Shown piece after piece: positions 1-64,000 of a stretch of 64,000 nucleotides of DNA. The stretch is from contig NC_002689.2 of assembly GCF_000011185.1 (NCBI RefSeq), positions 620,001-684,000 on the forward strand, read 5' to 3'. A program made the translations under genes and the position numbers. Within the stretch, counting starts at the first letter, position 1. Each line of letters begins with the position of its first letter. Source of the DNA: Thermoplasma volcanium GSS1. GTDB lineage: Archaea; Thermoplasmatota; Thermoplasmata; Thermoplasmatales; Thermoplasmataceae. A model generated the notes under the pieces. That model did no database searches and had not been told where the DNA came from. It saw only the letters and a program-made list of their open reading frames with translations.

Positions 1-303
1 GGGGTTTGGGGCTACAAGGGTGGTGTGAATCCAGACATTCCGCCAATTAAATTCACAAACCAAAGCTTTCTCAAGTTCGTGGCTCAACCATTCATACCTG
101 TTTACTTCAACTTCTCTGCAAGTACAGGGGACTGGGCTATGGTAGTGGCAGTCAACTGGACATTTATATCTGAAAAGTACCACTTTGAAGTACCTGTAGG
201 ATTATTGAATTTAACCTTCAATAATTCGGTAAACGCAGTTCAGCTTTTACAAATCGTGAATCCAGCCCTAATTCCATATTACACTTCTTACTACCAGGGC
301 TAA
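1..303 (+). CDS. C-terminal part of a probable exported/surface protein
   Basis: The frame is open from base 1, so the gene begins left of the window and only the last 100 residues are visible. The fragment is rich in aromatic and hydroxyl residues and has several N-x-S/T sequons (NQS, NFS, NWT, NLT, NNS), as is common in exported glycosylated proteins of Thermoplasma. No membrane anchor or catalytic motif is visible in this part. A GTG at base 25 could look like a start, but the reading frame upstream of it codes just as well. Family not recognised. Confidence 0.55.
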   Translation, partial: GVWGYKGGVNPDIPPIKFTNQSFLKFVAQPFIPVYFNFSASTGDWAMVVAVNWTFISEKYHFEVPVGLLNLTFNNSVNAVQLLQIVNPALIPYYTSYYQG

Positions 304-799
304 TTTTTATTTGTTTTATTGAAGTTTCCAACCGTTTGATGAGATATAGAAAAGATCGAGGAATAACATAAGTAGGAACGCAGGAAATCCTTCGCAAATA
401 AAATATTAGAGAGCATTTTCTAAGCAATAATAAAGATGATAGATCCGTTCAAGAAAAGTCGTTTTAGACGATGCATCTTATATGAAGAGGAAAAATGTAT
501 AGCCTATCAAATGCTCCAATAATTAAGATGCCCACGGCTTGTGGAGGTACTAAATAGCTTATTACTGGCAGAGAAAGATCAATGTGCGAACAGTACAATG
601 CAAGGAGAGCAGATCACGAATAGATGTCTAAGCATCGATCGGGCCCAAAGCTTGAATGCGAATAGATAAAAGGGGATCCTAGATCCGGAAATAGATACGA
701 TCTTTAAAGTAGCTACACATTGAACTCATAGGCGATGCTTAAATAAGATAAGAATCATGATGTTTATATACAAAACGACTTAAAAAGGAAAGCAGAGGG
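304..799. other. Intergenic stretch, no supportable gene
   Basis: About 500 bases with only short open frames, none with a convincing ribosome binding site or recognisable product. It reads as noncoding or strongly decayed DNA. The right end carries the promoter of the next gene: a TATA box (TTTATATA, 763-770) about 30 bases before the ATG at 800. Confidence 0.5.
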
Positions 800-1501
800 A
801 TGCAGACGGAAGATAATGAAGATGCTTTTGGGCACGCGCTCCTTGATTTTTCTAGCGGACACTGCAGCTATGAAATGATAGAAACGTCAGATGGGAAGAT
901 CGATGTAACGTCTATATCCTATTACTTTAAGAATTATGATCAGTGGCCTCTTATGGAACAGAAAGCCATTGAATATGCAAAAGGTATAATTGTGGACGCG
1001 GGTGCAGGTGCTGGCCGCCATTCTCTTTATCTTCGCAAAAAGGGTTACCAAGTATTCCCTTTTGATATTTCTCCTGGTGCAGTATCGGTAATGAAAAAAC
1101 GTGGGCTTGATAATGCCTCTATTATGTCGTTAGAAGAGTTCGATATGTCTTTCGATACGCTCCTTCTACTCGGAAACAATTTCGGTTTACTCCGCTCTTA
1201 TAAAAAAGCGCCAATATATCTGAGAAAATTGTACGAAAAGTCTAGCGATCATGCCATGATCATAGGCGAAACAACAGATCCTGTATCAACAAGATTCGCC
1301 AGCAACGATTCTGGCCTCGAAGCAGGGGACCTTACTATAAGAGTAGTATACAAGGAATACAAAACGCCATGGTTCGAGTATATGCTTGCTTCTAAGGAAA
1401 AATTAGAAATGTTAGTTAAGGACACCGGGTGGAGGGTAAAAAAATTCATTGAAATGGATGGTGTTGATGTTTATTGCTTTTTACTTGAAAAGGAGAAATA
1501 A
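800..1501 (+). CDS. SAM-dependent class I methyltransferase
   Basis: This 233-residue protein has the glycine-rich SAM-binding motif I, VDAGAGAGRHS, at residues 65-75. The following strand (VFPFDISPGAV) carries the acidic residue expected to bind the ribose. The aspartate-containing loop (FDTLLLLGNNFGLL) matches motif IV of small class I methyltransferases. The substrate cannot be told from sequence. It is transcribed from its own promoter (TATA at 763-770), upstream of the chelatase-like gene but separated by 100 bases, so a shared role in tetrapyrrole chemistry is only a guess. Confidence 0.8.
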   Translation: MQTEDNEDAFGHALLDFSSGHCSYEMIETSDGKIDVTSISYYFKNYDQWPLMEQKAIEYAKGIIVDAGAGAGRHSLYLRKKGYQVFPFDISPGAVSVMKKRGLDNASIMSLEEFDMSFDTLLLLGNNFGLLRSYKKAPIYLRKLYEKSSDHAMIIGETTDPVSTRFASNDSGLEAGDLTIRVVYKEYKTPWFEYMLASKEKLEMLVKDTGWRVKKFIEMDGVDVYCFLLEKEK

Positions 1502-1602
1502 AGCTGTAACCAGAAACATAAAATAACCATGCCAGCATGCATGTAATAATGCTAAAGAATCTACTAAGCCATTTCATTCTTTATGAAATAGGTGATGTTT
1601 GA

Positions 1603-3447
1603 ATGGATAGGCTCCTATTTCCGTTTTCAGCTGTTGTAGGCGAAGATGATCTGAAGGAGGCCCTGTTGATAAATGCGGTAAATCCTAGGATAGGTGGAGT
1701 CCTTATAAGGGGGCCAAAGGGCGTAGCGAAATCCACCATAGCAAGATCCCTTATCGACATTTTGCCAGAGATAGATGTTGTTAAGGATTGCCCGTTCAAA
1801 TGCGACCCGGACGATTATGAAAGCATGTGCGATGAGTGTCGCATAAAATACGAAAAAGGGCAGATCGTTAGGGATAGGCGAAAGATGCCTTTCGTGGACC
1901 TTCCGGTTAGTGCAACAATTGATAGAGTTATAGGCAGTATAGATATTTCCAAGGCTGTAAATGAAGGGATTAAGGCCCTTCAGCCAGGGCTATTGGCTGA
2001 CGCAAATAGGGGGATAATATATATAGACGAGGTAAATCTGCTCGATGATTCTGTCATTGATGCTATTCTTGATGCGGCAGCATCAGGAATAAACGTGGTT
2101 GAACGGGAGGGTGTGTCTATAGTCCATCCGGCAAAATTTATCTTGATAGGTACTATGAACCCAGAAGAAGGAGACTTAAGGCCTCAGTTAAGGGATAGAT
2201 TTGGGCTTTCTGTGGATGCTGTTCAGCCAGATTCACCCGACGAGCTCATAACGATATCAGATAGGGTAGAGGAATACGATGCGAATCCCAGAGCTTTTGC
2301 GGAGAAGTATCGTAGGGATCAGGAAAAACTTAGAGCATCAGTTATAGAGGCAAGGCGTATTCTTCCCGAGGTCACCATATCCAATGACTTGAAGCGATAT
2401 ATAGCAAACGTTGTAATTAAGTTAAACGCTGGAAACAGGGCAATGATAACCGCTATTAAAGCCTCTAAAGCGATAGCTGCACTTGCCGGAAGAAAAAAAG
2501 TAAATATAGAAGATGTAGAAAGAGCTTTATATCTTACTTTAAAGCACAGAGTTCAGGACAAAAGTATGATAAAGGGCACTATTGAAAAGGAGTCAAGGTT
2601 CCTTAAAACAGCATCCTATGAGGCAGGTTCCGAATCTGGTAAGGAGAATAGCCCTTCCCCTAATGGAAACAATAGAGACAAGCCTCAACCTTCTGAAAAT
2701 GAGGTATTGGAGAGAAGAGTATCCGCTTCTTTCAATGAAAGTGGATCAACTTCCGGCAGGGCGGGGGTAGCCGACATAATAAGAAACCTTGACTATAACA
2801 GGACAGGAACAGTTTTTAACGCCTACGAAACTCTCGTTAAGATGGCTCTGAACCACGACAATCGCATAAAGCCGGAGGATGTTGTAATGACCAAAGCAAC
2901 ATCCAGGTCTTCACTTCCAGTTATACTTGCACTTGATGCAAGCAGATCTATGGAAACCATGAAGAGAATAGCGATAGCCCGTGGCATTGCAAGGGACTTT
3001 TTGAAGTCTGCATATAGAATGAGAGTGAAAATGTCCTATCTCACGTTTTCTGGCTCAGATACAGCTGTACGAGTGGAAATGACAAGAGATATCGGAAGGA
3101 TAGAAGAGGAGATTATGCACACTGTAGCAAAAGGGAAGACTCCACTCCCATCTGCGCTCAAGAAGATGTACGAAATCTCTTCAAGGTACAGAAAACGCAC
3201 AGTATCTATTCTTATAACAGATGGCAGGGCAAACGTACCCATAAACAGGTCAGTTGAAGAGGATTTAAGATACTGGTCCAAGAAACTTGGCCTAAAAAGC
3301 GACCTGTTCCTAATTTCTTCTACCATGGGAAGCGAACAATTTATACCTACCTATAACAATGACATATGCAGCTATTCTCGAGGCAGGCTCATAGAGCTTA
3401 ACAGCAATGGCGATTTAAGCATTCACTCTGGATACAGAAAATTTTAA
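1603..3447 (+). CDS. Magnesium/cobalt chelatase-type AAA+ and VWA protein (ChlI-ChlD fusion)
   Basis: This 614-residue protein joins an N-terminal AAA+ ATPase to a C-terminal von Willebrand A domain. Walker A is GPKGVAKS at 37-44, Walker B is the IYIDEVNLLDD stretch, and the sensor region contains TMNPEEG and the RDRFGL arginine finger. After a low-complexity acidic/polar linker (about residues 345-390), the VWA domain has the MIDAS motif DASRSM at 445-450. In chelatases, the I and D subunits drive metal insertion into tetrapyrroles together with a large H/CobN subunit. No CobN/ChlH is visible here, though heme genes lie 1.6 kb away. The cysteine cluster after Walker A (CPFKCDPDDYESMCDEC) is typical of this family. 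It may serve cobalamin synthesis or act as a MoxR-like chaperone. Confidence 0.85.
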   Translation: MDRLLFPFSAVVGEDDLKEALLINAVNPRIGGVLIRGPKGVAKSTIARSLIDILPEIDVVKDCPFKCDPDDYESMCDECRIKYEKGQIVRDRRKMPFVDLPVSATIDRVIGSIDISKAVNEGIKALQPGLLADANRGIIYIDEVNLLDDSVIDAILDAAASGINVVEREGVSIVHPAKFILIGTMNPEEGDLRPQLRDRFGLSVDAVQPDSPDELITISDRVEEYDANPRAFAEKYRRDQEKLRASVIEARRILPEVTISNDLKRYIANVVIKLNAGNRAMITAIKASKAIAALAGRKKVNIEDVERALYLTLKHRVQDKSMIKGTIEKESRFLKTASYEAGSESGKENSPSPNGNNRDKPQPSENEVLERRVSASFNESGSTSGRAGVADIIRNLDYNRTGTVFNAYETLVKMALNHDNRIKPEDVVMTKATSRSSLPVILALDASRSMETMKRIAIARGIARDFLKSAYRMRVKMSYLTFSGSDTAVRVEMTRDIGRIEEEIMHTVAKGKTPLPSALKKMYEISSRYRKRTVSILITDGRANVPINRSVEEDLRYWSKKLGLKSDLFLISSTMGSEQFIPTYNNDICSYSRGRLIELNSNGDLSIHSGYRKF

Positions 3448-3522
3448 TGCCGTGCGCTCATTTTTATCAGAGTAATGGTTTGATACGCATAAAATTTTTA
3501 ATATCTCGGTCATATCCACCGG

Positions 3523-4440
3523 ATGTTAAAGAATAAGAGTGTTGTCTCAATCGATGATGTACAAAATGACGATCTCTTTGAAATTTTCGACCTATCCGAA
3601 TCGATGCTGAAAACTATTGAGAGCAAAGGGAACGCCCCTCTTCTAACAAATAAAATAATGGCAACCCTCTTCTATGAACCAAGCACTCGAACGAGGCTTT
3701 CATTTGAGAGTGCCATGCACAGGCTTGGGGGTTCCGTAATAACGGTCTCGGACACTAAGACAAGTTCTGCGGCAAAGGGAGAAACGCTTGCGGACACAGT
3801 GAGAATGGCATCATCATATTCGGACATAATAGTGATTCGGCATCCCCTTGAAGGTGCAGCTAGACTGGCATCTAGGTTTACAAGCAAGCCCATAATTAAT
3901 GCAGGAGATGGATCAGGGCAGCATCCAACTCAGACCATACTGGATCTTTTTACTATAAAGAAGGAGCTTGGATCCATAGACGGAAAAGTAATAACAATGG
4001 TCGGAGACTTGAGATATGGTCGAACTATACATTCTCTGATAATAGCCCTGAGCAGGTTCGATGTTAAGGTTAACTTAGTAAGCCCGGAGATCTTAAGGCT
4101 TCCGGAATACGTTTATTCTATGCTACCTGACAGAAATTATGTAAAGGAGTACAACGATCTTGAAGAAGTGATAGGAGAAACGGACGTGCTGTACGTTACT
4201 AGAATACAGAAGGAAAGATTCAGTGACCAGAATGAATATCAGAGTGTTATCGGTTCTTATTCCATAAATTCTGAAACTGTGGAAAAGATGAAGAAAAAGA
4301 GCGTCATAATGCATCCACTTCCACGTGTTGATGAGATCTCTCCAGATGTGGATAATATGCCACAAGCAGCTTATTTTAGGCAGGCCTATTACGGAGTACC
4401 GGTAAGGATGGCTTTAATATACAAGATTCTGGGTGATTAA
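3523..4440 (+). CDS. pyrB: Aspartate carbamoyltransferase, catalytic subunit
   Basis: It catalyses carbamoyl phosphate + aspartate to carbamoyl aspartate, the first committed step of pyrimidine synthesis. The 305-residue length is normal. The carbamoyl-phosphate motif STRTR is at 54-58 inside the [13 protein letters not shown] signature, and the HPLPR loop is at 264-268. GQHPTQ and the second-domain aspartate-binding loop are present. The ATG lies about 27 bases after an AT-rich promoter element, so the message is probably leaderless. The regulatory subunit gene begins two bases after this stop codon. Confidence 0.97.
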
Positions 4441-4441
4441 A

Positions 4442-4900
4442 ATGGAGGAAAAGACTCTAAAGATATCAAAGATTAAGGATGGAACTGTTATCGATCACAT
4501 ACCTTCTGGCAAAGCACTTAGAGTGCTTTCGATATTAGGAATAAGGGACGACGTTGATTATACAGTCAGTGTTGGAATGCATGTACCAAGCAGCAAGATG
4601 GAGTATAAGGATGTTATAAAGATAGAAAACAGATCGCTCGATAAAAATGAGCTGGATATGATATCTCTTACTGCGCCTAATGCCACCATAAGCATAATAA
4701 AAAATTATGAGATAAGCGAAAAATTTAAGGTTGAATTACCGCCGAAGCTAATAGGAATAATCAAGTGCAAGAATCAGAACTGCATAACAAATACACGGGA
4801 GCCTGTAAAGCCAGAGTTCGAAATAGTATCGCGCCATCCGTTGGTGCTGAGATGTGTTTATTGTCAAAGAACAATGAATGAAAGGGACGTGTTCGAGTAA
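4442..4900 (+). CDS. pyrI: Aspartate carbamoyltransferase, regulatory subunit
   Basis: This 152-residue protein has the allosteric N-terminal domain and a C-terminal zinc domain with four cysteines (CKNQNC at about 108-113 and CVYC near the end), which contacts PyrB. I chose the ATG at 4442 because GGTGAT at 4432-4437 sits at proper SD spacing and overlaps the pyrB stop. An in-frame GTG at 4433 would add three residues but has no such site. The pair is translationally coupled, giving the holoenzyme subject to nucleotide feedback. Confidence 0.95.
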
Positions 4901-5032
4901 ACCATCCGTTGAATGGAAGAGCCCAAGATCCAGCAGAATAAAACTAAGTATCAGTTTCAGATCGTGATGTACGTCTGGCCTATCAAATAAACAATTATCC
5001 TATTTTTGTTAGTTATTTTGCATATATCTGTA

Positions 5033-5731
5033 TTATTTATTCTCTGCATTGCAGATAAAATAATCGATCTTTTTTAGAAGCTCTAAAAAGTCTGAGTTTC
5101 CTGTAATATCGGGCATAATACCGTGAGACATAAGGGTATTGGTGGTTGTCACTCCTATGGAGAATACCATTTTTTTGTCTTCTTTTAAAAATGGTATTAC
5201 TATTTCTGCCTCCATTGATGAGGTAATTATCACACCAAGGCAGTTCTGGTCTTTGTAATGCTTTTCGAAATCTTTTGTGTCTGGTACTGCATCATAGATC
5301 CTGAACTCTAAGAAATCGATCCCCTCTTCTTTTAGCTTCTCAGTAAGGACTTCGTTTGCCTTCTTGCTTCTTAAAATAAGAATTTTCTTGTCTTTGCACT
5401 TACTTATTATTAAGTTCGCAAGCCCTTCGGAGTCCATATTTTCAGGGTATAAGCATTTGTGTCCATAGGCCTGCACCCTCTCGCACGTCGCCTTGCCGAT
5501 ACCCAAAATAGTAAAGCCTTTCATATTGACTCTTGAAAAGAAAAGATCAACTCCAAAGGTGCTTGTGAATACTATACAGTCCGCAGCGCTCTCTTTAAGT
5601 ATCTTTTCTATATTGATATCCAATGGCATGAGTCTTGTTACTGGTATATTTATCAGGTCAAAGCACGGTGAATCAAACTTTACGAATTTCTCAGCGGGCC
5701 TTAGCGAAATTATGAATTTACGTAAAGTCAT
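5033..5731 (-). CDS. hemD: Uroporphyrinogen-III synthase
   Basis: This 232-residue protein closes and inverts ring D of hydroxymethylbilane to give uroporphyrinogen III. The family is poorly conserved, but the two-lobed pattern is visible: VFTSTFGVDLF and GIGKATCERVQAYG in the first half, LILRSKKANE and VIITSSMEAE in the second, with SIGVTTTNTLMSHG near the end. Its start overlaps the hemC stop as TAATG, so it is the last gene of a coupled hemL-hemC-hemD operon. In archaea the product feeds siroheme, cobalamin and, by the alternative route, heme. Confidence 0.92.
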   Translation of the reverse strand: MTLRKFIISLRPAEKFVKFDSPCFDLINIPVTRLMPLDINIEKILKESAADCIVFTSTFGVDLFFSRVNMKGFTILGIGKATCERVQAYGHKCLYPENMDSEGLANLIISKCKDKKILILRSKKANEVLTEKLKEEGIDFLEFRIYDAVPDTKDFEKHYKDQNCLGVIITSSMEAEIVIPFLKEDKKMVFSIGVTTTNTLMSHGIMPDITGNSDFLELLKKIDYFICNAENK

Positions 5732-6624
5732 TACTCTTCACTCGCAATATATCCGTATTCTCTTGGGATATTCTCCCTTATGTAAGAAACTAAAGAATCT
5801 ACATCTGATAAATCGTTTAAGTATTGTTCAAAGACCGAGACATCGTCTCCCTGCATCGAGAAAAACTGTGCGATAATTTTATGGCCTTTGCCTGAAGGCC
5901 TGCTAAGTATTCCAACTGGTGTTGAGCATCCAAGTTTTAGCTGTTGAACTACGCTCCTCTCTATTTGCATCTCTTCAAATGTATTTTCGTCGTTTATTTC
6001 TTCCAGAATTTTTCTAACTGTTCCCTCTTTTTTTGAAACAACTGCTATTATTCCTTGATTTGGAGCAGGAACAAATTTATTCTCATCCAGCTTAGAATAT
6101 TCCACGTTAAGGCCAAGCCTTTGTATAGCAGCTTCTGCCATAACTATTGCATCAAGGCCGAGTTCAGACATCTTGGCTATTCTTGTTTCAATATTTCCTC
6201 TTATGTTTTCGAACTTAAGGTCCTGCCTTGCGTATTTTAATTGAAAGATTCTTCTTATGCTTGATGTGCCTACTTTTGCAGAAATAGGAAGTGATCTTAA
6301 ATCGTACTTTGAAACAAGGGCATCATTGAATGATCCTCTCTTCAAGGTTGCGGCTATTGTAAGTCTGTTTTCTATTTCCGATGGTATGTCCTTGGCGCTA
6401 TGTACGGCTACATCAATTTCTCCTCTGAGTATCATATTGTTTAGATCCTGGACAAATACTCCTGTCTTTCCGATGGAATAGATGGGGTTTTTAGTATCAA
6501 TATCTCCGGCTGACCTATGCTTTACTATCTCTGTATCTATTCCTATTGCTTCCAACGAAGAAGCGACCATATTTGCCTGTGCAACAGCCAAGTTGCTTGG
6601 CCTTGTGCCAATCTTAATCTTCAT
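5731..6624 (-). CDS. hemC: Porphobilinogen deaminase (hydroxymethylbilane synthase)
   Basis: It polymerises four porphobilinogens. The 297-residue protein has the N-terminal KIGTRPSNLAVAQ, HSAKDIPSE, and the conserved arginine stretch GTSSIRRIFQL with the following NIRGNIETR. The cofactor-binding cysteine is C233, in LGCSTPVG, where the dipyrromethane primer attaches. Start and stop are shared with neighbours as TAATG on both sides (6624 and 5731), indicating translational coupling. Confidence 0.96.
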   Translation of the reverse strand: MKIKIGTRPSNLAVAQANMVASSLEAIGIDTEIVKHRSAGDIDTKNPIYSIGKTGVFVQDLNNMILRGEIDVAVHSAKDIPSEIENRLTIAATLKRGSFNDALVSKYDLRSLPISAKVGTSSIRRIFQLKYARQDLKFENIRGNIETRIAKMSELGLDAIVMAEAAIQRLGLNVEYSKLDENKFVPAPNQGIIAVVSKKEGTVRKILEEINDENTFEEMQIERSVVQQLKLGCSTPVGILSRPSGKGHKIIAQFFSMQGDDVSVFEQYLNDLSDVDSLVSYIRENIPREYGYIASEE

Positions 6625-7886
6625 TAATCCATCTCCGCCACTGCCTTTTCAAAGGCTGCTAGAGTGGCATCTATGTCGGAATCAGAATGGGCAAAGCTCA
6701 CAAAATTAGTTTCATATTGCGATGGAGGCAGGTAAACCCCGTTTTTCGATAAAGCCTTGAACAGTTTGAAATACACCTCTTTTCGTGCTTTTAAGGCATC
6801 ATCATAGTTGTTTACATGATCGGCAAAGAATACCTGAAACATAGTGCCGTAATATTTAATTGTATGTGTTATGTGTTTTCTATCCAATATATCGTCTATA
6901 CCAGACACTAGTTTTTGGGTCCTTTTTTTTAGGATCGAGTAATCCTGTTTCGATAGCTTTTCCATGGCTGCGTATCCTGCAGCCATGGACATAGGATTCC
7001 CCGAAAACGTCCCCGCCTCATAGACATTGCCGGATGGAGAAATATTCTTCATTATTTCTTCGGATCCACCAAACAAGCCTATTGGCAAGCCTCCGCCTAT
7101 GATCTTCCCCATCGTTGTGATGTCTGGATCTATCCTCATAATATCCTGAAATGGCGAAAACGCAAATCTATAGCCTGTAATAACCTCATCAAAAATCAAT
7201 AACGATCCGTGTTTCTGCGTTATGTCTCTCAAAAACTCTAGGAACCCCTGTTTTGGTAATATAACACCTGCATTTCCCATTATGGGTTCAGTTATAACAG
7301 CTGCTATCTTATCCCCATATTTTTGGAAGATCTCCTTGATATTATTCTCGTCATTATATTTGCCAACAATCACCGTTTGAGCCACTTCGTCGGGTATTCC
7401 CGGGGATGAAGGTGATCCGAACGTAAGCGTACCGCTTCCAGATTTTATTAGTGAATAGTCGTGCGCACCATGAAATCCCCCTTCCATCTTTACTATTAAT
7501 TTTCTTCCAGTGATTGCCCTTGCAAGTCTTATGGCGTGCATTGTAGCCTCTGTACCAGAATTCGTAAACCTCATCATTTCTATGTTCTTCGAAGTCTCTT
7601 TAATCATTTCGGCTAGCTTAATTTCGTTCTCACTTGGTTCTCCGAAAAGTAATCCCTTTTCTGCCTGTTCGATTACGGCTCTCGTGACATCTGGATCAGA
7701 GTGACCAAGTATAAGCGGGCCATAGCCAAGGCAGTAATCAATATACTTGTTTCCGTCAACGTCCAGGATAGTTGATCCTTTTCCCTCCTTGACGTAGAAC
7801 GGGTAATCTTTAAAGTACCTAACAGGTGAGTTCACTCCCATAGGAAACAGCTTAGCTGCGAGTTCAAACAGTTCTTTTGATGACAT
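6624..7886 (-). CDS. hemL: Glutamate-1-semialdehyde 2,1-aminomutase
   Basis: This PLP enzyme converts glutamate-1-semialdehyde to 5-aminolevulinate in the C5 pathway. The 420-residue length is normal. The catalytic lysine is K261 in [14 protein letters not shown], the PLP aspartate is in [12 protein letters not shown], and the N-terminal SPVRYF and [11 protein letters not shown] motifs are present. It is the first gene of the hemLCD operon. The sequence upstream (7922-7935) contains a short AGGTT/AACCT inverted repeat of unknown meaning. hemA and hemB are not in this window. Confidence 0.96.
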
Positions 7887-8080
7887 AATATGACCCCAAG
7901 CGGTGTACAGAAGATATTCGCAGGTTTTCCAACCTACGAGTATACCACCTCAACCGCCGATAGAAAATCGATGAACAGTATAAAACGTTTTGATCCAAAC
8001 TGAAAGACCGAAGTGCAATGATCATTCTATAAAAAGGGAGAAAAATTTAAGGTGCAAATAATACAAGGAGAGGTGAACAG

Positions 8081-8554
8081 TTGGTATTGAATGATAACCA
8101 AATACAAAAAATGGTAGAACAAGGGTTCCTAATCTCTGAAAACTTTTCTGATGCATGCCTAACGCCTAATGGCTACGATGTTAGAGTAGAATCTATACTT
8201 GCAGACGAGAAGGAAGTTGATGAAACTATTGTTGGGACGATGAAACATTTTCTTGTGTCAACCTTGGAAGTATTGAGGCTTCCCGAGAATGTCATCGCCA
8301 ATATTTGGATTCGTTCAAGTTACGCCAGGCGTGGAGTAATAGGCTCTTTTGGCACAATAGACGCCGGCTATCATGGCAGCCTTACATTATCATTTTTTAA
8401 TGCTGGGCCCGATCTACACATATCCCGTGGAGACAGGATAGCACAGGTGATATTTCTCGAAATGAAAGAAAAGTCATCAATGAGCTACGAAATGAGATCT
8501 GGGCATTACCAACATTCCAGAGGAGTCGTTAAGGGCGAAGATAAGGATATTTAA
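8081..8554 (+). CDS. dcd: dCTP deaminase / dUTPase family protein
   Basis: This 157-residue trimeric-fold protein lowers dUTP or makes dUMP from dCTP. It shows the family motifs: LTPNGYDVRVE near the N terminus, IWIRSSYARRGV (the conserved R-S-S-x-x-R-x-G), the active-site loop GTIDAGYHGSLTLSFFN, and the RIAQVIFLEM strand. The start is TTG at 8081, supported by the purine-rich GGAGAGGTGA just before it. It is shorter than bacterial Dcd. Whether it deaminates, hydrolyses the triphosphate or does both cannot be decided by eye. Confidence 0.88.
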   Translation: MVLNDNQIQKMVEQGFLISENFSDACLTPNGYDVRVESILADEKEVDETIVGTMKHFLVSTLEVLRLPENVIANIWIRSSYARRGVIGSFGTIDAGYHGSLTLSFFNAGPDLHISRGDRIAQVIFLEMKEKSSMSYEMRSGHYQHSRGVVKGEDKDI

Positions 8555-8695
8555 TATAGTGATAAGCATAGAAGTTGATTGCTAATGTTGGACTTTATGT
8601 CCGCGCGGTGATGAATTGGCTCAATGTATTTATAATATATATCTTGTCTAATTTTGAATAGTTAAAGATTTTAACCATATTATGATCGCTCTGTT

Positions 8696-9193
8696 ATGGA
8701 AACTAAAAAACCGTCTGAATCTGAAACATTCGTTGAAAGGATGGTACTACCTGAGGATATGGATATTTATGAATACCTGTATGGTGGCAGATTAATGGAA
8801 TGGATAGACAACTGCGCATCCATAGTAGCTACGAAACACTGCAGAAAAAGAACTGTAACCGGGAGCATCGATTCCTTGTTCTTCCTTCTGCCTATACACT
8901 TAGGCGACATGGTACTGCTGCATGGCTATATAAATTATACCACTAAATCTACTATGGAGATAGAAATAGATGTAATAAAACAAGAGGGCCTTACAGGGAT
9001 AAGGAGATACGCAACAAAGGCTTACCTAACATATGTAGCTATTGATGCGGATGGTCGTCCAACGGAGATACCACAAATTGAGCCGGAAACCGATGATGAA
9101 AAGAGGAGATATGCAGAAGCAGAGAAAAGAGCCGAAGAGAGAAGAAAAAGGCTCGAGACAATTAAGCAACAGATCCTTAACTCACCACTATAA
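8696..9193 (+). CDS. Hotdog-fold acyl-CoA thioesterase
   Basis: This 165-residue protein has the acyl-CoA hydrolase pattern: VLPEDMDIYEYLYGGRLMEWID, where the long helix follows a conserved glycine-glycine, then FFLLPIHLGD and the KAYLTYVAID strand. The C-terminal 35 residues form a charged helix. It hydrolyses acyl-CoA thioesters in the cytoplasm. Archaeal membranes lack fatty acids, so the likely substrates come from fatty-acid or branched-chain degradation. It ends one base before the promoter of the secretion-like operon. Confidence 0.88.
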   Translation: METKKPSESETFVERMVLPEDMDIYEYLYGGRLMEWIDNCASIVATKHCRKRTVTGSIDSLFFLLPIHLGDMVLLHGYINYTTKSTMEIEIDVIKQEGLTGIRRYATKAYLTYVAIDADGRPTEIPQIEPETDDEKRRYAEAEKRAEERRKRLETIKQQILNSPL

Positions 9194-9202
9194 TTTTATA
9201 TA
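9194..9202 (+). promoter_or_regulatory. TATA box of the secretion-like operon
   Basis: TTTTATATA lies about 26 bases before the ATG at 9224, the spacing expected for an archaeal promoter driving a leaderless message. It suggests the three genes 9224-12449 are transcribed separately from the thioesterase gene. Confidence 0.6.
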
Positions 9203-9223
9203 TTTCTTGCATATGTTCTAATT

Positions 9224-9505
9224 ATGGTATCTATTCCAAGAATACCAATTACGTACATAGCTTCATATGGTACAAGTATCTCGTCAATATTATCGCGATT
9301 AGATACTATTGTGCTGTCGGTTTCTGCGGTAATTATATCTATACTCTGGATCCCAGTTGCACTTGAATTTTTTAGTTCAGATGAGAGTAAGCGTATTTCT
9401 GCAAGGACAAGATTAAAAAACGCCGCTATAGGTACATTCATATACATAATGGCGGTAAGCGGAATATTATATGCCTTAGTGAAATATATAATTACAGGAT
9501 CTTAG
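9224..9505 (+). CDS. Small two-helix membrane protein, VirB2/pilin-like (candidate)
   Basis: This 93-residue protein has two long hydrophobic helices (about 27-50 and 67-90) joined by a short polar, basic loop (SSDESKRISARTRLKN). This is the layout of VirB2/TrbC pilins and of the small CedA1-type proteins of archaeal DNA-import systems. No signal-peptidase site is obvious. It starts at an ATG 26 bases after a TATA box and is followed 23 bases later by the polytopic gene. The sequence is too short to assign by motif, so the call rests on topology and on the VirB6-like and VirB4-like genes next to it. Confidence 0.5.
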   Translation: MVSIPRIPITYIASYGTSISSILSRLDTIVLSVSAVIISILWIPVALEFFSSDESKRISARTRLKNAAIGTFIYIMAVSGILYALVKYIITGS

Positions 9506-9528
9506 AGAAATAAACCGAGGGCTTAAAG

Positions 9529-10443
9529 TTGAATCCCTTTCTCTCTGCGATACTCAGCATTGTAAATGCTATCGTCATCCTCTATACAGCTACCCTATCT
9601 CCGCTTTGGTACTATATAGTCTATTATGGGCTTAACCCAAAGTTCTCATATTCAATTATTTTGAAACCTCCTGGTTCATTCTACACTTTTTATAATTTTA
9701 TTTCCATAAACTTTTATACAGAAACGCTGACCATAGCTTCACTGATCTTCATCATTGCTATTTCCGCTATGATGATAATCTACGGTGTGAATCTTCTAAG
9801 AAGGGCTTTGCTAGCTTTATTGTCTATATCGCTTTACTTTGTCGCAGTTAGGGCCATGCTCGCTTTAGTATTGCTCTCGTATAGTATATATCTACCATTC
9901 TGGCATTTTGGCGGTATAAACTGGTTTTCATTTCTAAACGTTAATGGTTTCCATATGGATCAGGGTTCTGGAAATGCTTCTGGCGTCTTGAATTTTATAT
10001 TTTTATCCACCTATTTCTGGGCCCTCCTTGCATTATTGTCGATGTTAGTTTTCAGAGAAGCTGCAATGCTTTTGTTGGTCATCGTGATTCCGCTTTTCGT
10101 GGGTCTTTCCTTTCTCGACACTTTTAGAAAGGTCGCAATACGTCTTATTTCTCTCTTCGTAGAGCTCTCCTTTTTACCTGTATATGTACTCATCGATCTT
10201 TATTTGGCGCATGTATTCAGCTTCGACTTTATTCTTGAACTAGGAATAATTGCTATATCACCCGCTATACCCAGTATCCTCTTTGCAGAATCTGTGCTTT
10301 TGGGTTTCCCATTGAAAATCTTAGATCCAATGAAAATTTACGGATTGGCTTCTCTTCCGCTCGAGAAGATGGCTAAGAATGTTGATAGGTTAGATTGGTC
10401 TGAGCATATGCGATCTGAATTCGACTACAGGAGAGAAGATTGA
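9529..10443 (+). CDS. Polytopic membrane protein, VirB6/CedA-like (candidate)
   Basis: This 304-residue protein has about seven hydrophobic segments and a short hydrophilic C terminus. The order and size match VirB6/TrbL-type channel components and CedA of the crenarchaeal DNA importer, which vary widely in sequence. The start is TTG at 9529, preceded by a GAGGG site. It overlaps the ATPase gene by four bases, so the two are translationally coupled. I cannot see a sequence motif that proves the family. Without its neighbours it would be called a hypothetical membrane protein. Confidence 0.5.
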   Translation: MNPFLSAILSIVNAIVILYTATLSPLWYYIVYYGLNPKFSYSIILKPPGSFYTFYNFISINFYTETLTIASLIFIIAISAMMIIYGVNLLRRALLALLSISLYFVAVRAMLALVLLSYSIYLPFWHFGGINWFSFLNVNGFHMDQGSGNASGVLNFIFLSTYFWALLALLSMLVFREAAMLLLVIVIPLFVGLSFLDTFRKVAIRLISLFVELSFLPVYVLIDLYLAHVFSFDFILELGIIAISPAIPSILFAESVLLGFPLKILDPMKIYGLASLPLEKMAKNVDRLDWSEHMRSEFDYRRED

Positions 10444-12449
10444 AAGCAGAGTATATGCATACAGATAATAACAATTCGAGGAAAACATCGGATAATAGAT
10501 ATGATAACGTTAGTGTACCTCGAAATGTACTATTATATGTACCACGTGTTTATGGAATTCCATCGGAATTTCTCCTGGTACTCGCTTTTTCGTCCTTTAT
10601 TTTTCTTGTTCTATTTTATTTAATAGGTCTCTATTCACTTCTTTCGTTTCTAATACCCGTGGTAGTCGAAATAAATAGGAAACCGTCCAATAGGGTAAAG
10701 CAATACTTGACAAAATATACAGAAAAAATTTTGCAACGCCTTAGAAAAAGTAGCAAAACATCAGTTTCTCGCAACGGAAAATATGTAATAGTAAAAAACG
10801 GCAGCGCCAAAGGTATAATTATAAAGATAAGTACAGAATACGATAATGGAGAAGCCTCATTTAATAAGTTGTCTAAAGAAATTGCAAGTCTATTCAAAGG
10901 CATAGAGGCAAGCTTAACGTTTTATGCGATTCCAGAGAAAGTTGATGTTCGTATACCCTGTTATAATAAAGATGGCCTATTTGGAGATTTCATTTATTAT
11001 AGGATGTTTCTCGTTCTGTGGAAGCGGTTTGTAAACGAGGAGCTTCTGTTTGACATTATAAATAAATCTCAGCATCGATCTTCGTCCATCAAATTAGATG
11101 CAAATTTATCAAGCGAAGAATTTGGCCTCCTAAAAGACTTGTTTGATAAAAACTACACTAGGATGGGTTCTTACTATAGCTCCAAGAAGCCATTTACTAT
11201 TTTCAAAGTCATGGATGCCAACAAGACAATGTTTCCAGGTTATTGTGAAGCAATAGAACTTTCTAAAACAAATTGCGTAGTTAAATTCTCAATGATAAAA
11301 GCCCCCTCAAACTATACGGGCATAATATCGAGAAAGTTGGCAGACATTCAATACGAGATCAAGGAAAGGGAAAAGAGAGGAGAAAAACCCGAATATCTCC
11401 AAAATTTAGTCGAATCTGCTTCAAGAATAATTGAGAAAGGAAGATCCCCTGGTAATTACATAGTACTTACGGATCTATCCTTTTTAGTATACTCAAACAA
11501 TTCGATGAACCTTCCAAGAGATGCCAATTTATTTAACGATTATATAAGAATGGCTGGGCTAGCAGTTAGAAATGAAACATCATACAAAGTATTATCGGCA
11601 AAACATTTTCTTGATTTTTCTAATTTAGGAAAAGCGTATCCAATGGACCTTCTCTCAGCTGCAAGCATGACCCCCATTTATTTCTCTAAAGAGGAGACGA
11701 AAGGCATTTTTATTGGTTTCAACGAGGCAAACGGTAAACCTTTCTTTTTTGACCCATTCTCAGCGCCATCATATAATATAATTGTAACTGGCGAAACTGG
11801 ATCCGGAAAATCTTATTTTTCTAGAATACTTGCAATATCGTTTGTTGAAGATATGGATAGATCTGTAGTTATTTTAGACCCGCTGGATGAATACAGCTGT
11901 GATTGTTTTAATGCGAGTTGCAGTGTGTTGGATCTTCGGAAGTCTATCTTTTTAGATGCTTTAAAGACGGGCGGAAACTATGAAGAAGGAAAGAGCTCTC
12001 GTACTAAAGTTGTTATAATAAAGTTCGAAGGTAGAGATAAAAATAAACTCAGCAGCATAATGGATTATATACAGGCATACTTTCGTTCAGTGGACGGATT
12101 AAAGATGGTGCTTATAGAAGAAGCTAGCATCTTATCAAAAGATCGAGAAATCGGCTTATTGCTGGAAAATCTCACGAGGCAATCCAGGCACTTTAACACT
12201 TCTGTAGTTATAGTTTCCCAGAGCATAAACGATGTAAAAGAAAGATACGCTATATTTGAAAATAGCGTTCACAGCTTTATGTTTAGGACAAAGATAAAGC
12301 CCACTGCGAATACTGTCTTGTCTTCTGAAGATTATGATCTTTCCAAATTGGCTGGTGGCAAAGGTATGTCTTATTCAGAGTGCATCTACGTTTTTGGTGG
12401 GGCTTCTAAGAAGATATTGGTACCGAAAAGAGAACATCAACTTTATTAG
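10440..12449 (+). CDS. VirB4/HerA-superfamily ATPase with N-terminal membrane helices (CedB-like)
   Basis: This 669-residue protein begins with a hydrophilic stretch and two closely packed hydrophobic segments at about 43-77. It continues with a VirB4-like middle domain and ends in a RecA-like motor. Walker A is GETGSGKS at 451-458, and the Walker B strand ends in LIEEAS at 558-563. The downstream block LTRQSRHFNTSVVIVSQ resembles the sensor motif of VirB4, TraC and HerA. Fusion of VirB3-like helices to VirB4 is known in secretion systems, and CedB also carries membrane helices. The start is TTG at 10440, overlapping the previous stop, with GGAGAG as SD. It would act as a membrane-bound DNA or pilin-assembly motor. 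Confidence 0.8.
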   Translation: MKAEYMHTDNNNSRKTSDNRYDNVSVPRNVLLYVPRVYGIPSEFLLVLAFSSFIFLVLFYLIGLYSLLSFLIPVVVEINRKPSNRVKQYLTKYTEKILQRLRKSSKTSVSRNGKYVIVKNGSAKGIIIKISTEYDNGEASFNKLSKEIASLFKGIEASLTFYAIPEKVDVRIPCYNKDGLFGDFIYYRMFLVLWKRFVNEELLFDIINKSQHRSSSIKLDANLSSEEFGLLKDLFDKNYTRMGSYYSSKKPFTIFKVMDANKTMFPGYCEAIELSKTNCVVKFSMIKAPSNYTGIISRKLADIQYEIKEREKRGEKPEYLQNLVESASRIIEKGRSPGNYIVLTDLSFLVYSNNSMNLPRDANLFNDYIRMAGLAVRNETSYKVLSAKHFLDFSNLGKAYPMDLLSAASMTPIYFSKEETKGIFIGFNEANGKPFFFDPFSAPSYNIIVTGETGSGKSYFSRILAISFVEDMDRSVVILDPLDEYSCDCFNASCSVLDLRKSIFLDALKTGGNYEEGKSSRTKVVIIKFEGRDKNKLSSIMDYIQAYFRSVDGLKMVLIEEASILSKDREIGLLLENLTRQSRHFNTSVVIVSQSINDVKERYAIFENSVHSFMFRTKIKPTANTVLSSEDYDLSKLAGGKGMSYSECIYVFGGASKKILVPKREHQLY

Positions 12450-12515
12450 TTCACAAAGCCCATATAAATAAGTTCGTTTGTCAGCTCTCCTGTTTTGTTG
12501 GTTTTCGTAAGAAAT

Positions 12516-12707
12516 TCAGGACGCAGTTGATTCTTCATCCTTTACTGTTGTTAGCATTATACCAAGTATACCAAAAACTACAAGCACTATTGTGAACGAG
12601 TAAAGACCTATGTCGAACCAAGTGTCATACATAATCGACCAGCCTAAATAAAAGGCTACTCCTATAAAAAGCATTGCAAAACCAAGTACACGAATGAAAT
12701 TTGGCAT
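12516..12707 (-). CDS. Small two-helix membrane protein
   Basis: This 63-residue protein has two hydrophobic helices (about 5-27 and 33-53) and an acidic tail (VKDEESTAS). It is convergent with the secretion-like operon and divergent from the actin-like gene. Function unknown. Coding is supported by clean helix boundaries with charged ends and by the promoter-like AT-rich region upstream. An inverted repeat lies 42 bases upstream of its start. Confidence 0.55.
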   Translation of the reverse strand: MPNFIRVLGFAMLFIGVAFYLGWSIMYDTWFDIGLYSFTIVLVVFGILGIMLTTVKDEESTAS

Positions 12708-12748
12708 TAAGTTTCAAATCATAATCATAAATATATAGTTAAGCATCT

Positions 12749-12771
12749 CATTGTCCATTTTATTGACAATG
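12749..12771. repeat. Perfect inverted repeat between a membrane gene and the actin-like gene
   Basis: CATTGTC (12749-12755) and GACAATG (12765-12771) form a perfect 7-bp inverted repeat with a 9-base spacer. It lies in the divergent region between the small membrane gene and the actin-like gene. It could be an operator, or a site bound by the ribbon-helix-helix-like partner encoded at 13909. Confidence 0.5.
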
Positions 12772-12829
12772 TGCCATAAACCCCTATATTAGATCAGAAA
12801 TTTTTCATTCGGGTATTTTTTCTATACTT

Positions 12830-12847
12830 ATGTGGTTTCCATGTGGT
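12830..12847. repeat. Short tandem direct repeat upstream of the actin-like gene
   Basis: ATGTGGT occurs at 12830-12836 and again at 12841-12847, 11 bases apart, which places both copies on the same face of the helix. This is short, but helically phased repeats are what RHH partition proteins bind. It lies about 75 bases upstream of the actin-like start. Confidence 0.3.
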
Positions 12848-12919
12848 ATTTCGCCGTGTTAATCGAATTAAAGTTTAAATCATGTACAATGTTATTAAAG
12901 CAGAAGTTAAGGTGATCCC

Positions 12920-13900
12920 TTGGTTGTAATAGGATTAGATGTTGGATATGGAGACACTAAAGTAATTGGTATTGATGGAAAAAGAATAATATTCCCATCA
13001 AGGTGGGCAGTAACAGAAACTGAAAGCTGGGGAATAGGTGGCAAGATACCTGTACTGAGCACAGATGGTGGTCAAACCAAATTTATATACGGCAGGTATG
13101 CAAGTGGAAATAACATAAGAGTTCCGCAGGGAGATGGGCGATTAGCCAGTAAAGAGGCTTTTCCGCTCATAGCAGCTGCACTATGGGAATCAGGAATACA
13201 CAACGACGGTAGTCCTGTTGACCTAGTGATAGGGAGCGGTACTCCGCTTGGTACCTTCGATCTTGAAGTTAAGGCAGCTAAGGAAGCTTTAGAGAATAAG
13301 ATCCTAACAGTGACAGGTCCAGAGGGTGAAGTAAGGCAATACAACGTAACCAGATTGATAATGAGACCTCAGGGAGTTGGAGCTGCCCTTTACCTGTTAA
13401 ACCAGGGAATAATAGAACAGCAGCCTGGATATGGTGTAGTGATCGATGTAGGTTCTAGGACAACAGATGTGCTCACCATAAACCTGATGGATATGGAACC
13501 AGTAGTAGAACTTTCGTTCAGCCTGCAGATAGGTGTAGGTGATGCTATATCTAACTTGTCAAGGAAAATTGCAAAGGAGACTGGCTTCGTTGTGCCGTTT
13601 GATCTAGCTCAGGAGGCCCTAAGCAAGCCGGTTATGTTCAGGCAGAAACAAGTTGGAGGCCCGGAAGTGGCAGGTCCAATTTTGGAGGATTTGGCTAACA
13701 GGATAATCGAGAACATAAGGTTGAACCTCCGGGGCGAAGTTGATAGGATAACATCTTTGATTCCTGTTGGAGGAGGTGCCAATCTTATAGGAGACAGGTT
13801 CGATGAGATAGCTCCTGGAACGACAGTAAGAATAAAGCCCGAAGACCTTCAGTTTGCCAATGCATTGGGATACAGAGATGCTGCCGAAAGATCGATGTAA
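12920..13900 (+). CDS. Actin/ParM-like filament protein (Ta0583 type)
   Basis: This 326-residue protein is recognisably the Thermoplasma actin homologue described from T. acidophilum as Ta0583, an ATPase whose structure resembles bacterial plasmid-segregation ParM. The actin-fold phosphate loops are visible: phosphate 1 in GLDVGYGDTKVI (residues 5-16), phosphate 2 in VVIDVGSRTTDVLTI, and the adenosine motif in IPVGGGANLIG. The start is TTG at 12920 after AAGGTGATC. A small RHH-like gene begins eight bases after its stop, as parR follows parM on plasmids. Cellular role unproven: shape, segregation and plasmid ancestry have all been considered for this family. Confidence 0.93.
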   Translation: MVVIGLDVGYGDTKVIGIDGKRIIFPSRWAVTETESWGIGGKIPVLSTDGGQTKFIYGRYASGNNIRVPQGDGRLASKEAFPLIAAALWESGIHNDGSPVDLVIGSGTPLGTFDLEVKAAKEALENKILTVTGPEGEVRQYNVTRLIMRPQGVGAALYLLNQGIIEQQPGYGVVIDVGSRTTDVLTINLMDMEPVVELSFSLQIGVGDAISNLSRKIAKETGFVVPFDLAQEALSKPVMFRQKQVGGPEVAGPILEDLANRIIENIRLNLRGEVDRITSLIPVGGGANLIGDRFDEIAPGTTVRIKPEDLQFANALGYRDAAERSM

Positions 13901-13908
13901 GATAATGT

Positions 13909-14229
13909 ATGACCGTAAGAATAGTACTGGATCTCTCCGATGATGAGAAAAGGATTATAGATCTTATTAGGGTACAGGGTGAAACATACGTAGACACAAT
14001 AAAAAGAATAATAAATAATTATTTTGAATATCAACTGGTTAAGGAAGCTGTTGATAAATTATATGATAAATTAGGTGTGAACGAAAAAGAAAACAGAAAA
14101 AATGATGGGGATGAAAAACAAGTTTCTAAGGAAAAGGCTCAGGTGAAGATTCCAGTAAAGACCGGAAATCCGGTTGATGCTGATAAACTCGCAGAATTCA
14201 AGAAAAATTTAGAAAGCAGATGGCGTTAA
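13909..14229 (+). CDS. Ribbon-helix-helix-like protein, candidate ParR-type partner
   Basis: This 106-residue protein begins with a strand (TVRIVLDLS), a first helix (DDEKRIIDLIRVQG) and a second helix (YVDTIKRIINNYFE), the order of the ribbon-helix-helix DNA-binding fold. A charged helix and a lysine/glutamate-rich low-complexity linker follow (about 60-85), then a short C-terminal segment. In ParMRC systems the partner ParR is an RHH protein whose C-terminal tail contacts the actin filament. The eight-base gap after the actin-like gene indicates co-transcription. Homology to ParR is inferred from fold pattern and position, not from clear sequence identity. Confidence 0.65.
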   Translation: MTVRIVLDLSDDEKRIIDLIRVQGETYVDTIKRIINNYFEYQLVKEAVDKLYDKLGVNEKENRKNDGDEKQVSKEKAQVKIPVKTGNPVDADKLAEFKKNLESRWR

Positions 14230-14881
14230 AATCATACGCTAGAATACAGGTTAATAGACAATTATCTTCATTATTGTAGTTTAATGTCATATTTAATTCG
14301 GCTTTATAATTAACAATTTAAATAAGTATAAGATTCATTTTATCGTTTTTTAATAATTTCTGAAATCTTTTGCAGCCCAGCCGATTAGGCAGAATACGCA
14401 TACTCCTTAGCTCAACCCAGTCAGTTATGTATAATGTAGATTAAGGTACGCTCTTTGAAATTCCCTTTTAAATCGTTTTGCTAAGGAATATCTTAAGCTC
14501 TGATATGCTGCAGTCGGGTGTTAATGTAAAAAACTAAGAAACACACAGAAACGATGATTAAACTATACTGCAGAATAACCTGTTGCAAGTACGTGAACTT
14601 TCGACTATGCTTTCAACGTAGTACGTCTGATCCATCATGAAAATTAGAAAACTCCTAGATATTAGTGTAGTGTTTTTTCGAAATACCAGTCGTAACAACA
14701 AAAGTTCTAAAAGTATTATAGCTAAGGAATCAAGCTGTAAAGAACTATTCTTAACTTTTGCATACCTTAATTAAGTTTAATAACTAGATTGTAATTAGGT
14801 CGATTAGTCATAAATATGTCTATAAAATCACATATGTGATTAAAATAAGAGAAAGATGCAGAATATTGGTGAGGTGGAAAC
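14230..14881. other. 650-base intergenic region upstream of the sulfur pair
   Basis: Apart from the palindrome at 14826-14841 and the SD (GAGGTGG) of the next gene, I see no gene, no tRNA-like structure and no long open frame with a good start in this AT-rich stretch. Confidence 0.5.
14826..14841. promoter_or_regulatory. 16-bp perfect palindrome, probable operator
   Basis: AATCACATATGTGATT is a perfect 16-bp palindrome, 41 bases before the ATG of the DsrE-like gene and just after AT-rich promoter-like sequence. Position and symmetry fit a dimeric helix-turn-helix repressor, for example of the ArsR or MarR type, controlling the DsrE-TauE pair. No regulator gene is adjacent. Confidence 0.6.
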
Positions 14882-15229
14882 ATGGCAAAGATGTTGGTAA
14901 TGGTAATAACTGGAAAGGAAAATATAAACACAGAGATGGTTGCATTCAATTTTGCAATTAACTCTGTTCAAAATGCGAAAGCCACAGTTGAGATGTTATT
15001 TCTCGGACGCGGTGTCGAAGCTATACTAAAGAATCAGAATAACTCTGATACATTTCTAGCTCAGATAAACAAGGCCAGGAGCCTTGGTATAAGGCTGACT
15101 GTTTGCAGTGTCAGTATGAAATCCCTTGGAATTGAAGATTCAATGATATTCGAAAACATAGAAAAGGTAATGGGTGGAGTCGAAACAAATGCGAAAATAG
15201 AAGAGGGCTATTCCGTCATTACCTTTTAG
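14882..15229 (+). CDS. DsrE/DsrF-like sulfur-relay protein
   Basis: This 115-residue protein has the DsrE-family layout: MLVMVITGKE, a helix with N-terminal asparagine (NFAINSVQNA), VEMLFLGRGVEAI, and a single cysteine at the end of a strand in IRLTVCSVSMKSLGI, the position of the persulfide-carrying cysteine. Such proteins pass sulfane sulfur between enzymes in the cytoplasm. A good SD (GAGGTGG) precedes the ATG. The TauE/SafE exporter begins 10 bases downstream, so the pair probably handles sulfur oxyanions or thiol compounds. Confidence 0.85.
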   Translation: MAKMLVMVITGKENINTEMVAFNFAINSVQNAKATVEMLFLGRGVEAILKNQNNSDTFLAQINKARSLGIRLTVCSVSMKSLGIEDSMIFENIEKVMGGVETNAKIEEGYSVITF

Positions 15230-15239
15230 GTAGATAAAA

Positions 15240-16076
15240 ATGGATATTACATTGCTACAATACATTTATTCAATAATTTCTGGAGTCTTGGTTGGATTCT
15301 CTTTGGGCCTTATAGGTGGAGGGGGATCTATACTCGCCATACCTCTACTAATATATTTTGTAGGAATAAGGGATCCTCATCTCGTAATAGGTACAACTGC
15401 ACTTGCTGTTGGAATAAACGCATTAATAAATGTGTATAGTCATTTAAGGAAAAAGAATGTAAACTTCAAGATAGGCACTGCCTTTACCGTTTTCGGAGTA
15501 ATTGGCGTCCTGATAGGAACTACCTTAGGACTCATAACGCCAGGGGGAGAACTTCTTTTCCTGTTCTCATTCTTAATGATAGCCATCGGATTGTACATGT
15601 TTCTTACAAAATGCAGGACATGCAAGAATTTTGATGCCTTGCCGAAGGATGATCCCCCTGATCCTCCCGATGATCCTGTCCACTTTTCAAATATCAGAAA
15701 GAAATTCGGACAGTTTAAGGTATATATATTCGGGCTGTTAGCGGGTTTTGCCTCAGGATACTTTGGTATAGGTGGGGGATTCCTTATAGTTCCTGCTCTC
15801 CTATATTCAGCTGATATAACTATGAATATAGCCGTAGGTACATCCCTTTTATCCGTTGGTACTTTCGGATTAGTTACAGCACTTAGGTATGGCATAGCTG
15901 GTGAGGTTCTTGTCCCTATTGCATTGCTCTATGTACTTGGTGGAATTTTCGGAGGATTTGCGGGTGCCCGTGTATCAACTTCGATGAAAAGATCTACGCT
16001 ACGCAGGTTTTTCTCAATAATAATAGTTGTTGTGGGCATTTATATGGCAATCGAGTCCTATTCGGCAGCCATATAA
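15240..16076 (+). CDS. TauE/SafE family sulfite/organic anion exporter
   Basis: This 278-residue protein has about eight membrane segments with the two internal repeats typical of TauE/SafE: SLGLIGGGGSILAIPLLIY and SGYFGIGGGFLIVPALLY. The central cytoplasmic loop (about 122-155) contains a CRTC pair and a run of Asp-Pro repeats, unusual features that might bind metal or a partner. With DsrE in the same operon, export of sulfite or a related sulfur compound is the likely role. A second paralogue lies at 54771. Confidence 0.88.
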   Translation: MDITLLQYIYSIISGVLVGFSLGLIGGGGSILAIPLLIYFVGIRDPHLVIGTTALAVGINALINVYSHLRKKNVNFKIGTAFTVFGVIGVLIGTTLGLITPGGELLFLFSFLMIAIGLYMFLTKCRTCKNFDALPKDDPPDPPDDPVHFSNIRKKFGQFKVYIFGLLAGFASGYFGIGGGFLIVPALLYSADITMNIAVGTSLLSVGTFGLVTALRYGIAGEVLVPIALLYVLGGIFGGFAGARVSTSMKRSTLRRFFSIIIVVVGIYMAIESYSAAI

Positions 16077-16159
16077 TTGTCCGGACATCTTTATTTTTCG
16101 TTATAATTTAGCGGGCTAACTTTATATAAGATTAGTGCCTATGGATAAGACTATAAAAA

Positions 16160-19100
16160 ATGGAAACTGAAGATCATGCGTTTAGGATAGAGGACATATT
16201 TCCATTTCTAGATCCTTACGTATCCAAATGGTTTGACATTAACTATAGATCACTCACCGAACCTCAAAAATATGCTATTCCATTTATACACGAGGGCAGA
16301 AATGTACTGGTATCAAGCCCTACTGGCACTGGAAAGACATTGACTGCCTTTTTATCCATCATAAATGAGTTATTTATGCTAGCTAGGTCTGGAAAATTGG
16401 AGGACAAAATATACTGCGTATATATAAGTCCATTAAAAGCTCTAGCTAACGATGTTAATAAAAACCTTAGGGCGCCGCTAGAAGGCATATATAAAATTGC
16501 AGACGAAGACGGAATTAATTTACCAAAAATAAGGGTATCCGTTAGATCCGGTGATACCTCGGAGGGAGAGAGGCAAAAGATGGCAAGAAAGCCTCCCCAC
16601 ATACTCATTACCACGCCAGAATCATTTTCACTTACTCTATCCTCACCGAGAATGAGGGAAAATTTACGAGACGTTAAGTACGTAATAATTGACGAGATAC
16701 ACGAAATATCTTCTACAAAGAGAGGGAGCCTACTCTCCGCGAATATGGAAAGATTGGAGGCCCTGAGACCAGGCATACTTAGAATAGGGCTGTCGGCAAC
16801 TCAATCGCCGATAGAAGAAATAGCGAAGTATCTTGTTGGATTTTCTGGTACGAGTTCGAGACCGTGTGAAATAGTAGAAGTTAAGGGGGAGAAATATCTA
16901 GACTTAAAGACAATTACCCCAGTACCAGATCTAACCAAGGTCAGCTATGAAGTAGCAAATGATCGGATGTACGATATAATAGCAGATCTTGTGAAGCAGT
17001 ATAGAACAACACTCATATTTACCAACACTAGGAGTGGGACAGAACATGTAGCTTTAAGGCTCCGTAGCAGAGGAATTGAAAGCCTTGAAGCACACCATTC
17101 GTCTATGGGCAAAGAACAGAGAGTTGAAGTTGAAAATAAACTTAAAAATGGAGAACTTAAATGCGTCATAACATCTACCTCCTTGGAGCTAGGAGTAGAC
17201 ATAGGATACATAGATCTTGTTATACAGATAGGCAGTCCGAAATCAGTAAGCAAGGGCCTTCAGAGAATAGGCAGATCTGGCCACGGAATTAATGAGCTTT
17301 CTAAGGGCATATTTATCGTATTCAACTTAGACGATCTGGTTGAGTGCGCGGTTCTAACAAGAGCTGCCTATGATAGACATATAGATCGCGTTGATATACC
17401 TAAAAATCCTCTTGATGTACTGGCGCAGGTACTCGTAGGCATGGCAGTTGAAAGAGTATGGGATGCAAAAGAAGCCTATGAAGTGTTAAGGTCTTCTTAT
17501 ACCTTCCACACTCTATCATGGGATGATTACGTCCTAACACTTGAGTATCTCTCAGGAGAACTTGAAAATCTTGAGATCTATCCAAAAATATGGTTTGATA
17601 AGGAACAGAATTCGTTCGGAAAGAAAAAAAGTACAAGAATGATCTATTTCATGAACGTTGGTACAATTCCGGACGAGGCTAACTACAAGGCCATAAATGA
17701 AAAAGGTAAAAGTGTTGGAGAACTAAGCGATAAATTCGTTGAGAGACTAAAGCCCGGAGATGTTTTCGTATTGGGCGCAAGGACATACATATTTGAGAGA
17801 ACAGTCAGGAACAGGGTGTATGTACGTTCAGTAACGGGAATGAAGCCCACCGTTCCATCTTGGACCGGCGAGATGCTCCCAAGAAGCTATGACCTTGGTG
17901 TGTTGATAGGGGAATTCAGGAAAACAGTCTCTAATATGTTAGAAAACGGTGAAGATCCGACTAGGATGTTGATTGAGAGATACCATGTTGATGAAAACGG
18001 TGCAAGAAGCATAATATCTTATATCAAAGCGCAGAAGCAGTTTTCAATTCCAACTGAAGATCACCTTTTTGTGGAAGGCCTGGAAGAACCAGATGGGGTA
18101 TTCGGAGCAGTCTTTCACGTACCACTTGGGCGAAAGGTAAACGACGCGCTTTCCAGATCCTATGCTCTAGCTATATCCAATAAATATCAGACCAATACAA
18201 GGATAACGGTAACAGACGACGGCTTCATAATATACTCAGAAAATAAGATCCCGTTGGGCGAGGCTGTAAAATTAATAAACTCAGAAAATTTAGAGGATTA
18301 CGTACGTAGGGCTATATCAAACACCGAGCTCTTCAAGCAGCGTTTCAGGCATTGCGCTGCAAGGTCATTGATGATACTTCGATCTTATAAGGGTTACGAT
18401 ATATCGGTTGCAAGGCAACAGCTTAGGAGTGATAAGCTGTTAAACGAACTTCAAAAGCATCAGGATTTCTCAATAATAAAGGAAACGTATAGAGAAATAA
18501 TGGAAGATATTATGGATGTCCCAAGGGCCATAGAATACGTCAAGGACGTCATTGATCGCGGTGCTTATACGATAAGGCCTTATTCTCGTGAAACAAGTCC
18601 ATTTTCTTATGGAATGATAATGGCCGGTTCCTCAGATATCGTTATGATGGAAGACCGTTCTAAAATGCTCAAGGAACTTCAGGGGCGCATGTTAGAAAAG
18701 ATATATGGTACTACATCTATTGCCTTTCTTTTTGATAACCAGAAGAACGTCGATGAGTACTTCAAGAGGAAGATACCTAGAGTATACGATTTAGAATCGC
18801 TCGTAAGGTTTGCGAATCATTTCCCATATATTGATGTATTAAAGGAACGATTCAACTCACCTTATTCTTATGCTAATACCGATATTAAGAATATCGTTGA
18901 GAACGCAATTAATCTTGGACTAATTAAGTCTGTATACGTGAGGGGCGTACAGTGGTGTTCATTCGAAAATTATCCATACTTACGTTCGCTCTTCCGCAGG
19001 TCGTTGCAGCTGGAAAAGTCTGATTCTGAGGTGCTTTCGAAGATAGATGGCCAATCGTTTTCTGAGTTGAGAGACTTAACGAAGATGGGTGAAGAGGAAC

Positions 19101-21301
19101 TTCGAAAAGTAATTGGGAGGCTTGAATCTGCGTTCCTCATTGAGAGGAAATTCAGGAATGGAATGACTATTTACGTAAAAAATGAGGACGATAGATACGT
19201 TTCACAAGAGGAAGCGCTCAGCAGGCTTTTAATTAAACTCCTGGGATCTTACGGGCCAAGCACGCTTGAGGAAATCGAAATAAAGATACCTTTCGATGAG
19301 GATACTATTAAATCCGCTCTAGACGCTTTAATCTCCTCAGGTCAAGTGGTTTATGATTACATAACTCCAGTTTACAGCAAACAGTACATGCTTTCGTCCG
19401 ACATTGAGGCAATGACGAAAACAAAAGATGTAGTTCCATGGCGCTTCTCAAAAATAACGAAAAAAGTACAGAACATCGAACAATACTTTGATCTTTACGG
19501 ATTCGCATTTGATGAGGGAAATATTATATCAAGGCTCCAAGAAAAAGGTGAAGTTTTCCTCGATCCAATGGTAAGAGCAGGCTATATCCTAAAAGGACAT
19601 TTCATTAAGTCTAAAGTTACGTATATTTCGAGATGGTTGATCGATGTTCTCTATACTCTACGTGATCACGAAGTCAGCCAAAACGAAGAAGCGGTTCTCG
19701 AAGCCATAAAGTCTGGTTATACGGAGGAAAAAATATCAGAAAAACTAAACATGGAGAAGAGGATAGTAAGGCAAATTATACGATCATTAGAATATAAAAT
19801 GATGGTTGGCAAATCAGATTCAGAATTAGTTATTACAGATGCAAGAGATATAGGCCGTGGAAAAGCCTTAGAAAAATTGATAGAGGCCTACGGCCCAATT
19901 ACGCTTGAAGAGTTAAGAAAGTTTTTCTGGTTCAATCCAGATATTTCTTCTGTGGACAAAGAAAAAGTAAAGAGCATATTTTACAATGGGCAAAATTATT
20001 ATTTTTCAGGAGAGAAACCAGATGACCAATGGGACGCAGTTTTGACGTTGAACGATCCAGTGAATATGTATATGCAAATATATACGGATAATATAGACTA
20101 CAACAGGATACTACTAAGCAAAGGCAGGGAACTCGCCACTTTCTATTTAGAAGAAAGGGACGGGGTTTATTGGATCAGCAGCCTTTCTATGTATGGAGAC
20201 GATGGCTTGGAGACTACAAGCGCTTTAAGACGATACTTTAATTCGAATCCGATTGTACTGCTGGATAGTTCATCGATCAAGAGTTATTCTCCCGATTTTT
20301 CTCCCCGTGGTAACGTTTTGTTGTTACCTGAAGGCGAAACGATAGCCTTGGACGAAAAAGAGATATTAAAATATTCATTTGAAAAGGTGAGAAAGCAGAA
20401 CCGGAGCCATAGTACGTTATATGAGGCATTTTCATCCATTATATTCGGTCTCAGGGAATTTATTGAGGCCTTGAGATACGGACTGACCGAAACAAATGTG
20501 GAAAATTACTTTGATTCATCTCTGCTATACCTATTTAATGGGCCATACGACAAACAGGCATACGCTACAAGGGAATCGATATCAATTTACAGAAGCCTAA
20601 GATCATACCAACTGACGAAGGAAGAGCAGCAGGTAATAAAATTCATAATGGGCGTAGATTCAGCTACAGAACGGGAGATAGAACGTGGATGCGGTCTTGA
20701 ATCTGCAGTTGTTAAGGCTGCAACTGATAGGCTCTTCAAATATCGGATCCTTGCCAGGAACTTTGAAAGGAAGTATTTCTATGTACAGGAAAGATATTCA
20801 ACAAGGGACGCACTGAAAATAATAATAGACTATTCTATCAGATATTTTGGTTTCATAACGCCATCGCGGATGTCTACAATGATCGGCGTTCCAGAATCTG
20901 AGATCTATTCTATTGCTTCTTCTTTAAAAAATATAAAAAGGTTCTACAATGTCATCACCAGAGAGCTTTATTTCTCTTACTGGGATATAAGCGAACCATC
21001 AGAACACAGTAGCGAGGCGGTTCAGGAGGTAGTATCCGGAAAGGATATATTCGTCCTATTCTATTCCGATTATTTCAGGATGATCTTCGGCGGTTCCTTT
21101 GACCTCTTCCTGTACTCGGAAGGCGAATTTAGGCTAGCTGCAAACGTATCTAAGGTTGGGCATTACATGAAAATTAAGAAATATTACGGGAATGAGGATC
21201 ATCTTAAATTACTTTCCACGAAATTGAAGGCGATGGGATATTCTCTAATCTCAAGAAAGGAGGGGGTCGATAGTGAAAGACAATATTCACAAAAACTCTA
21301 A
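16160..21301 (+). CDS. Very large Lhr-type superfamily 2 helicase
   Basis: This 1713-residue protein opens with a complete SF2 core: Walker A PTGTGKT at 54-60, the DEIH box at 178-181, GLSAT motif III, LIFTNTRSGTEH motif IV, TSTSLELGVDIG motif V and QRIGRSGH motif VI. This is the Lhr (large helicase-related) arrangement, a 3'-5' DNA or RNA-DNA translocase. The remaining 1300 residues contain several winged-helix-like blocks and are longer than the usual archaeal Lhr of about 900 residues and the bacterial form of about 1500. No zinc or nuclease motif is evident in the tail. Its promoter region (16110-16140) is AT-rich. It is transcribed alone. Confidence 0.9.
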   Translation: METEDHAFRIEDIFPFLDPYVSKWFDINYRSLTEPQKYAIPFIHEGRNVLVSSPTGTGKTLTAFLSIINELFMLARSGKLEDKIYCVYISPLKALANDVNKNLRAPLEGIYKIADEDGINLPKIRVSVRSGDTSEGERQKMARKPPHILITTPESFSLTLSSPRMRENLRDVKYVIIDEIHEISSTKRGSLLSANMERLEALRPGILRIGLSATQSPIEEIAKYLVGFSGTSSRPCEIVEVKGEKYLDLKTITPVPDLTKVSYEVANDRMYDIIADLVKQYRTTLIFTNTRSGTEHVALRLRSRGIESLEAHHSSMGKEQRVEVENKLKNGELKCVITSTSLELGVDIGYIDLVIQIGSPKSVSKGLQRIGRSGHGINELSKGIFIVFNLDDLVECAVLTRAAYDRHIDRVDIPKNPLDVLAQVLVGMAVERVWDAKEAYEVLRSSYTFHTLSWDDYVLTLEYLSGELENLEIYPKIWFDKEQNSFGKKKSTRMIYFMNVGTIPDEANYKAINEKGKSVGELSDKFVERLKPGDVFVLGARTYIFERTVRNRVYVRSVTGMKPTVPSWTGEMLPRSYDLGVLIGEFRKTVSNMLENGEDPTRMLIERYHVDENGARSIISYIKAQKQFSIPTEDHLFVEGLEEPDGVFGAVFHVPLGRKVNDALSRSYALAISNKYQTNTRITVTDDGFIIYSENKIPLGEAVKLINSENLEDYVRRAISNTELFKQRFRHCAARSLMILRSYKGYDISVARQQLRSDKLLNELQKHQDFSIIKETYREIMEDIMDVPRAIEYVKDVIDRGAYTIRPYSRETSPFSYGMIMAGSSDIVMMEDRSKMLKELQGRMLEKIYGTTSIAFLFDNQKNVDEYFKRKIPRVYDLESLVRFANHFPYIDVLKERFNSPYSYANTDIKNIVENAINLGLIKSVYVRGVQWCSFENYPYLRSLFRRSLQLEKSDSEVLSKIDGQSFSELRDLTKMGEEELRKVIGRLESAFLIERKFRNGMTIYVKNEDDRYVSQEEALSRLLIKLLGSYGPSTLEEIEIKIPFDEDTIKSALDALISSGQVVYDYITPVYSKQYMLSSDIEAMTKTKDVVPWRFSKITKKVQNIEQYFDLYGFAFDEGNIISRLQEKGEVFLDPMVRAGYILKGHFIKSKVTYISRWLIDVLYTLRDHEVSQNEEAVLEAIKSGYTEEKISEKLNMEKRIVRQIIRSLEYKMMVGKSDSELVITDARDIGRGKALEKLIEAYGPITLEELRKFFWFNPDISSVDKEKVKSIFYNGQNYYFSGEKPDDQWDAVLTLNDPVNMYMQIYTDNIDYNRILLSKGRELATFYLEERDGVYWISSLSMYGDDGLETTSALRRYFNSNPIVLLDSSSIKSYSPDFSPRGNVLLLPEGETIALDEKEILKYSFEKVRKQNRSHSTLYEAFSSIIFGLREFIEALRYGLTETNVENYFDSSLLYLFNGPYDKQAYATRESISIYRSLRSYQLTKEEQQVIKFIMGVDSATEREIERGCGLESAVVKAATDRLFKYRILARNFERKYFYVQERYSTRDALKIIIDYSIRYFGFITPSRMSTMIGVPESEIYSIASSLKNIKRFYNVITRELYFSYWDISEPSEHSSEAVQEVVSGKDIFVLFYSDYFRMIFGGSFDLFLYSEGEFRLAANVSKVGHYMKIKKYYGNEDHLKLLSTKLKAMGYSLISRKEGVDSERQYSQKL

Positions 21302-21347
21302 ATATCTAAATCAACGTTAAATTTATATATAGACTCCAAGTAACATA

Positions 21348-21800
21348 ATGATGAAAGCTTTAATTGCATATGATGGCAGCGAAACAGCTGATTGTGCACT
21401 AGAATACGCTTTAAATTTCAGAAAGTCTATAGATAAATATTTTGTTATATATATAATTCCACAGATAATAGGAACGACACCAACGTACGATACATACGTT
21501 CCAGAATCAATGTTCGAAGATCAGAGGAAGAAAGGGGAAGAAATAATAGAAAGAGCTAAGAAACTAGTATCGAATGAGTCCGTTGACTTGGAATTTGAAA
21601 TAGTCGATTCTGGTACCAAGACGGTAGCCCATAAGGCTGTAGAGGTTGCTGAAGAAAAAGGTGTCGATATTATAATAACCGGTTCTAGAAATCTTAAAGG
21701 ATTATCTAAGATCATACTGGGTTCAGTCAGCTCTGAAATAATAAAGCTTAGCAGTGTTCCTGTACTGGTCTGCAGTACGAATGCTTGTAAGCTCAAATAA
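21348..21800 (+). CDS. Universal stress protein, UspA family
   Basis: This 150-residue single-domain Usp has ALIAYDGSETAD at the N terminus, VDIIITGSRNLKGLSKIILGSVSSEIIK as the ATP-binding loop (G-x2-G-x9-G-S pattern), and VPVLVC at the end. Two ATGs are adjacent (21348 and 21351). A TATA box (TTTATATA, 21322-21329) sits about 25 bases upstream, implying a leaderless message. Such proteins bind ATP and act in stress survival; the partner is unknown. Confidence 0.93.
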   Translation: MMKALIAYDGSETADCALEYALNFRKSIDKYFVIYIIPQIIGTTPTYDTYVPESMFEDQRKKGEEIIERAKKLVSNESVDLEFEIVDSGTKTVAHKAVEVAEEKGVDIIITGSRNLKGLSKIILGSVSSEIIKLSSVPVLVCSTNACKLK

Positions 21801-21842
21801 CCTTTGTTTTGTTAGACAAAGCCATTCATTCTTAGTGAGAAC

Positions 21843-21852
21843 TTTTTATATA
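21843..21852 (+). promoter_or_regulatory. TATA box of the S17e gene
   Basis: TTTTTATATA is centred 23 bases before the ATG at 21871. This decides the start of the S17e gene, because upstream in-frame codons would lie before the transcript. Confidence 0.6.
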
Positions 21853-21870
21853 TCTATTTTATCAAGGTTC

Positions 21871-22098
21871 ATGGGAAGCATTAGGCCGTTTAACGTTAAA
21901 AGAACAGCTGAGGAGATAGCAGAAAAATACCCAAGCCTCTTTACGGAGAAGTTTGAAGAAAATAAGCGTAAGCTTGAAAAAATGATGCCGGACGTTTCAA
22001 AGAGGACAATAAACATAATATCTGGATACTTAACCAGGTACGTAGTAAAGAAGAAGGAAAAAGCTGAGAGAGAAATTGAAGAAAACGCTGCAAGTTAA
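21871..22098 (+). CDS. rps17e: 30S ribosomal protein S17e
   Basis: This 75-residue protein has the S17e pattern: GSIRPFNVKRTAEEIAEKYP, then FEENKRKLEKMMPDVSKRTINIISGYLTRYV and a basic C terminus. S17e is a small-subunit protein of archaea and eukaryotes. An open frame extends upstream to 21754, but the residues encoded there do not belong to the family, and the TATA box at 21843-21852 places the start at 21871. The next gene follows two bases after the stop. Confidence 0.95.
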   Translation: MGSIRPFNVKRTAEEIAEKYPSLFTEKFEENKRKLEKMMPDVSKRTINIISGYLTRYVVKKKEKAEREIEENAAS

Positions 22099-22100
22099 AA

Positions 22101-22496
22101 ATGGGTAGACTTGAAAGCGAGAGTTTAAAAAAATTCATAGCTGAACATAGTAAAATTTTAGAAACAGACAATCTGAACGATATTATAGATAGGCTCGATA
22201 ATGGCACTTTTTATATCGATCCAAGTCAAATCGCCAGTGATGGATTATACTCTTTTATATCAGAAATAAAGGATATACTCGCAGAACGTGAAATTTTGAA
22301 AGACAATCGGACTATTAAATATATGAAAATTGGCCTATCCTTTGAAATGACTCTGACCCTATGGAATGAAGAAATTTGCTACTATCGTTCCATGATAAAA
22401 GTAGGCAAGAAGATAAAATTTGTCAATTGCAGGGTAAATTTTACAAGGTATGGTGTAGAGGTAAGCCTGGGCGATAGGGGATTTATTGTCGATTAG
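22101..22496 (+). CDS. Hypothetical protein co-transcribed with S17e
   Basis: This 131-residue soluble protein is unknown to me. It starts two bases after the S17e stop, so it is translated from the same message. Its first half is predicted helical with many charged residues. The second half alternates hydrophobic and polar residues in a beta-like pattern (IKFVNCRVNFTRYGVEVSLGD). No catalytic motif is visible. The operon position hints at translation or ribosome biogenesis, but nothing more can be said. Confidence 0.75.
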   Translation: MGRLESESLKKFIAEHSKILETDNLNDIIDRLDNGTFYIDPSQIASDGLYSFISEIKDILAEREILKDNRTIKYMKIGLSFEMTLTLWNEEICYYRSMIKVGKKIKFVNCRVNFTRYGVEVSLGDRGFIVD

Positions 22497-22580
22497 GAAA
22501 TAGGGCGTTTAATACAACACGTATAATCTTCATGAAAATGAGTAGGTGAAAATGTATTAATCGAATTGTAATTAAAGTAT

Positions 22581-23747
22581 ATGAATGATGTTTACATAGT
22601 TTCTGCAAAGAGGACGGCAATAGGTAAATTTGGCCGAAGTTTTTCAAAGATCCCCGCACCGCAACTAGGTGGTGCTGCTATTAAAGCCGTTATTGAAGAT
22701 AGTGGCATTGATAAATCCGCGATCCAAGAGGTAATAATGGGAAATGTCATCCAAGCGGGTGTTGGGCAAAATCCTGCGGGGCAAGCAGCCCGTGCTGCCG
22801 GCCTTGCCGATGAAATAACGAAATATACTGTAAATGTTGTGTGTGCATCAGGCATGCTTGCTGTTGAAAGTGCTGCAAGGGAAATTAAGCTTGGGGAGCG
22901 AGAGATTGTGATTGCCGGTGGCATGGAGAACATGAGTAATGCTCCTTTTCTATTACCGTCAGATCTAAGATGGGGACCGAAGCATCTACTCCATAAAAAT
23001 TATAAAATTGATGACGCAATGCTCGTAGACGGCTTGACAGACGCTTTCTATTTCGAGCATATGGGGGTGTCCGCTGAGAGGACAGCCAAGAAGTATGGAA
23101 TAACAAGAGAAATGGCGGATGAATATTCTGTACAAAGTTACGAGAGAGCTATAAGGGCAACCAACACAGGGGAATTTTCCAAGGAGATAACCGTCTTTTC
23201 AAATCTGTCACAAGACGAAGGTATAAGGAAAACAACGATGGAGGATCTGGCTAAGCTGCCTCCAGCGTTTGATAAGAATGGCATACTTACTGCAGGAAAC
23301 TCTGCGCAGCTATCCGATGGTGGTTCTGCTTTACTACTTGCATCTGAAAAGGCAATAAATGAATACGGTCTAAAACCAATAGCAAAGATTACAGGATACG
23401 AATCGGCATCGCTTGCTCCCCTTGACTTTGTTGAGGCGCCGATACCTGCTACTCGCAAGTTATTAGAGAGACAGGGCAAGTCCATAGATTATTATGACAT
23501 AGTTGAGCATAACGAAGCATTCTCAATAGCATCCATAATAGTGAGGGATCAGTTGCATATAGACAACGAAAGGTTCAACGTCAACGGTGGTGCTGTAGCT
23601 ATCGGGCATCCTATAGGGAACAGCGGTTCCAGGATAATTGTTACTCTTATAAATGCTCTAAAGGAAAGGCACATGAAGACTGGATTGGCTACCCTTTGCC
23701 ATGGCGGCGGCGGGGCCCACACTTTAACACTAGAACTTGTAGACTGA
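22581..23747 (+). CDS. Thiolase / acetyl-CoA C-acetyltransferase
   Basis: This 388-residue thiolase carries all three active-site elements: nucleophile C88 in VVCASGM, the HNEAF histidine, and the C-terminal CHGGGGA cysteine loop. The signature GGAVAIGHPIGNSG is intact. It makes acetoacetyl-CoA from two acetyl-CoA or cleaves 3-ketoacyl-CoA. In archaea it can start mevalonate synthesis together with a DUF35 protein and HMG-CoA synthase, neither seen here, or serve beta-oxidation together with the acyl-CoA dehydrogenase and ligase encoded at 44080-46900. Confidence 0.92.
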   Translation: MNDVYIVSAKRTAIGKFGRSFSKIPAPQLGGAAIKAVIEDSGIDKSAIQEVIMGNVIQAGVGQNPAGQAARAAGLADEITKYTVNVVCASGMLAVESAAREIKLGEREIVIAGGMENMSNAPFLLPSDLRWGPKHLLHKNYKIDDAMLVDGLTDAFYFEHMGVSAERTAKKYGITREMADEYSVQSYERAIRATNTGEFSKEITVFSNLSQDEGIRKTTMEDLAKLPPAFDKNGILTAGNSAQLSDGGSALLLASEKAINEYGLKPIAKITGYESASLAPLDFVEAPIPATRKLLERQGKSIDYYDIVEHNEAFSIASIIVRDQLHIDNERFNVNGGAVAIGHPIGNSGSRIIVTLINALKERHMKTGLATLCHGGGGAHTLTLELVD

Positions 23748-23820
23748 TATTTACTAGGTTTTATTCTTTTAATGAATTTAGAATAGAATAAACGTTTATT
23801 TCTCCTTGTCATAATCTTAT

Positions 23821-25074
23821 ATGCGGTATGACGTTGCAATAATCGGTGCTGGCATAGTCGGACTTTCTGCAGCTTTCCACCTATCAGAGGAAAATCCTGA
23901 TCTGAAGATTTTGGTTTTAGACAAGTTCCATACATATGCCCAGGGAAACACTGGGAAAAGTGCAGCAGGCTTCAGAGACGTCTTTTCTTCCGACATAAGC
24001 TATAAACTCTCATCTTCTTCTATTAAGTTTTACGACCATGTACAAAATGCCCTCGGAATAGATCTTGGCATGCATTACGTTGGTTACCTGTTTCTTCTTG
24101 ATGACGAAAAAAATGCCGGGGTACTGGAAAAGATCGGCAAGAAGACTTCTATATCGGAGGTAGATCTGGATTCTCTTAATGACATGGGCATATCTATAAA
24201 AGTGGATGAAGAGACAAAGAAAGTCATGGGTATAAGTGACATAAAGAGCGCGTACATTGGAAAGAATTGTGGTATAATGGAACCAGATAAGATTGCCGCG
24301 TTCTACTACAAGGAATGCCTAAAGAGGGGTGTAGAATTTCATTTCGATACGAACGTACAAAAGCTCAACCTTGAGCCAAAGGAACCACTTAACTTCCCAG
24401 GGGAGCCATTCATATGGCAGGACAAGTACATTAAGTCTGTGACGACTGACAAAGGTGATATTGAGGCCGATACCTTCGTACTTGCAACAGATGTCTGGAC
24501 AAATTTTCTTACCGATAGGATAGGCGTAGACAGCCATATCAGGCCCAAGAAACGGCAGCTTTTCAAGATAAAGAACGAATTTATTGCTTCCGTAGTATCA
24601 AAAAGTTTCATCGGTACAGAATCATTCCCGTTCACCGTATTTCCGAAGGGAGTGTACATAAGACCAGCACCTTCGGAAAAGACTTTCTGGGCAGGAGTCG
24701 CAGATGACATTGGAAGAGATTTCAGCTTCTCAGAAGACCCAGAGGCAGAAGAACAGTTCTATACGTATAATGTATACCAGGTACTACAAGCCTACATGAA
24801 GCAGCTAAGCTCATCTTCTATTTCAGGTATGTGGGCAGGATACTATTCTTACAATACGATAGATGGAAATCCATACATTTTTAGATCATTAAACATGATC
24901 ATCGCTACTGGAACCAGTGGGAGCGGAATAATGAAGGGAGATGCTATAGGACGTGTAGTCTCTTCTCTGTACAGGGGCAAGGATTTCACATATTTATATG
25001 GCGGGCATGGGATCAAGACCGAAGACCTAGGAGTTCATGCAAGACACGTAGATATGGAGGAGCTTGTGCTCTAA
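23821..25074 (+). CDS. FAD-dependent oxidoreductase, DAO (glycine/sarcosine/proline dehydrogenase) family
   Basis: This 417-residue flavoprotein starts with the dinucleotide-binding fingerprint IIGAGIVG (residues 7-14), a DKF acidic end of strand 2, then NTGKSAAGFRD. The C-terminal FAD stretch ATGTSGSGIMKGDAIGRV is present. The family oxidises secondary or primary amino acids such as sarcosine, glycine or proline. A P5C-dehydrogenase-like gene lies 1.4 kb downstream on the same strand, so proline dehydrogenase is a reasonable guess: many archaea use a DAO-family proline dehydrogenase. The ATG is at 23821 after an AT-rich promoter. Confidence 0.85.
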   Translation: MRYDVAIIGAGIVGLSAAFHLSEENPDLKILVLDKFHTYAQGNTGKSAAGFRDVFSSDISYKLSSSSIKFYDHVQNALGIDLGMHYVGYLFLLDDEKNAGVLEKIGKKTSISEVDLDSLNDMGISIKVDEETKKVMGISDIKSAYIGKNCGIMEPDKIAAFYYKECLKRGVEFHFDTNVQKLNLEPKEPLNFPGEPFIWQDKYIKSVTTDKGDIEADTFVLATDVWTNFLTDRIGVDSHIRPKKRQLFKIKNEFIASVVSKSFIGTESFPFTVFPKGVYIRPAPSEKTFWAGVADDIGRDFSFSEDPEAEEQFYTYNVYQVLQAYMKQLSSSSISGMWAGYYSYNTIDGNPYIFRSLNMIIATGTSGSGIMKGDAIGRVVSSLYRGKDFTYLYGGHGIKTEDLGVHARHVDMEELVL

Positions 25075-25210
25075 ATCTATATAACATCTTTCTATAGAGT
25101 AATATCTTCTAATTTTGCTTTATACGAATATTTCATAAAATAAGGTTGGGAATAAGGTAAAATACATAAATATACATGCAGATGTACAAAAGAATAATTA
25201 GAGGTTTCCT

Positions 25211-25996
25211 ATGGGTATCTCTGTGGCAAGCTCCAACAAACCAAACAACTATGACAGATATTTCAATATATACGGTGTTGTCATTGCAGCTGTGCTTGCA
25301 GCAATTGCGGCAATTGAAATCTTTGAAATTTTTGAACTTCCATTCGAAAAATATTTTGCTGGTATAGACATTGCATCCATATTTTCATTTACAACAAAAG
25401 TTGTATCAGATTCCAGTTATGTAGGCATATTTATACTAATGACTCTGGAAAGTATGTTTATACCAATACCAAGTGAGGTTATACTTCCTCTCTCAGGATT
25501 CCTTGTATACCAAGGCAGTTTCAATTTTGCAGTCGTTTTGGCTGACACTATAATAGCATCGATGGTTGGATCATTCATTGACTACTTTTTAGGATTATAT
25601 CTCGGTCGGCCTATAATAGTAAAGATACTTTCTTACTTTTCCATCAGCGAGGATTCTCTCTCAAGGGCAGAAACATGGATAGATAAGATGGGATCTTTTT
25701 CTGTATTCCTGGCAAGGTTTATACCAGGCATAAGGAGCCTCATATCTTTGCCAGCAGGTATGTTGAAGATGAAGATGTGGTTGTTCGCACTTATGACTTT
25801 CCTGGGGTCATTTATATGGTCATTTTCTCTGATTTATTTGGGATATAGTGCCGGCCCATACTGGTCTGTGGCTGTCAAAAACTTCAGCGCGCTTTTGGAT
25901 CAAATAATAATCGATGTAGTATTTCTGGCCTCACTTGCATACATTTTCTATTATATCTTCTTAAAAATTAAGAGACGCCAGCATGCTTTAGATTGA
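25211..25996 (+). CDS. DedA family membrane protein
   Basis: This 261-residue protein has five to six hydrophobic segments and the DedA/SNARE-associated motifs: ESMFIPIPSEVILPLSGFLV, a GSFIDYFLGLYLGRP loop, and FLARFIPGIRSLISLPAGMLKM, with the conserved F-x-R-x-[IV]-P-x-x-R. Bacterial DedA proteins are lipid scramblases or flippases and support proton homeostasis, which would matter in an acidophile. The end overlaps the convergent monooxygenase gene by nine bases. Confidence 0.92.
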   Translation: MGISVASSNKPNNYDRYFNIYGVVIAAVLAAIAAIEIFEIFELPFEKYFAGIDIASIFSFTTKVVSDSSYVGIFILMTLESMFIPIPSEVILPLSGFLVYQGSFNFAVVLADTIIASMVGSFIDYFLGLYLGRPIIVKILSYFSISEDSLSRAETWIDKMGSFSVFLARFIPGIRSLISLPAGMLKMKMWLFALMTFLGSFIWSFSLIYLGYSAGPYWSVAVKNFSALLDQIIIDVVFLASLAYIFYYIFLKIKRRQHALD

Positions 25997-26284
25997 CGTC
26001 TCATTCATGAATATCCTGTTTTTTGGCGTATCCTCAAGTATTGATTTCCCATAATCTGTAGTCTCCTTAAAAGGACGGCTGGCAATGAAATTCTTGAAGC
26101 TTTCAAGGCTCTCCCATTCCGTGAATATCATATATTGCTGTTTGTCATTAACATCTTGATACAACTTTACGTCTTTTATTCCGGAGCTTGAAGTTTTTAA
26201 CATCTGCATTACCTGATTAAAGGTTCTCTCAAACTCCTCTTCGTGCCCTTTCTTTACCTTGTAGTAAAGCCCTACGTTTATCAT
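25988..26284 (-). CDS. Antibiotic-biosynthesis-monooxygenase (ABM) domain protein
   Basis: This 98-residue single ABM domain has NVGLYYKVKKGHEEEFERTF, a central YQDVNDKQQYMIFTEWESLESF (the conserved E-W after the third strand) and a C-terminal HxxF-like helix. The fold is a dimeric ferredoxin-like barrel used in heme-degrading (HmoA/IsdG-like) and quinol monooxygenases. The substrate is not evident. The tail overlaps the DedA gene end. Confidence 0.82.
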   Translation of the reverse strand: MINVGLYYKVKKGHEEEFERTFNQVMQMLKTSSSGIKDVKLYQDVNDKQQYMIFTEWESLESFKNFIASRPFKETTDYGKSILEDTPKNRIFMNETSI

Positions 26285-26435
26285 ACATAAGCATAGATTT
26301 ATTATACTTTATTTTTTCTCGTTTTCGAATTTTTCTAATTATAATACCCCTATATTTGTAAAGGATGTAACATATTAATTGTTAGCATTATTCAGCATTG
26401 CAAAATAATATGTATATCAATGAGATATTGCATAC

Positions 26436-27983
26436 ATGCCATTTGAAAATGAGAATACTTATCTCCGTATGTCGGAGGCAGGAAAAGAGGCGGAGTTTCA
26501 TAGGTTATACGAAGAAAGCCTGAAAGAAATAGAGGCGTATTTCAATAAGGAGTATCCAAACATAATAGATGGCGATGTTATAGAGTCTAAGAAAATAAAG
26601 GATATAAGCCCAATTGATGGGAAGGAGATAGCCACTTTCCAACTAGCATCGGATTCATCCGTAGATAAAGCTGTTGATATGCTGTACAAATCTTACAAGG
26701 CATGGTACAGCCTGGGGTATATGAAAAGGGCCTTGATATTCCTAAAGGCCGCAGATATGCTAAGTGAACAGAAGTTTAAGTTTGCAGCTATACTTACTTA
26801 TGAAAACGGGAAGAACAGATACGAAGCTATTGGAGATGTGGATGAAGCAATAGACTTTATGAGATATTATGCCATGAATTTGATAGAAAACCAGGGTTTC
26901 ATAAGGTTCACAGGAAAAGCCTATAGGAATGAAGAATCCATAAGCATTATGAAGCCGTACGGGGTATTTGGCGTTATCTCTCCATTCAACTTCTTTTCCA
27001 TCGGAGTAGGCATGAGCTCAGCTCCCTTGGTGACCGGCAACGCCGTTATACTGAAACCTTCAAGTGATATACCTCTCTCCCTCTATCTCTGGGTTAGATT
27101 GATGCATGAGGCAGGCGTCCCGAAGAATGTGTTAGCGTTTGTATCAGGTTCAGGCGGCCTAGTAGGAAGGCATATAGTTGAGAACAAGAAGGTTGCAGGC
27201 ATCGTGTTTACTGGGTCGAGGGATGTGGGTCTGGACATCCAGAGGAAATCCATAGACAACGGCCCGAAGGTAGTCATAACTGAAATGGGGGGAAAAGATG
27301 CTATAATAGTTTCCAACAAAGCCGATATGGACAAGGCTGTGGAAGGTGTTGTTAGAGCCGCATTTGGGTTTGCTGGGCAAAAGTGCAGTGCTTGTTCACT
27401 ACTTTACGTACATAAGGACATATATGATGAATTTATGAAGAGGCTCAAGGCAAGGACAGAGGCCATTAAGCCAGACGATCCAAGGAAGAAGGATACATTC
27501 CTCAATCCTATAATAAATAAGGAAGCTTACGATAAGTTCATAAAATTAAAGCCTGAATTCAACAAGGGCAAGATACTTACGGGCGGCCACGAACTTAACA
27601 AACCTGGCTTCTATGTAGAACCAACAATAGTGACGGATCTGCCGAAGGATGCATACATAGCAAGGAATGAGATATTCCTTCCTGTTCTCAGCGTGTTCAA
27701 GTGCAATAGCATAGAAGAAGCTGTAGATGATATCAACAGCATGGACTACGGGCTCACCGGAGGTATATTCACGGAAGACCCGAAGGAGATACAGTATTAC
27801 TTCGACAATATAGAGGTTGGGGTAATCTACGCTAACAGAAAGAGTGGCGGTTCCACTGGATCAATGGTTGGATCGCAGCCTTTTGTTGGGTGGAAACTGA
27901 GTGGCGTATCCGGCAAAGGAACAGGATCATTCTACTATCTACAGCAGTTCCTGAGAGAACAGTCGCAGACTATAGCCCACTGA
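26436..27983 (+). CDS. Aldehyde dehydrogenase, probable 1-pyrroline-5-carboxylate dehydrogenase
   Basis: This 515-residue protein has the ALDH core with catalytic cysteine C317 in FAGQKCSACS, the general base glutamate in ITEMGGKDA, the NAD loop FTGSRDVGLDI, and the asparagine in SPFNFFSIG. The long N-terminal region and the QKCSACS and GSTGSMVG motifs favour the P5C dehydrogenase branch, which oxidises glutamate semialdehyde to glutamate. With the DAO-family flavoprotein upstream it could complete proline degradation. It has its own promoter region. Confidence 0.85.
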   Translation: MPFENENTYLRMSEAGKEAEFHRLYEESLKEIEAYFNKEYPNIIDGDVIESKKIKDISPIDGKEIATFQLASDSSVDKAVDMLYKSYKAWYSLGYMKRALIFLKAADMLSEQKFKFAAILTYENGKNRYEAIGDVDEAIDFMRYYAMNLIENQGFIRFTGKAYRNEESISIMKPYGVFGVISPFNFFSIGVGMSSAPLVTGNAVILKPSSDIPLSLYLWVRLMHEAGVPKNVLAFVSGSGGLVGRHIVENKKVAGIVFTGSRDVGLDIQRKSIDNGPKVVITEMGGKDAIIVSNKADMDKAVEGVVRAAFGFAGQKCSACSLLYVHKDIYDEFMKRLKARTEAIKPDDPRKKDTFLNPIINKEAYDKFIKLKPEFNKGKILTGGHELNKPGFYVEPTIVTDLPKDAYIARNEIFLPVLSVFKCNSIEEAVDDINSMDYGLTGGIFTEDPKEIQYYFDNIEVGVIYANRKSGGSTGSMVGSQPFVGWKLSGVSGKGTGSFYYLQQFLREQSQTIAH

Positions 27984-28028
27984 TTCTCTTAGGGAATATT
28001 TTAAACCACTTTTTTCTATTACCATCTG

Positions 28029-29573
28029 TTGTTTACTAAAAAATCCCCCATTTTGGTTACTCAAAACATAATAAACGCCATTGCAGGCTATATCGGTCTC
28101 TTTTTTATAACAAGGTATGTTGGGATAACAATATGGGGGTTCGTAGCCTTCGGCATGGGGTTTACCGGCATATTTTCCCTTGCCACTGAATTAGGCTTTA
28201 GTAGCGCATATACGAAGAGTATTTCAGAAGGGAAGGATGTAGAGGAAGCTACTAATACATTTTTTGCTGTAAAACTCGTACTTGCTGTTATATTCGTTAT
28301 ACTTGCCCTCTCCGCATTGTTTTTCTGGACGGACGTCCTTCATCGAGGCTTCCAGAATCCAGTTGAGTTTTGGGTAATAATAGCTCTGATACCCTATTAC
28401 TTTTTTGGTACGCTGTTATCGATCCCAAAGTCATACTATTCGTCTACGTTTTCCTCGTATAGGCAGGTCCTGCCGTCAATCGTAGAGGCCATTTCCAGGA
28501 ATGGTTTGTTTGTTGCTATCGGGGTCATATACGAATATAGGCTCTTCAGGTTTCCAGATGCAGATTTAGCTATAGTTATAGGTTCTGTATATTCGATCAC
28601 TTATACAGTATACTATATTTATATGATGTACCTGGGCCGGCCATGGCACTTGGGCAGGCCGAATAAGGAGATGTTAAAATATTTTGCAATAATCGCTTTG
28701 CCTTTAGCAGCGTCCTCTGGCATATCTACGATAAACGGCAATATAGATAAAATAATCGTACAATTTTACTGGCACGCAGATGCAACGAGCGCTCTATATA
28801 CATCACAGATTATAGGTACTTCACTAATATCATTCTCTGGTGCGATAAGCGGTTTCTTCGTGCCCGTTTTATCAAGAAAGGAAAAGAGTAAGGACATAAT
28901 GTATGAAGCGCCTGACTTAGAGAGGTTTATTTCGTTGTTTATTCTTCCTTTCGTTATAGCGCTATCAGTATTTTCTGTGTATTTCTTAAATATCTTTAGC
29001 GCAGGCTATCGCCCTTACTACTTGATCCTCGTATTCGTTGCATTGGGCAATTATATAGGTATAATAACTGGACCCTATGTCAGTCAAATAATTGCCTCTG
29101 GAAAAACCTGGAATATTGCGAAAATAACCACGCCTTCGATAATAGCCAATATTGCACTTAACTTTATATTTGTGCCACCTTCGCTCTTTGGTTATACGCA
29201 CCTATCTATGGGGTATACGGGTACAGCTTTTGCATCTCTTATTGTTGCGATCGGTGATTATATAGTGTATAAATACATTTATAGTAAAAATGTGATGCAT
29301 ATAGGATACCGCATTCTAAGACAGGCAATTCCTTCGTTTGCGGAAATTCTATACGGATACATTCTTCTTATGTATATCCATCCGTATTCCTTTTTTGTGC
29401 TGCTTTTAGTATCTTTAGCAGCTGTATTTATATTTTTCGGAATTTCAATAGCAATAGGAGAAATTACAAAGGATGAGTTTGTAGAATTCTTGACAAATCT
29501 AAATCCGCTGCTTATTCCCAAGAGAGTAAAAGAAGAAAGAGAGGCGGATTTAAGAAATAAAGGAGAAAAATGA
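28029..29573 (+). CDS. Polysaccharide/lipid-linked oligosaccharide flippase (Wzx/MVF type)
   Basis: This 514-residue polytopic protein has about 12-14 membrane helices. The N-terminal half resembles the polysaccharide-export MATE-like family (NIINAIAGYIGLFFITRYVG, a sequence typical of the first helix pair of Wzx). A basic, acidic tail (RVKEEREADLRNKGEK) faces the cytoplasm. It would flip lipid-linked glycans for surface glycoproteins or lipoglycan. No glycosyltransferase is adjacent. The start is TTG at 28029. Confidence 0.82.
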   Translation: MFTKKSPILVTQNIINAIAGYIGLFFITRYVGITIWGFVAFGMGFTGIFSLATELGFSSAYTKSISEGKDVEEATNTFFAVKLVLAVIFVILALSALFFWTDVLHRGFQNPVEFWVIIALIPYYFFGTLLSIPKSYYSSTFSSYRQVLPSIVEAISRNGLFVAIGVIYEYRLFRFPDADLAIVIGSVYSITYTVYYIYMMYLGRPWHLGRPNKEMLKYFAIIALPLAASSGISTINGNIDKIIVQFYWHADATSALYTSQIIGTSLISFSGAISGFFVPVLSRKEKSKDIMYEAPDLERFISLFILPFVIALSVFSVYFLNIFSAGYRPYYLILVFVALGNYIGIITGPYVSQIIASGKTWNIAKITTPSIIANIALNFIFVPPSLFGYTHLSMGYTGTAFASLIVAIGDYIVYKYIYSKNVMHIGYRILRQAIPSFAEILYGYILLMYIHPYSFFVLLLVSLAAVFIFFGISIAIGEITKDEFVEFLTNLNPLLIPKRVKEEREADLRNKGEK

Positions 29574-29579
29574 TAATAT

Positions 29580-30206
29580 CTATTTCTTATCAGAAGTCCT
29601 AGAAACAACTTCCGCAATCGCTACATCGTTTTTGATTTTCTTTATTTTTACTTTAACAGTCTCTCCTTTTTTTGTTCCGGGTACGAATATTGTGAATCCT
29701 CTGAAAGATGCACGGCCCTCGCCTGAACTTCCCACTTCCGATATTTCTACCGTGTATTCCTTGCCCTCTTCTATGCCTTCCTCTTCTTTGAATTCTTTAA
29801 CTGTATGTATGGGGTGCTGTGCGCCACACGCTTTGCACACAAGTAATGATACCCTACCAGACTTTTGTATCTCCGTGTCCAGCGATCCACATTCGTAGCA
29901 CCTGACATATGTGTTAATGTATTCGTTCATCTTTTCTTGCAATTCCTCAAGCGTCACTTTTTTATTTATAATAAGCCTTCGGCCATTTTGGACTATGTTC
30001 GTTCCTAATTCTCTTGTGAGGAATTTTATTACTTGATCCGGGTCTCTGTTGATTATGTCAATTATATCCTGAAAATTTCGAATTATCGTGGCTTTTCCTT
30101 CCCTTATGATCTCTGGTTCTGGTATCTTAAGCCTATCTATATTCTTCGTTGAGCTTGATAAAACATCTTTAGCCTTCTCAAGAAGCTTGTCGTAGCTGTC
30201 AGTCAT
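29580..30206 (-). CDS. Translation initiation factor 2 subunit beta with C-terminal TRAM domain
   Basis: This 208-residue protein has the aIF2-beta alpha/beta core (RNFQDIIDIINRDPDQVIKFLTRELGTN) and the zinc ribbon with CYECGS and CKACGA. After it comes a C-terminal TRAM domain (GEGRASFRGFTIFVPGTKKGETVKVKI), an RNA-binding OB module usually seen in RNA methyltransferases. The fusion of a TRAM domain to aIF2-beta is a feature of some euryarchaea. I chose the ATG at 30206; the open frame continues 33 codons upstream, but these do not fit the family. aIF2 delivers initiator tRNA to the ribosome. Confidence 0.92.
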   Translation of the reverse strand: MTDSYDKLLEKAKDVLSSSTKNIDRLKIPEPEIIREGKATIIRNFQDIIDIINRDPDQVIKFLTRELGTNIVQNGRRLIINKKVTLEELQEKMNEYINTYVRCYECGSLDTEIQKSGRVSLLVCKACGAQHPIHTVKEFKEEEGIEEGKEYTVEISEVGSSGEGRASFRGFTIFVPGTKKGETVKVKIKKIKNDVAIAEVVSRTSDKK

Positions 30207-30275
30207 ATTTGTATGAATGCAAAACACCAATATTAACGTCGTTACGCATGATCTAAAATCAATTATATCCATGTA

Positions 30276-30292
30276 TGACATTAAAAATGTCA
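30276..30292. repeat. Perfect inverted repeat upstream of the RHH/tubulin-like operon
   Basis: TGACATT (30276-30282) and AATGTCA (30286-30292) form a perfect 7-bp inverted repeat with an AAA spacer. It lies between aIF2-beta and the divergent RHH gene, upstream of the AT-rich promoter at about 30310-30330. It is a good candidate operator or binding site for the RHH protein encoded at 30357. Confidence 0.5.
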
Positions 30293-30356
30293 CATGTCCG
30301 GTCAAGGTAGAAAAATTAAAATATAAATTAGTTTATACATTCAGGAGGCATGGAAC

Positions 30357-30773
30357 TTGCTCAATAAGGACGTTAAGCTGACCTTGAGAATTTCAGAAGA
30401 AGAAATAAACGAAATCGATGAATTCTTAAATCTTAATCCCGAGTTCGGAAGCAGGTCAGAGTTTATAAGGCATGCTGTTATGCAGTACATCTCGAGCAAA
30501 AGAATATCTGTGGTTAAGGATGATCTACAAAAAACCCACGAAGGTTTAATTTTGGATGAAAATTCAAAACTTATTATAAAGACTGCCATAGAAAATGGAT
30601 TCTTTAAAGATGAAAACGATCTAATCTCAGCAGTTTTGCGAGAGTCACTAGAACCGTTCGTCCTTAAGTTCGTTAAGAAAAAATCCAAGAACATGAGCGA
30701 TTTGATGAAGGCGCTTGCATCCTTTGAAAATTTTAAACAAGCAGGCGCCACCGCACGAAAGGACGGGAGGTGA
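30357..30773 (+). CDS. Ribbon-helix-helix DNA-binding protein
   Basis: In this 138-residue protein the first 45 residues are a clear RHH domain: strand DVKLTLRIS, helix EEEINEIDEFLNLN, turn PEFGSRSEFIRHAV, as in CopG/MetJ-type regulators. The rest is helical, with a second possible RHH-like segment (LIIKTAIENGFFKDENDLISAVLRES) and a basic tail. The start is TTG at 30357, eight bases after GGAGG; an ATG at 30350 leads to a stop after five codons. Its stop overlaps the start of the tubulin-like gene (GTGA). It may regulate the pair or tether DNA to the filament protein. Confidence 0.85.
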   Translation: MLNKDVKLTLRISEEEINEIDEFLNLNPEFGSRSEFIRHAVMQYISSKRISVVKDDLQKTHEGLILDENSKLIIKTAIENGFFKDENDLISAVLRESLEPFVLKFVKKKSKNMSDLMKALASFENFKQAGATARKDGR

Positions 30774-31504
30774 GGCTTATTCAAAGAAGATCAGTATTCA
30801 GAGAAGAAAGGTATATCGATCCTCCAACAGTTGCACACGAATACTATTCCTGCAGGACGAACGTCGTTGTTGTCTCGTTTGGTAATGCAGGATTCAGAAT
30901 ATTAAGAAAAATGAACCCTATAGATATTAGAAACGTTGAAAGCTATGCAGTGTTTAGAGGCACACCTGCCAGAAATTCCTACTATAACGGAAGCTTGAAT
31001 GTAAAGGGAAGAGAAATTTCATTTGAAGTCTATTCCATAGAGAATATAAAGAACCCTTTTCTCAAATACTCAGCTAACCCCATAAAGATAATGGATGGGC
31101 TTACTGAAGAAGACGCTTTGTACGCAGCGCAGAAATTAAAGAGTACAGGAATATCGTTTGTACTTGTCAGCGGTTTTGGCGGTTCTTTCGCTCAATATGC
31201 TCATTCAAAATTCCTCGAAATATTAAACAAATCTGGTAGGGAGGCTTTGAGTATAATTGTCGTACCATCTTCTAAAGAGGGCAACAGAAGAGAGAAGGCC
31301 ATAAGCGCAATAAACGATCTGCGAGCTACTGGCAATAACATAGTTGTCTTTGACAACGATAAATTCAGTTTTGGGTATAATTTTCAGAATATAATGGAAA
31401 AAATAGAAAAGGCGAATACAATGATAGCCAATCGCCTAGATGAATATATATCGGAGATATCCTTAAGCATAGACAGATTGAAATATGCCATAATATCTGG
31501 ATAA
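30770..31504 (+). CDS. Small divergent FtsZ/tubulin-like protein
   Basis: This 244-residue protein follows the FtsZ order of motifs in degraded form. T1-like SFGNAGFRILRKM at about 36-48 corresponds to the FtsZ GGGGNAVNRM loop. The tubulin signature is present as SGFGGSFAQ (G135-Q142) instead of GGGTGTG. It is followed by LSIIVVPSSKEGNRREKAISA, matching the FtsZ P-F-x-x-E-G-x-x-R helix, and VVFDNDK for the IPND loop. The C-terminal activation domain seems missing or reduced, since FtsZ is usually 330-400 residues. Altered GTP-loop glycines suggest weak or no hydrolysis. It overlaps the RHH gene by four bases. The assignment rests on motif order, not on a search. Confidence 0.7.
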   Translation: MRLIQRRSVFREERYIDPPTVAHEYYSCRTNVVVVSFGNAGFRILRKMNPIDIRNVESYAVFRGTPARNSYYNGSLNVKGREISFEVYSIENIKNPFLKYSANPIKIMDGLTEEDALYAAQKLKSTGISFVLVSGFGGSFAQYAHSKFLEILNKSGREALSIIVVPSSKEGNRREKAISAINDLRATGNNIVVFDNDKFSFGYNFQNIMEKIEKANTMIANRLDEYISEISLSIDRLKYAIISG

Positions 31505-31563
31505 ATTTCCTTAAATTCCTTCTATATTGTATTCCTAAAAATATGGTTTAACATCCAAATTTA

Positions 31564-31995
31564 TTATTTTACCTCCGAGAATACCGTTATTGTCTGAGCT
31601 CTTTCTATGCCAGGCATCTCTCGCAGTTTATCTAGGACAAAGTTTCCTATGGCTTCAGTTGATGATTCTCGTACCTTTATCAGCAGATCCCATTCCCCAG
31701 CGATTATATACACATTTTCTACCTCTTTAAACGTCGCTATCTTAGCTGCTAGATCCCTCTGTGAAATGCCATCCTTTGGCGTATAAGCCACAAGTATAAA
31801 TGCAACTACAGGAATGCCGAGAGCCTTGTAGTCCGGTACTATTGTAAATTTCTTTATTATGCCACTCTTGATCATGTTCTGCATTCTCTCATATATCGTT
31901 ACCCTCGGGATATCTAGTGTACGTGACATATCAGATATCTTGTCTCGGCCGTTTTCCATCAGGTAGTTAAGTATTTGGAGGTCTTTCTCATCCAT
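31564..31995 (-). CDS. Lrp/AsnC family transcriptional regulator
   Basis: This 143-residue protein has an N-terminal winged helix (DLQILNYLMENGRDKISDMSRTLDIPRVTIYERMQNM) and the C-terminal RAM effector domain (VVAFILVAYTP, VENVYIIAGEWDLLIKV), as in archaeal Lrp/FL11 proteins that sense amino acids. It is divergent from an asparagine synthetase gene, 131 bases away, and may control it and itself. Confidence 0.93.
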   Translation of the reverse strand: MDEKDLQILNYLMENGRDKISDMSRTLDIPRVTIYERMQNMIKSGIIKKFTIVPDYKALGIPVVAFILVAYTPKDGISQRDLAAKIATFKEVENVYIIAGEWDLLIKVRESSTEAIGNFVLDKLREMPGIERAQTITVFSEVK

Positions 31996-32126
31996 ATTTT
32001 ATTATATCATAGATGTATTTAAGTTTAGTCATTATGTCTAATATGGCTTTTTGTATTTGACGTTAATTGACATATTGTTCTTTAGAAAGAGACAAAATTG
32101 ATTAAGCATACTTTAATCTTCATTTT

Positions 32127-33071
32127 ATGGAAGCAAAAGAAATAAGCGACCTTGTATATGAAGTGAATTCGCATTTAGAAAAGCCAGAACTGCAACGGGC
32201 ATTGAAAATAGAGAGTTCTGTAAGATCTTATCTCTCCGATTACCTCAAAGGAAGAGGGTTTATTGAAGTCCCTCCAGTAATAATTTCAGTGCTTACAGAT
32301 CCATTGAACCATCCGGTCTACGATCCTACGATCGACTATTATGGGTATAAATATTCGATCACTAAAAGCATGATATTCCACAAACATATTCTCACCAAGC
32401 ACTTCGGCAAAATTTTTACCTTCTCTCCTAACATAAGGCTTGAAGAAGAAGACAAGGCAGAAACTGGAAGGCATTTATCCGAATTTACTCAGCTAGATCT
32501 CGAGATAAGGGATGCTACACGTGAAGATGTAATGTCATTAGGGGAGGAGATGATTGTTGAATTATTCTCAAAAATTAAAAAGACGCACTCCGATGACCTT
32601 AAGTTCTTTGGAAGAGATCTCCGTATTCCTAAGAAACCATTTGAAAGAATACGATATAAAGATGCAGAAAAAGAGTACGGAGGCGACTTCGAGAGTATAC
32701 TCTCCAAAGAAAAGAAAGAACCTTTCTGGATAATAGATATCCCTTTGGAAAAAAGAGAATTTTATGACAGAGAAGACCCGCAGAGACCTGGTATACTAGT
32801 TGACATGGATCTGGTATACCCAGAAGGTTTCGGTGAAGCCCTGTCTGGAGGTGAGAGAGAGTATAAGCTGGATCGGATTATCGAAAGGATCCATAAAAAG
32901 AGGCAAACAGAAGAACAGTTCAAATGGTACATAGAATTTGCAAAAGACGGCCTATATCCTTCAGCTGGCTTTGGCATAGGCATTGAGAGGTTAACTAGGT
33001 ACATATGCGGTCTCAGTAGAATAGAGGATGTACATCCATTTCCAAAGGTACCTGGAAAGCTTTCGCTATAA
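32127..33071 (+). CDS. Archaeal asparagine synthetase related to asparaginyl-tRNA synthetase (AS-AR)
   Basis: This 314-residue protein is a class II synthetase catalytic domain without an anticodon-binding domain. Motif 2 is visible in FTFSPNIRLEEEDK and motif 3 in GFGIGIERLTRYI. Proteins of this length and type in archaea (AS-AR, studied in Pyrococcus abyssi) make asparagine from aspartate and ammonia using ATP. They are thought to be ancestors of bacterial AsnA. The aspartate-adenylation pocket residues appear intact. Aminoacylation of tRNA is unlikely without the N-terminal OB domain. Confidence 0.9.
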   Translation: MEAKEISDLVYEVNSHLEKPELQRALKIESSVRSYLSDYLKGRGFIEVPPVIISVLTDPLNHPVYDPTIDYYGYKYSITKSMIFHKHILTKHFGKIFTFSPNIRLEEEDKAETGRHLSEFTQLDLEIRDATREDVMSLGEEMIVELFSKIKKTHSDDLKFFGRDLRIPKKPFERIRYKDAEKEYGGDFESILSKEKKEPFWIIDIPLEKREFYDREDPQRPGILVDMDLVYPEGFGEALSGGEREYKLDRIIERIHKKRQTEEQFKWYIEFAKDGLYPSAGFGIGIERLTRYICGLSRIEDVHPFPKVPGKLSL

Positions 33072-33072
33072 G

Positions 33073-33675
33073 CTATCCATCACACATAATTTTGTAGAAT
33101 ATTTTTAATGTAGAAATAGAATCGTTAAGAGAATATGTTTCGAATTTTTTTCTTTCATTTTTCCAAAGGTATTTTATTGCTTCCCCCTTTCCCATCCCAT
33201 TGAGTGAAGGTATCATCTTTGCCTCAAGTTCACTTTTCCCAAGGTAAAGTGATATTGCATCCTCAAGCTTCATTATCTTGCCTGTCAAATTCTTGACTAA
33301 ATACATAACGTCTAAAGTGTATGCAGAACCGAAGTATTCTCTGATATTCCAGAATTTGTAGTCTTTGAAGTTCCTTATCTTATAGGATATAAGAGGTATA
33401 TCGTATCCTGTATGATTATATCCCAGTATTATTGCAGGTTTTACATTTCCCAGCAGTAAATCAAAATTCTGGAGAATAGTCTCCTCTTCCCCTTCAGATT
33501 CTGCCACAAACACATTGCAATTAAGATCTCCTGTACAATACGATATAGCAATTATATTTTCGTTGTTCAAAAACTTCCCGTCTTCTACAAGCGTCTCTAT
33601 GTCGAATGATATTAACTCTGATTTCTTGATTTGTTTAACGAAAGCTCTTAAATTATCAGTGAGTTGAGACTGCAC
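33073..33675 (-). CDS. Stand-alone DEDDy 3'-5' exonuclease, PolB-exonuclease-like
   Basis: This 200-residue protein has the three exonuclease motifs of family-B DNA polymerase proofreading domains: ISFDIETL (Exo I, D-I-E), LGYNHTGYDIPL (Exo II, N-x3-Y-D) and YSLNDS (Exo III, Y-x3-D). The polymerase palm is absent. It may proofread in trans, mature ends or act in repair. The start is GTG at 33675, 20 bases inside the upstream MFS gene. It is convergent with the AS-AR gene. Confidence 0.82.
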   Translation of the reverse strand: MQSQLTDNLRAFVKQIKKSELISFDIETLVEDGKFLNNENIIAISYCTGDLNCNVFVAESEGEEETILQNFDLLLGNVKPAIILGYNHTGYDIPLISYKIRNFKDYKFWNIREYFGSAYTLDVMYLVKNLTGKIMKLEDAISLYLGKSELEAKMIPSLNGMGKGEAIKYLWKNERKKFETYSLNDSISTLKIFYKIMCDG

Positions 33676-35077
33676 TGGATTTCGCCCTTTTCATATGACT
33701 TATGGATACTATCACGGCTGCAAGAAGGGAAGAAAGGCCCGATATAAGGAAGGATAAGCCTATCCCGTCTAAAAAGTCTGGTTTTACAGCATTAACTTGG
33801 GCTATCTTCACACCAAGGAATGCTGAGCTCAATGCTGATTCCGGAACTAATGCAGCGACTACTGAAAATACCATAGACATACCTATAACCGAACCTAAGT
33901 TAAGTATGACTGTCCTAAGGCCAGCAGCTGAACCTCTCTTATTTGGCGGGGCAGTAGACATAAGTATGGCATTGCTCGGTGTATAGAATATACCTATACC
34001 GAAACCAACCAGCGTAATGCCAATATAGAACGGAAGGGAAGCATCCCGTACGAAGAAGAGCATGAACGATCCGAAGAATGAAAGGAAGAGCCCTGCATAA
34101 ATTAAGTGGTCTTCCATACCTTTGCGGTGGACTCTGCCCACGAAATATGATGCCAAACTCAAGGCCACAGCATAAGGCATTACCATCAAACTCGATGTTA
34201 AGGGACTCAATGATAGAGGCCCTTGAAGCATTATTATAGCTATAAGCAGTATCGAGTATCTAGTTATCGAGTTCAGGAAAGTTGAAATGGCTTGGACAGC
34301 AAACTCCCGGATCTTGAAAAGTGATATATCAATGAGGGAATTCTCAGATCTCCCTGTAAAATAGATGAATAGGATAAATGAAACTGCAATTGATATAATG
34401 TACGCAAGCCCAGAAAACGATATCCAATTGTTAGGCGGAGCAAAGGTCATGTATATTATTAGGAGAATGATGAATATCGAGAAGAATACGGATGGGAGCT
34501 TGGCAGCTTTTACCTGTCTCTTCTCTATGTCGTGTATTTTCAAAGACATAAAGTAGCCTGCTATACCGAACGGAACATTGAAGACAAAGACGTATCTCCA
34601 GTTAAGAACAGTGAGTATGCCGCCTACAAGCGGCCCGATTGCAGTGGCAAAACCTATTATTAAACTATTCGTGCCTATGGCCCATTTTAGCTCATCTTGC
34701 CTGAATGCATCAGCTATTATGGCTAAGCTATTTGAGAAGAGAAGAGAGCCACCGAGCCCCTGTATAGCCCTAGCGGCTATGAGCATGTCAATATTTATAC
34801 TAGATGAGGCTAGCAGAGATCCTATTGTAAAAAATATGTATCCGAGCCCATACAGCTGTTTTCTTCCTATAAAATCAGAATACCTTCCAAATATTGGTGA
34901 TCCGATAGTCATAACTAGGGGATAAATAACCAGCACCCAGATTATAAATAGAAATGTTGTGTGAAGGCTGATCATTATCGTTGGCAATGATATAAGAAGA
35001 GATGTACTGTTGATGACTGCAAGGAACGATCCTATGCTAGTAACTGATATTGCCAGTAGCTTATAAGCGCCATCCAT
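33656..35077 (-). CDS. MFS transporter, DHA2-like drug/proton antiporter
   Basis: This 473-residue protein has about 14 membrane segments and the MFS motif A loop GSPIFGRYSDFIGRKQLYG, followed by ARAIQGLGGSLLFSN (motif B with its arginine) and GPLVGGILTVLNWRYVFVFNVPFG (motif C, antiporter type). These mark the 14-helix drug:H+ antiporter branch. The substrate is unknown. It overlaps the exonuclease gene, so the two are co-transcribed although no functional link is obvious. Confidence 0.92.
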   Translation of the reverse strand: MDGAYKLLAISVTSIGSFLAVINSTSLLISLPTIMISLHTTFLFIIWVLVIYPLVMTIGSPIFGRYSDFIGRKQLYGLGYIFFTIGSLLASSSINIDMLIAARAIQGLGGSLLFSNSLAIIADAFRQDELKWAIGTNSLIIGFATAIGPLVGGILTVLNWRYVFVFNVPFGIAGYFMSLKIHDIEKRQVKAAKLPSVFFSIFIILLIIYMTFAPPNNWISFSGLAYIISIAVSFILFIYFTGRSENSLIDISLFKIREFAVQAISTFLNSITRYSILLIAIIMLQGPLSLSPLTSSLMVMPYAVALSLASYFVGRVHRKGMEDHLIYAGLFLSFFGSFMLFFVRDASLPFYIGITLVGFGIGIFYTPSNAILMSTAPPNKRGSAAGLRTVILNLGSVIGMSMVFSVVAALVPESALSSAFLGVKIAQVNAVKPDFLDGIGLSFLISGLSSLLAAVIVSISHMKRAKSSAVSTH

Positions 35078-35097
35078 CTATAGTTCTCCTTTATTAT

Positions 35098-35520
35098 TCA
35101 GAGATTTCCGAATCTAGAGATTATATCAGATATACTATCCATATAGTCTTTAAATGCCCTAAGTATATCACGTGAAGTAACGACTCCGACCAGCTTGTTT
35201 TTTTCCATAACAGGGAGCCTTCTTATTCCGTTTTTGCTCATAATCTCCGCTACCTTGAAGGTTGGCGTATCAGGAGTTATAGAAATAATTGGTGAATTCA
35301 TTATCTCCTCTACCCTTACATTCTTTGGGTTTAGGTCTTTGGATATGATCTTATTGATATAATCCCATTCTGTAACCATGCCTCTTATGCCTGTTTCATC
35401 CTCTACTATAAGAAAGCCAACGTGATCCTGAGCCATAACAACTGCCGCTTCATAAGCTGTCGTATCGGGCCTAAATGTCTTCGTATATTTTCTCATAATG
35501 TCCGAAGCGTAAAGTACCAT
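35098..35520 (-). CDS. Protein with two CBS domains
   Basis: This 140-residue protein is a tandem CBS pair. The first repeat spans about residues 8-66 (YEAAVVMAQDHVGFLIVEDETGIRGMVTEWD), the second about 70-130 (TPTFKVAEIMSKNGIRRLPVMEKNKLVGVVTSRDI). The pair binds adenine nucleotides or SAM in other systems and acts as a sensor. It lies 20 bases upstream of the MFS gene on the same strand, so it may be the first gene of that transcript. Confidence 0.93.
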   Translation of the reverse strand: MVLYASDIMRKYTKTFRPDTTAYEAAVVMAQDHVGFLIVEDETGIRGMVTEWDYINKIISKDLNPKNVRVEEIMNSPIISITPDTPTFKVAEIMSKNGIRRLPVMEKNKLVGVVTSRDILRAFKDYMDSISDIISRFGNL

Positions 35521-36014
35521 GTTTCATAATCATTAAAGTCTATTTACAGATTTTTATAGTGAAAAAACCTGCATTTTTAGGAAAGAATAGTTAATCATAA
35601 TGGGAATTAATTTTAAAGAATTCTTTGCGGATTTACCTTAAAATAAGTAAAAACGGATCGAAAATAACTTCATTCTAAATTATATACAATAAATAAGTAC
35701 ATAATTGTAGATACTCTAGATTCTAAGGTTGACCTGTACGTATATACTATACCGCTTATCTTGTAGAAATACCTACGAGGGGAAAAATATTCATACGTGA
35801 GACTTTAGCATATCGATAGAATAAACTGATTGATGATTCTCCAAGCCTGGAATTTTACATTGCATGCATTTTTTAAAAAAATGTGAAAGTTTCGTCCAAT
35901 AACATAAGCTACTGTATACTTGCATTATAAAGTCCATTCGTTCTAACAAGAGATAGAAAATATTTAATATCATACCTCAATTATCGAATAGCCTTTTTAA
36001 AAGGAGTTGATATT
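35521..36014. other. AT-rich divergent region between the CBS gene and psmB
   Basis: Nearly 500 bases without a supportable gene. It contains a palindromic T/A run (35867-35883, CAT and ATG at the ends) and the psmB promoter: TATA-like TATTTAATAT at 35961-35970 and the SD GGAGTTGAT at 36003-36011. The short open frames lack convincing starts. Confidence 0.5.
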
Positions 36015-36650
36015 ATGAATCAGACTTTAGAAACTGGTACAACTACAGTTGGTATTACGCTAACAGATGCCGTAATCATGGCGACTGAAAGAAGAGTGAC
36101 CATGGAGAACTTCATTATGCACAAGAACGGAAAAAAACTATTCCAAATAGACACTTATACTGGTATGACTATTGCAGGACTAGTTGGAGATGCACAGGTT
36201 CTTGTTAGATACATGAAGGCTGAACTTGAGCTTTACAGGTTGCAGAGAAGAGTAAATATGCCTATAGAGGCAGTTGCCACACTTCTATCGAATATGCTGA
36301 ACCAAGTCAAGTATATGCCATATATGGTCCAATTGCTTGTTGGAGGGATAGATACTAGTCCTCATGTATTTTCTATCGATGCCGCAGGCGGTTCAGTTGA
36401 GGATATCTACGCCAGCACCGGTTCTGGATCTCCATTTGTTTATGGTGTACTGGAGAGCCAGTACAACGAAAAGCTATCCATAGATGAGGGTGTCGATCTC
36501 GTAATCAGGGCCATAAGCGCGGCTAAGCAAAGGGATTCGGCCTCCGGTGGCATGATTGACGTTGCCGTAATAACTAAAAAGGATGGCTACGTACAGCTGC
36601 CGACCGAGCAAATAGAGGCCAGAATCAAAAAGCTTGGTTTAATTTTATAA
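36015..36650 (+). CDS. psmB: Proteasome beta subunit
   Basis: This 211-residue precursor is nearly the same as the well-studied T. acidophilum 20S beta subunit. After the short propeptide the catalytic threonine is T9 (mature Thr1), in TGTTTVG. The [10 protein letters not shown] stretch and the oxyanion-side GSGSPF and SGG motifs are intact. The core degrades unfolded proteins fed by VAT or PAN-like ATPases. An unusually clear SD (GGAGTTGAT) precedes the ATG, so this message has a short leader. Confidence 0.98.
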
Positions 36651-36691
36651 ATATTTAATCGATTATTTTAAAGTTTAAAGGTGTACAAATT

Positions 36692-38611
36692 ATGGGTTTT
36701 CGCGATTACCTGGCAGAGACCAGGCAAATATTTGATCGACTGTATCCAGACAATAAGATAACAGAGATAGACTATGAAGGCCCCACAATAGTCGTTTATA
36801 CTAAAGATCCAGAATTATTTGCCAAGCGAGATGACCTTGCCAGGCAGATAGCGCAGGAGATAAGGCGGAGGATAGCTATAAGACCGGACCCTTCGATCCT
36901 TACGGCGGAGGATCAAGCTAGGGCAGAGATAGAAAAAATAATACCAAAGGAAGCTGGTCTTGAGGATATATACTTTGAAGGAGACACAGGAGAAGTAGTT
37001 ATAGAAGTTGATGAACCATCCATAATAACTGCTAGGAATACTGAGTACGTACAAGAGATAAAGGCTAGGACACAATGGTCTCCTAGGATCGTCAGGGCCC
37101 CTCCAATGTATTCACACACCGTAAAGGAAATACGGGAATATATGAGGGACATCAAACAGGAGAGAAAGGAGTTTTTGCATAACCTTGGTGTAAAGCTCTC
37201 CGGGCCACCTCTTGTCGGCGAAACGTGGGTAAGATTGACAGCTCTTGGCGGCCACTCTGAAGTTGGCAGGAGTGCGACGCTCGTGTCTACCAAGAATTCA
37301 AAGGTTCTCATAGATTGCGGGATGATGAACGTCGGTCCAGACGCAGATCCGTGGGATGCTGCACCGTATCTATACGTTCCAGAGGTGCAGCCACTCAGCA
37401 GTATAGATGCAGTGATATTAACGCACGCGCACCTGGACCATTCGGGACTCCTTCCACTTCTCTTCAAGTACGGTTACGATGGTCCGGTATATATGACGCA
37501 GCCGACTAGAGATCTTGCAGTCCTCCTCCAGGATGATTATATAAAGGTAGCGAGAATGGAGGGCGGCAAGGTTCCGTACGAATCAAAGTATATACGTGAG
37601 GAGTTAAAACATACTATAACTCTCAGATACGGCGAAACTACGGATATAACAAGAGATATGCGGCTTACGTTTTATAATGCGGGCCATATACTTGGATCTG
37701 CATCCGTACATCTTCACATCGGTGACGGCTTATACAACGTAGTGCTCTCTGGTGACGTTAAGTTTGAGAAAACCTGGTTGTTCAATCCTGCCAACAACAA
37801 ATTCCCTAGGGCAGAAACGTTTATGACCGAGTCGACTTATGGCGGTAGAGACGATTATTCCTTCACGAGAGAAGAAGCTACGGAAACTCTAGTGGATGTT
37901 ATTAATAGGACACATGACAGAGGAGGATCGGTTCTTATTCCAGTCTTTGCGGTGGGAAGAAGCCAAGAAGTCATGATAGTTCTAGAAGACGCAATGCGAA
38001 ACGGTAGGATCCCCCAGATGAACGTATACCTTGACGGAATGATAATGGAAGCTACAGCAATACATGCTGCTTATCCGGAATACCTCAACAAAGAATTGCG
38101 CGAGGCAATCATGGTTAGAAAGGAGAATCCCTTCCTAAGCCAAATATTTAAAAAAGTAGAGACAAGAGAGCAAAGGGAAGATATAGCTGAAGACCCAGAA
38201 AGCAAAGTTGTGTTGGCTACCTCAGGTATGATGAACGGTGGGCCGGTGATGGAGTATTTCAAAGCATGGGCAGGAAATCCAAAGCATACCCTTGTATTCG
38301 TAGGTTATCAGGCAGACGGTACAATGGGCAAGAGGATACAGAGTGGCGCTAAAGAAGTAACTATTAGCGAAGGCGGAAAAACCGTGACCTACCAAATCAA
38401 TATGGACGTAGAGACAGCAGAAGGATTCTCTGGCCACTCCACAAAAAAACAGTTGTTAGCCTATATAGCTACTATGCAGCCAAAGCCGAAAAAGATTTTA
38501 GTTAATCACGGAGACAATGGAAAAACTGCAGAATTTGCCAGATTGGTGAGGCAAAGATTCAACATAGAAAGTTATGCCCTTAAAAATTTAGAAACGATAA
38601 GGTTGCTATGA
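36692..38611 (+). CDS. aCPSF1 transcription termination factor, KH/beta-CASP ribonuclease
   Basis: This 639-residue protein has two N-terminal KH domains (about 1-150), then a metallo-beta-lactamase fold with THAHLDHSG at 244-252 (H-x-H-x-D-H). The beta-CASP insert carries VLATSGMMNGGPVM, and the C-terminal SGHSTKKQL and NHGDNGK motifs follow. aCPSF1 is the archaeal homologue of CPSF73. It cleaves nascent transcripts after U-rich signals to terminate transcription. It lies 40 bases after psmB but has its own AT-rich promoter element. Confidence 0.95.
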   Translation: MGFRDYLAETRQIFDRLYPDNKITEIDYEGPTIVVYTKDPELFAKRDDLARQIAQEIRRRIAIRPDPSILTAEDQARAEIEKIIPKEAGLEDIYFEGDTGEVVIEVDEPSIITARNTEYVQEIKARTQWSPRIVRAPPMYSHTVKEIREYMRDIKQERKEFLHNLGVKLSGPPLVGETWVRLTALGGHSEVGRSATLVSTKNSKVLIDCGMMNVGPDADPWDAAPYLYVPEVQPLSSIDAVILTHAHLDHSGLLPLLFKYGYDGPVYMTQPTRDLAVLLQDDYIKVARMEGGKVPYESKYIREELKHTITLRYGETTDITRDMRLTFYNAGHILGSASVHLHIGDGLYNVVLSGDVKFEKTWLFNPANNKFPRAETFMTESTYGGRDDYSFTREEATETLVDVINRTHDRGGSVLIPVFAVGRSQEVMIVLEDAMRNGRIPQMNVYLDGMIMEATAIHAAYPEYLNKELREAIMVRKENPFLSQIFKKVETREQREDIAEDPESKVVLATSGMMNGGPVMEYFKAWAGNPKHTLVFVGYQADGTMGKRIQSGAKEVTISEGGKTVTYQINMDVETAEGFSGHSTKKQLLAYIATMQPKPKKILVNHGDNGKTAEFARLVRQRFNIESYALKNLETIRLL

Positions 38612-38720
38612 ATTTTCATTCCTTAATATTTATCGTTTACATCATAAATAATCTAGAGGCATAGCATTTTTACGAATCTATCGCCGAAACCTATATATAT
38701 ACACATCAAGATACACGCCT

Positions 38721-40406
38721 ATGAACATAAAAACATTGGTAATTGCCGTCGCAATTTTTTCTGTAATCGGCTTTGCCATGACTAGCCTGGCTGCAACTTC
38801 AGCGCCAGCGAAGGATGTGGTAGCTGGAGATTATAAACTAGGCCTTGCAAATGGTCAGATAAACTATGTAAAGTATAACAATACTCTTATAATTTCTTAT
38901 GGGTTCGTCAGCGGTTCTAATCTAAGCTCATATAATACGCCTATGTCCAAAGATTCCGGTTTTGGCATGCTATTTAACAATTCAGGTAACTTGAGCTATG
39001 CAAGCTTTGTAAACGGGAACAGCCTTGTTTTGGCTACTGCCGGCTCTGGAAGTGAATACATACAACTGAATTTCACATCTAATCTGACAGCTGCCAATTC
39101 AGATAGAGAATCCTTTATGGATCAGGATGTTGTATCAGCTTACTACTTGAACGTCGATGGCTACAACTTTACCGTAGTGTCTAACGGAAAAGTTACGAAT
39201 AGTCACACGAATTATACATTCACAGTTCAGAGTAATCATTTCCCGTCATCAAATATCCTCTATGTATTAATAGTAAGCAATACAGGTGTCAACGGAATGT
39301 TCCAGCACTTCGAGCACATGCTACGCGGATACAAGTTCACCTACGATAAGACCACAGGCAACGTAACTGGAAGATACCTGTACTTCAACTTCTACCAAAG
39401 CAATGAGACTATACAAAATTTCTATGATAGGCTATCCGGGCTAAGGGTATTTAACAATGTAAGCGGCATGGGTAATGGGTCACTAAACTTTCCATTAACG
39501 TCTAGTGGGCCGTACGTCGGGAATATATTCTACTATGCTACATCGCCATACGCTTTGATGATCCACAACAACCCGACTCTGCAGTCTTCATTCATAGTAA
39601 AAAACGGTACAGTGATGTTTAATGTATCTAATGGCATTTCGCTCACGGAAAAGAATATAACTTTTAAAGCGAATGAAGAGTTTGAAGCAAATTCTGATGA
39701 TATGGGTCTGGAACTGAACCAATCTGTATACGCTGGTACCTCCTTTGTATTCATGAACGCACCTCACTTCTATGCTATGATGACTTTTGTTAATGGCAAC
39801 GTGTCAGTAAACAGTATGAATAATACTATAATATTCAAAACTAACAAGACTGGCTTTGTAAACTTTGTTTCGCCTCCAGGGCTTTCCAACGGAGTTAACA
39901 AAATGAAACCGATGCAGTACGCGTTAGAACGCGGTAAGCTGGGTCTTCAGATGGCCTTTGAAAAGGTTAATTCAACAATAAATAACTTTACCATAGCATA
40001 CAATGCATCTGTTCACGCACTCGTGAAGTCTGTATCGTCTAACGGCATAGTCATAAACGTTAACTCATCTGAGACTTCAGGTACAGTCATCGCTGTTTAC
40101 GTTACTAACAATGTGATAAACGCTTCGAGACTGATAGTAAAGTTCGATGGTTCTGCTGCGGTACAGGTATCCGCATCTGCACTCGTAAATGAAACCTCAA
40201 CCACAACAGCCTACTATAATGTGACAGCTGACGGAAACGGATCCATGGTTCTAATTTACGTACCGCACTTCTCTGATCACACAATACAGATAGAACCTTA
40301 CACGGCAGTACAGCAGTTCTCGTTGACGTATTACGCTGCTATAATAGTAGTTATAGTAGCCATAGTTGCGGCCATAGCTTACGTCTTTGTAAAACGCAAG
40401 AAATAA
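38721..40406 (+). CDS. Large surface protein with signal peptide and C-terminal membrane anchor
   Basis: This 561-residue protein has an N-terminal signal sequence (residues 1-28, hydrophobic core ending near TSAPA), a long extracellular region and a C-terminal helix (about 538-557) followed by KRKK. The ectodomain has very many N-x-S/T sequons, few cysteines and beta-strand-like repeats, as in S-layer-like or adhesin proteins of wall-less Thermoplasma. The function is not recognisable. A strong TATA box (TATATATAT, 38692-38700) sits 25 bases before the ATG, implying high leaderless expression. Confidence 0.85.
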   Translation: MNIKTLVIAVAIFSVIGFAMTSLAATSAPAKDVVAGDYKLGLANGQINYVKYNNTLIISYGFVSGSNLSSYNTPMSKDSGFGMLFNNSGNLSYASFVNGNSLVLATAGSGSEYIQLNFTSNLTAANSDRESFMDQDVVSAYYLNVDGYNFTVVSNGKVTNSHTNYTFTVQSNHFPSSNILYVLIVSNTGVNGMFQHFEHMLRGYKFTYDKTTGNVTGRYLYFNFYQSNETIQNFYDRLSGLRVFNNVSGMGNGSLNFPLTSSGPYVGNIFYYATSPYALMIHNNPTLQSSFIVKNGTVMFNVSNGISLTEKNITFKANEEFEANSDDMGLELNQSVYAGTSFVFMNAPHFYAMMTFVNGNVSVNSMNNTIIFKTNKTGFVNFVSPPGLSNGVNKMKPMQYALERGKLGLQMAFEKVNSTINNFTIAYNASVHALVKSVSSNGIVINVNSSETSGTVIAVYVTNNVINASRLIVKFDGSAAVQVSASALVNETSTTTAYYNVTADGNGSMVLIYVPHFSDHTIQIEPYTAVQQFSLTYYAAIIVVIVAIVAAIAYVFVKRKK

Positions 40407-40429
40407 TATTTTAATTTATAATTTTTTAT

Positions 40430-41101
40430 TTAAATTATAAATTTACCGTCAGGAGATACTTTTTTCCAATCTTCTAAGAAACGAGTAAGGCCTTCATCGG
40501 TCTTTGGATGCTTTATCAGTAGTTTAAGTACGCTGAATGGTATCGTTACAACGTCTGCACCAATTATAGCTGCCCTCAGCACGTGAATTGGATTCCGCAC
40601 AGAAGCGACAAGTATCTGTGTCTTTATGATGTAGTTGTTAAATATGGTCTTTATTTCGTCTATTATTTGCATCCCGTCTTGGCCTATATCGTCTAACCTT
40701 CCTACAAACGGAGACACATAAGTAGCCCCGCTCTTTGCTGCAAGAAGGGCCTGTATTGGATTAAAGACAAGGGTGCAGTTGGTTTCTATGTTTTCCTGGC
40801 TCAACTTTCTTATGGCTTTTAGGCCTTCGTCGGTCATCGGTATCTTTACAACTGCATTGTCGCCCAATGCGTGTATCTTCCTGGCCTCCTCGACCATGCC
40901 GTCTGATTTGGTGGAGACTACTTCGACGCTTACTGGGCCATCCACTATCTTCAGTATTTCCTTAATTATCTCTGCATATTTCTTGCTCCCGCCGGCTTCT
41001 TTTGATATAAGCGTGGGATTCGTTGTTACTCCATCAACAAGGCCTAGATCTATACCCTCCTTTATTTCGCTGATATTTGCAGTATCAAGAAATATTTTCA
41101 T
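40430..41101 (-). CDS. tal: Transaldolase (TalC/FSA-type)
   Basis: This 223-residue protein has the short transaldolase layout: [26 protein letters not shown], the Schiff-base lysine in VVKIPMT, and [32 protein letters not shown] chose the ATG at 41101, which follows GGAGGAAAAG. The frame upstream is open but sits inside the transketolase gene. It completes the non-oxidative pentose phosphate operon (tktA-tktB-tal, minus strand). A fructose-6-phosphate aldolase activity cannot be excluded from sequence. Confidence 0.93.
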
Positions 41102-42035
41102 AGCTCTTTTCCTCCAAACTCTGGATAACATAGTCTATTATATCTTTAACATCCATGTGGAAATAGGAGAAAAGCTCCATAGCTTTTCCGGATTTTCCAA
41201 AAGTGTCACGCATACCGATCCTCTTCACAATAACTGGGTAGTTTTCGGAAACTACTTCGGAAACTCTGCTGCCGAGACCATTGTATATGGAGTGTTCCTC
41301 TGCGGTTATTATACGGCCGGTTTCTCTCGCTGCCTTTATTATGATATCTTTATCTATTGGCTTGACCGATGGCATGTTGATTATCCGTAAATCAATGCCC
41401 TTATCCTTTAAAGCGTTTGCAGCTTCTAGTGCCTTCGATACCATTATCCCATTTGCGATGACTGTTGCATCTGAGCCATCCTTTACAACATAGCCACGTC
41501 CAATCTTGAATTCGTAGCTTAAATCATTTATCACAGGGAATTTCTCCCTTGATAATCGGACGTAATGAGGATGTTTAATATTTTCTAAGTAATCGATTAC
41601 ACTTTTTGTCTCTACTGAATCGCTTGGGACAATTACGCTCATATTCGGGAGGCCAGACATTATCCCGACATCCTCGACGATTTGGTGCGTTGCTCCGTCC
41701 TCACCTACCGTTATGCCGCCGTGGGTTACTACAAATCTGACCGGCACATCGTTATAACATATAGATTGCCTTATTTGTTCATACGTTCTCATTAGGAATA
41801 TTGCAAACGTTGAAACGAATGGCTTTTTACCGGAAATTGCAAGTCCAGCAGCTGTAGTGACCATTGACTGCTCTGATATACCCATGTTAAAGAACCTCTC
41901 TGGAAATTCCTTGGCAAAATACCCAGTTTTAGTTGATGAGGATAAATCAGCATCCAGGACAACTATATCCGGATCCTTTCTGCCGAGCTCAACAAGCTCT
42001 TTTCCATAAGTATCCCTTAAGCTCTCGGTTTTCAT
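41085..42035 (-). CDS. tktB: Transketolase, C-terminal subunit
   Basis: This 316-residue protein covers the pyrimidine-binding and C-terminal domains of transketolase: [31 protein letters not shown], the [13 protein letters not shown] loop, and the C-terminal domain ending LESKSYENIS-like. Archaea often split transketolase in two. Its start overlaps the N-terminal subunit gene by four bases and its end overlaps tal by 17 bases, so all three are coupled. Confidence 0.94.
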
Positions 42036-42853
42036 ATCTGTTCACCAAGTTGCTTCATAGCTCTTTCAAAGAGCTCCTTAGACTCGGGCGGGCTTCCGTG
42101 GTACTTAGGGTTGTTCTCCATAAAATCTACCCCTTTACCTTTGACTGTATTTGCGATTATGAAGGTGGGTCTATCGGAATTTTTTGAAGCCTGTACAGCC
42201 TCATGTATTTGATCATAGTTATGTCCGTCGATTTCGATTACATTCCATCCAAAACTCTCGACCATGCTCTTTATGTCATGCATCGGCATTATGTCTTTTG
42301 TATAGCCGTCCAACTGTATGCCATTTTTATCCAATATAGCAGTTATGTTGTTGAGGTTATATTTATATCCAGCCATGAGCGATTCCCACACGTTCCCTTC
42401 CTCCATCTCTCCGTCTCCAAGAATCACGTAAACTCTGTATTGCATTCCATCAAGTCTTCCGGCTAGGGCCATCCCAACCCCTATTCCGAGTCCCTGCCCT
42501 AGAGAACCTGTGGAGACCTCAACACCAGGTACCTCCCTTGTTACGTGTCCTTCGAGGTGGGAATCTAGTTTCCTAAAACCTGAAAGATCGCTGACGGGGA
42601 AAAACCCGCGTATTGCTAATGTAGCGTAAAGGGCAGGAGATGCGTGCCCCTTGCTCAGAATTAATCTGTCTCTCTTTGGATCTTTAGGTTTATTTGGGTC
42701 AATATTCATCTCCTTAAAGTATAGCACAGTTAGAATGTCGGTCACACTCAAAGAACCACCTGGATGGCCACTCTGAGCATTGTAGACCATCCTGATTATC
42801 TCCCTCCTAATTTTGAGGGCTATATCGCTTAGGTCAATTTGGGTAGCTTCCAT
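42032..42853 (-). CDS. tktA: Transketolase, N-terminal subunit
   Basis: This 273-residue protein has the thiamine-diphosphate domain: SGHPGGSLSVTDILTVLYF, LSKGHASPALYA, the ThDP/Mg motif GDGEMEEGNVWE (G-D-G-x~26-N), and TVKGKGVDFMENNPKYHG. It is the first gene of the tktA-tktB-tal operon, which interconverts pentoses, fructose-6-phosphate and glyceraldehyde-3-phosphate for nucleotide synthesis. It is preceded by an AT-rich promoter on the minus strand. Confidence 0.95.
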   Translation of the reverse strand: MEATQIDLSDIALKIRREIIRMVYNAQSGHPGGSLSVTDILTVLYFKEMNIDPNKPKDPKRDRLILSKGHASPALYATLAIRGFFPVSDLSGFRKLDSHLEGHVTREVPGVEVSTGSLGQGLGIGVGMALAGRLDGMQYRVYVILGDGEMEEGNVWESLMAGYKYNLNNITAILDKNGIQLDGYTKDIMPMHDIKSMVESFGWNVIEIDGHNYDQIHEAVQASKNSDRPTFIIANTVKGKGVDFMENNPKYHGSPPESKELFERAMKQLGEQI

Positions 42854-43047
42854 AATTATAACGGATGATCATAACATACCAATATATAAGCAAATATTTA
42901 CGCAATAGTGAACTTTCTTGATCTTCAAAGGAAACACCGTATTTTGCTATATTACATCAATTCTATAACATTTTAAGACCACCGATTGAACGCTGAAGGT
43001 GATCTTAAATCGGATCTTTAAATAAAAATTCTTAGCCTATCCAGAGG

Positions 43048-43914
43048 TTATTGATGCCTTTGTTCCTCCGGTAATACAAAGAACACATCATGCCTAAGTT
43101 TCTCCTCATCCAGCGCGTTCAAAGGGTAGAATGGTGCCCTAGAATCGCCTGCGCTGTATCTCCTAAGTATTTTTATTAGAGAATAATAAGCTGACCAAGA
43201 TCCATATTCATTAGCTATAGACAATACACTATTAATGTATTTCTGCAACTTGAACGATGCTTCAGCCTCAAACTTATCTGCTAGTTCTATGAAGGTCTTG
43301 GGCATAAAGTTTCCTGCAGCAGCAACAGATCCATCTACTCCACTCCTAAGTGCCTCATAGATACTATTGCTTGGGCCTGAAAGTATTATGAAGTCGTTGC
43401 CTAGATCCCTGTAGGAAAGCATGTGTGAAATATCAGCTATGGTATCTTTTACTCCAATTATATTTCCGCCTGCTTTGTTTATCTTTATCGCGAGAGAGGA
43501 ATTAATATCGTAACCTGTGAATTTTGGATAATTGTATATGAAAGTTGGTATTATTTTTGAGATTTCGACGTAATACTTGATAAGCCATTCTTCGGGTATG
43601 CCTCCGAAATAGTATGGGGGCAGTGCAGATATGCCATATATTCCATTCTCTTTTGCCATTCTAGCAAGCTTAATGCTGTCTTCTAAGTTCATAGAACCAA
43701 CCTGCATTATGGCCTTGTCGGCAAAATTAGATGAAAGTTTTATTAGATCCATTCGCTCGTTGATTGACAACGAAGGACCGAGGCCTGTTGTTCCGGATAT
43801 AAAGACATAGTTTACGCCAACGGATAAAAGGGACATGCAGTGGTGGATAAATTTTTCCCCGTCTATCTTGCCTTCTTTGAATGGGGTGACAACTGGAACT
43901 ATTTTAAGTTTCAT
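43048..43914 (-). CDS. kdgA: 2-keto-3-deoxygluconate aldolase
   Basis: This 288-residue DHDPS-superfamily aldolase has PVVTPFKEGKID, GTTGLGPSLS (the signature that separates KDG aldolase from dihydrodipicolinate synthase), the catalytic tyrosine in FIYNYPKFTG, and the Schiff-base lysine in IIGVKDTIADI. It cleaves KDG to pyruvate and glyceraldehyde in the non-phosphorylative Entner-Doudoroff pathway that Thermoplasma uses. I prefer the ATG at 43914. An in-frame TTG at 43929 would add five residues but sits at the likely transcript start. Confidence 0.9.
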   Translation of the reverse strand: MKLKIVPVVTPFKEGKIDGEKFIHHCMSLLSVGVNYVFISGTTGLGPSLSINERMDLIKLSSNFADKAIMQVGSMNLEDSIKLARMAKENGIYGISALPPYYFGGIPEEWLIKYYVEISKIIPTFIYNYPKFTGYDINSSLAIKINKAGGNIIGVKDTIADISHMLSYRDLGNDFIILSGPSNSIYEALRSGVDGSVAAAGNFMPKTFIELADKFEAEASFKLQKYINSVLSIANEYGSWSAYYSLIKILRRYSAGDSRAPFYPLNALDEEKLRHDVFFVLPEEQRHQ

Positions 43915-44079
43915 ATTTATCAAATCCAATCCTATGATAAATTATTTTCATTAGATATTTGATACTTCACCATATCCGACATGCGTTGATAGTGTAGTAC
44001 CTAAAAATAAGCACTAATATGAGTTATGGATAAATAATTCTCATATTTTTTGGCTGCTTTTTTCTATAAAAAATTTAAA

Positions 44080-45351
44080 CTATTTAAATACTTTTTCTTC
44101 TTCTAACCTGAAGTCAAGAGCATCTTTTTCGATATCTCTTCTAGACTCCCAGTAATCCGGATTAGTAAATTCCTTTAAGTACTCGTGCTGGATGATCATC
44201 TTCATGACCTCGCTACTCCCCGTCCAAATGAGGCCAAGCCTAGAATCCCTTAGCAAGCGCTCTATTGGATATACCGTTGTATATCCAATGCCCCCCATTA
44301 TTTGCATGGCGTCATTGACTATCTTCCACATTGCCTCTGTAGAATGCAATTTTGCCATTGAAACAAGTTTTCTTGCATAGGATTGGGTTGTCTGTCCTTT
44401 CTCATAGAGATCAGCTGCCTTTGCTGCTGTATAAACAAGGGCTGAAGCTGACTGGAGTAGTGTAAGGCTCTCAGCCAACTTGAAGTTTATGCCCTCATGT
44501 TCAATTAGCTTAGATCCAAAAGCCTCTCTCTTTAGTGCGTAATCTGTGGCTACCTTCAATGCGGCGGTGCTTACGCCTAGCGATCCGGCAGCAGTGGTTA
44601 GCCTCTCAGGGATCATCATCCTATTGAATACTTCGTAGCCTCCGTTCAGCTCCCCTATTAGATTCTCCTCGGGCACCTCTGCATCCTTATATACGATCCT
44701 AGCAGTGCCTCCGCCCTTATTGCCCATAAGTCCGTATAGAGTCTCCACTTTTAAGCCAGGAGTGTCACGATCCACTATAAACGCACTGATGCCCCTTGTT
44801 CTAGATTTTGCATTAGGATCTGTTATGGCATATGTTACAAAAAAGTCAGCTCCTTTGCCCCCAACAATGAACCTTTTTTGCCCATTCAGTATATATTTGT
44901 TTCCTTTTTTTACAGCAGTTGTTTTCATCATTCCAAATAGATCCGATCCTCCTGAGGGTTCTGTGATTGCCTCAGCTCCATAAAGTTTTCCAGACGTGAT
45001 GCCTTTTAGGTACTTTTCTTTCTGTTCATTCGTTCCATAACGATACATAGGTTCTCCTACGATAGTACCTAAAGAATACATGCAGCTGAGAGTGAATCCA
45101 AGGTAACCCATTTCCTCAACTGCGGAGGCCTCAGCGACCCAACTTGCACCTTTTCCTCCATACTCCTTTGGAAATCTGAGCCCAACAACTCCGTTTTTTG
45201 TTATGAAATCTATGAACTCTCTGGGAAAGGTCACTTCCTCTCTTTCAATCTTTCTTATCAGCTCGTGGGGTACTTCTTTCACAACTCTTCTACACAGATC
45301 TCTTATTTGTTTCTCTTCTTCGTTTAATAACATATCCTCCAATTCATTCAC
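44080..45351 (-). CDS. Acyl-CoA dehydrogenase
   Basis: This 423-residue flavoprotein has EEEKQIRDLCRRVV, GAEAITEPSGGSDLFGMMKT, GQKRFIVGGKGADFFVTYA, ERLTTAAGSLGVSTAALKVATDYALKREAFGSKL and MQIMGGIGYTTVYPIERLLRDSRLGLIWTGSSEVMK. The catalytic base of short- and medium-chain enzymes is the glutamate in the last motif (GSSEV). It oxidises acyl-CoA to enoyl-CoA, passing electrons to ETF. It overlaps the acyl-CoA ligase gene by eight bases, so substrate activation and first oxidation are co-expressed. Confidence 0.94.
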   Translation of the reverse strand: MNELEDMLLNEEEKQIRDLCRRVVKEVPHELIRKIEREEVTFPREFIDFITKNGVVGLRFPKEYGGKGASWVAEASAVEEMGYLGFTLSCMYSLGTIVGEPMYRYGTNEQKEKYLKGITSGKLYGAEAITEPSGGSDLFGMMKTTAVKKGNKYILNGQKRFIVGGKGADFFVTYAITDPNAKSRTRGISAFIVDRDTPGLKVETLYGLMGNKGGGTARIVYKDAEVPEENLIGELNGGYEVFNRMMIPERLTTAAGSLGVSTAALKVATDYALKREAFGSKLIEHEGINFKLAESLTLLQSASALVYTAAKAADLYEKGQTTQSYARKLVSMAKLHSTEAMWKIVNDAMQIMGGIGYTTVYPIERLLRDSRLGLIWTGSSEVMKMIIQHEYLKEFTNPDYWESRRDIEKDALDFRLEEEKVFK

Positions 45352-46900
45352 CTCCCAATAATTTTCTAAGCTCCTTCTTGTCGATCTTGCCTGTACCAGT
45401 TAACGGCATATTGTCTATTCTATAAAACTCATCGGGTATCCACCAACTCGATATCTTTCCGCTCTTTACTAAAGAATCGAACAAATCTTTTATATTGCGT
45501 ACTAAATTGTCAAAGTCCTTATTAGATTTTACAAATGCTACAGGTCTTTCCACCCATTTATCATCCTTTCTAGGCACCACAGCTACCATTTCAACTCCAG
45601 GTACTCCTGATATGTAGCTTTCAAGCGTAGAGCTGGGAATAAATTCACCCCCACTCTTAATTAGGTCCTTGACACGATCGTCTATGCACAGATTGCCCAT
45701 CTCATCGATATGCCCAGAATCACCAGGTCTAAACCAGCCTTCTACGTAAGCATTCTTTGTTTCAGTTTCGTCTGAAACATATCCATCAGGTAACCAAGGC
45801 GATCTGAAAAATATCTCAGGGGGAGCACCATCTGCTTTTACTATTTTTAACTCTGCCAAGGGTGATGGCGTTGAATATTTTGTTGAAATTTCGTATTTTC
45901 TTTCATCTTCAATTTTTCCATAGGCTTCGTTGATGGTTCCGATGGATGCGATCAATCCATCAGTAAAGCCATAAATAGAAGTCAATTCAATTTTCCTCTT
46001 TCTTGCTTCTTCAACTAGGCCGTTAGGTATGGGTGAACCTCCAATTAGAATTTTCATACCGGAAAGCACGGATTCATTATCGTTCGCCAATAGTGCATAT
46101 AACATTGTTGGGACCATATTCATCCATGTTGCTTTTTCGGACTTAATTAATTTCAAAGTAGATATAGGATCAAATTTTCCTCCAAGAATGTACTTAGTTC
46201 CAATCATCGTTGATATAAACAAAGAACCCCATGACCATATATGATAGAATGGAATAAGAGGAAAAACTGTATCACCTGAATTAAGTCTTGCTAAGCCTTG
46301 GTAGGCGGAGAGAGAAGTAAGTATAGCCCATATAGCCGTTACAGTCTTTCTATGGGTATAACTGACAGCCTTTGGCATTCCGGTAGTTCCAGAAGTAAAA
46401 AGGATAGACATCTCTGTATCTTCGTCAAATTTAGGGGTAAAAACCTCTTCGCCATCATCTATGAGATCTTCGAACCGAGAAAAATCATCACTAGATACGT
46501 TAATTGTGAATATCTTTTTCTTGCTTAACAATCCTGCTTCAGCAAGTTTTTCAGCGATCGGAAGAAAGTCTTTTGATACTATTAATGCTTCGTCCCTCGC
46601 AGTTTTAATCGTTCTTGATATTTGTTCCAACGGAAGACGAACATTAATTGGATGAATGGACGATCCTGCAAAAGGTATCCCATACAAGGCTATGGCATAC
46701 TCAATTGAATTCCAATCTAGAACTGCAATTCTCTTACCAGATAAATCACAGGAACTCAAGCCATTTGCAAGGCGAACGGAATCCTCAAAAAGTTCCTTGT
46801 AAGTGATCTTTCTCTGACCTTCGGTTAGGAACTCGTTAGGTTTTCTCAATAAGGTTTGATAAAATAATCTGTCAAGGGTCAGACCTGCGCCTTTGGCCAT
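45344..46900 (-). CDS. AMP-dependent acyl-CoA synthetase
   Basis: This 518-residue adenylate-forming enzyme has the P-loop motif ILFTSGTTGMPKAVSYTH, the A5-like YGFTDG, RPGDSGHIDEMGNLCIDDRVKD (A7-A8) and the C-terminal A10 lysine in LTGTGKIDKKELR. It joins a carboxylic acid to CoA through an acyl-AMP. Partnership with the overlapping acyl-CoA dehydrogenase suggests fatty or branched-chain acid degradation. The upstream DNA (46905-47160) is extremely AT-rich, with the imperfect palindrome GTTATTA...TAATATAAC near the promoter. Confidence 0.94.
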   Translation of the reverse strand: MAKGAGLTLDRLFYQTLLRKPNEFLTEGQRKITYKELFEDSVRLANGLSSCDLSGKRIAVLDWNSIEYAIALYGIPFAGSSIHPINVRLPLEQISRTIKTARDEALIVSKDFLPIAEKLAEAGLLSKKKIFTINVSSDDFSRFEDLIDDGEEVFTPKFDEDTEMSILFTSGTTGMPKAVSYTHRKTVTAIWAILTSLSAYQGLARLNSGDTVFPLIPFYHIWSWGSLFISTMIGTKYILGGKFDPISTLKLIKSEKATWMNMVPTMLYALLANDNESVLSGMKILIGGSPIPNGLVEEARKRKIELTSIYGFTDGLIASIGTINEAYGKIEDERKYEISTKYSTPSPLAELKIVKADGAPPEIFFRSPWLPDGYVSDETETKNAYVEGWFRPGDSGHIDEMGNLCIDDRVKDLIKSGGEFIPSSTLESYISGVPGVEMVAVVPRKDDKWVERPVAFVKSNKDFDNLVRNIKDLFDSLVKSGKISSWWIPDEFYRIDNMPLTGTGKIDKKELRKLLGGE

Positions 46901-47167
46901 ATTTATTATATTTAAATACTATACTTATTCCTTGTGTTATTATGGTTAATATAACATAATTATATGTATATGATCTATATTTATACGTCTTTCCCAAAAA
47001 CTTCATTGCCTTTAATTTAAAATACAGACAATAAGCAGTTGTATTTAAATAATATTAAAAATATTTGTTAATTTCTGGCATTTCATTCAATTATTTTATC
47101 TACAATTTTATAATCTAATATTTTTCAGATATACAGGGAAATTAATATACTGCTATATTCGTCTATT
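46901..47167. other. Extremely AT-rich spacer
   Basis: About 270 bases with very little G or C and no gene. It includes the acyl-CoA ligase promoter region. It marks the left edge of a decayed zone (46900-49700). Confidence 0.5.
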
Positions 47168-47582
47168 TTCAGGAAAAAGCTATTTGCAATGTTTTTATCA
47201 TTGTCATTTATAGTGTTGTTCCCGCTGTTAGTAGCTAAGTCATATATTAGTGAACATCACGTAATCAATGCAATAATAAAATCTGCGACTATTCTCCTTG
47301 AAACAAGCAGTAACGATAGTGTTAACTAGGCAGGCTATGCTGTTACTGGTATGAACATAACGAATGTTACCAGATCCTTTGTTGTAACCTATCTTGCATC
47401 AGTTATGTCATATCTTTGAACTGGTGGGAGCATCACTAATCGTGGAACCTGCTGCATTTACAAGCTTCAAATATGAGGTATTAACCATTGTTTCGTGACG
47501 GGCAACATGTGTAACATTCCTGGCTGGCATAGATAGATATAACAGCAACGTGGTTGAACAGGCAGACGGTTTGGTAGAATAG
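47168..47582 (+). pseudogene. Relic of a membrane or exported protein
   Basis: The frame starting FRKKLFAMFLSLSFIVLFPL codes a plausible hydrophobic signal/anchor followed by a polar segment. It is cut by TAG at 47327-47329, resumes in frame (AGYAVTGMNITNVTRSF, with sequons), and is cut again by TGA at 47416-47418. A last piece (LAGIDRYNSNVVEQADG) ends at TAG 47580-47582 in a shifted frame. The residues look like an exported glycosylated protein that has decayed. I do not recognise the family. Confidence 0.5.
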
Positions 47583-47609
47583 TATAAGTAGGGAGTTAGT
47601 TAAATTTTG

Positions 47610-47632
47610 TTGGGGAAGTCTGTGTTCCCCAA
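47610..47632. repeat. Stem-loop, perfect 8-bp arms
   Basis: TTGGGGAA (47610-47617) pairs perfectly with TTCCCCAA (47625-47632) around the 7-base loop GTCTGTG. A second, looser pairing (AGTTAG near 47595 with CTAACT near 47670, and GGGGAAG with CTTCCCC at 47656-47662) could enclose it. It stands in an otherwise AT-rich zone between two relic genes and resembles the sub-terminal hairpins of IS200/IS605 elements. No transposase is adjacent. A terminator or structured RNA is also possible. Confidence 0.4.
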
Positions 47633-47677
47633 GCTAAAGGATTTGGGTTTTACTGCTTCCCCCGACCCCTAACTTAC

Positions 47678-47877
47678 TCATAATTTCACATTGAACGGCA
47701 GCCAGAGATCATGAAAAACAATGCCACTGCCAACTATTGCATGAAGGAGTGTAGATATACTCAGAGATCCTATTCCAAATCCGATTATCATTCTCCATCT
47801 CATAAATGTAGCTGCACAAGGATGGAATAGAATTGAAGTTATGACATTTAGAATTATAAGTAAATAAACGAATTGTG
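47678..47877 (-). pseudogene. Short membrane-protein fragment
   Basis: A minus-strand frame without a proper start codes a hydrophobic segment and ends in HDLWLPFNVKL before TGA at 47678-47680. Internal methionines exist (MRWRMIIGFGIGSLS), giving about 41 residues. It could be a truncated gene following the frameshifted neighbour, or a small membrane protein. No SD is seen. Confidence 0.3.
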
Positions 47878-48251
47878 TTATTTTCCTATAACAGACACTA
47901 AAGATAAAACTAATACCACTATGTTTACAGCTGAAACCCCCAGCCCAATGTAAAATGCGTAGCGCTTTGATCTCTTTTTACCACTATATAAGTTAATGTT
48001 TCCTGCATTACAGCTGCAACAGCGCCCAAATAAAGTGCAAATTCTAATGAATATTTGAATTCAATTTTACTGTACTGACCTATAAAAAGTTGGAGATTAA
48101 ACCCGTGAATACCAAGATAGATAAGAGCTGCAATATTCTGAATTGTATCCTGTACAGACATAGCCACTAACATGAACAAAATTCCAGTGCCGATGGCTAT
48201 TGGATCTCCTCTTGGATCAGCAACGTCGCGTAGCTTAACAACGTCACTCAT
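47878..48251 (-). pseudogene. Small four-helix membrane protein interrupted by a one-base frameshift
   Basis: From the ATG at 48251 the frame codes MSDVVKLRDVADPRGDP and three hydrophobic helices. It then meets an A5 run (T5 at 47975-47979 on the plus strand), after which it ends early as ATHFTLGWGFQL. The neighbouring frame from the same A run continues with a basic patch (KRSKRYAFYIG) and a perfect fourth helix (VNIVVLVLSLVSVIG), stopping at 47878. One extra A would join the two into a 124-residue protein. It lies 15 bases downstream of the YbjQ gene. This could be a real mutation, a sequencing error or slippage. Confidence 0.6.
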
Positions 48252-48266
48252 TCAATTATTCAATTT

Positions 48267-48635
48267 TTAGGAAAGTCCTACTCTTTGGATGTCCGAAGAT
48301 ACATCCTCAACTACTACGGCGGTACCGTAGGCAACAATTTCAGTCATTACTTGGCCAATATCTGATGAATCGAACCTCAATTCTATGACAGCATTAGCAC
48401 CAACCTGTTCAGCTGCATCTCTCAAGCGTTCCATTGCCGTATTTCTAGTGTCGGAAAGCATCTTTGAATATTCCTTTATTTCTCCACCAGCCAAGGATCT
48501 TAGCCCAGCCACAATATTTCCGCCAAGACCTCTACTCCTTACTGTTATACCCCATATTGTACCTATAATTCTGGTAATCTTCTTTCCTGGAATATAATTG
48601 GTTGTAACCATTATGATGTTATGTTCTTCATCCAT
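48267..48635 (-). CDS. YbjQ/UPF0145 family protein
   Basis: This 122-residue protein has the family pattern: MVTTNYIPGKKITRIIG, the glycine-rich GGNIVAGLRSLAGGEIKEYSKM, AMERLRDAAEQVGANAVIELRFDSS and a terminal YGTAVVVE strand. YbjQ-like proteins form pentamers; their role is unknown, with metal binding once proposed. It is followed 15 bases later by the frameshifted membrane gene. An 8-bp-arm inverted repeat lies 15 bases upstream of the start and overlaps the expected transcription start. Confidence 0.88.
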   Translation of the reverse strand: MDEEHNIIMVTTNYIPGKKITRIIGTIWGITVRSRGLGGNIVAGLRSLAGGEIKEYSKMLSDTRNTAMERLRDAAEQVGANAVIELRFDSSDIGQVMTEIVAYGTAVVVEDVSSDIQRVGLS

Positions 48636-48649
48636 TTAAATCACATTCT

Positions 48650-48669
48650 GTTCTAATATAAATTAGAAC
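48650..48669. promoter_or_regulatory. Inverted repeat at the YbjQ transcription start
   Basis: GTTCTAAT (48650-48657) and ATTAGAAC (48662-48669) are perfect 8-bp arms around ATAA. On the minus strand a TATA-like element (about 48685-48695) lies 25-30 bases further upstream, so the repeat covers the transcription start: a typical position for a repressor operator, or for a 5' RNA hairpin. Confidence 0.55.
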
Positions 48670-49680
48670 GTGTGCATCAACAAACAATTATATTAAAATT
48701 TTTCTTTTAAAAATAATATTTTCCAAGAAAGTCAGTTTTTTACACTATTTTACTACCTGGGTTAATTTCACCGACCTTTTTTAACTGCGGCTAAATCAGT
48801 TACTAATTAGATGTCTCATCGTAAATAATTTTCTCTTCCAACGCTATAATTTCTCTATTAATAGAATGATTATTATCTTGCAATCGCCTGGAACATGGGT
48901 CTTACGTTGTTGTCCATCTCCATTTAGAGTTGTTAACAGAATATATTTTATATAAATTAATAATTAAACTATTGGTATTTATCAGAAAGCGTATATGTAT
49001 TTTCGGTGCATATAAGAACGGAAGGAGTATATAGGTGTAGTTAGGAATGGATGTCTCTGGCTTTGTCGAATGCCCGTTGACGTTTGGCTTCCTGCCATAT
49101 TCTCCACATCTTTTGACTGCTTCACATCTTTACTTAACGCGACTTTAGTGTATCGTTTCGAACATGTGCGAAGACTTTTCTATGTGTTCGTAGTTACATT
49201 TACTTCTCTATCTGTAGTAATGGAAAAGGAATTACATTTCAATACTCTTAAAACAATAGTATGCGGATAATATCAGCTCATCCACATGCGGTACTCTTGC
49301 TTTTTGCCTTTTCTCATTATTTTCCTACAGGCTTTAACAAGTGAAACGCTTTATCGATTACATGCAAATAATAAGATGAAAGCAAATCGTATTTTTAATA
49401 TCATTATAAACTTCCCTAGACGCAGAATTTGTTGATATAATATTCTTATAGATCATAATATCATCGTGAAATTACCCATTTCGGCAAATTCTTACATGAT
49501 ATTTTTTCAAATTATCGGATGTTAAGAAATTCTGTGCTATGGTCTTATAGGCATACAAAGATGCATACCTTTACTATACACGGATCTACTCGCGTTATTA
49601 CATGATTTTTCATCATCTCACTCGAGGTATCGATCCCTTAAAAAATCAACAAAAATTGACAATATCATGTCCGGGAAATA
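48670..49680. other. Kilobase of AT-rich, mostly decayed DNA
   Basis: No intact gene is supportable. On the minus strand, 49010-49120 reads RCEAVKRCGEYGRKPNVNG, a cysteine-bearing fragment like the zinc-binding start of some transposases, with stops on both sides; it may be an insertion-sequence relic. The right end contains the promoter of the MutS-like operon (TTTATATA at 49681-49688). Confidence 0.4.
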
Positions 49681-49724
49681 TTTATATAAAATAAAGAATT
49701 CCACGCATGGATTCGAAATAAGTA

Positions 49725-49817
49725 ATGATGAGGGATGGAGTTCCCTATGATTGTCTCATTGAGACTGATAACTCCTGGACAGTAATTGATGCTTTAAGTA
49801 TGTTACGACAGGAGTGA
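49725..49817 (+). CDS. Possible 30-codon leader peptide upstream of the MutS-like operon
   Basis: After the TATA box at 49681-49688, an ATG at 49725 opens 30 codons (MMRDGVPYDCLIETDNSWT and on to MLRQE), ending TGA at 49815-49817. This ORF ends inside the SD (GGAGTGAT, 49811-49818) of the first MutS-like gene, so ribosomes finishing it would sit on that site. A palindrome (GTCTCATTGAGAC, 49753-49765) lies inside it. Codon content is normal. It may be a real leader ORF or chance. Confidence 0.4.
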   Translation: MMRDGVPYDCLIETDNSWTVIDALSMLRQE

Positions 49818-49822
49818 TTGAA

Positions 49823-51343
49823 ATGGTCTTTAATAGTATTTTATGGCCGGATAAGAAGGCCGAATCATTGTTTGATAGCGATCCTGATTTTTTTGCTGAT
49901 CTCAATCTTGATATGATTATAGATGGAATAACTTCAGGCTATACAGATTATAATCTTAGGCCATTTTTTATCACAATGCCTAGGAGCTTAGATACAGTCA
50001 AATACAGGCAAGAGATCTTCAAGGATCTCCTAAATTCAGAAGTTTTTGCATTGATGAAGGATTTTTCAGAAAAAATGAATACCATCTATAAATGGGTTTC
50101 AACAGCTGATAGGCTTGGAGGCTATCAAAAGCAAGGATGGCTATTGGAAGCTGCTTTGTTTTACTTCAATACAATGGCGGACTTTTCATTGAAACTCGAT
50201 AACTTGGATTTTAAGTCACAAGGTCTGTTAATGCTCAGAGAATATCTCAGAGAGTTAGTACATACAGACGCATTTATAGTGGCTTCAAGGGAGGCCAATA
50301 CTGTAAAATCACTTTTATCTGCAATTAGATATGAGATGTTAATAGAATCTTCAAAGGTGACTATAAGGCGAGACAAGGGGAAGGATGACTACAACGAGAT
50401 TGTTAAAAAATTGTTTGACAAATTCACAAATAGGAATGCCACGAGCAAAAGCCTGAAGCGTTTTTACGAAACCTCCATGAATCAAGTTGAAGCGGCAGTT
50501 TTGGAGCTTATTGCAAGATTATTTCCTGAAGAGTTCAAAGCGTTGTCTTCATTTTATGAGAATCACAAGAATTTCATCGATCCAACCACAGCTCAAATGT
50601 ACCGGGAGCTACAGTTTTATTTGTCTTATATTGAGTATATTTCACCACTGGAGAAAACTGGACTAAAATTCTGTATACCTGAAGTAGGGACAGTTAGAGA
50701 TATTTATTGTATAGAATGTTTTGACCTTGCCCTTGCCCAAAGGCTACTTCAGTCTGGATCCGTTGTAATTGCAAATGACTTCAGATTGTCCCGTAATGAA
50801 AATATCATTGTAGTGACAGGACCTAATAGTGGCGGTAAGACTACGTTTGCAAGATCAATTGGCCAGGTATTCTTTTTAGCTATGCTTGGTTTACCAATTC
50901 CGGGATCTAAGGCTAAGTTATTTCAAGTTGACAACATTTATACTCATTTCGAAAAATCAGAGGATCTTGAAAATCTAAGAGGAAAATTGGAAGACGATCT
51001 CATAAGAATGCGAAAAATACTTGATTCTGCCACGGAAAGGAGTCTGATCATAATTAACGAAATGCTCAGTTCTACAGCTTCGAAGGATGCAATTAGTATA
51101 GGAACAAAAATCATAGACCTTATAAATAAAAAGAATTCAATATGCGTTTATGTGACATTCTTCGAAGAACTTGCTAGGATAAGAGGTGTTATCAGTATGG
51201 TTAGTCAAGTTGATCCAATTGCACCAGAGATAAGAACATTTAGGGTTGTTAGAAGCGATCCGAACGGTCTTGCCTATGCTACTGCTATAGCAGAAAGGTA
51301 TGGACTTACCTATAAAAAAATTATTGAGAGAGTGAGAAAATGA
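49823..51343 (+). CDS. MutS-like ATPase, first of a tandem pair
   Basis: This 506-residue protein lacks the mismatch-recognition domains of classical MutS. It keeps a helical core/lever region and the MutS-type ABC ATPase: Walker A GPNSGGKTT at 333-341, Walker B region RSLIIINEMLSSTASKD with a glutamate but a modified signature, and a following VYVTFFEELARI in place of the usual ATHF/H-loop. I chose the ATG at 49823 because GGAGTGAT lies just upstream; a GTG at 49814 is in frame but on top of that site. It overlaps its paralogue by four bases. Such short MutS relatives occur in archaea and bacteria and are not linked to mismatch repair. Confidence 0.85.
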   Translation: MVFNSILWPDKKAESLFDSDPDFFADLNLDMIIDGITSGYTDYNLRPFFITMPRSLDTVKYRQEIFKDLLNSEVFALMKDFSEKMNTIYKWVSTADRLGGYQKQGWLLEAALFYFNTMADFSLKLDNLDFKSQGLLMLREYLRELVHTDAFIVASREANTVKSLLSAIRYEMLIESSKVTIRRDKGKDDYNEIVKKLFDKFTNRNATSKSLKRFYETSMNQVEAAVLELIARLFPEEFKALSSFYENHKNFIDPTTAQMYRELQFYLSYIEYISPLEKTGLKFCIPEVGTVRDIYCIECFDLALAQRLLQSGSVVIANDFRLSRNENIIVVTGPNSGGKTTFARSIGQVFFLAMLGLPIPGSKAKLFQVDNIYTHFEKSEDLENLRGKLEDDLIRMRKILDSATERSLIIINEMLSSTASKDAISIGTKIIDLINKKNSICVYVTFFEELARIRGVISMVSQVDPIAPEIRTFRVVRSDPNGLAYATAIAERYGLTYKKIIERVRK

Positions 51344-52842
51344 ATGTAGATCTCCTTTTTAATGATACCGACGGAAGAGTTAATGAAAGCGTTCCTTGGA
51401 ACAGCAATGATCTTGAAAAAGATCTCGATCTTGAAATTTTATATAATGTTATGGCTGGAAAGGACACATATGTTTTTGATGTATGCAGAAGAACTATACT
51501 CAATAGCGTCAATGATAAAAGTACAATAATATATCGCCAAGATGTATTGAAGGACGCAATTAGAAACCAAAACATAATTCGGAAAATTTATTCTACAATA
51601 GTAACTGCAGAATCAGAGGCAAAGAGGAGTTATTTCTGGATCAGCCGATCAAATCCTGAATTTGCCCTTCACGAATCAATATCAATTTTGAAAATATACT
51701 TAACTGCAATAGAAAATATCAGGGATGTTGGTAGAGAAGCGTTGCCTTTGCTTCATTCTAATGGCCTTAAGCAACTATTCACGATGATTATGCAAGAGTT
51801 TAACCATGAATACGTGGCTGAGGTGTTAAACCATCTGGAAATACTCCGTTTTCACAATGGTATATCTGTGCGTGGATCACTTGGCTTTGCAAATTCGTTA
51901 ATAGGGTATAATCTGCTGATGCCGGATGCAAAGTCAAATAAAATTCTGGATAAGATATCTCTCATAAGAGAGCGCCACTATACTTACGTCCTTCCGGATA
52001 GGGATGAAATAGGGGCGCAGGAATTGGCAGATATGCGAGCTAAAAGTATACGGGAAACAGCGGCTATTTTAACCGAATCTGCACAAAACGTTTTGGCCTT
52101 TATAGATCGTATAAAAGAAGGCGTTGCATTTTATCTTGGCTGCCTCAATCTTCTTGATGAACTTACTAAAATTGGTGCACCTATTTCATTTCCTGTTCCA
52201 GAAAATAACGAAAATAATGGAATGTATTATACTGGCATTTACGATGTTGCGCTCTGCTTGAGAACTAAAACAGTTCCTGTTAGAAATTCACTGAGTGCAG
52301 AACATGACAGTATTATATTCATAACTGGTGCCAACAGAGGGGGAAAATCTACCCTTCTAAGGGCCATAGGACAGGCTCAACTGATGATGCAGTGTGGTAT
52401 GTTTGTGGCAGCGGAATCATTCAGTGCATATATTGCAAGTGGTATCTTTACTCATTTTAAGAGAGAAGAAGATTCTGGCATGAGTATGGGAAAATTGGAG
52501 GAAGAAATGAATAGAATGAGCTTAATAATTGATCATATAAAGGCAGGAGGCAGGTTATTTTTAAATGAGTCGTTTTCATCAACAAACGTCAGGGAAGGAT
52601 CCGAGATCGCCAAGCAGGTCATTAATGCCTTGCTGGACAGTGGAGTTAAAGTCATATTTGTTACTCATTTTAATGAGCTTGCAGAATCCTATCTCGGTAG
52701 TGTGTATAATCCGACATTTCTAAGAGCAGAAAGGCTTGATAACGGTAAACGTACTTTTAAGATACTGCAGGCAGATCCTATAACAACAAGTTTCGGGTAT
52801 GACATATTTTTGAAAGTATTTGGAGAAAGCGCTAAAACATAA
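51340..52842 (+). CDS. MutS-like ATPase, second of a tandem pair
   Basis: This 500-residue protein is a paralogue of the preceding gene with the same architecture. Walker A is GANRGGKST at 330-338. The signature-like FKREEDSGMSMGKLEEEM, Walker B RLFLNESFSSTN and VIFVTHFNELAES (with the H-loop histidine) are better conserved here than in the first protein. Start ATG and previous stop overlap as ATGA. A heterodimer in which one ATPase site is degenerate is a natural reading. The function is unknown: the pair could sense DNA junctions or RNA structures. Confidence 0.86.
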   Translation: MNVDLLFNDTDGRVNESVPWNSNDLEKDLDLEILYNVMAGKDTYVFDVCRRTILNSVNDKSTIIYRQDVLKDAIRNQNIIRKIYSTIVTAESEAKRSYFWISRSNPEFALHESISILKIYLTAIENIRDVGREALPLLHSNGLKQLFTMIMQEFNHEYVAEVLNHLEILRFHNGISVRGSLGFANSLIGYNLLMPDAKSNKILDKISLIRERHYTYVLPDRDEIGAQELADMRAKSIRETAAILTESAQNVLAFIDRIKEGVAFYLGCLNLLDELTKIGAPISFPVPENNENNGMYYTGIYDVALCLRTKTVPVRNSLSAEHDSIIFITGANRGGKSTLLRAIGQAQLMMQCGMFVAAESFSAYIASGIFTHFKREEDSGMSMGKLEEEMNRMSLIIDHIKAGGRLFLNESFSSTNVREGSEIAKQVINALLDSGVKVIFVTHFNELAESYLGSVYNPTFLRAERLDNGKRTFKILQADPITTSFGYDIFLKVFGESAKT

Positions 52843-53055
52843 ATACGCTGGTAGACGCAATGGGAAATAACGATAAATGTAATTTCAGTCTACTAAAAAT
52901 CTTCGTTGTTTAGAACGTAGAGATTAAAATATTCAAAAATTTGATCAGCATAAAAAGGGATTTAATATAGTTGAAAATGATTTAAATGATTCCTTGAATA
53001 ATTATAGAAAAATATGGTATTTTAAAATTAAGAATAATTATCACGCCTATAAATT

Positions 53056-53252
53056 TTATCCGTTTTGTATTTTTATATTTTGATTACCTGTACTTACCTT
53101 TAATGTGATTGACGAACCTTTTTTTGAATCTACCATTGAAACCTCAACATTATCTTTTTCCATAATAGAATTTATATTTGGCCTAGAATTTGGTGTGAAT
53201 ATTTTTGTGGCTCTTTCGACTCATCATTGACTTTAACAATTATAAATTTCAT
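53056..53252 (-). pseudogene. Small gene interrupted by a one-base frameshift
   Basis: On the minus strand an ATG at 53252 opens MKFIIVKVNDESKEPQK and runs into an A5 tract (T5 at 53200-53204 on the plus strand). There the frame is lost to a stop, while the adjacent frame continues IFTPNSRPNINSIMEKDN and ends QNIKIQNG at TAA 53056-53058. One added A joins both into a protein of about 65 residues with a beta-rich pattern. AT-rich promoter-like sequence lies upstream. Family unknown. Confidence 0.45.
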
Positions 53253-53681
53253 CGATTCCAATGATCTGACAGTAATAATATTAATTCAATAGTTTCTATT
53301 TAAAAAAATGCTACGTTTAACATTTGTATAAATAAAATACATTTTAACTCTCATGATTTATAAGCCAAAATAGTTTAATTGTTACGTTGATTAACTATAA
53401 TTATACTGACAGTCCATGCCAAGGTAGAAAGTTGCGGCATTCAGAATGGCCTAATCGTTCCACTTGAATATATTAAAATAATTAAATACAAATGTCAATA
53501 TTTCTGTAAACATCAAATTTTTCGTAAACGCCATTATTTCGCTGTAGCTTCATCGTCCACGCAATAAAATAAAGTTATTTTTTATGTAGAAAACTCAAAA
53601 ATGATACAATTTTTGTCTCTTATCTTCGTTTTAGCAATTTTTGCCAACTAATTTTTTGTAATATTGTGAAATGCAACGTCT
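53253..53681. other. AT-rich spacer, nothing supportable
   Basis: About 430 bases. One plus-strand frame reads VHAKVESCGIQNGLIVPLEY but has no start codon or SD and turns into unlikely residues. Otherwise the stretch is very AT-rich, like 52843-53055. Confidence 0.4.
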
Positions 53682-54383
53682 ATGGAAAGTGAAAGGAACA
53701 AAATAGAGCACCCAGGAAATTCGGAATCGCAGACTCAACAAAAAATACTGGAAAGTTCTAAGGTTTTGATACCCGAATGGGCGTATACATTCCACGGACA
53801 TAAATGCCCGTACATGCCTCTTGGTTACAGGGCCGGGCTTTATGCTATGAAATTGCTGAAGATAGATCGAGAAAAAGACCATAAAACGTTAATTTACTCA
53901 GAGATGAGCGAGAAAGATTTGAACGGTTGTTTTAATGACGGGTTACAGGCCGCTACTGGATGCACTTATGGTAAAGGGCTGTTGAACCTGCTTGGTTATG
54001 GAAAACTTGCATTGATACTATATCGTAAGGACAAAGGAGCAGTAAGGGTACACGTTAGGGACGAAATTATGGATGAACTCTCATCCCGTGCAACTGAGTT
54101 CTTCAGTCTCAGGAAAAGTGGTAAGGAACCCTCTGAGATACCTGATGAATTTATAGATCCAATAATAAATGATTGGATGCCTAGCCTTTCCGATGAACAG
54201 ATGTTTGAATATAAGTTCATCAAGGATTTTCATCCCATACCTGCTAAGAAGAGTGGTGTAAAGAAGAAATGCGATCAATGCCACGAATACGTCTACGAGA
54301 TCGATCTTGTGCCCTCAGAAGGAAAACTCATCTGCAAACCAGATTATTATAACGTGGATGAAAATCACCCAGTGAAATTTTAA
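53682..54383 (+). CDS. FmdE-family protein with C-terminal zinc-finger-like tail
   Basis: This 233-residue protein has the FmdE core motifs [15 protein letters not shown] (about 38-52) and [17 protein letters not shown] (about 86-103), with the conserved cysteines that bind metal. The C terminus has [14 protein letters not shown] and CKPDYY, a treble-clef-like zinc site. FmdE was named from methanogen formylmethanofuran dehydrogenase operons, but stand-alone forms are widespread in non-methanogens and their role is unclear (molybdenum-enzyme maturation is one idea). It precedes a small unknown gene and a TauE/SafE exporter. Confidence 0.88.
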
Positions 54384-54450
54384 ATTACATTTTAGCAAAA
54401 TTTGCTCTAATGTGCGGCGTTCATGAGTTTATGGTAAAGGTGTGATTATA

Positions 54451-54750
54451 ATGAGGCCTATTCAAGAAATATCCGATAGATATAATGGATTTAACATTTT
54501 TAGACACGTGGAAACAGAAGTGCGAACTACTTATGCAATCAGAAAATTTAATGGTACAGTTATAAGCGATATATTTCATCGGGTCCCAAAAGACTATTCT
54601 GTTCGTGAGTTTTCTAGCAACTTATGCTACATTTTTCACAAGAAAACTATTGTAAAAATAGCGAGCAATGATTTTGCCGAATCTATGAGTGGAAATTATG
54701 TAAAAATATCAAATGGTAAAAATATGTACGCATCTTGCTATGAAATTTAA
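54451..54750 (+). CDS. Hypothetical small protein between FmdE and TauE genes
   Basis: This 99-residue soluble protein has no motif I recognise. The ATG at 54451 is supported by GGTGAT at 54440-54445. It has a few histidines and cysteines (FRHVETE, NLCYIFHKK, YASCYEI) that might bind metal. The short distance to the exporter gene (20 bases) suggests co-transcription. Confidence 0.6.
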   Translation: MRPIQEISDRYNGFNIFRHVETEVRTTYAIRKFNGTVISDIFHRVPKDYSVREFSSNLCYIFHKKTIVKIASNDFAESMSGNYVKISNGKNMYASCYEI

Positions 54751-54770
54751 AAAAACAAAGGGAGATAGAG

Positions 54771-55523
54771 ATGAGTCTATTTTTCTTAATTATATTTATT
54801 ATAACCTGGATACTTTCTGCATTGTTTGCAACGGCAGGTGTAGGGGCTGCTAACACGCTAATACCCATATATTATTCCATGGGCATACCGTTTTCAATAG
54901 CAGCTGCAGCGGGACTTTTATTAAACGTATTTTCATTATCTTCAGCTACTGTAAACAACGGAAAAAGAGATAGGGTATTATGGAAATTAGGTATTATATT
55001 CTTAGCGCCCGCAGTTATCATGGCTCCCATGGGTGCACTTGTAGGAATTCATACTCCAAGGAAGGTATTACTCTGGATGTTTGTAATGTTCTTAGGATAC
55101 ACTTTATATAATTTGATAAGAGGAAAGGCGAAAGGAAACTCAGATAAATTTTCTGTTAATGCTAAAGGCTATGCTCTTGGTGTATTAGTAGGAGCTATTG
55201 CGGGATTTCTTGGTGGTTTACTAGGCGTAGGAGGAGGAATGATAATTTTACCTGTTTTAGCGCTAATAGAAAAAGATTATAAGAAAGTGTCAGCTACTGC
55301 AGGATTTATCGCTTTATTTAGTTCAGCAAGTGGTTTTACTAGTTACCTGTTCTTATTGAAGGGAATAAGTTACAATCTATGGCTGATAATATTGATAGGT
55401 GGAATTTTAGGAGGATTTACAGGATCATATTTAATGAACAAGATGAAGACAATTTACGTAAAATACACAATAATATTAATAATAGCGTTCGTACTGATAA
55501 AGATACTAGTGGGAATAATTTGA
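54771..55523 (+). CDS. TauE/SafE family exporter
   Basis: This 250-residue protein has eight membrane segments and the two repeat signatures: FATAGVGAANTLIPIYY in the first half and GFLGGLLGVGGGMIILPVLAL in the second. It is shorter than the paralogue at 15240 and lacks its central Cys/Asp-Pro loop. It likely exports sulfite, sulfoacetate or a similar anion. An SD (GGGAGAT) precedes the ATG. Confidence 0.9.
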   Translation: MSLFFLIIFIITWILSALFATAGVGAANTLIPIYYSMGIPFSIAAAAGLLLNVFSLSSATVNNGKRDRVLWKLGIIFLAPAVIMAPMGALVGIHTPRKVLLWMFVMFLGYTLYNLIRGKAKGNSDKFSVNAKGYALGVLVGAIAGFLGGLLGVGGGMIILPVLALIEKDYKKVSATAGFIALFSSASGFTSYLFLLKGISYNLWLIILIGGILGGFTGSYLMNKMKTIYVKYTIILIIAFVLIKILVGII

Positions 55524-55911
55524 ACATTAAAATTGCAAGATTATAGTCAAACCTTAATCCATTCATTTTTATATAGACGCCGTCTATCTACTTTCTTATA
55601 TCCGTTGTCTTTGATGTTTAGCTTAATGCTTTCCCTCCCCTCCAAGCACCGTTCCTATCTTACATTGACCTGCGCAACAGAAGTGCCGCCATTCTGTAAC
55701 TCTGCGCCATTTTGGTTGAAGTGAACGATTCTAAATCGATCTTCAATTTTTCGTCTGTTGTGAATTTTTCAGGCATAATCACCATCGACTTTCTAGATAG
55801 AGTGCAGTATTTTTGCAAAATCTTTTTTTAAATCTCTCCTCAATAATCTTTTTTTGAAGTTATTCAGCTGACATCCCTTTTAAAGTTTTATTTTAAATTA
55901 CGTGCCCATGG
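55524..55911. other. Spacer at the left edge of the integrated element
   Basis: About 390 bases without an intact gene. A more GC-rich patch (55620-55720) reads on the minus strand as broken protein-like pieces (HFNQNGAELQNGGTSVAQ), but no full frame. Oligo-T runs at about 55825 and 55850 could terminate the exporter transcript. Confidence 0.4.
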
Positions 55912-56690
55912 CCTAGAGGAGGGATAAAGCATCTTCTATGATCGACTCTATCGTAGAGGTGAACTTTGACAACAAAAATTCCTTCTGGGAATAGGTCCTG
56001 AAGGAGAGATGCTAAGGCACTCTTGAACGTACATTGAACACTTACATAAAGCCCTAGAACGCATACCTCTTTTTCCTCAGCATGCCTAGGGCCACCCTCG
56101 GCGACCACGAAAAACTAATAGAAGCTTGCAAAGGCTACATCTTCCTGCACTACCGGTTGATCACAGAAGTATTGTTCAAAGAAGGCTTAAGATACATCGA
56201 TATGATTCGTTTGTCTGTGGATGACTTCTACACCGATGCGGAAAAAATAATAGTGTGTACTTGGAAGAATGAGAAATATCGCGAAGTCCCGATAGTTCCT
56301 AGCGTTAAAGAGGTCTATTTGAAGTATCTCCCGTTTTAGACATATCTTAGTCGATAAGTCGAACAGGAATACGAAGGCATTGTTCAATAATCAGTACGGA
56401 GATCCCTTGATAGAGGAAGGTGAGCCTGAATACCATTTTCACCTCATAGAGCGAGAAGGTTATGCGGACGGTATTTATGGGAGAATGGGTTAAAGTCCGA
56501 ACTGATACGTCGATTACTCTGCCATACGAGCATAGGCACGACGATGATCTATATAAAGCCGGAAGTCGCGGGTGCACCCTCGAAAGTACAGAAGTACGTG
56601 AAGAAGTTTTATTTTGTGAGGTCCCTGGACATGCGACTTCTCAGTTAGAAAGGTCTCAGTCTGCGTCCGATAGTACGCCCCGGACGGTGG
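55912..56690 (+). pseudogene. Broken tyrosine recombinase
   Basis: Pieces of one integrase can be followed through several stops. First comes an N-terminal part (MIDSIVEVNFDNKNSFWE) near 55960, then an 85-codon open stretch at 56082-56339 with LFKEGLRYIDMIRLSVDDF, the box I arginine region, and KYREVPIVPSVKEVYLKYL. Then HILVDKSNRNTKALFNNQYGDP follows after a TAG, and finally APSKVQKYVKKFYFVRSLDM ends at about 56670, where box II would be. Frames change at least twice and there are in-frame stops, so it is dead. It ends just before the intact integrase. Confidence 0.65.
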
Positions 56691-56727
56691 TCGCTTACGA
56701 GCGTAACCGAATCCTTAATATTCTTCT

Positions 56728-58044
56728 ATGGCATGGCTACTCGTGGGAACGAAAAAGTATGAGGACTTTGAAAAGAATGAAAGGGTCAATCGCTGGTATC
56801 TCAACGTAAGGGCCAGATCTCCCATCAGCGCCGATATCTGGAGAAGGTCCCTGCTCCGATATTGCACTATCAACAATACTACACCGGAGGGATTGCTTGA
56901 CATGGCCCAGAAAGGAACCCTTAAGGACAACTTCCAGGACTTCACCATCCGAATGATTGCAGAGGGGAGAAGGGGTGCATATCTTGCCAAGGTAAAGGAA
57001 ATACTTCACTCATGGATCCGCTTCAATGATATCGACTACAAGATCAGGATAAACATTCCGAATGAGCGCCTCAATGAAACCACGATGGACGAACGGGTCC
57101 CAACAAAAGAAGAACTGTCAAAGATCCTGAGAATGGGGACAGTGAGGTCAAGGGTTTCTGTTTCACTCATGGCGTTCTCGGGACTGAGGCCGGAAGTATT
57201 AGGAAATTATGAAGGGACGGACGGCCTCACTCTTGGGGATATTGAGGACCTGGACATAGACACGCTGACATTCAAGAATGTGCCGGCAAAGATCAACGTC
57301 CGCAACGGCCTGAGCAAGACAAGGCTAAAGTACTTCACATTCCTGGGGCAGGAAGGTTGCGGCTACCTGAAAGACTACCTGGATCACAGGAAGGCATCCG
57401 GTGAGATCCTGAAAAAAGAATCTGCGTTGCTTGCTCCGGACCCGGGGAATGTGCAGACTGCGCATGGCTTCCTGAGAACGGCCCTAATAGCGCGAGAAAT
57501 AAGGAAGGCCATAAGGAATTCGAACTTATCAATGCGCCCCTATGTCCTTAGGGTCTATTTTGCAACTGCTCTTGATATTGCTGAATCCAAGGGATCTATC
57601 TCGCATCCCTGGCGCCAGTACATCATGGGGCACAAGGGCGACATCGAGGCCACGTATTCCACGAATAAGCGCCTGTTGCCCGAAACAATAGAAGGAATGA
57701 GATCGGCGTACCTGAAATGTACTAAGTTCTTTGAGACCGAGGAAAAGGGCATAAAAGAAGAAGACTACCAGAAGATGCTCAGGGATTCCGCCATTGACAC
57801 ATTAACGGGGGCATTCGGCATTACACTGACGGACGATCAGAAAGAGGAGCTGAGGAACCTTGACACTGCCGAATATCAGAAAAGGCTCGGAGAGATATTC
57901 AAGGACAGGAAGGCGGACCTCCTGAACAACGGCAATTCTCAAAAAGTGATCCCTTTCAAGGACGTGGAAAAATACATCGAACAGGGGTGGGAATACGTGA
58001 GGGATTTCCCGGGCAATAAAGCAATTGTGAGGCTGCCCTCTTGA
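56728..58044 (+). CDS. Tyrosine recombinase/integrase with C-terminal extension
   Basis: This 438-residue protein has an N-terminal SAM-like DNA-binding domain and a catalytic domain with R154 (SGLRPEVLG), Y272-x-x-R275 in place of the usual H-x-x-R (RPYVLRVYFAT), H302 (MGHKGD) and nucleophile Y310 (EATYS). After the catalytic domain about 100 residues follow: an acidic coiled-coil-like helix (TDDQKEELRNLDTAEYQKRLGEI) and a small C-terminal domain. Higher G+C and CTG/GCC codons than in the flanking chromosome point to transfer. The gene is intact, so the element may still be mobile. Confidence 0.9.
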   Translation: MAWLLVGTKKYEDFEKNERVNRWYLNVRARSPISADIWRRSLLRYCTINNTTPEGLLDMAQKGTLKDNFQDFTIRMIAEGRRGAYLAKVKEILHSWIRFNDIDYKIRINIPNERLNETTMDERVPTKEELSKILRMGTVRSRVSVSLMAFSGLRPEVLGNYEGTDGLTLGDIEDLDIDTLTFKNVPAKINVRNGLSKTRLKYFTFLGQEGCGYLKDYLDHRKASGEILKKESALLAPDPGNVQTAHGFLRTALIAREIRKAIRNSNLSMRPYVLRVYFATALDIAESKGSISHPWRQYIMGHKGDIEATYSTNKRLLPETIEGMRSAYLKCTKFFETEEKGIKEEDYQKMLRDSAIDTLTGAFGITLTDDQKEELRNLDTAEYQKRLGEIFKDRKADLLNNGNSQKVIPFKDVEKYIEQGWEYVRDFPGNKAIVRLPS

Positions 58045-58177
58045 TTTAGTCAAGGGGTATTCCAATTTTAATCGTCCAAAGCGTCCAGCATTGAATGGAG
58101 AAGGCGAAAAATCCGATGCGCAGAGCGAAAATGAGGAAAATAAAAAAACAGGGGTAGCAAGGAGGTGTGGGAAGATT

Positions 58178-58327
58178 TCACCTGCGCTTGTTCCAGCCTC
58201 TAGCCTTGAGTCCATTTTCGTGGTCTATCTCCCGAAGTCTTGGGCCTTCAGGGCCTCTGTACTTCGCCTTCATATCTGCAGATATCCTTTCCCTGGACTC
58301 TTCAGGTATCTTGAAGCCTTCCGCCAT
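58178..58327 (-). CDS. Small basic protein, 49 residues
   Basis: The ATG at 58327 follows an ideal SD (GGAGGTGAACC before ATG). The product begins MAEGFKIPEESRERISADMK and ends GLKARGWNKRR; it is highly charged and basic at the end. No family is recognised. The size, strong ribosome binding site and position between the integrase and the RHH-like gene suggest a small element-encoded DNA- or RNA-binding protein. A T-rich stretch on the minus strand just downstream may terminate it. Confidence 0.6.
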   Translation of the reverse strand: MAEGFKIPEESRERISADMKAKYRGPEGPRLREIDHENGLKARGWNKRR

Positions 58328-58391
58328 GGTTCACCTCCTGATTCTATATAGACAACGAGCTACATAAATATTTTCGTGAGGCTCATTTTTT

Positions 58392-58982
58392 TCACTGCAG
58401 CCATCCTGGAGTGTATTGATCGTCGTCATCTACGTCTTCGATGTCATCTTCATCTTCATCCTGAGGGGGTGCTGTGTGAGCCCCGCTGATAGCCCCGTGT
58501 TGCTGTGGCTTCGCTTCTACAGAATTCCACGTAAACCGGTAACGCTCAAAGATCCGACGTATCAGCTGTTTACCGTGCTCATCGAAAGCGAAACTGTTGA
58601 GTATCGCCTTTTGAATTCTTTCGGTGCTTATTGCGATGGCGGATAAGACGGATTCCTTCACTCTTGCCCGAATTGTTTCCTCCATTGTGGCTAGTTCTTT
58701 TTCCAGCCGTTCCTTATACGCCAGGTCGCTGGCCTTCACGAAGGCATCCATTTCGAGTGCGAGCTTGTCATTGGCTTCGGCTTGGAGTATTTCACTCATT
58801 CTCTTGCCTTTCTCAAGGGCGTCTTTGACTATCTCCGGATATGTCATGCCACTCTTCTTGTAGTGGTCCAGAAACTCCTTAAAATCATTGCTGAGCAGGA
58901 TTGATAATGTAACGTGCTTCTCACGGTATCTGTAGTAAGCCGGCGGGTACTTCTTTGTTTTATCGACCTTATCACTTCTCAT
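58392..58982 (-). CDS. Coiled-coil protein with RHH-like N terminus and acidic tail
   Basis: In this 196-residue protein residues 20-60 (KHVTLSILLSNDFKEFLDHY and the helix SGMTYPEIVKDALEKGK) look like a ribbon-helix-helix domain. Residues 60-120 are a charged coiled-coil. After about 160 comes a Pro/Gln-rich linker and an acidic tail (DEDEDDIEDVDDDD). The fold order resembles plasmid copy-control or partition proteins of archaeal elements. The DNA immediately upstream carries a CTATATA/TATATAG inverted repeat, a natural autoregulatory site. Function inferred only. Confidence 0.7.
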   Translation of the reverse strand: MRSDKVDKTKKYPPAYYRYREKHVTLSILLSNDFKEFLDHYKKSGMTYPEIVKDALEKGKRMSEILQAEANDKLALEMDAFVKASDLAYKERLEKELATMEETIRARVKESVLSAIAISTERIQKAILNSFAFDEHGKQLIRRIFERYRFTWNSVEAKPQQHGAISGAHTAPPQDEDEDDIEDVDDDDQYTPGWLQ

Positions 58983-58987
58983 TAGTG

Positions 58988-59014
58988 CTATATAATTCTG
59001 AAGTGGATATATAG
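58988..59014. promoter_or_regulatory. Inverted repeat next to the RHH-like gene
   Basis: CTATATA (58988-58994) and TATATAG (59008-59014) are perfect arms with a 13-base spacer, a few bases upstream of the start at 58982. A further partial copy (CTATATT, 59028-59034) and ACTATATT (59037-59044) follow. These fit repeated operator half-sites for an autoregulated RHH protein overlapping the promoter. Confidence 0.5.
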
Positions 59015-59094
59015 TTTTGCATGCCTGCTATATTACACTATATTCTTATTTTATGCTCGCCATATAATTGGCGATATGCTTGATTCGTGCAACT

Positions 59095-59172
59095 AACGAA
59101 AATTGGCAAAAATGGCAAAACGGCTATTTCACTGGGTCTGTGTTAGAAAAACGAAATTTTCTCGGCAAAAAT
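59095..59172. repeat. Iteron-like direct repeats in the element
   Basis: AACGAAAATT followed by GGCAAAAAT (59095-59113) recurs as AACGAAATTTT followed by GGCAAAAAT (59150-59172), 55-59 bases apart. A third partial copy, GGCAAAA, is at 59114-59120. They lie in about 270 bases without a convincing gene, between two small minus-strand genes. They may be a replication, partition or recombination site of the element. Confidence 0.35.
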
Positions 59173-59252
59173 ATAGGGGTTTTTCAGGGACTCAGGCATG
59201 CAAAATGTAAAACACGGTCTCTGTGTTGTAACTCTAAGCTTCTGCCTTTTTG

Positions 59253-59495
59253 TCATCTGCTGCCCCTATAGACAAACCATATTCCCTCTTTCCTGTACCC
59301 GAGATGGCCCAGGATGTAGCCTAATCTCATATACCGATCGTGATTAGGCACCATTTCAGCCGTCCTGATCCTGTCTCTCAGGATCACCAGTGGATAGGTC
59401 GCCTTCAAGAGTTGCATTAGATTATTTCGTTCGTCTTCATTCAGATGTTCAAGATCGTGCTGCTGAAGGAATATATCGATTGCGTCAGTGTTCAA
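59253..59495 (-). CDS. Small element-encoded protein, 80 residues
   Basis: The start is TTG at 59495 with GGAGGTG (59503-59509) seven bases upstream, an excellent site. The product is mixed charged and hydrophobic (FLQQHDLEHLNEDERNNLMQLLK, then ILGHLGYRKEGIWFVYR) and predicted helical. Family not recognised. It sits between the repeats and a stop-interrupted gene. Confidence 0.6.
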   Translation of the reverse strand: MNTDAIDIFLQQHDLEHLNEDERNNLMQLLKATYPLVILRDRIRTAEMVPNHDRYMRLGYILGHLGYRKEGIWFVYRGSR

Positions 59496-59616
59496 TTTCT
59501 CACACCTCCGTGTATGTCAGGTCAATTGGTTGACCTGGCTCTGTTAGAACGTATTTTGGTTCTATTTGCTCAATTTTACTGGGGTTTGAAAGTATGGCAA
59601 TTCAGGATGTAAGATA

Positions 59617-59850
59617 ATGGTTAACTTAAAGTCTCTTTGTAGAATGGATGCCGCATTGAAACTTGAAAAGGAGTTAAACGAAGAAGTCAATTCATGAAGG
59701 GAATCAGTAGAATTCATGAAAATGGCAGCTACTGATACATGCGAACTTCTTAACTTCTGGGACGCTAAAGGAATATTTGCAAAAGAGAAGGAATTCAATT
59801 TCCGTCAAGGGCAACGGCAAACCCCTGAATACTCTCCATATGGGGCCTAA
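59617..59850 (+). pseudogene. Stop-interrupted small ORF
   Basis: From ATG 59617 the frame codes MVNLKSLCRMDAALKLEKEL, meets TGA at 59695-59697, and continues in the same frame with VEFMKMAATDTCELLNFWD and further to TAA at 59848-59850. Residue content on both sides of the stop looks coding (77 sense codons). It is probably a decayed small gene; a tryptophan codon mutated to TGA would explain it. Confidence 0.4.
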
Positions 59851-60058
59851 AGGCTACTATTGTTGAGGCCAGAAAGCGTTCATGACCTTGTTTCAAAACA
59901 CGTATGTTTTCACCTTAGCACGCATAGTGATTTTTGTTTCTTGAAATACGCCATCGCCAATCCATGACTTTCCTAAAAAAGTCAAAGAAAGGCGCTTTAG
60001 TATATTTCCAGCCATTCCGGTAAACTTTGTGTATTTGCCTAGTTTTTTAATGATCAAG

Positions 60059-60244
60059 TTAGTTAAACAGGTCTAATGGCCTTGACAGACAGGAAATGAA
60101 GTTTAAAACCAATAGTAAGTACCAGAAGAGATCTGATTTTAACGGATCCTCTAGAGCTATCTTGATAAATTCATCAAAAATCCACAACAGTATGAGAATA
60201 ATGCTGAATTTATGAATATATGCCGTGGGCCGGCATTTACTCAT
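60059..60244 (-). CDS. Small membrane protein, 61 residues
   Basis: The ATG at 60244 lies about 25 bases after a TATA-like element (60263-60272) shared with the divergent recombinase relic, which supports a leaderless start. The product has two hydrophobic segments (HKFSIILILLWIFDEF and SDLFWYLLLVLNFISCL) separated by an acidic loop. Function unknown. Confidence 0.4.
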   Translation of the reverse strand: MSKCRPTAYIHKFSIILILLWIFDEFIKIALEDPLKSDLFWYLLLVLNFISCLSRPLDLFN

Positions 60245-60292
60245 AGGTTTAATGCCTGACAATTTTTATATACTTCCTTGGGACACAATTCC

Positions 60293-61008
60293 ATGGATCA
60301 GGAGACAACGAACAAGGAGATAGGGAGGCTGGAAAATTCAGATATTCCCAGGGTGGTCAAGGACAAGATACGTGAGTTTGTAGATGACATACTACTTTCG
60401 GGCCTTTCACTGAACCGGCAGTATTTCTACGCAATCCGGCTGAGGCAGATAGCTTCGCTGATCCCTGATAAATTTCTTAACCCGTCAACTGCGGACATAA
60501 AGAGAGTCATGTCCACACTCATGTCGGGGAAGATCGGCAGGAGAATCAAGGGGAAAAACCACAGTAGTGTTTATTCTGACTGGTAAATCGAAAACTATAA
60601 GTCCACCCTGAAGAAGTTCTACGGCTGGCACCTCAAGGAGCAGAATCCGGAATGCGTTGCCTGGATAAGGCCAAACAATCACCCAAACAGAGATGTGAAA
60701 CCGGACAACATGATAACTGAAACCGAGATGCAACGAATACTTACCGTATTGAAGAATCCAAGGGATCGGGCCTTTATTTCATCCCTGTATGATTCGGGGT
60801 GCAGGATTGAAGAACTGATCACACTAAAGAACAGGGACATATCTTTTGACCAGTACGGGTCATACTTTCAGTTACGGGAAAGACTTGTTACCGAAAGGTC
60901 AGGATTGTGGGCAGTTCAATTGCCATGCCCGTGTTCTTAACCCTGCTTGAGGGCATAAGAAATAATCCCGGAAGGCTGTGGAAATGCCGAATTCCTTTTC
61001 TAAATTAG
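60293..61008 (+). pseudogene. Second broken tyrosine recombinase
   Basis: The N-terminal domain (MDQETTNKEIGRLENSDIP up to HSSVYSDW) is stopped by TAA at 60584-60586. The same frame resumes with IENYKSTLKKFYGWHLKEQN and the box I region LYDSGCRIEELITLKNRDI, then shifts near 60905. In the next frame IAMPVFLTLLEGIRNNPG continues as integrases do and ends at TAG 61006-61008. The catalytic tyrosine half is missing. Sequence style resembles XerA-like archaeal recombinases. It seems unrelated in detail to the intact integrase at 56728. Confidence 0.7.
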
Positions 61009-61169
61009 TTGTGAATAAAATTAATGGTTAGCAGTATAGATGTGGGAATTCTGGAATAAAGGAGTGGTTAGGATACTATTTGTGTGTAACATCTTCAAGG
61101 ATCAGCCATGCAAAGAGTTTCTATCTCGATAACCTTAATAACTTTCAAAGGCTTGTCTTTTGATTTCTT

Positions 61170-61334
61170 ATGAAGTGCCCACTGTGTAATGCAGAAATGG
61201 ACCAGAAACTTTTGAATGAATGGAATTATGGTAAGTTTAGGGTCTTCAGATACGAACGTCCTGAGTGTAAGGAGAAATTCAAGTACTACGTTTCAAATGA
61301 TGGCAAGACTTTCACTATTCCCAAGGTTGAGTGA
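61170..61334 (+). CDS. Small zinc-ribbon-like protein upstream of the restriction enzyme
   Basis: This 54-residue protein begins MKCPLCNAEM, with a C-x-x-C knuckle and a later R-P-E-C-K in which the expected first cysteine of the second knuckle is arginine. A short beta-like segment (KFKYYVSNDGKTFTIPKVE) follows. It starts 165 bases before, and ends two bases before, the ATG of the restriction-modification gene, so they are translated together. It may be a small DNA-binding accessory or controller. Confidence 0.6.
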   Translation: MKCPLCNAEMDQKLLNEWNYGKFRVFRYERPECKEKFKYYVSNDGKTFTIPKVE

Positions 61335-61336
61335 GT

Positions 61337-64000
61337 ATGGCTGTTAAAAATTTGTTTGGAGTGGACTTTTGGGTCAACCAATTCAGGGAGCTTGGTTACC
61401 CAGTGAAACAGCAAGAGTTTCCGTTAAGCCTGTTAAAAGAACAGAAGATTATACCTCCTAAGACCACTCCTAAGAAGGTACTGAGGCTCTTCAACAATGA
61501 CCTGTTAGACATTGTAGTAATAGAAGTAAATAATGATGAATTTTCCCGCGGGAGATGTGTTAGTATCGCAAGGTCATGGAAAAGAAACAATCTGCTCAGT
61601 CCAGTAATAGTTCTAACGAATTCTTCTGAATCTTATGTGTGTATAATACCCGGAGTAGGATATAACTCAGAGGCAAAAATTCTGTATCTTTCTGACGAAC
61701 TGTATCATACTGACAAGATCGTGCTCAAGTCAATGAAGTATGTGGAAAACAATGTGGAATTATTGAAGCTGTATAACAGCGAATTTTTCCCATACCAGAA
61801 GGTCAGGGACGATTTCTTCTATCAATACAGAGACTTGTTTCAGGAGCTGTCGGACAAACTCACCCCATACTTGGAAGATCACACAAGATCGTTTGCTCAG
61901 AAGTTCTTGGGAAGGCTGATGTTCCTTTACTTCCTTCAGAAGAAGGGATGGCTCAAAGGAAACAAGAGGTTTGTCGATAACATTAAAGATTACTGGGAAT
62001 TGAGCAACCTTTACTATAACGGTCTGAACACGGGGAAAATCGAGGGAATACCTTTCCTGAATGGCTCGCTCTTCGACAGGGAGGACTATCTGACAAGAGA
62101 TAAGGAAGAGGAAATATCAGAAATATTGAACGAGGCTTTTCTGCGGGCCCGAAAATTCTTTGACGATTATAATTTCACTGTAGACGAAAGCGCTCCACTA
62201 GAAGTTGAGGTAAGCATAGATCCTGCGCTGATCGGAACCGTTTTTGAGAACCTTCTTCTGGAGAAGGAACGCGGGGAGAAGGGGACGTTCTACACTCCAA
62301 AGGATGAGATATCCTTCATCTGCAGGCGGGCTCTGGTTCGATATCTAGGGCTTCAGGACAGATATACTCCAGACAGCAGGAGCTTGCAGGATGGCATCGA
62401 TCTGTACCTGGATGAACTGAGAAAGAGCAAGAAGTTAGACGAAATCAGGAACCTGAAAGAGCGGCTTCTTAAGGTGAGGGTTGTCGACCCTGCAGTTGGA
62501 TCTGGAGGATTTCTGGTTGTGATGATGCAGGAAATCGTATCCATTGTCACAGAGGCTGATTCAATTGCAGGATGGATATCAGATCCGTATGAATACAAGA
62601 AGACTATATATGGAAATATTTACGGCTTTGACATAGAACCAGAAGCCGTTGAGATCGCCAGACTAAGGATGTGGCTATCCATGATTATTGACCTGGAAGT
62701 CCCGGTACCGTTGCCCAACCTTGATTTCAAGATCGTAGATATTCCGGATTCCCTTGAGCTTCAGAGTGTTCAGAAGAAGATAACACCAGAGATTGAGGAA
62801 GAAAGGGACCACGTCGAAAAACTGATTGAACAGTATTCCAACGAACACGATCATGAGAACAAGAAGTCCCTGAAAAAGCGCATAGAATCTCACACCGAGA
62901 ATCTGAGAAAATACGGCCTGAATCCCGAGGTAATTGAGAGATACATGGTGAATCCCGCAGACATTGTTGTTATGAACCCTCCATACGTGAGGCAAGAATC
63001 AATTAAGCAGGAAAGGAAGAAATATTATGTTAGTACATACAAGTTAGACAAGAAATCAGACCTATACGTTTATTTTTTCATGAGGTCACTATGGTTACTA
63101 AAGCCAAATGGCTATGTGTCAGCAATAACATCTGACAAGTGGCTGGAAACCTCCTATGGTAAGAAACTCCAGGATTTCCTGAAGAGCAGGCTAATCGCCA
63201 TCTACGGACAAAAGAACCGATCCTTTATGGCAGATATAAACACTGTCATATCGCTCTACGGCAACGACATGCAGAATGGACCAGTAGATTTCATCTACTT
63301 AGAGAGCTATGCTTCCAAGAGCGTTGTCAGGAGGGTTTCCATGGAGAGATCAGATCTTAAGCCAGGCAAGTGGTTCTACTTGCGTTCCCCTGAAATCTTC
63401 CTCAGAGAAATAATGCCGAAGCTAAACCACAAGCTTGGAGATTTCGCAGAGGTTAAACGTGGATTCACTACTGGCGCCAACGAATTCTTCTACATGAGAG
63501 ATGTTTCCTCTCAATATGAGACAGATTATTTAGCTAATCCAAAGAAGTTTGAGGAATGGGGCGTAAGTGCGAAAAACGAGAAAGAACTTAAGGAACAAGG
63601 TCTCGTTTATATTGAGAATGAGGGTGGAGAGAGATTTGTAATAAACAGATCGGATACAAAGCCACTGGTTAGAACGACAAAGGATCTAAAGGGATACATA
63701 ATTGACAAACCTGAAAGATTGTGTTTGTACACCAAAACTCCTGGAATTATGACCAAAAAGTACATTGAATGGGGAAGAAAACAACCTGTAAACATCAGGG
63801 GCCGAAAAGAACCCGTCATAGGCTATAACAACGTGCCATCAGTATCCGGAAGGAAAAACTGGTATTCTCTTAACGATCTTGAGCCTGCAAATATAATCTT
63901 GCCGATGTACGTAATGGATAGATTCTTCATCCCATGGTCTAAAGAACCAGTTGTCTGTGACAACACTTTCTATACGTTAAAGCCTAACGTAAGAGGGATA
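61337..64000 (+). CDS. Type IIG (Eco57I-like) restriction-modification enzyme, N-terminal 888 residues
   Basis: The frame is open from the ATG at 61337 to the window edge. The adenine methyltransferase core has motif I DPAVGSGGF at 384-392, YGFDIEPEAVEIARLR, and motif IV NPPY at 547-550. Before it lies a helical connector (FENLLLEKERGEKGTFYTP), and at the N terminus a domain with DLLDIVVIEVN that could be a nuclease-like fold (E-x-K would be E-V-N, so activity is uncertain). After motif IV the target-recognition region begins near AEVKRGFTTGANEFFY. Length and order fit Eco57I-like or PglX-like enzymes that methylate, and in type IIG also cut, DNA. Confidence 0.88.
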   Translation, partial: MAVKNLFGVDFWVNQFRELGYPVKQQEFPLSLLKEQKIIPPKTTPKKVLRLFNNDLLDIVVIEVNNDEFSRGRCVSIARSWKRNNLLSPVIVLTNSSESYVCIIPGVGYNSEAKILYLSDELYHTDKIVLKSMKYVENNVELLKLYNSEFFPYQKVRDDFFYQYRDLFQELSDKLTPYLEDHTRSFAQKFLGRLMFLYFLQKKGWLKGNKRFVDNIKDYWELSNLYYNGLNTGKIEGIPFLNGSLFDREDYLTRDKEEEISEILNEAFLRARKFFDDYNFTVDESAPLEVEVSIDPALIGTVFENLLLEKERGEKGTFYTPKDEISFICRRALVRYLGLQDRYTPDSRSLQDGIDLYLDELRKSKKLDEIRNLKERLLKVRVVDPAVGSGGFLVVMMQEIVSIVTEADSIAGWISDPYEYKKTIYGNIYGFDIEPEAVEIARLRMWLSMIIDLEVPVPLPNLDFKIVDIPDSLELQSVQKKITPEIEEERDHVEKLIEQYSNEHDHENKKSLKKRIESHTENLRKYGLNPEVIERYMVNPADIVVMNPPYVRQESIKQERKKYYVSTYKLDKKSDLYVYFFMRSLWLLKPNGYVSAITSDKWLETSYGKKLQDFLKSRLIAIYGQKNRSFMADINTVISLYGNDMQNGPVDFIYLESYASKSVVRRVSMERSDLKPGKWFYLRSPEIFLREIMPKLNHKLGDFAEVKRGFTTGANEFFYMRDVSSQYETDYLANPKKFEEWGVSAKNEKELKEQGLVYIENEGGERFVINRSDTKPLVRTTKDLKGYIIDKPERLCLYTKTPGIMTKKYIEWGRKQPVNIRGRKEPVIGYNNVPSVSGRKNWYSLNDLEPANIILPMYVMDRFFIPWSKEPVVCDNTFYTLKPNVRGI

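Follow-up and report, generated by a model that had tools for sequence, protein, structure and literature searches.

Three open reading frames follow one another on the forward strand between positions 9224 and 12449 of the window, the 64-kb stretch of DNA that was analysed, which covers positions 620001-684000 of a single-contig Thermoplasma genome of 1,584,804 bp (Table 1). An initial annotation, made from the DNA letters, had described three coupled genes at precisely these positions, and the reading frames, a gap of 23 nt between the pilin gene and the VirB6-like gene and an overlap of 4 nt (TTGA) between the latter and the VirB4 gene all agree with that description. The TATA-like element 24 nt before the first ATG makes a leaderless transcript starting at the pilin plausible, and this element is probably the promoter of the operon. 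TATA-like stretches are also found at a comparable distance from the pilin start in several relatives.

The flanks of the operon are largely those of housekeeping genes, with a thioesterase upstream in most genera, purD in other Thermoplasma species, and Lhr downstream within the genus. The convergent two-TM protein of family F3 keeps its placement in most Thermoplasmataceae loci and shows 75-81% identity within the genus. A gene for a ParM-like, plasmid-type actin lies 470 nt downstream of the operon and is 95% identical in the genus; it was considered as a functional partner and rejected, as its linkage to the operon is confined to the genus.

Table 1. Features of the operon and its immediate flanks, in window coordinates
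Feature	Position	Strand	Basis or remark
Acyl-CoA thioesterase (PF03061)	8696..9193	+	Upstream conserved housekeeping flank, outside the machine
TATA-like element TTTATATATT	9195..9204	+	Read in the sequence; ~24 nt upstream of the pilin ATG
VirB2-like T4SS pilin, 93 aa, 2 TM	9224..9505	+	PF18895 family, hhalign, AlphaFold hairpin
Polytopic membrane protein, 304 aa, 7 predicted TM	9529..10443	+	VirB6-like, position and topology
VirB4-type conjugation ATPase, 669 aa	10440..12449	+	NCBIfam models, tree
VirB4 N-terminal membrane hairpin	10521..10724	+	Hydrophobic segment at residue ~44
Walker A GETGSGKS, residues 451-458	11790..11813	+	Core invariant in 20 homologues
Walker B region VLIEEA, residues 557-562	12108..12125	+	Sequence and homologue alignment
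63-aa two-TM protein, family F3	12516..12707	-	Convergent neighbour, conserved

The three encoded proteins

The first product had been annotated as a two-helix, VirB2-like pilin with a basic loop, and this view is borne out. It comprises two long helices separated by a short basic loop with a net charge of +3, it has no signal peptide, and AlphaFold models it as a hairpin (pLDDT 75). The window protein matches the Pfam family PF18895 (T4SS_pilin) at E 3.4e-4, which is below the curated cut-off, and the family matches all 20 aligned homologues, the best at E 6.8e-7. When a profile built from 39 homologues was compared by hhalign with PF18895-type pilins from Thermoproteota, the two aligned over 82 columns with P 87% and E 4e-6, against 0.3% in the reversed-sequence control of the same comparison. 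By these profile matches the protein is a VirB2-type member of the T4SS pilin superfamily; PF18895 also serves as the VirB2 profile in PMC12102498. A profile search of the PDB with the pilin alignment returned nothing relevant, and Foldseek with the hairpin, a poorly informative query, gave no significant match and no VirB2 among the matches listed.

The second product was originally called a seven-helix VirB6/CedA-like protein. Seven hydrophobic segments are present, and homologues occupy the identical position in all loci examined, so that the comparison with VirB6 stands on position and topology only; the comparison with CedA does not, similarity to that protein being at background level by both hhalign and hmmsearch. 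Profile searches of Pfam, NCBIfam and the PDB gave no match. The AlphaFold model is poor and of low confidence, and Foldseek with this model produced no significant match, with no VirB6 among the matches listed. The best match of the protein's profile, a weak one, is the polytopic protein of a monoderm conjugation locus from Bacillota.

In the third product the Walker A motif lies at the residues at which it had been read previously. Among NCBIfam models the window ATPase is matched best by TIGR02746 TraC (2e-15), ahead of CedB (8.7e-7) and HerA (1.2e-4). All 20 homologues match conju_CD1110 (best 1.7e-62) and TraC, and 19 of them match VirB4_CagE; across this set the VirB4 models match 18-20 members and the HerA model four. 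A membrane hairpin is found within the first ~95 residues of the window protein; in several genera, and in other families as well, a gene of its own encodes this hairpin and a portion of VirB4's N-terminal domain. Pfam matches to PrgI, VirB3 and TcpE are weak and confined to a few homologues, with none for the window protein; taken with the gene order of a Bacillota plasmid locus (pilin, polytopic protein, PrgI-like protein, VirB4) they suggest that the hairpin is probably a fused VirB3/PrgI/TcpE-like module.

Conservation of the operon and an unlinked candidate coupling ATPase

The pilin search found 71 of the 77 Thermoplasmataceae genomes and 92 of the 117 genomes of the order, with a single pilin per Thermoplasmataceae genome, the one exception probably being due to a duplicated contig. 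VirB4-like matches are present in 99 of the 117 genomes of the order, and the weak ones in other families may include related ATPases. Synteny was compared across Thermoplasmatales, as the initial annotation had proposed, and in all Thermoplasmataceae loci examined in full the order pilin, VirB6-like protein, VirB4 is kept and the housekeeping context conserved; several genera have VirB4 in two pieces. VirB4 and the VirB6-like protein evolve rapidly, being 32-37% identical between the window species and its congeners, against 67-73% for the pilin. The values of dN/dS, 0.05-0.18 for the pairs measured, indicate purifying selection, and together with the same order of homologues in every Thermoplasmataceae locus examined they argue that the operon is not a product of chance. 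The operon also occurs in f7, another family of the class; beyond f7 and the order, the pilin was not found in the phylum sample. Virus contigs contained no relatives of the operon, and plasmids and phages contained distant and partial ones only. The lack of close mobile relatives points to domestication, and by these comparisons the operon is a chromosomal, domesticated T4SS.

The pilins of families f2, f3 and f7, and most of those of f5, carry an additional N-terminal hydrophobic segment that looks by eye like a cleavable signal, and the Thermoplasmataceae pilins are without it. Since processing distinguishes TedC from the unprocessed CedA1 (PMC9905601), the loss of the segment in Thermoplasmataceae mirrors the contrast between Ced and Ted.

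No relaxase was seen in the neighbourhood of the operon, and no VirB8 was identified. The initial annotation also reported that no coupling protein was nearby, which is true within the window; however, the genome encodes a 632-aa VirD4/TraD-type ATPase at genome positions 369161-371059, 259 kb from the operon and unlinked to it, and the argument that the absence of a coupling protein is expected of an importer is thereby lost. This ATPase exceeds the Pfam cut-offs for TrwB_AAD_bind, TraG-D_C and T4SS-DNA_transf, and its best NCBIfam matches are CedD and VirD4. It is present in 58 of the 77 Thermoplasmataceae genomes. The 19 that are without it mostly bear the operon and include all ten genomes of one operon-keeping genus, and since the gene is in addition unlinked, it is not a strict requirement of the machine. 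The C-terminal domain, for which Pfam has no named family, contains D...E-x-E in all 21 aligned orthologues, nearly always as PD...ExExSD, followed by R...K, a motif that by eye resembles the core of the PD-(D/E)XK nucleases. The unlinked ATPase may be a coupling and DNA-processing partner of the operon. Family f5 has a 677-aa ATPase adjoining VirB4, which falls outside the group of the unlinked VirD4-type ATPase.

Proposed function

It is very likely that the operon encodes a machine derived from a T4SS. We also think it reasonably probable that the function of this machine is DNA exchange, with DNA as the substrate suggested by homology. Its retention in nearly all relatives makes it probable that the cells use this machine to exchange DNA, much as Sulfolobus uses Ced. 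Ced acts together with Ups pili, and DNA damage induces it. The operon would code for the inner-membrane core of a conjugation-type, single-membrane T4SS that has become domesticated. VirB2-like hairpins would reside in the membrane until they are extracted by a VirB4 hexamer, which would itself be anchored through its VirB3-like N-terminal hairpin beside the VirB6-like channel, and the extracted pilins would build a short lipid-lined pilus or channel. Single-stranded chromosomal DNA could then be passed between kin for recombinational repair, as Ced and Ted do, and in most of the family the VirD4/TraD-type ATPase with its PD...ExE domain may couple and process the DNA, replacing a relaxase.

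It could instead be that the T4SS-derived machine no longer moves DNA and acts as a short adhesive pilus, or as a device for protein secretion or contact. The retention of the operon in most of the 19 genomes without the VirD4-type ATPase and the want of a visible relaxase fit such a role, as does one family whose operon has beside it an Ig-repeat protein and a tandem array of genes in which the pilin domain bears a long extracellular extension; the T4SS of Patescibacteria, which is of the MPF_FATA type, is likewise thought to have been co-opted for other functions (PMC12102498). However, no fixed effector or adhesin gene is found beside the operon in the Thermoplasmataceae loci, Ced and Ted are also without a relaxase (PMC9905601) and yet Ced moves DNA (PMC11868833), and extensive recombination has been reported in Ferroplasma populations (PMC2704941). 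We consider a machine that has ceased to move DNA rather unlikely.

With DNA exchange as the preferred reading, a broader proposal can be put forward tentatively. The Thermoplasmata may own an ancestral, class-wide domesticated DNA-exchange T4SS that is independent of Ced and Ted, in which a coupling ATPase with a nuclease-like domain of its own replaces the relaxase, and the Thermoplasmataceae pilin may have lost its signal peptide secondarily and so converged on Ced.

Relationship to Ced and to other T4SSs

The initial annotation had seen in the operon the gene set of the Ced importer. Were it Ced itself, working in import only, the pilin would be CedA1, the seven-TM protein CedA and the ATPase CedB. 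Nine Ced loci retrieved from Thermoproteota share the same order, CedA1-CedA-(CedA2)-CedB, with CedA2 present in most, and an unprocessed two-TM pilin and a channel of 6-7 TM are common to both systems. The profiles of the window ATPase and CedB also match strongly (P 99.6%, E 9e-24, 355 columns), which places both in the VirB4/HerA superfamily. Nevertheless, in a tree of 55 taxa, with supports taken from the unrooted Newick string, HerA, the CedB group and the Thermoplasmataceae VirB4 form separate clades of 100% support. The window ATPase scores 27.9 bits against the CedB model, for which the cut-off is 700 bits; similarity to CedA is at background, and that of the pilin to CedA1 by hhalign is not above the reversed-sequence control. 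There is no CedA2, and the related families possess signal-peptide pilins and separate VirB3-like genes, as in bacterial monoderm T4SSs. Identity with Ced is thus very improbable and the proposed membership has to be given up, and import in particular is likewise unsupported; judged by these comparisons the operon is not orthologous to Ced, but may work like it. In the same tree the VirB4 proteins of families f2, f3 and f5 form a clade of 99% support, and the deep branching among VirB4 groups is weak (support no higher than 68%).

It is even less probable that the operon is what is left of an integrated conjugative element in decay. Its homology to conjugation modules and the ParM-like actin gene downstream might suggest one, but the single-copy, conserved context throughout the family, the purifying selection and the virus contigs without mobile relatives speak against it, the distribution refutes such an origin for the Thermoplasmataceae as a whole, and outside the genus the actin gene is unlinked. 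Finally, it is scarcely credible that the operon joins a repair helicase of the HerA type to two membrane proteins unrelated to it, for although the ATPase has DUF87/HerA Pfam matches, HerA stands in its own clade, the VirB4 models match far better than the HerA model and a genuine NurA-HerA-Mre11-Rad50 operon, named from reading the sequences, sits elsewhere in the same genome (~236-242 kb). Grouping of the ATPase with HerA/NurA helicases was part of what the initial annotation had named as refuting its reading; no such grouping is seen, and from tree and model scores the ATPase is a VirB4 and not a HerA.

Parts of this system have been recorded before in relatives. Golyshina et al. 2016 listed as T4SS components of Cuniculiplasma a VirB4 (arCOG04034), a multipass protein (arCOG05369) and a VirD4 (arCOG04816) (PMC5155288), which are very probably the same operon and VirD4-type gene; in the portion of that paper considered here no pilin is identified, and neither are conservation, domestication or a relation to Ced and Ted. 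A VirB4 has also been noted in E-plasma (PMC10354927), and in the portions of the two papers considered here the T4SS genes are not treated as a DNA-exchange system. In the literature cited, domesticated T4SSs for DNA exchange are restricted to Crenarchaeota (Ced and Ted), no machine is named for the heavy recombination of Thermoplasmatales such as Ferroplasma (PMC2704941), and Thermoplasma is not mentioned in PMC9905601 or PMC11868833. The three-gene operon and the candidate coupling ATPase offer a concrete candidate for DNA exchange in wall-less acidophiles that can be tested by knock-out, and the operon amounts to a minimal T4SS core (VirB2-B3/B4-B6) without outer-membrane or wall-spanning parts.

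Like the operon, Ced of Sulfolobales and Desulfurococcales (PMC9905601, PMC11868833) is chromosomal and domesticated, is ordered pilin, polytopic channel, ATPase, and has neither a relaxase nor a VirB8 that could be found. It differs in the features given above, and most Thermoplasmataceae genomes have, in contrast to it, a separate VirD4/TraD-type ATPase. Ted of Thermoproteales (TedC, TedA, TedB; PMC9905601) is likewise a minimal chromosomal set of VirB2, VirB6 and VirB4, but TedC has a signal peptide whereas the Thermoplasma pilin has none, and the ParA/VirC1, Rad50 and HerA-like genes often carried by Ted loci were not seen flanking the Thermoplasma operon; Ted is set apart here by its description. 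The monoderm MPF_FATA modules, with an Mbov_0395 pilin and a CD1110-type VirB4, resemble the operon in that the NCBIfam models matching its ATPase family best are CD1110 and Mbov_0397, and in the gene order of the Bacillota plasmid locus. In contrast to these modules, the Thermoplasma operon is chromosomal with no peptidoglycan hydrolase or relaxase nearby, its VirB3-like part is apparently fused to VirB4, and its VirB6-like protein is much smaller. Most likely, the operon represents a third archaeal domestication of a T4SS, derived separately from those that gave rise to Ced and Ted.

Neighbours of the operon

In the genus Thermoplasma a ParM/Ta0583-like actin, about 95% identical throughout the genus, lies within about 10 kb of the operon, but in other genera it is not linked to the operon. 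The gene for the 63-aa two-TM protein keeps its place as convergent neighbour in most members of the Thermoplasmataceae. Also, purD is whole in three Thermoplasma genomes, whereas in another, G098, two ORFs seem to make up the gene; the split appears to be a frameshift or sequence error.

Features and loci (L, fetched loci with their own coordinates; C1, T. volcanium genome contig; bare coordinates, window)
Feature	Position	Strand or orientation
63-aa two-TM protein	12516-12707	(-), convergent to operon
ParM/Ta0583-like actin	12920-13900	(+)
VirD4/TraD/CedD-like ATPase	L159:4161-6059 = C1 369161-371059, outside window	(-) in L159
Split VirB4	L036, L038, L039, L042, L043, L044, L048, L158	
f3 tandem pilin-domain genes and Ig-repeat protein gene	L152:6826-11685; L145:3926-7675	
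f5 DUF87/AAA_10 ATPase, 677 aa	L141:6832-8865; equivalents in L142-L144	
Two-ORF purD, G098	L032:8147-9482	
Thermoproteota clusters with CedB-like ATPase	L085-L095	

Variation in operon architecture

In several genera VirB4 is encoded by two genes, one for the membrane N-terminal part (about 230-280 aa) and one for the ATPase part (about 440-550 aa). The related family f3 has four to five pilin-domain genes in tandem, some of whose products carry long extracellular N-terminal extensions. It also encodes, beside the operon, an Ig-repeat protein of about 744 aa that has a TM at its C-terminus as well as a winged-helix-like tail. In family f5 the DUF87/AAA_10 ATPase gene, a long branch, directly follows VirB4.

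ATPases beyond the operon

The unlinked VirD4/TraD/CedD-like ATPase has a conserved C-terminal PD...ExE motif. Its gene adjoins a 206-aa partner gene and, in T. volcanium, is divergent from one AAA (Vps4/CdvC-like) gene and one CdvB-like ESCRT gene. In other Thermoproteota clusters, apart from the Ced loci, a CedB-like ATPase occurs together with a second ATPase or a protein of about 710-810 aa, and some of these clusters also encode a 6-9-TM protein.
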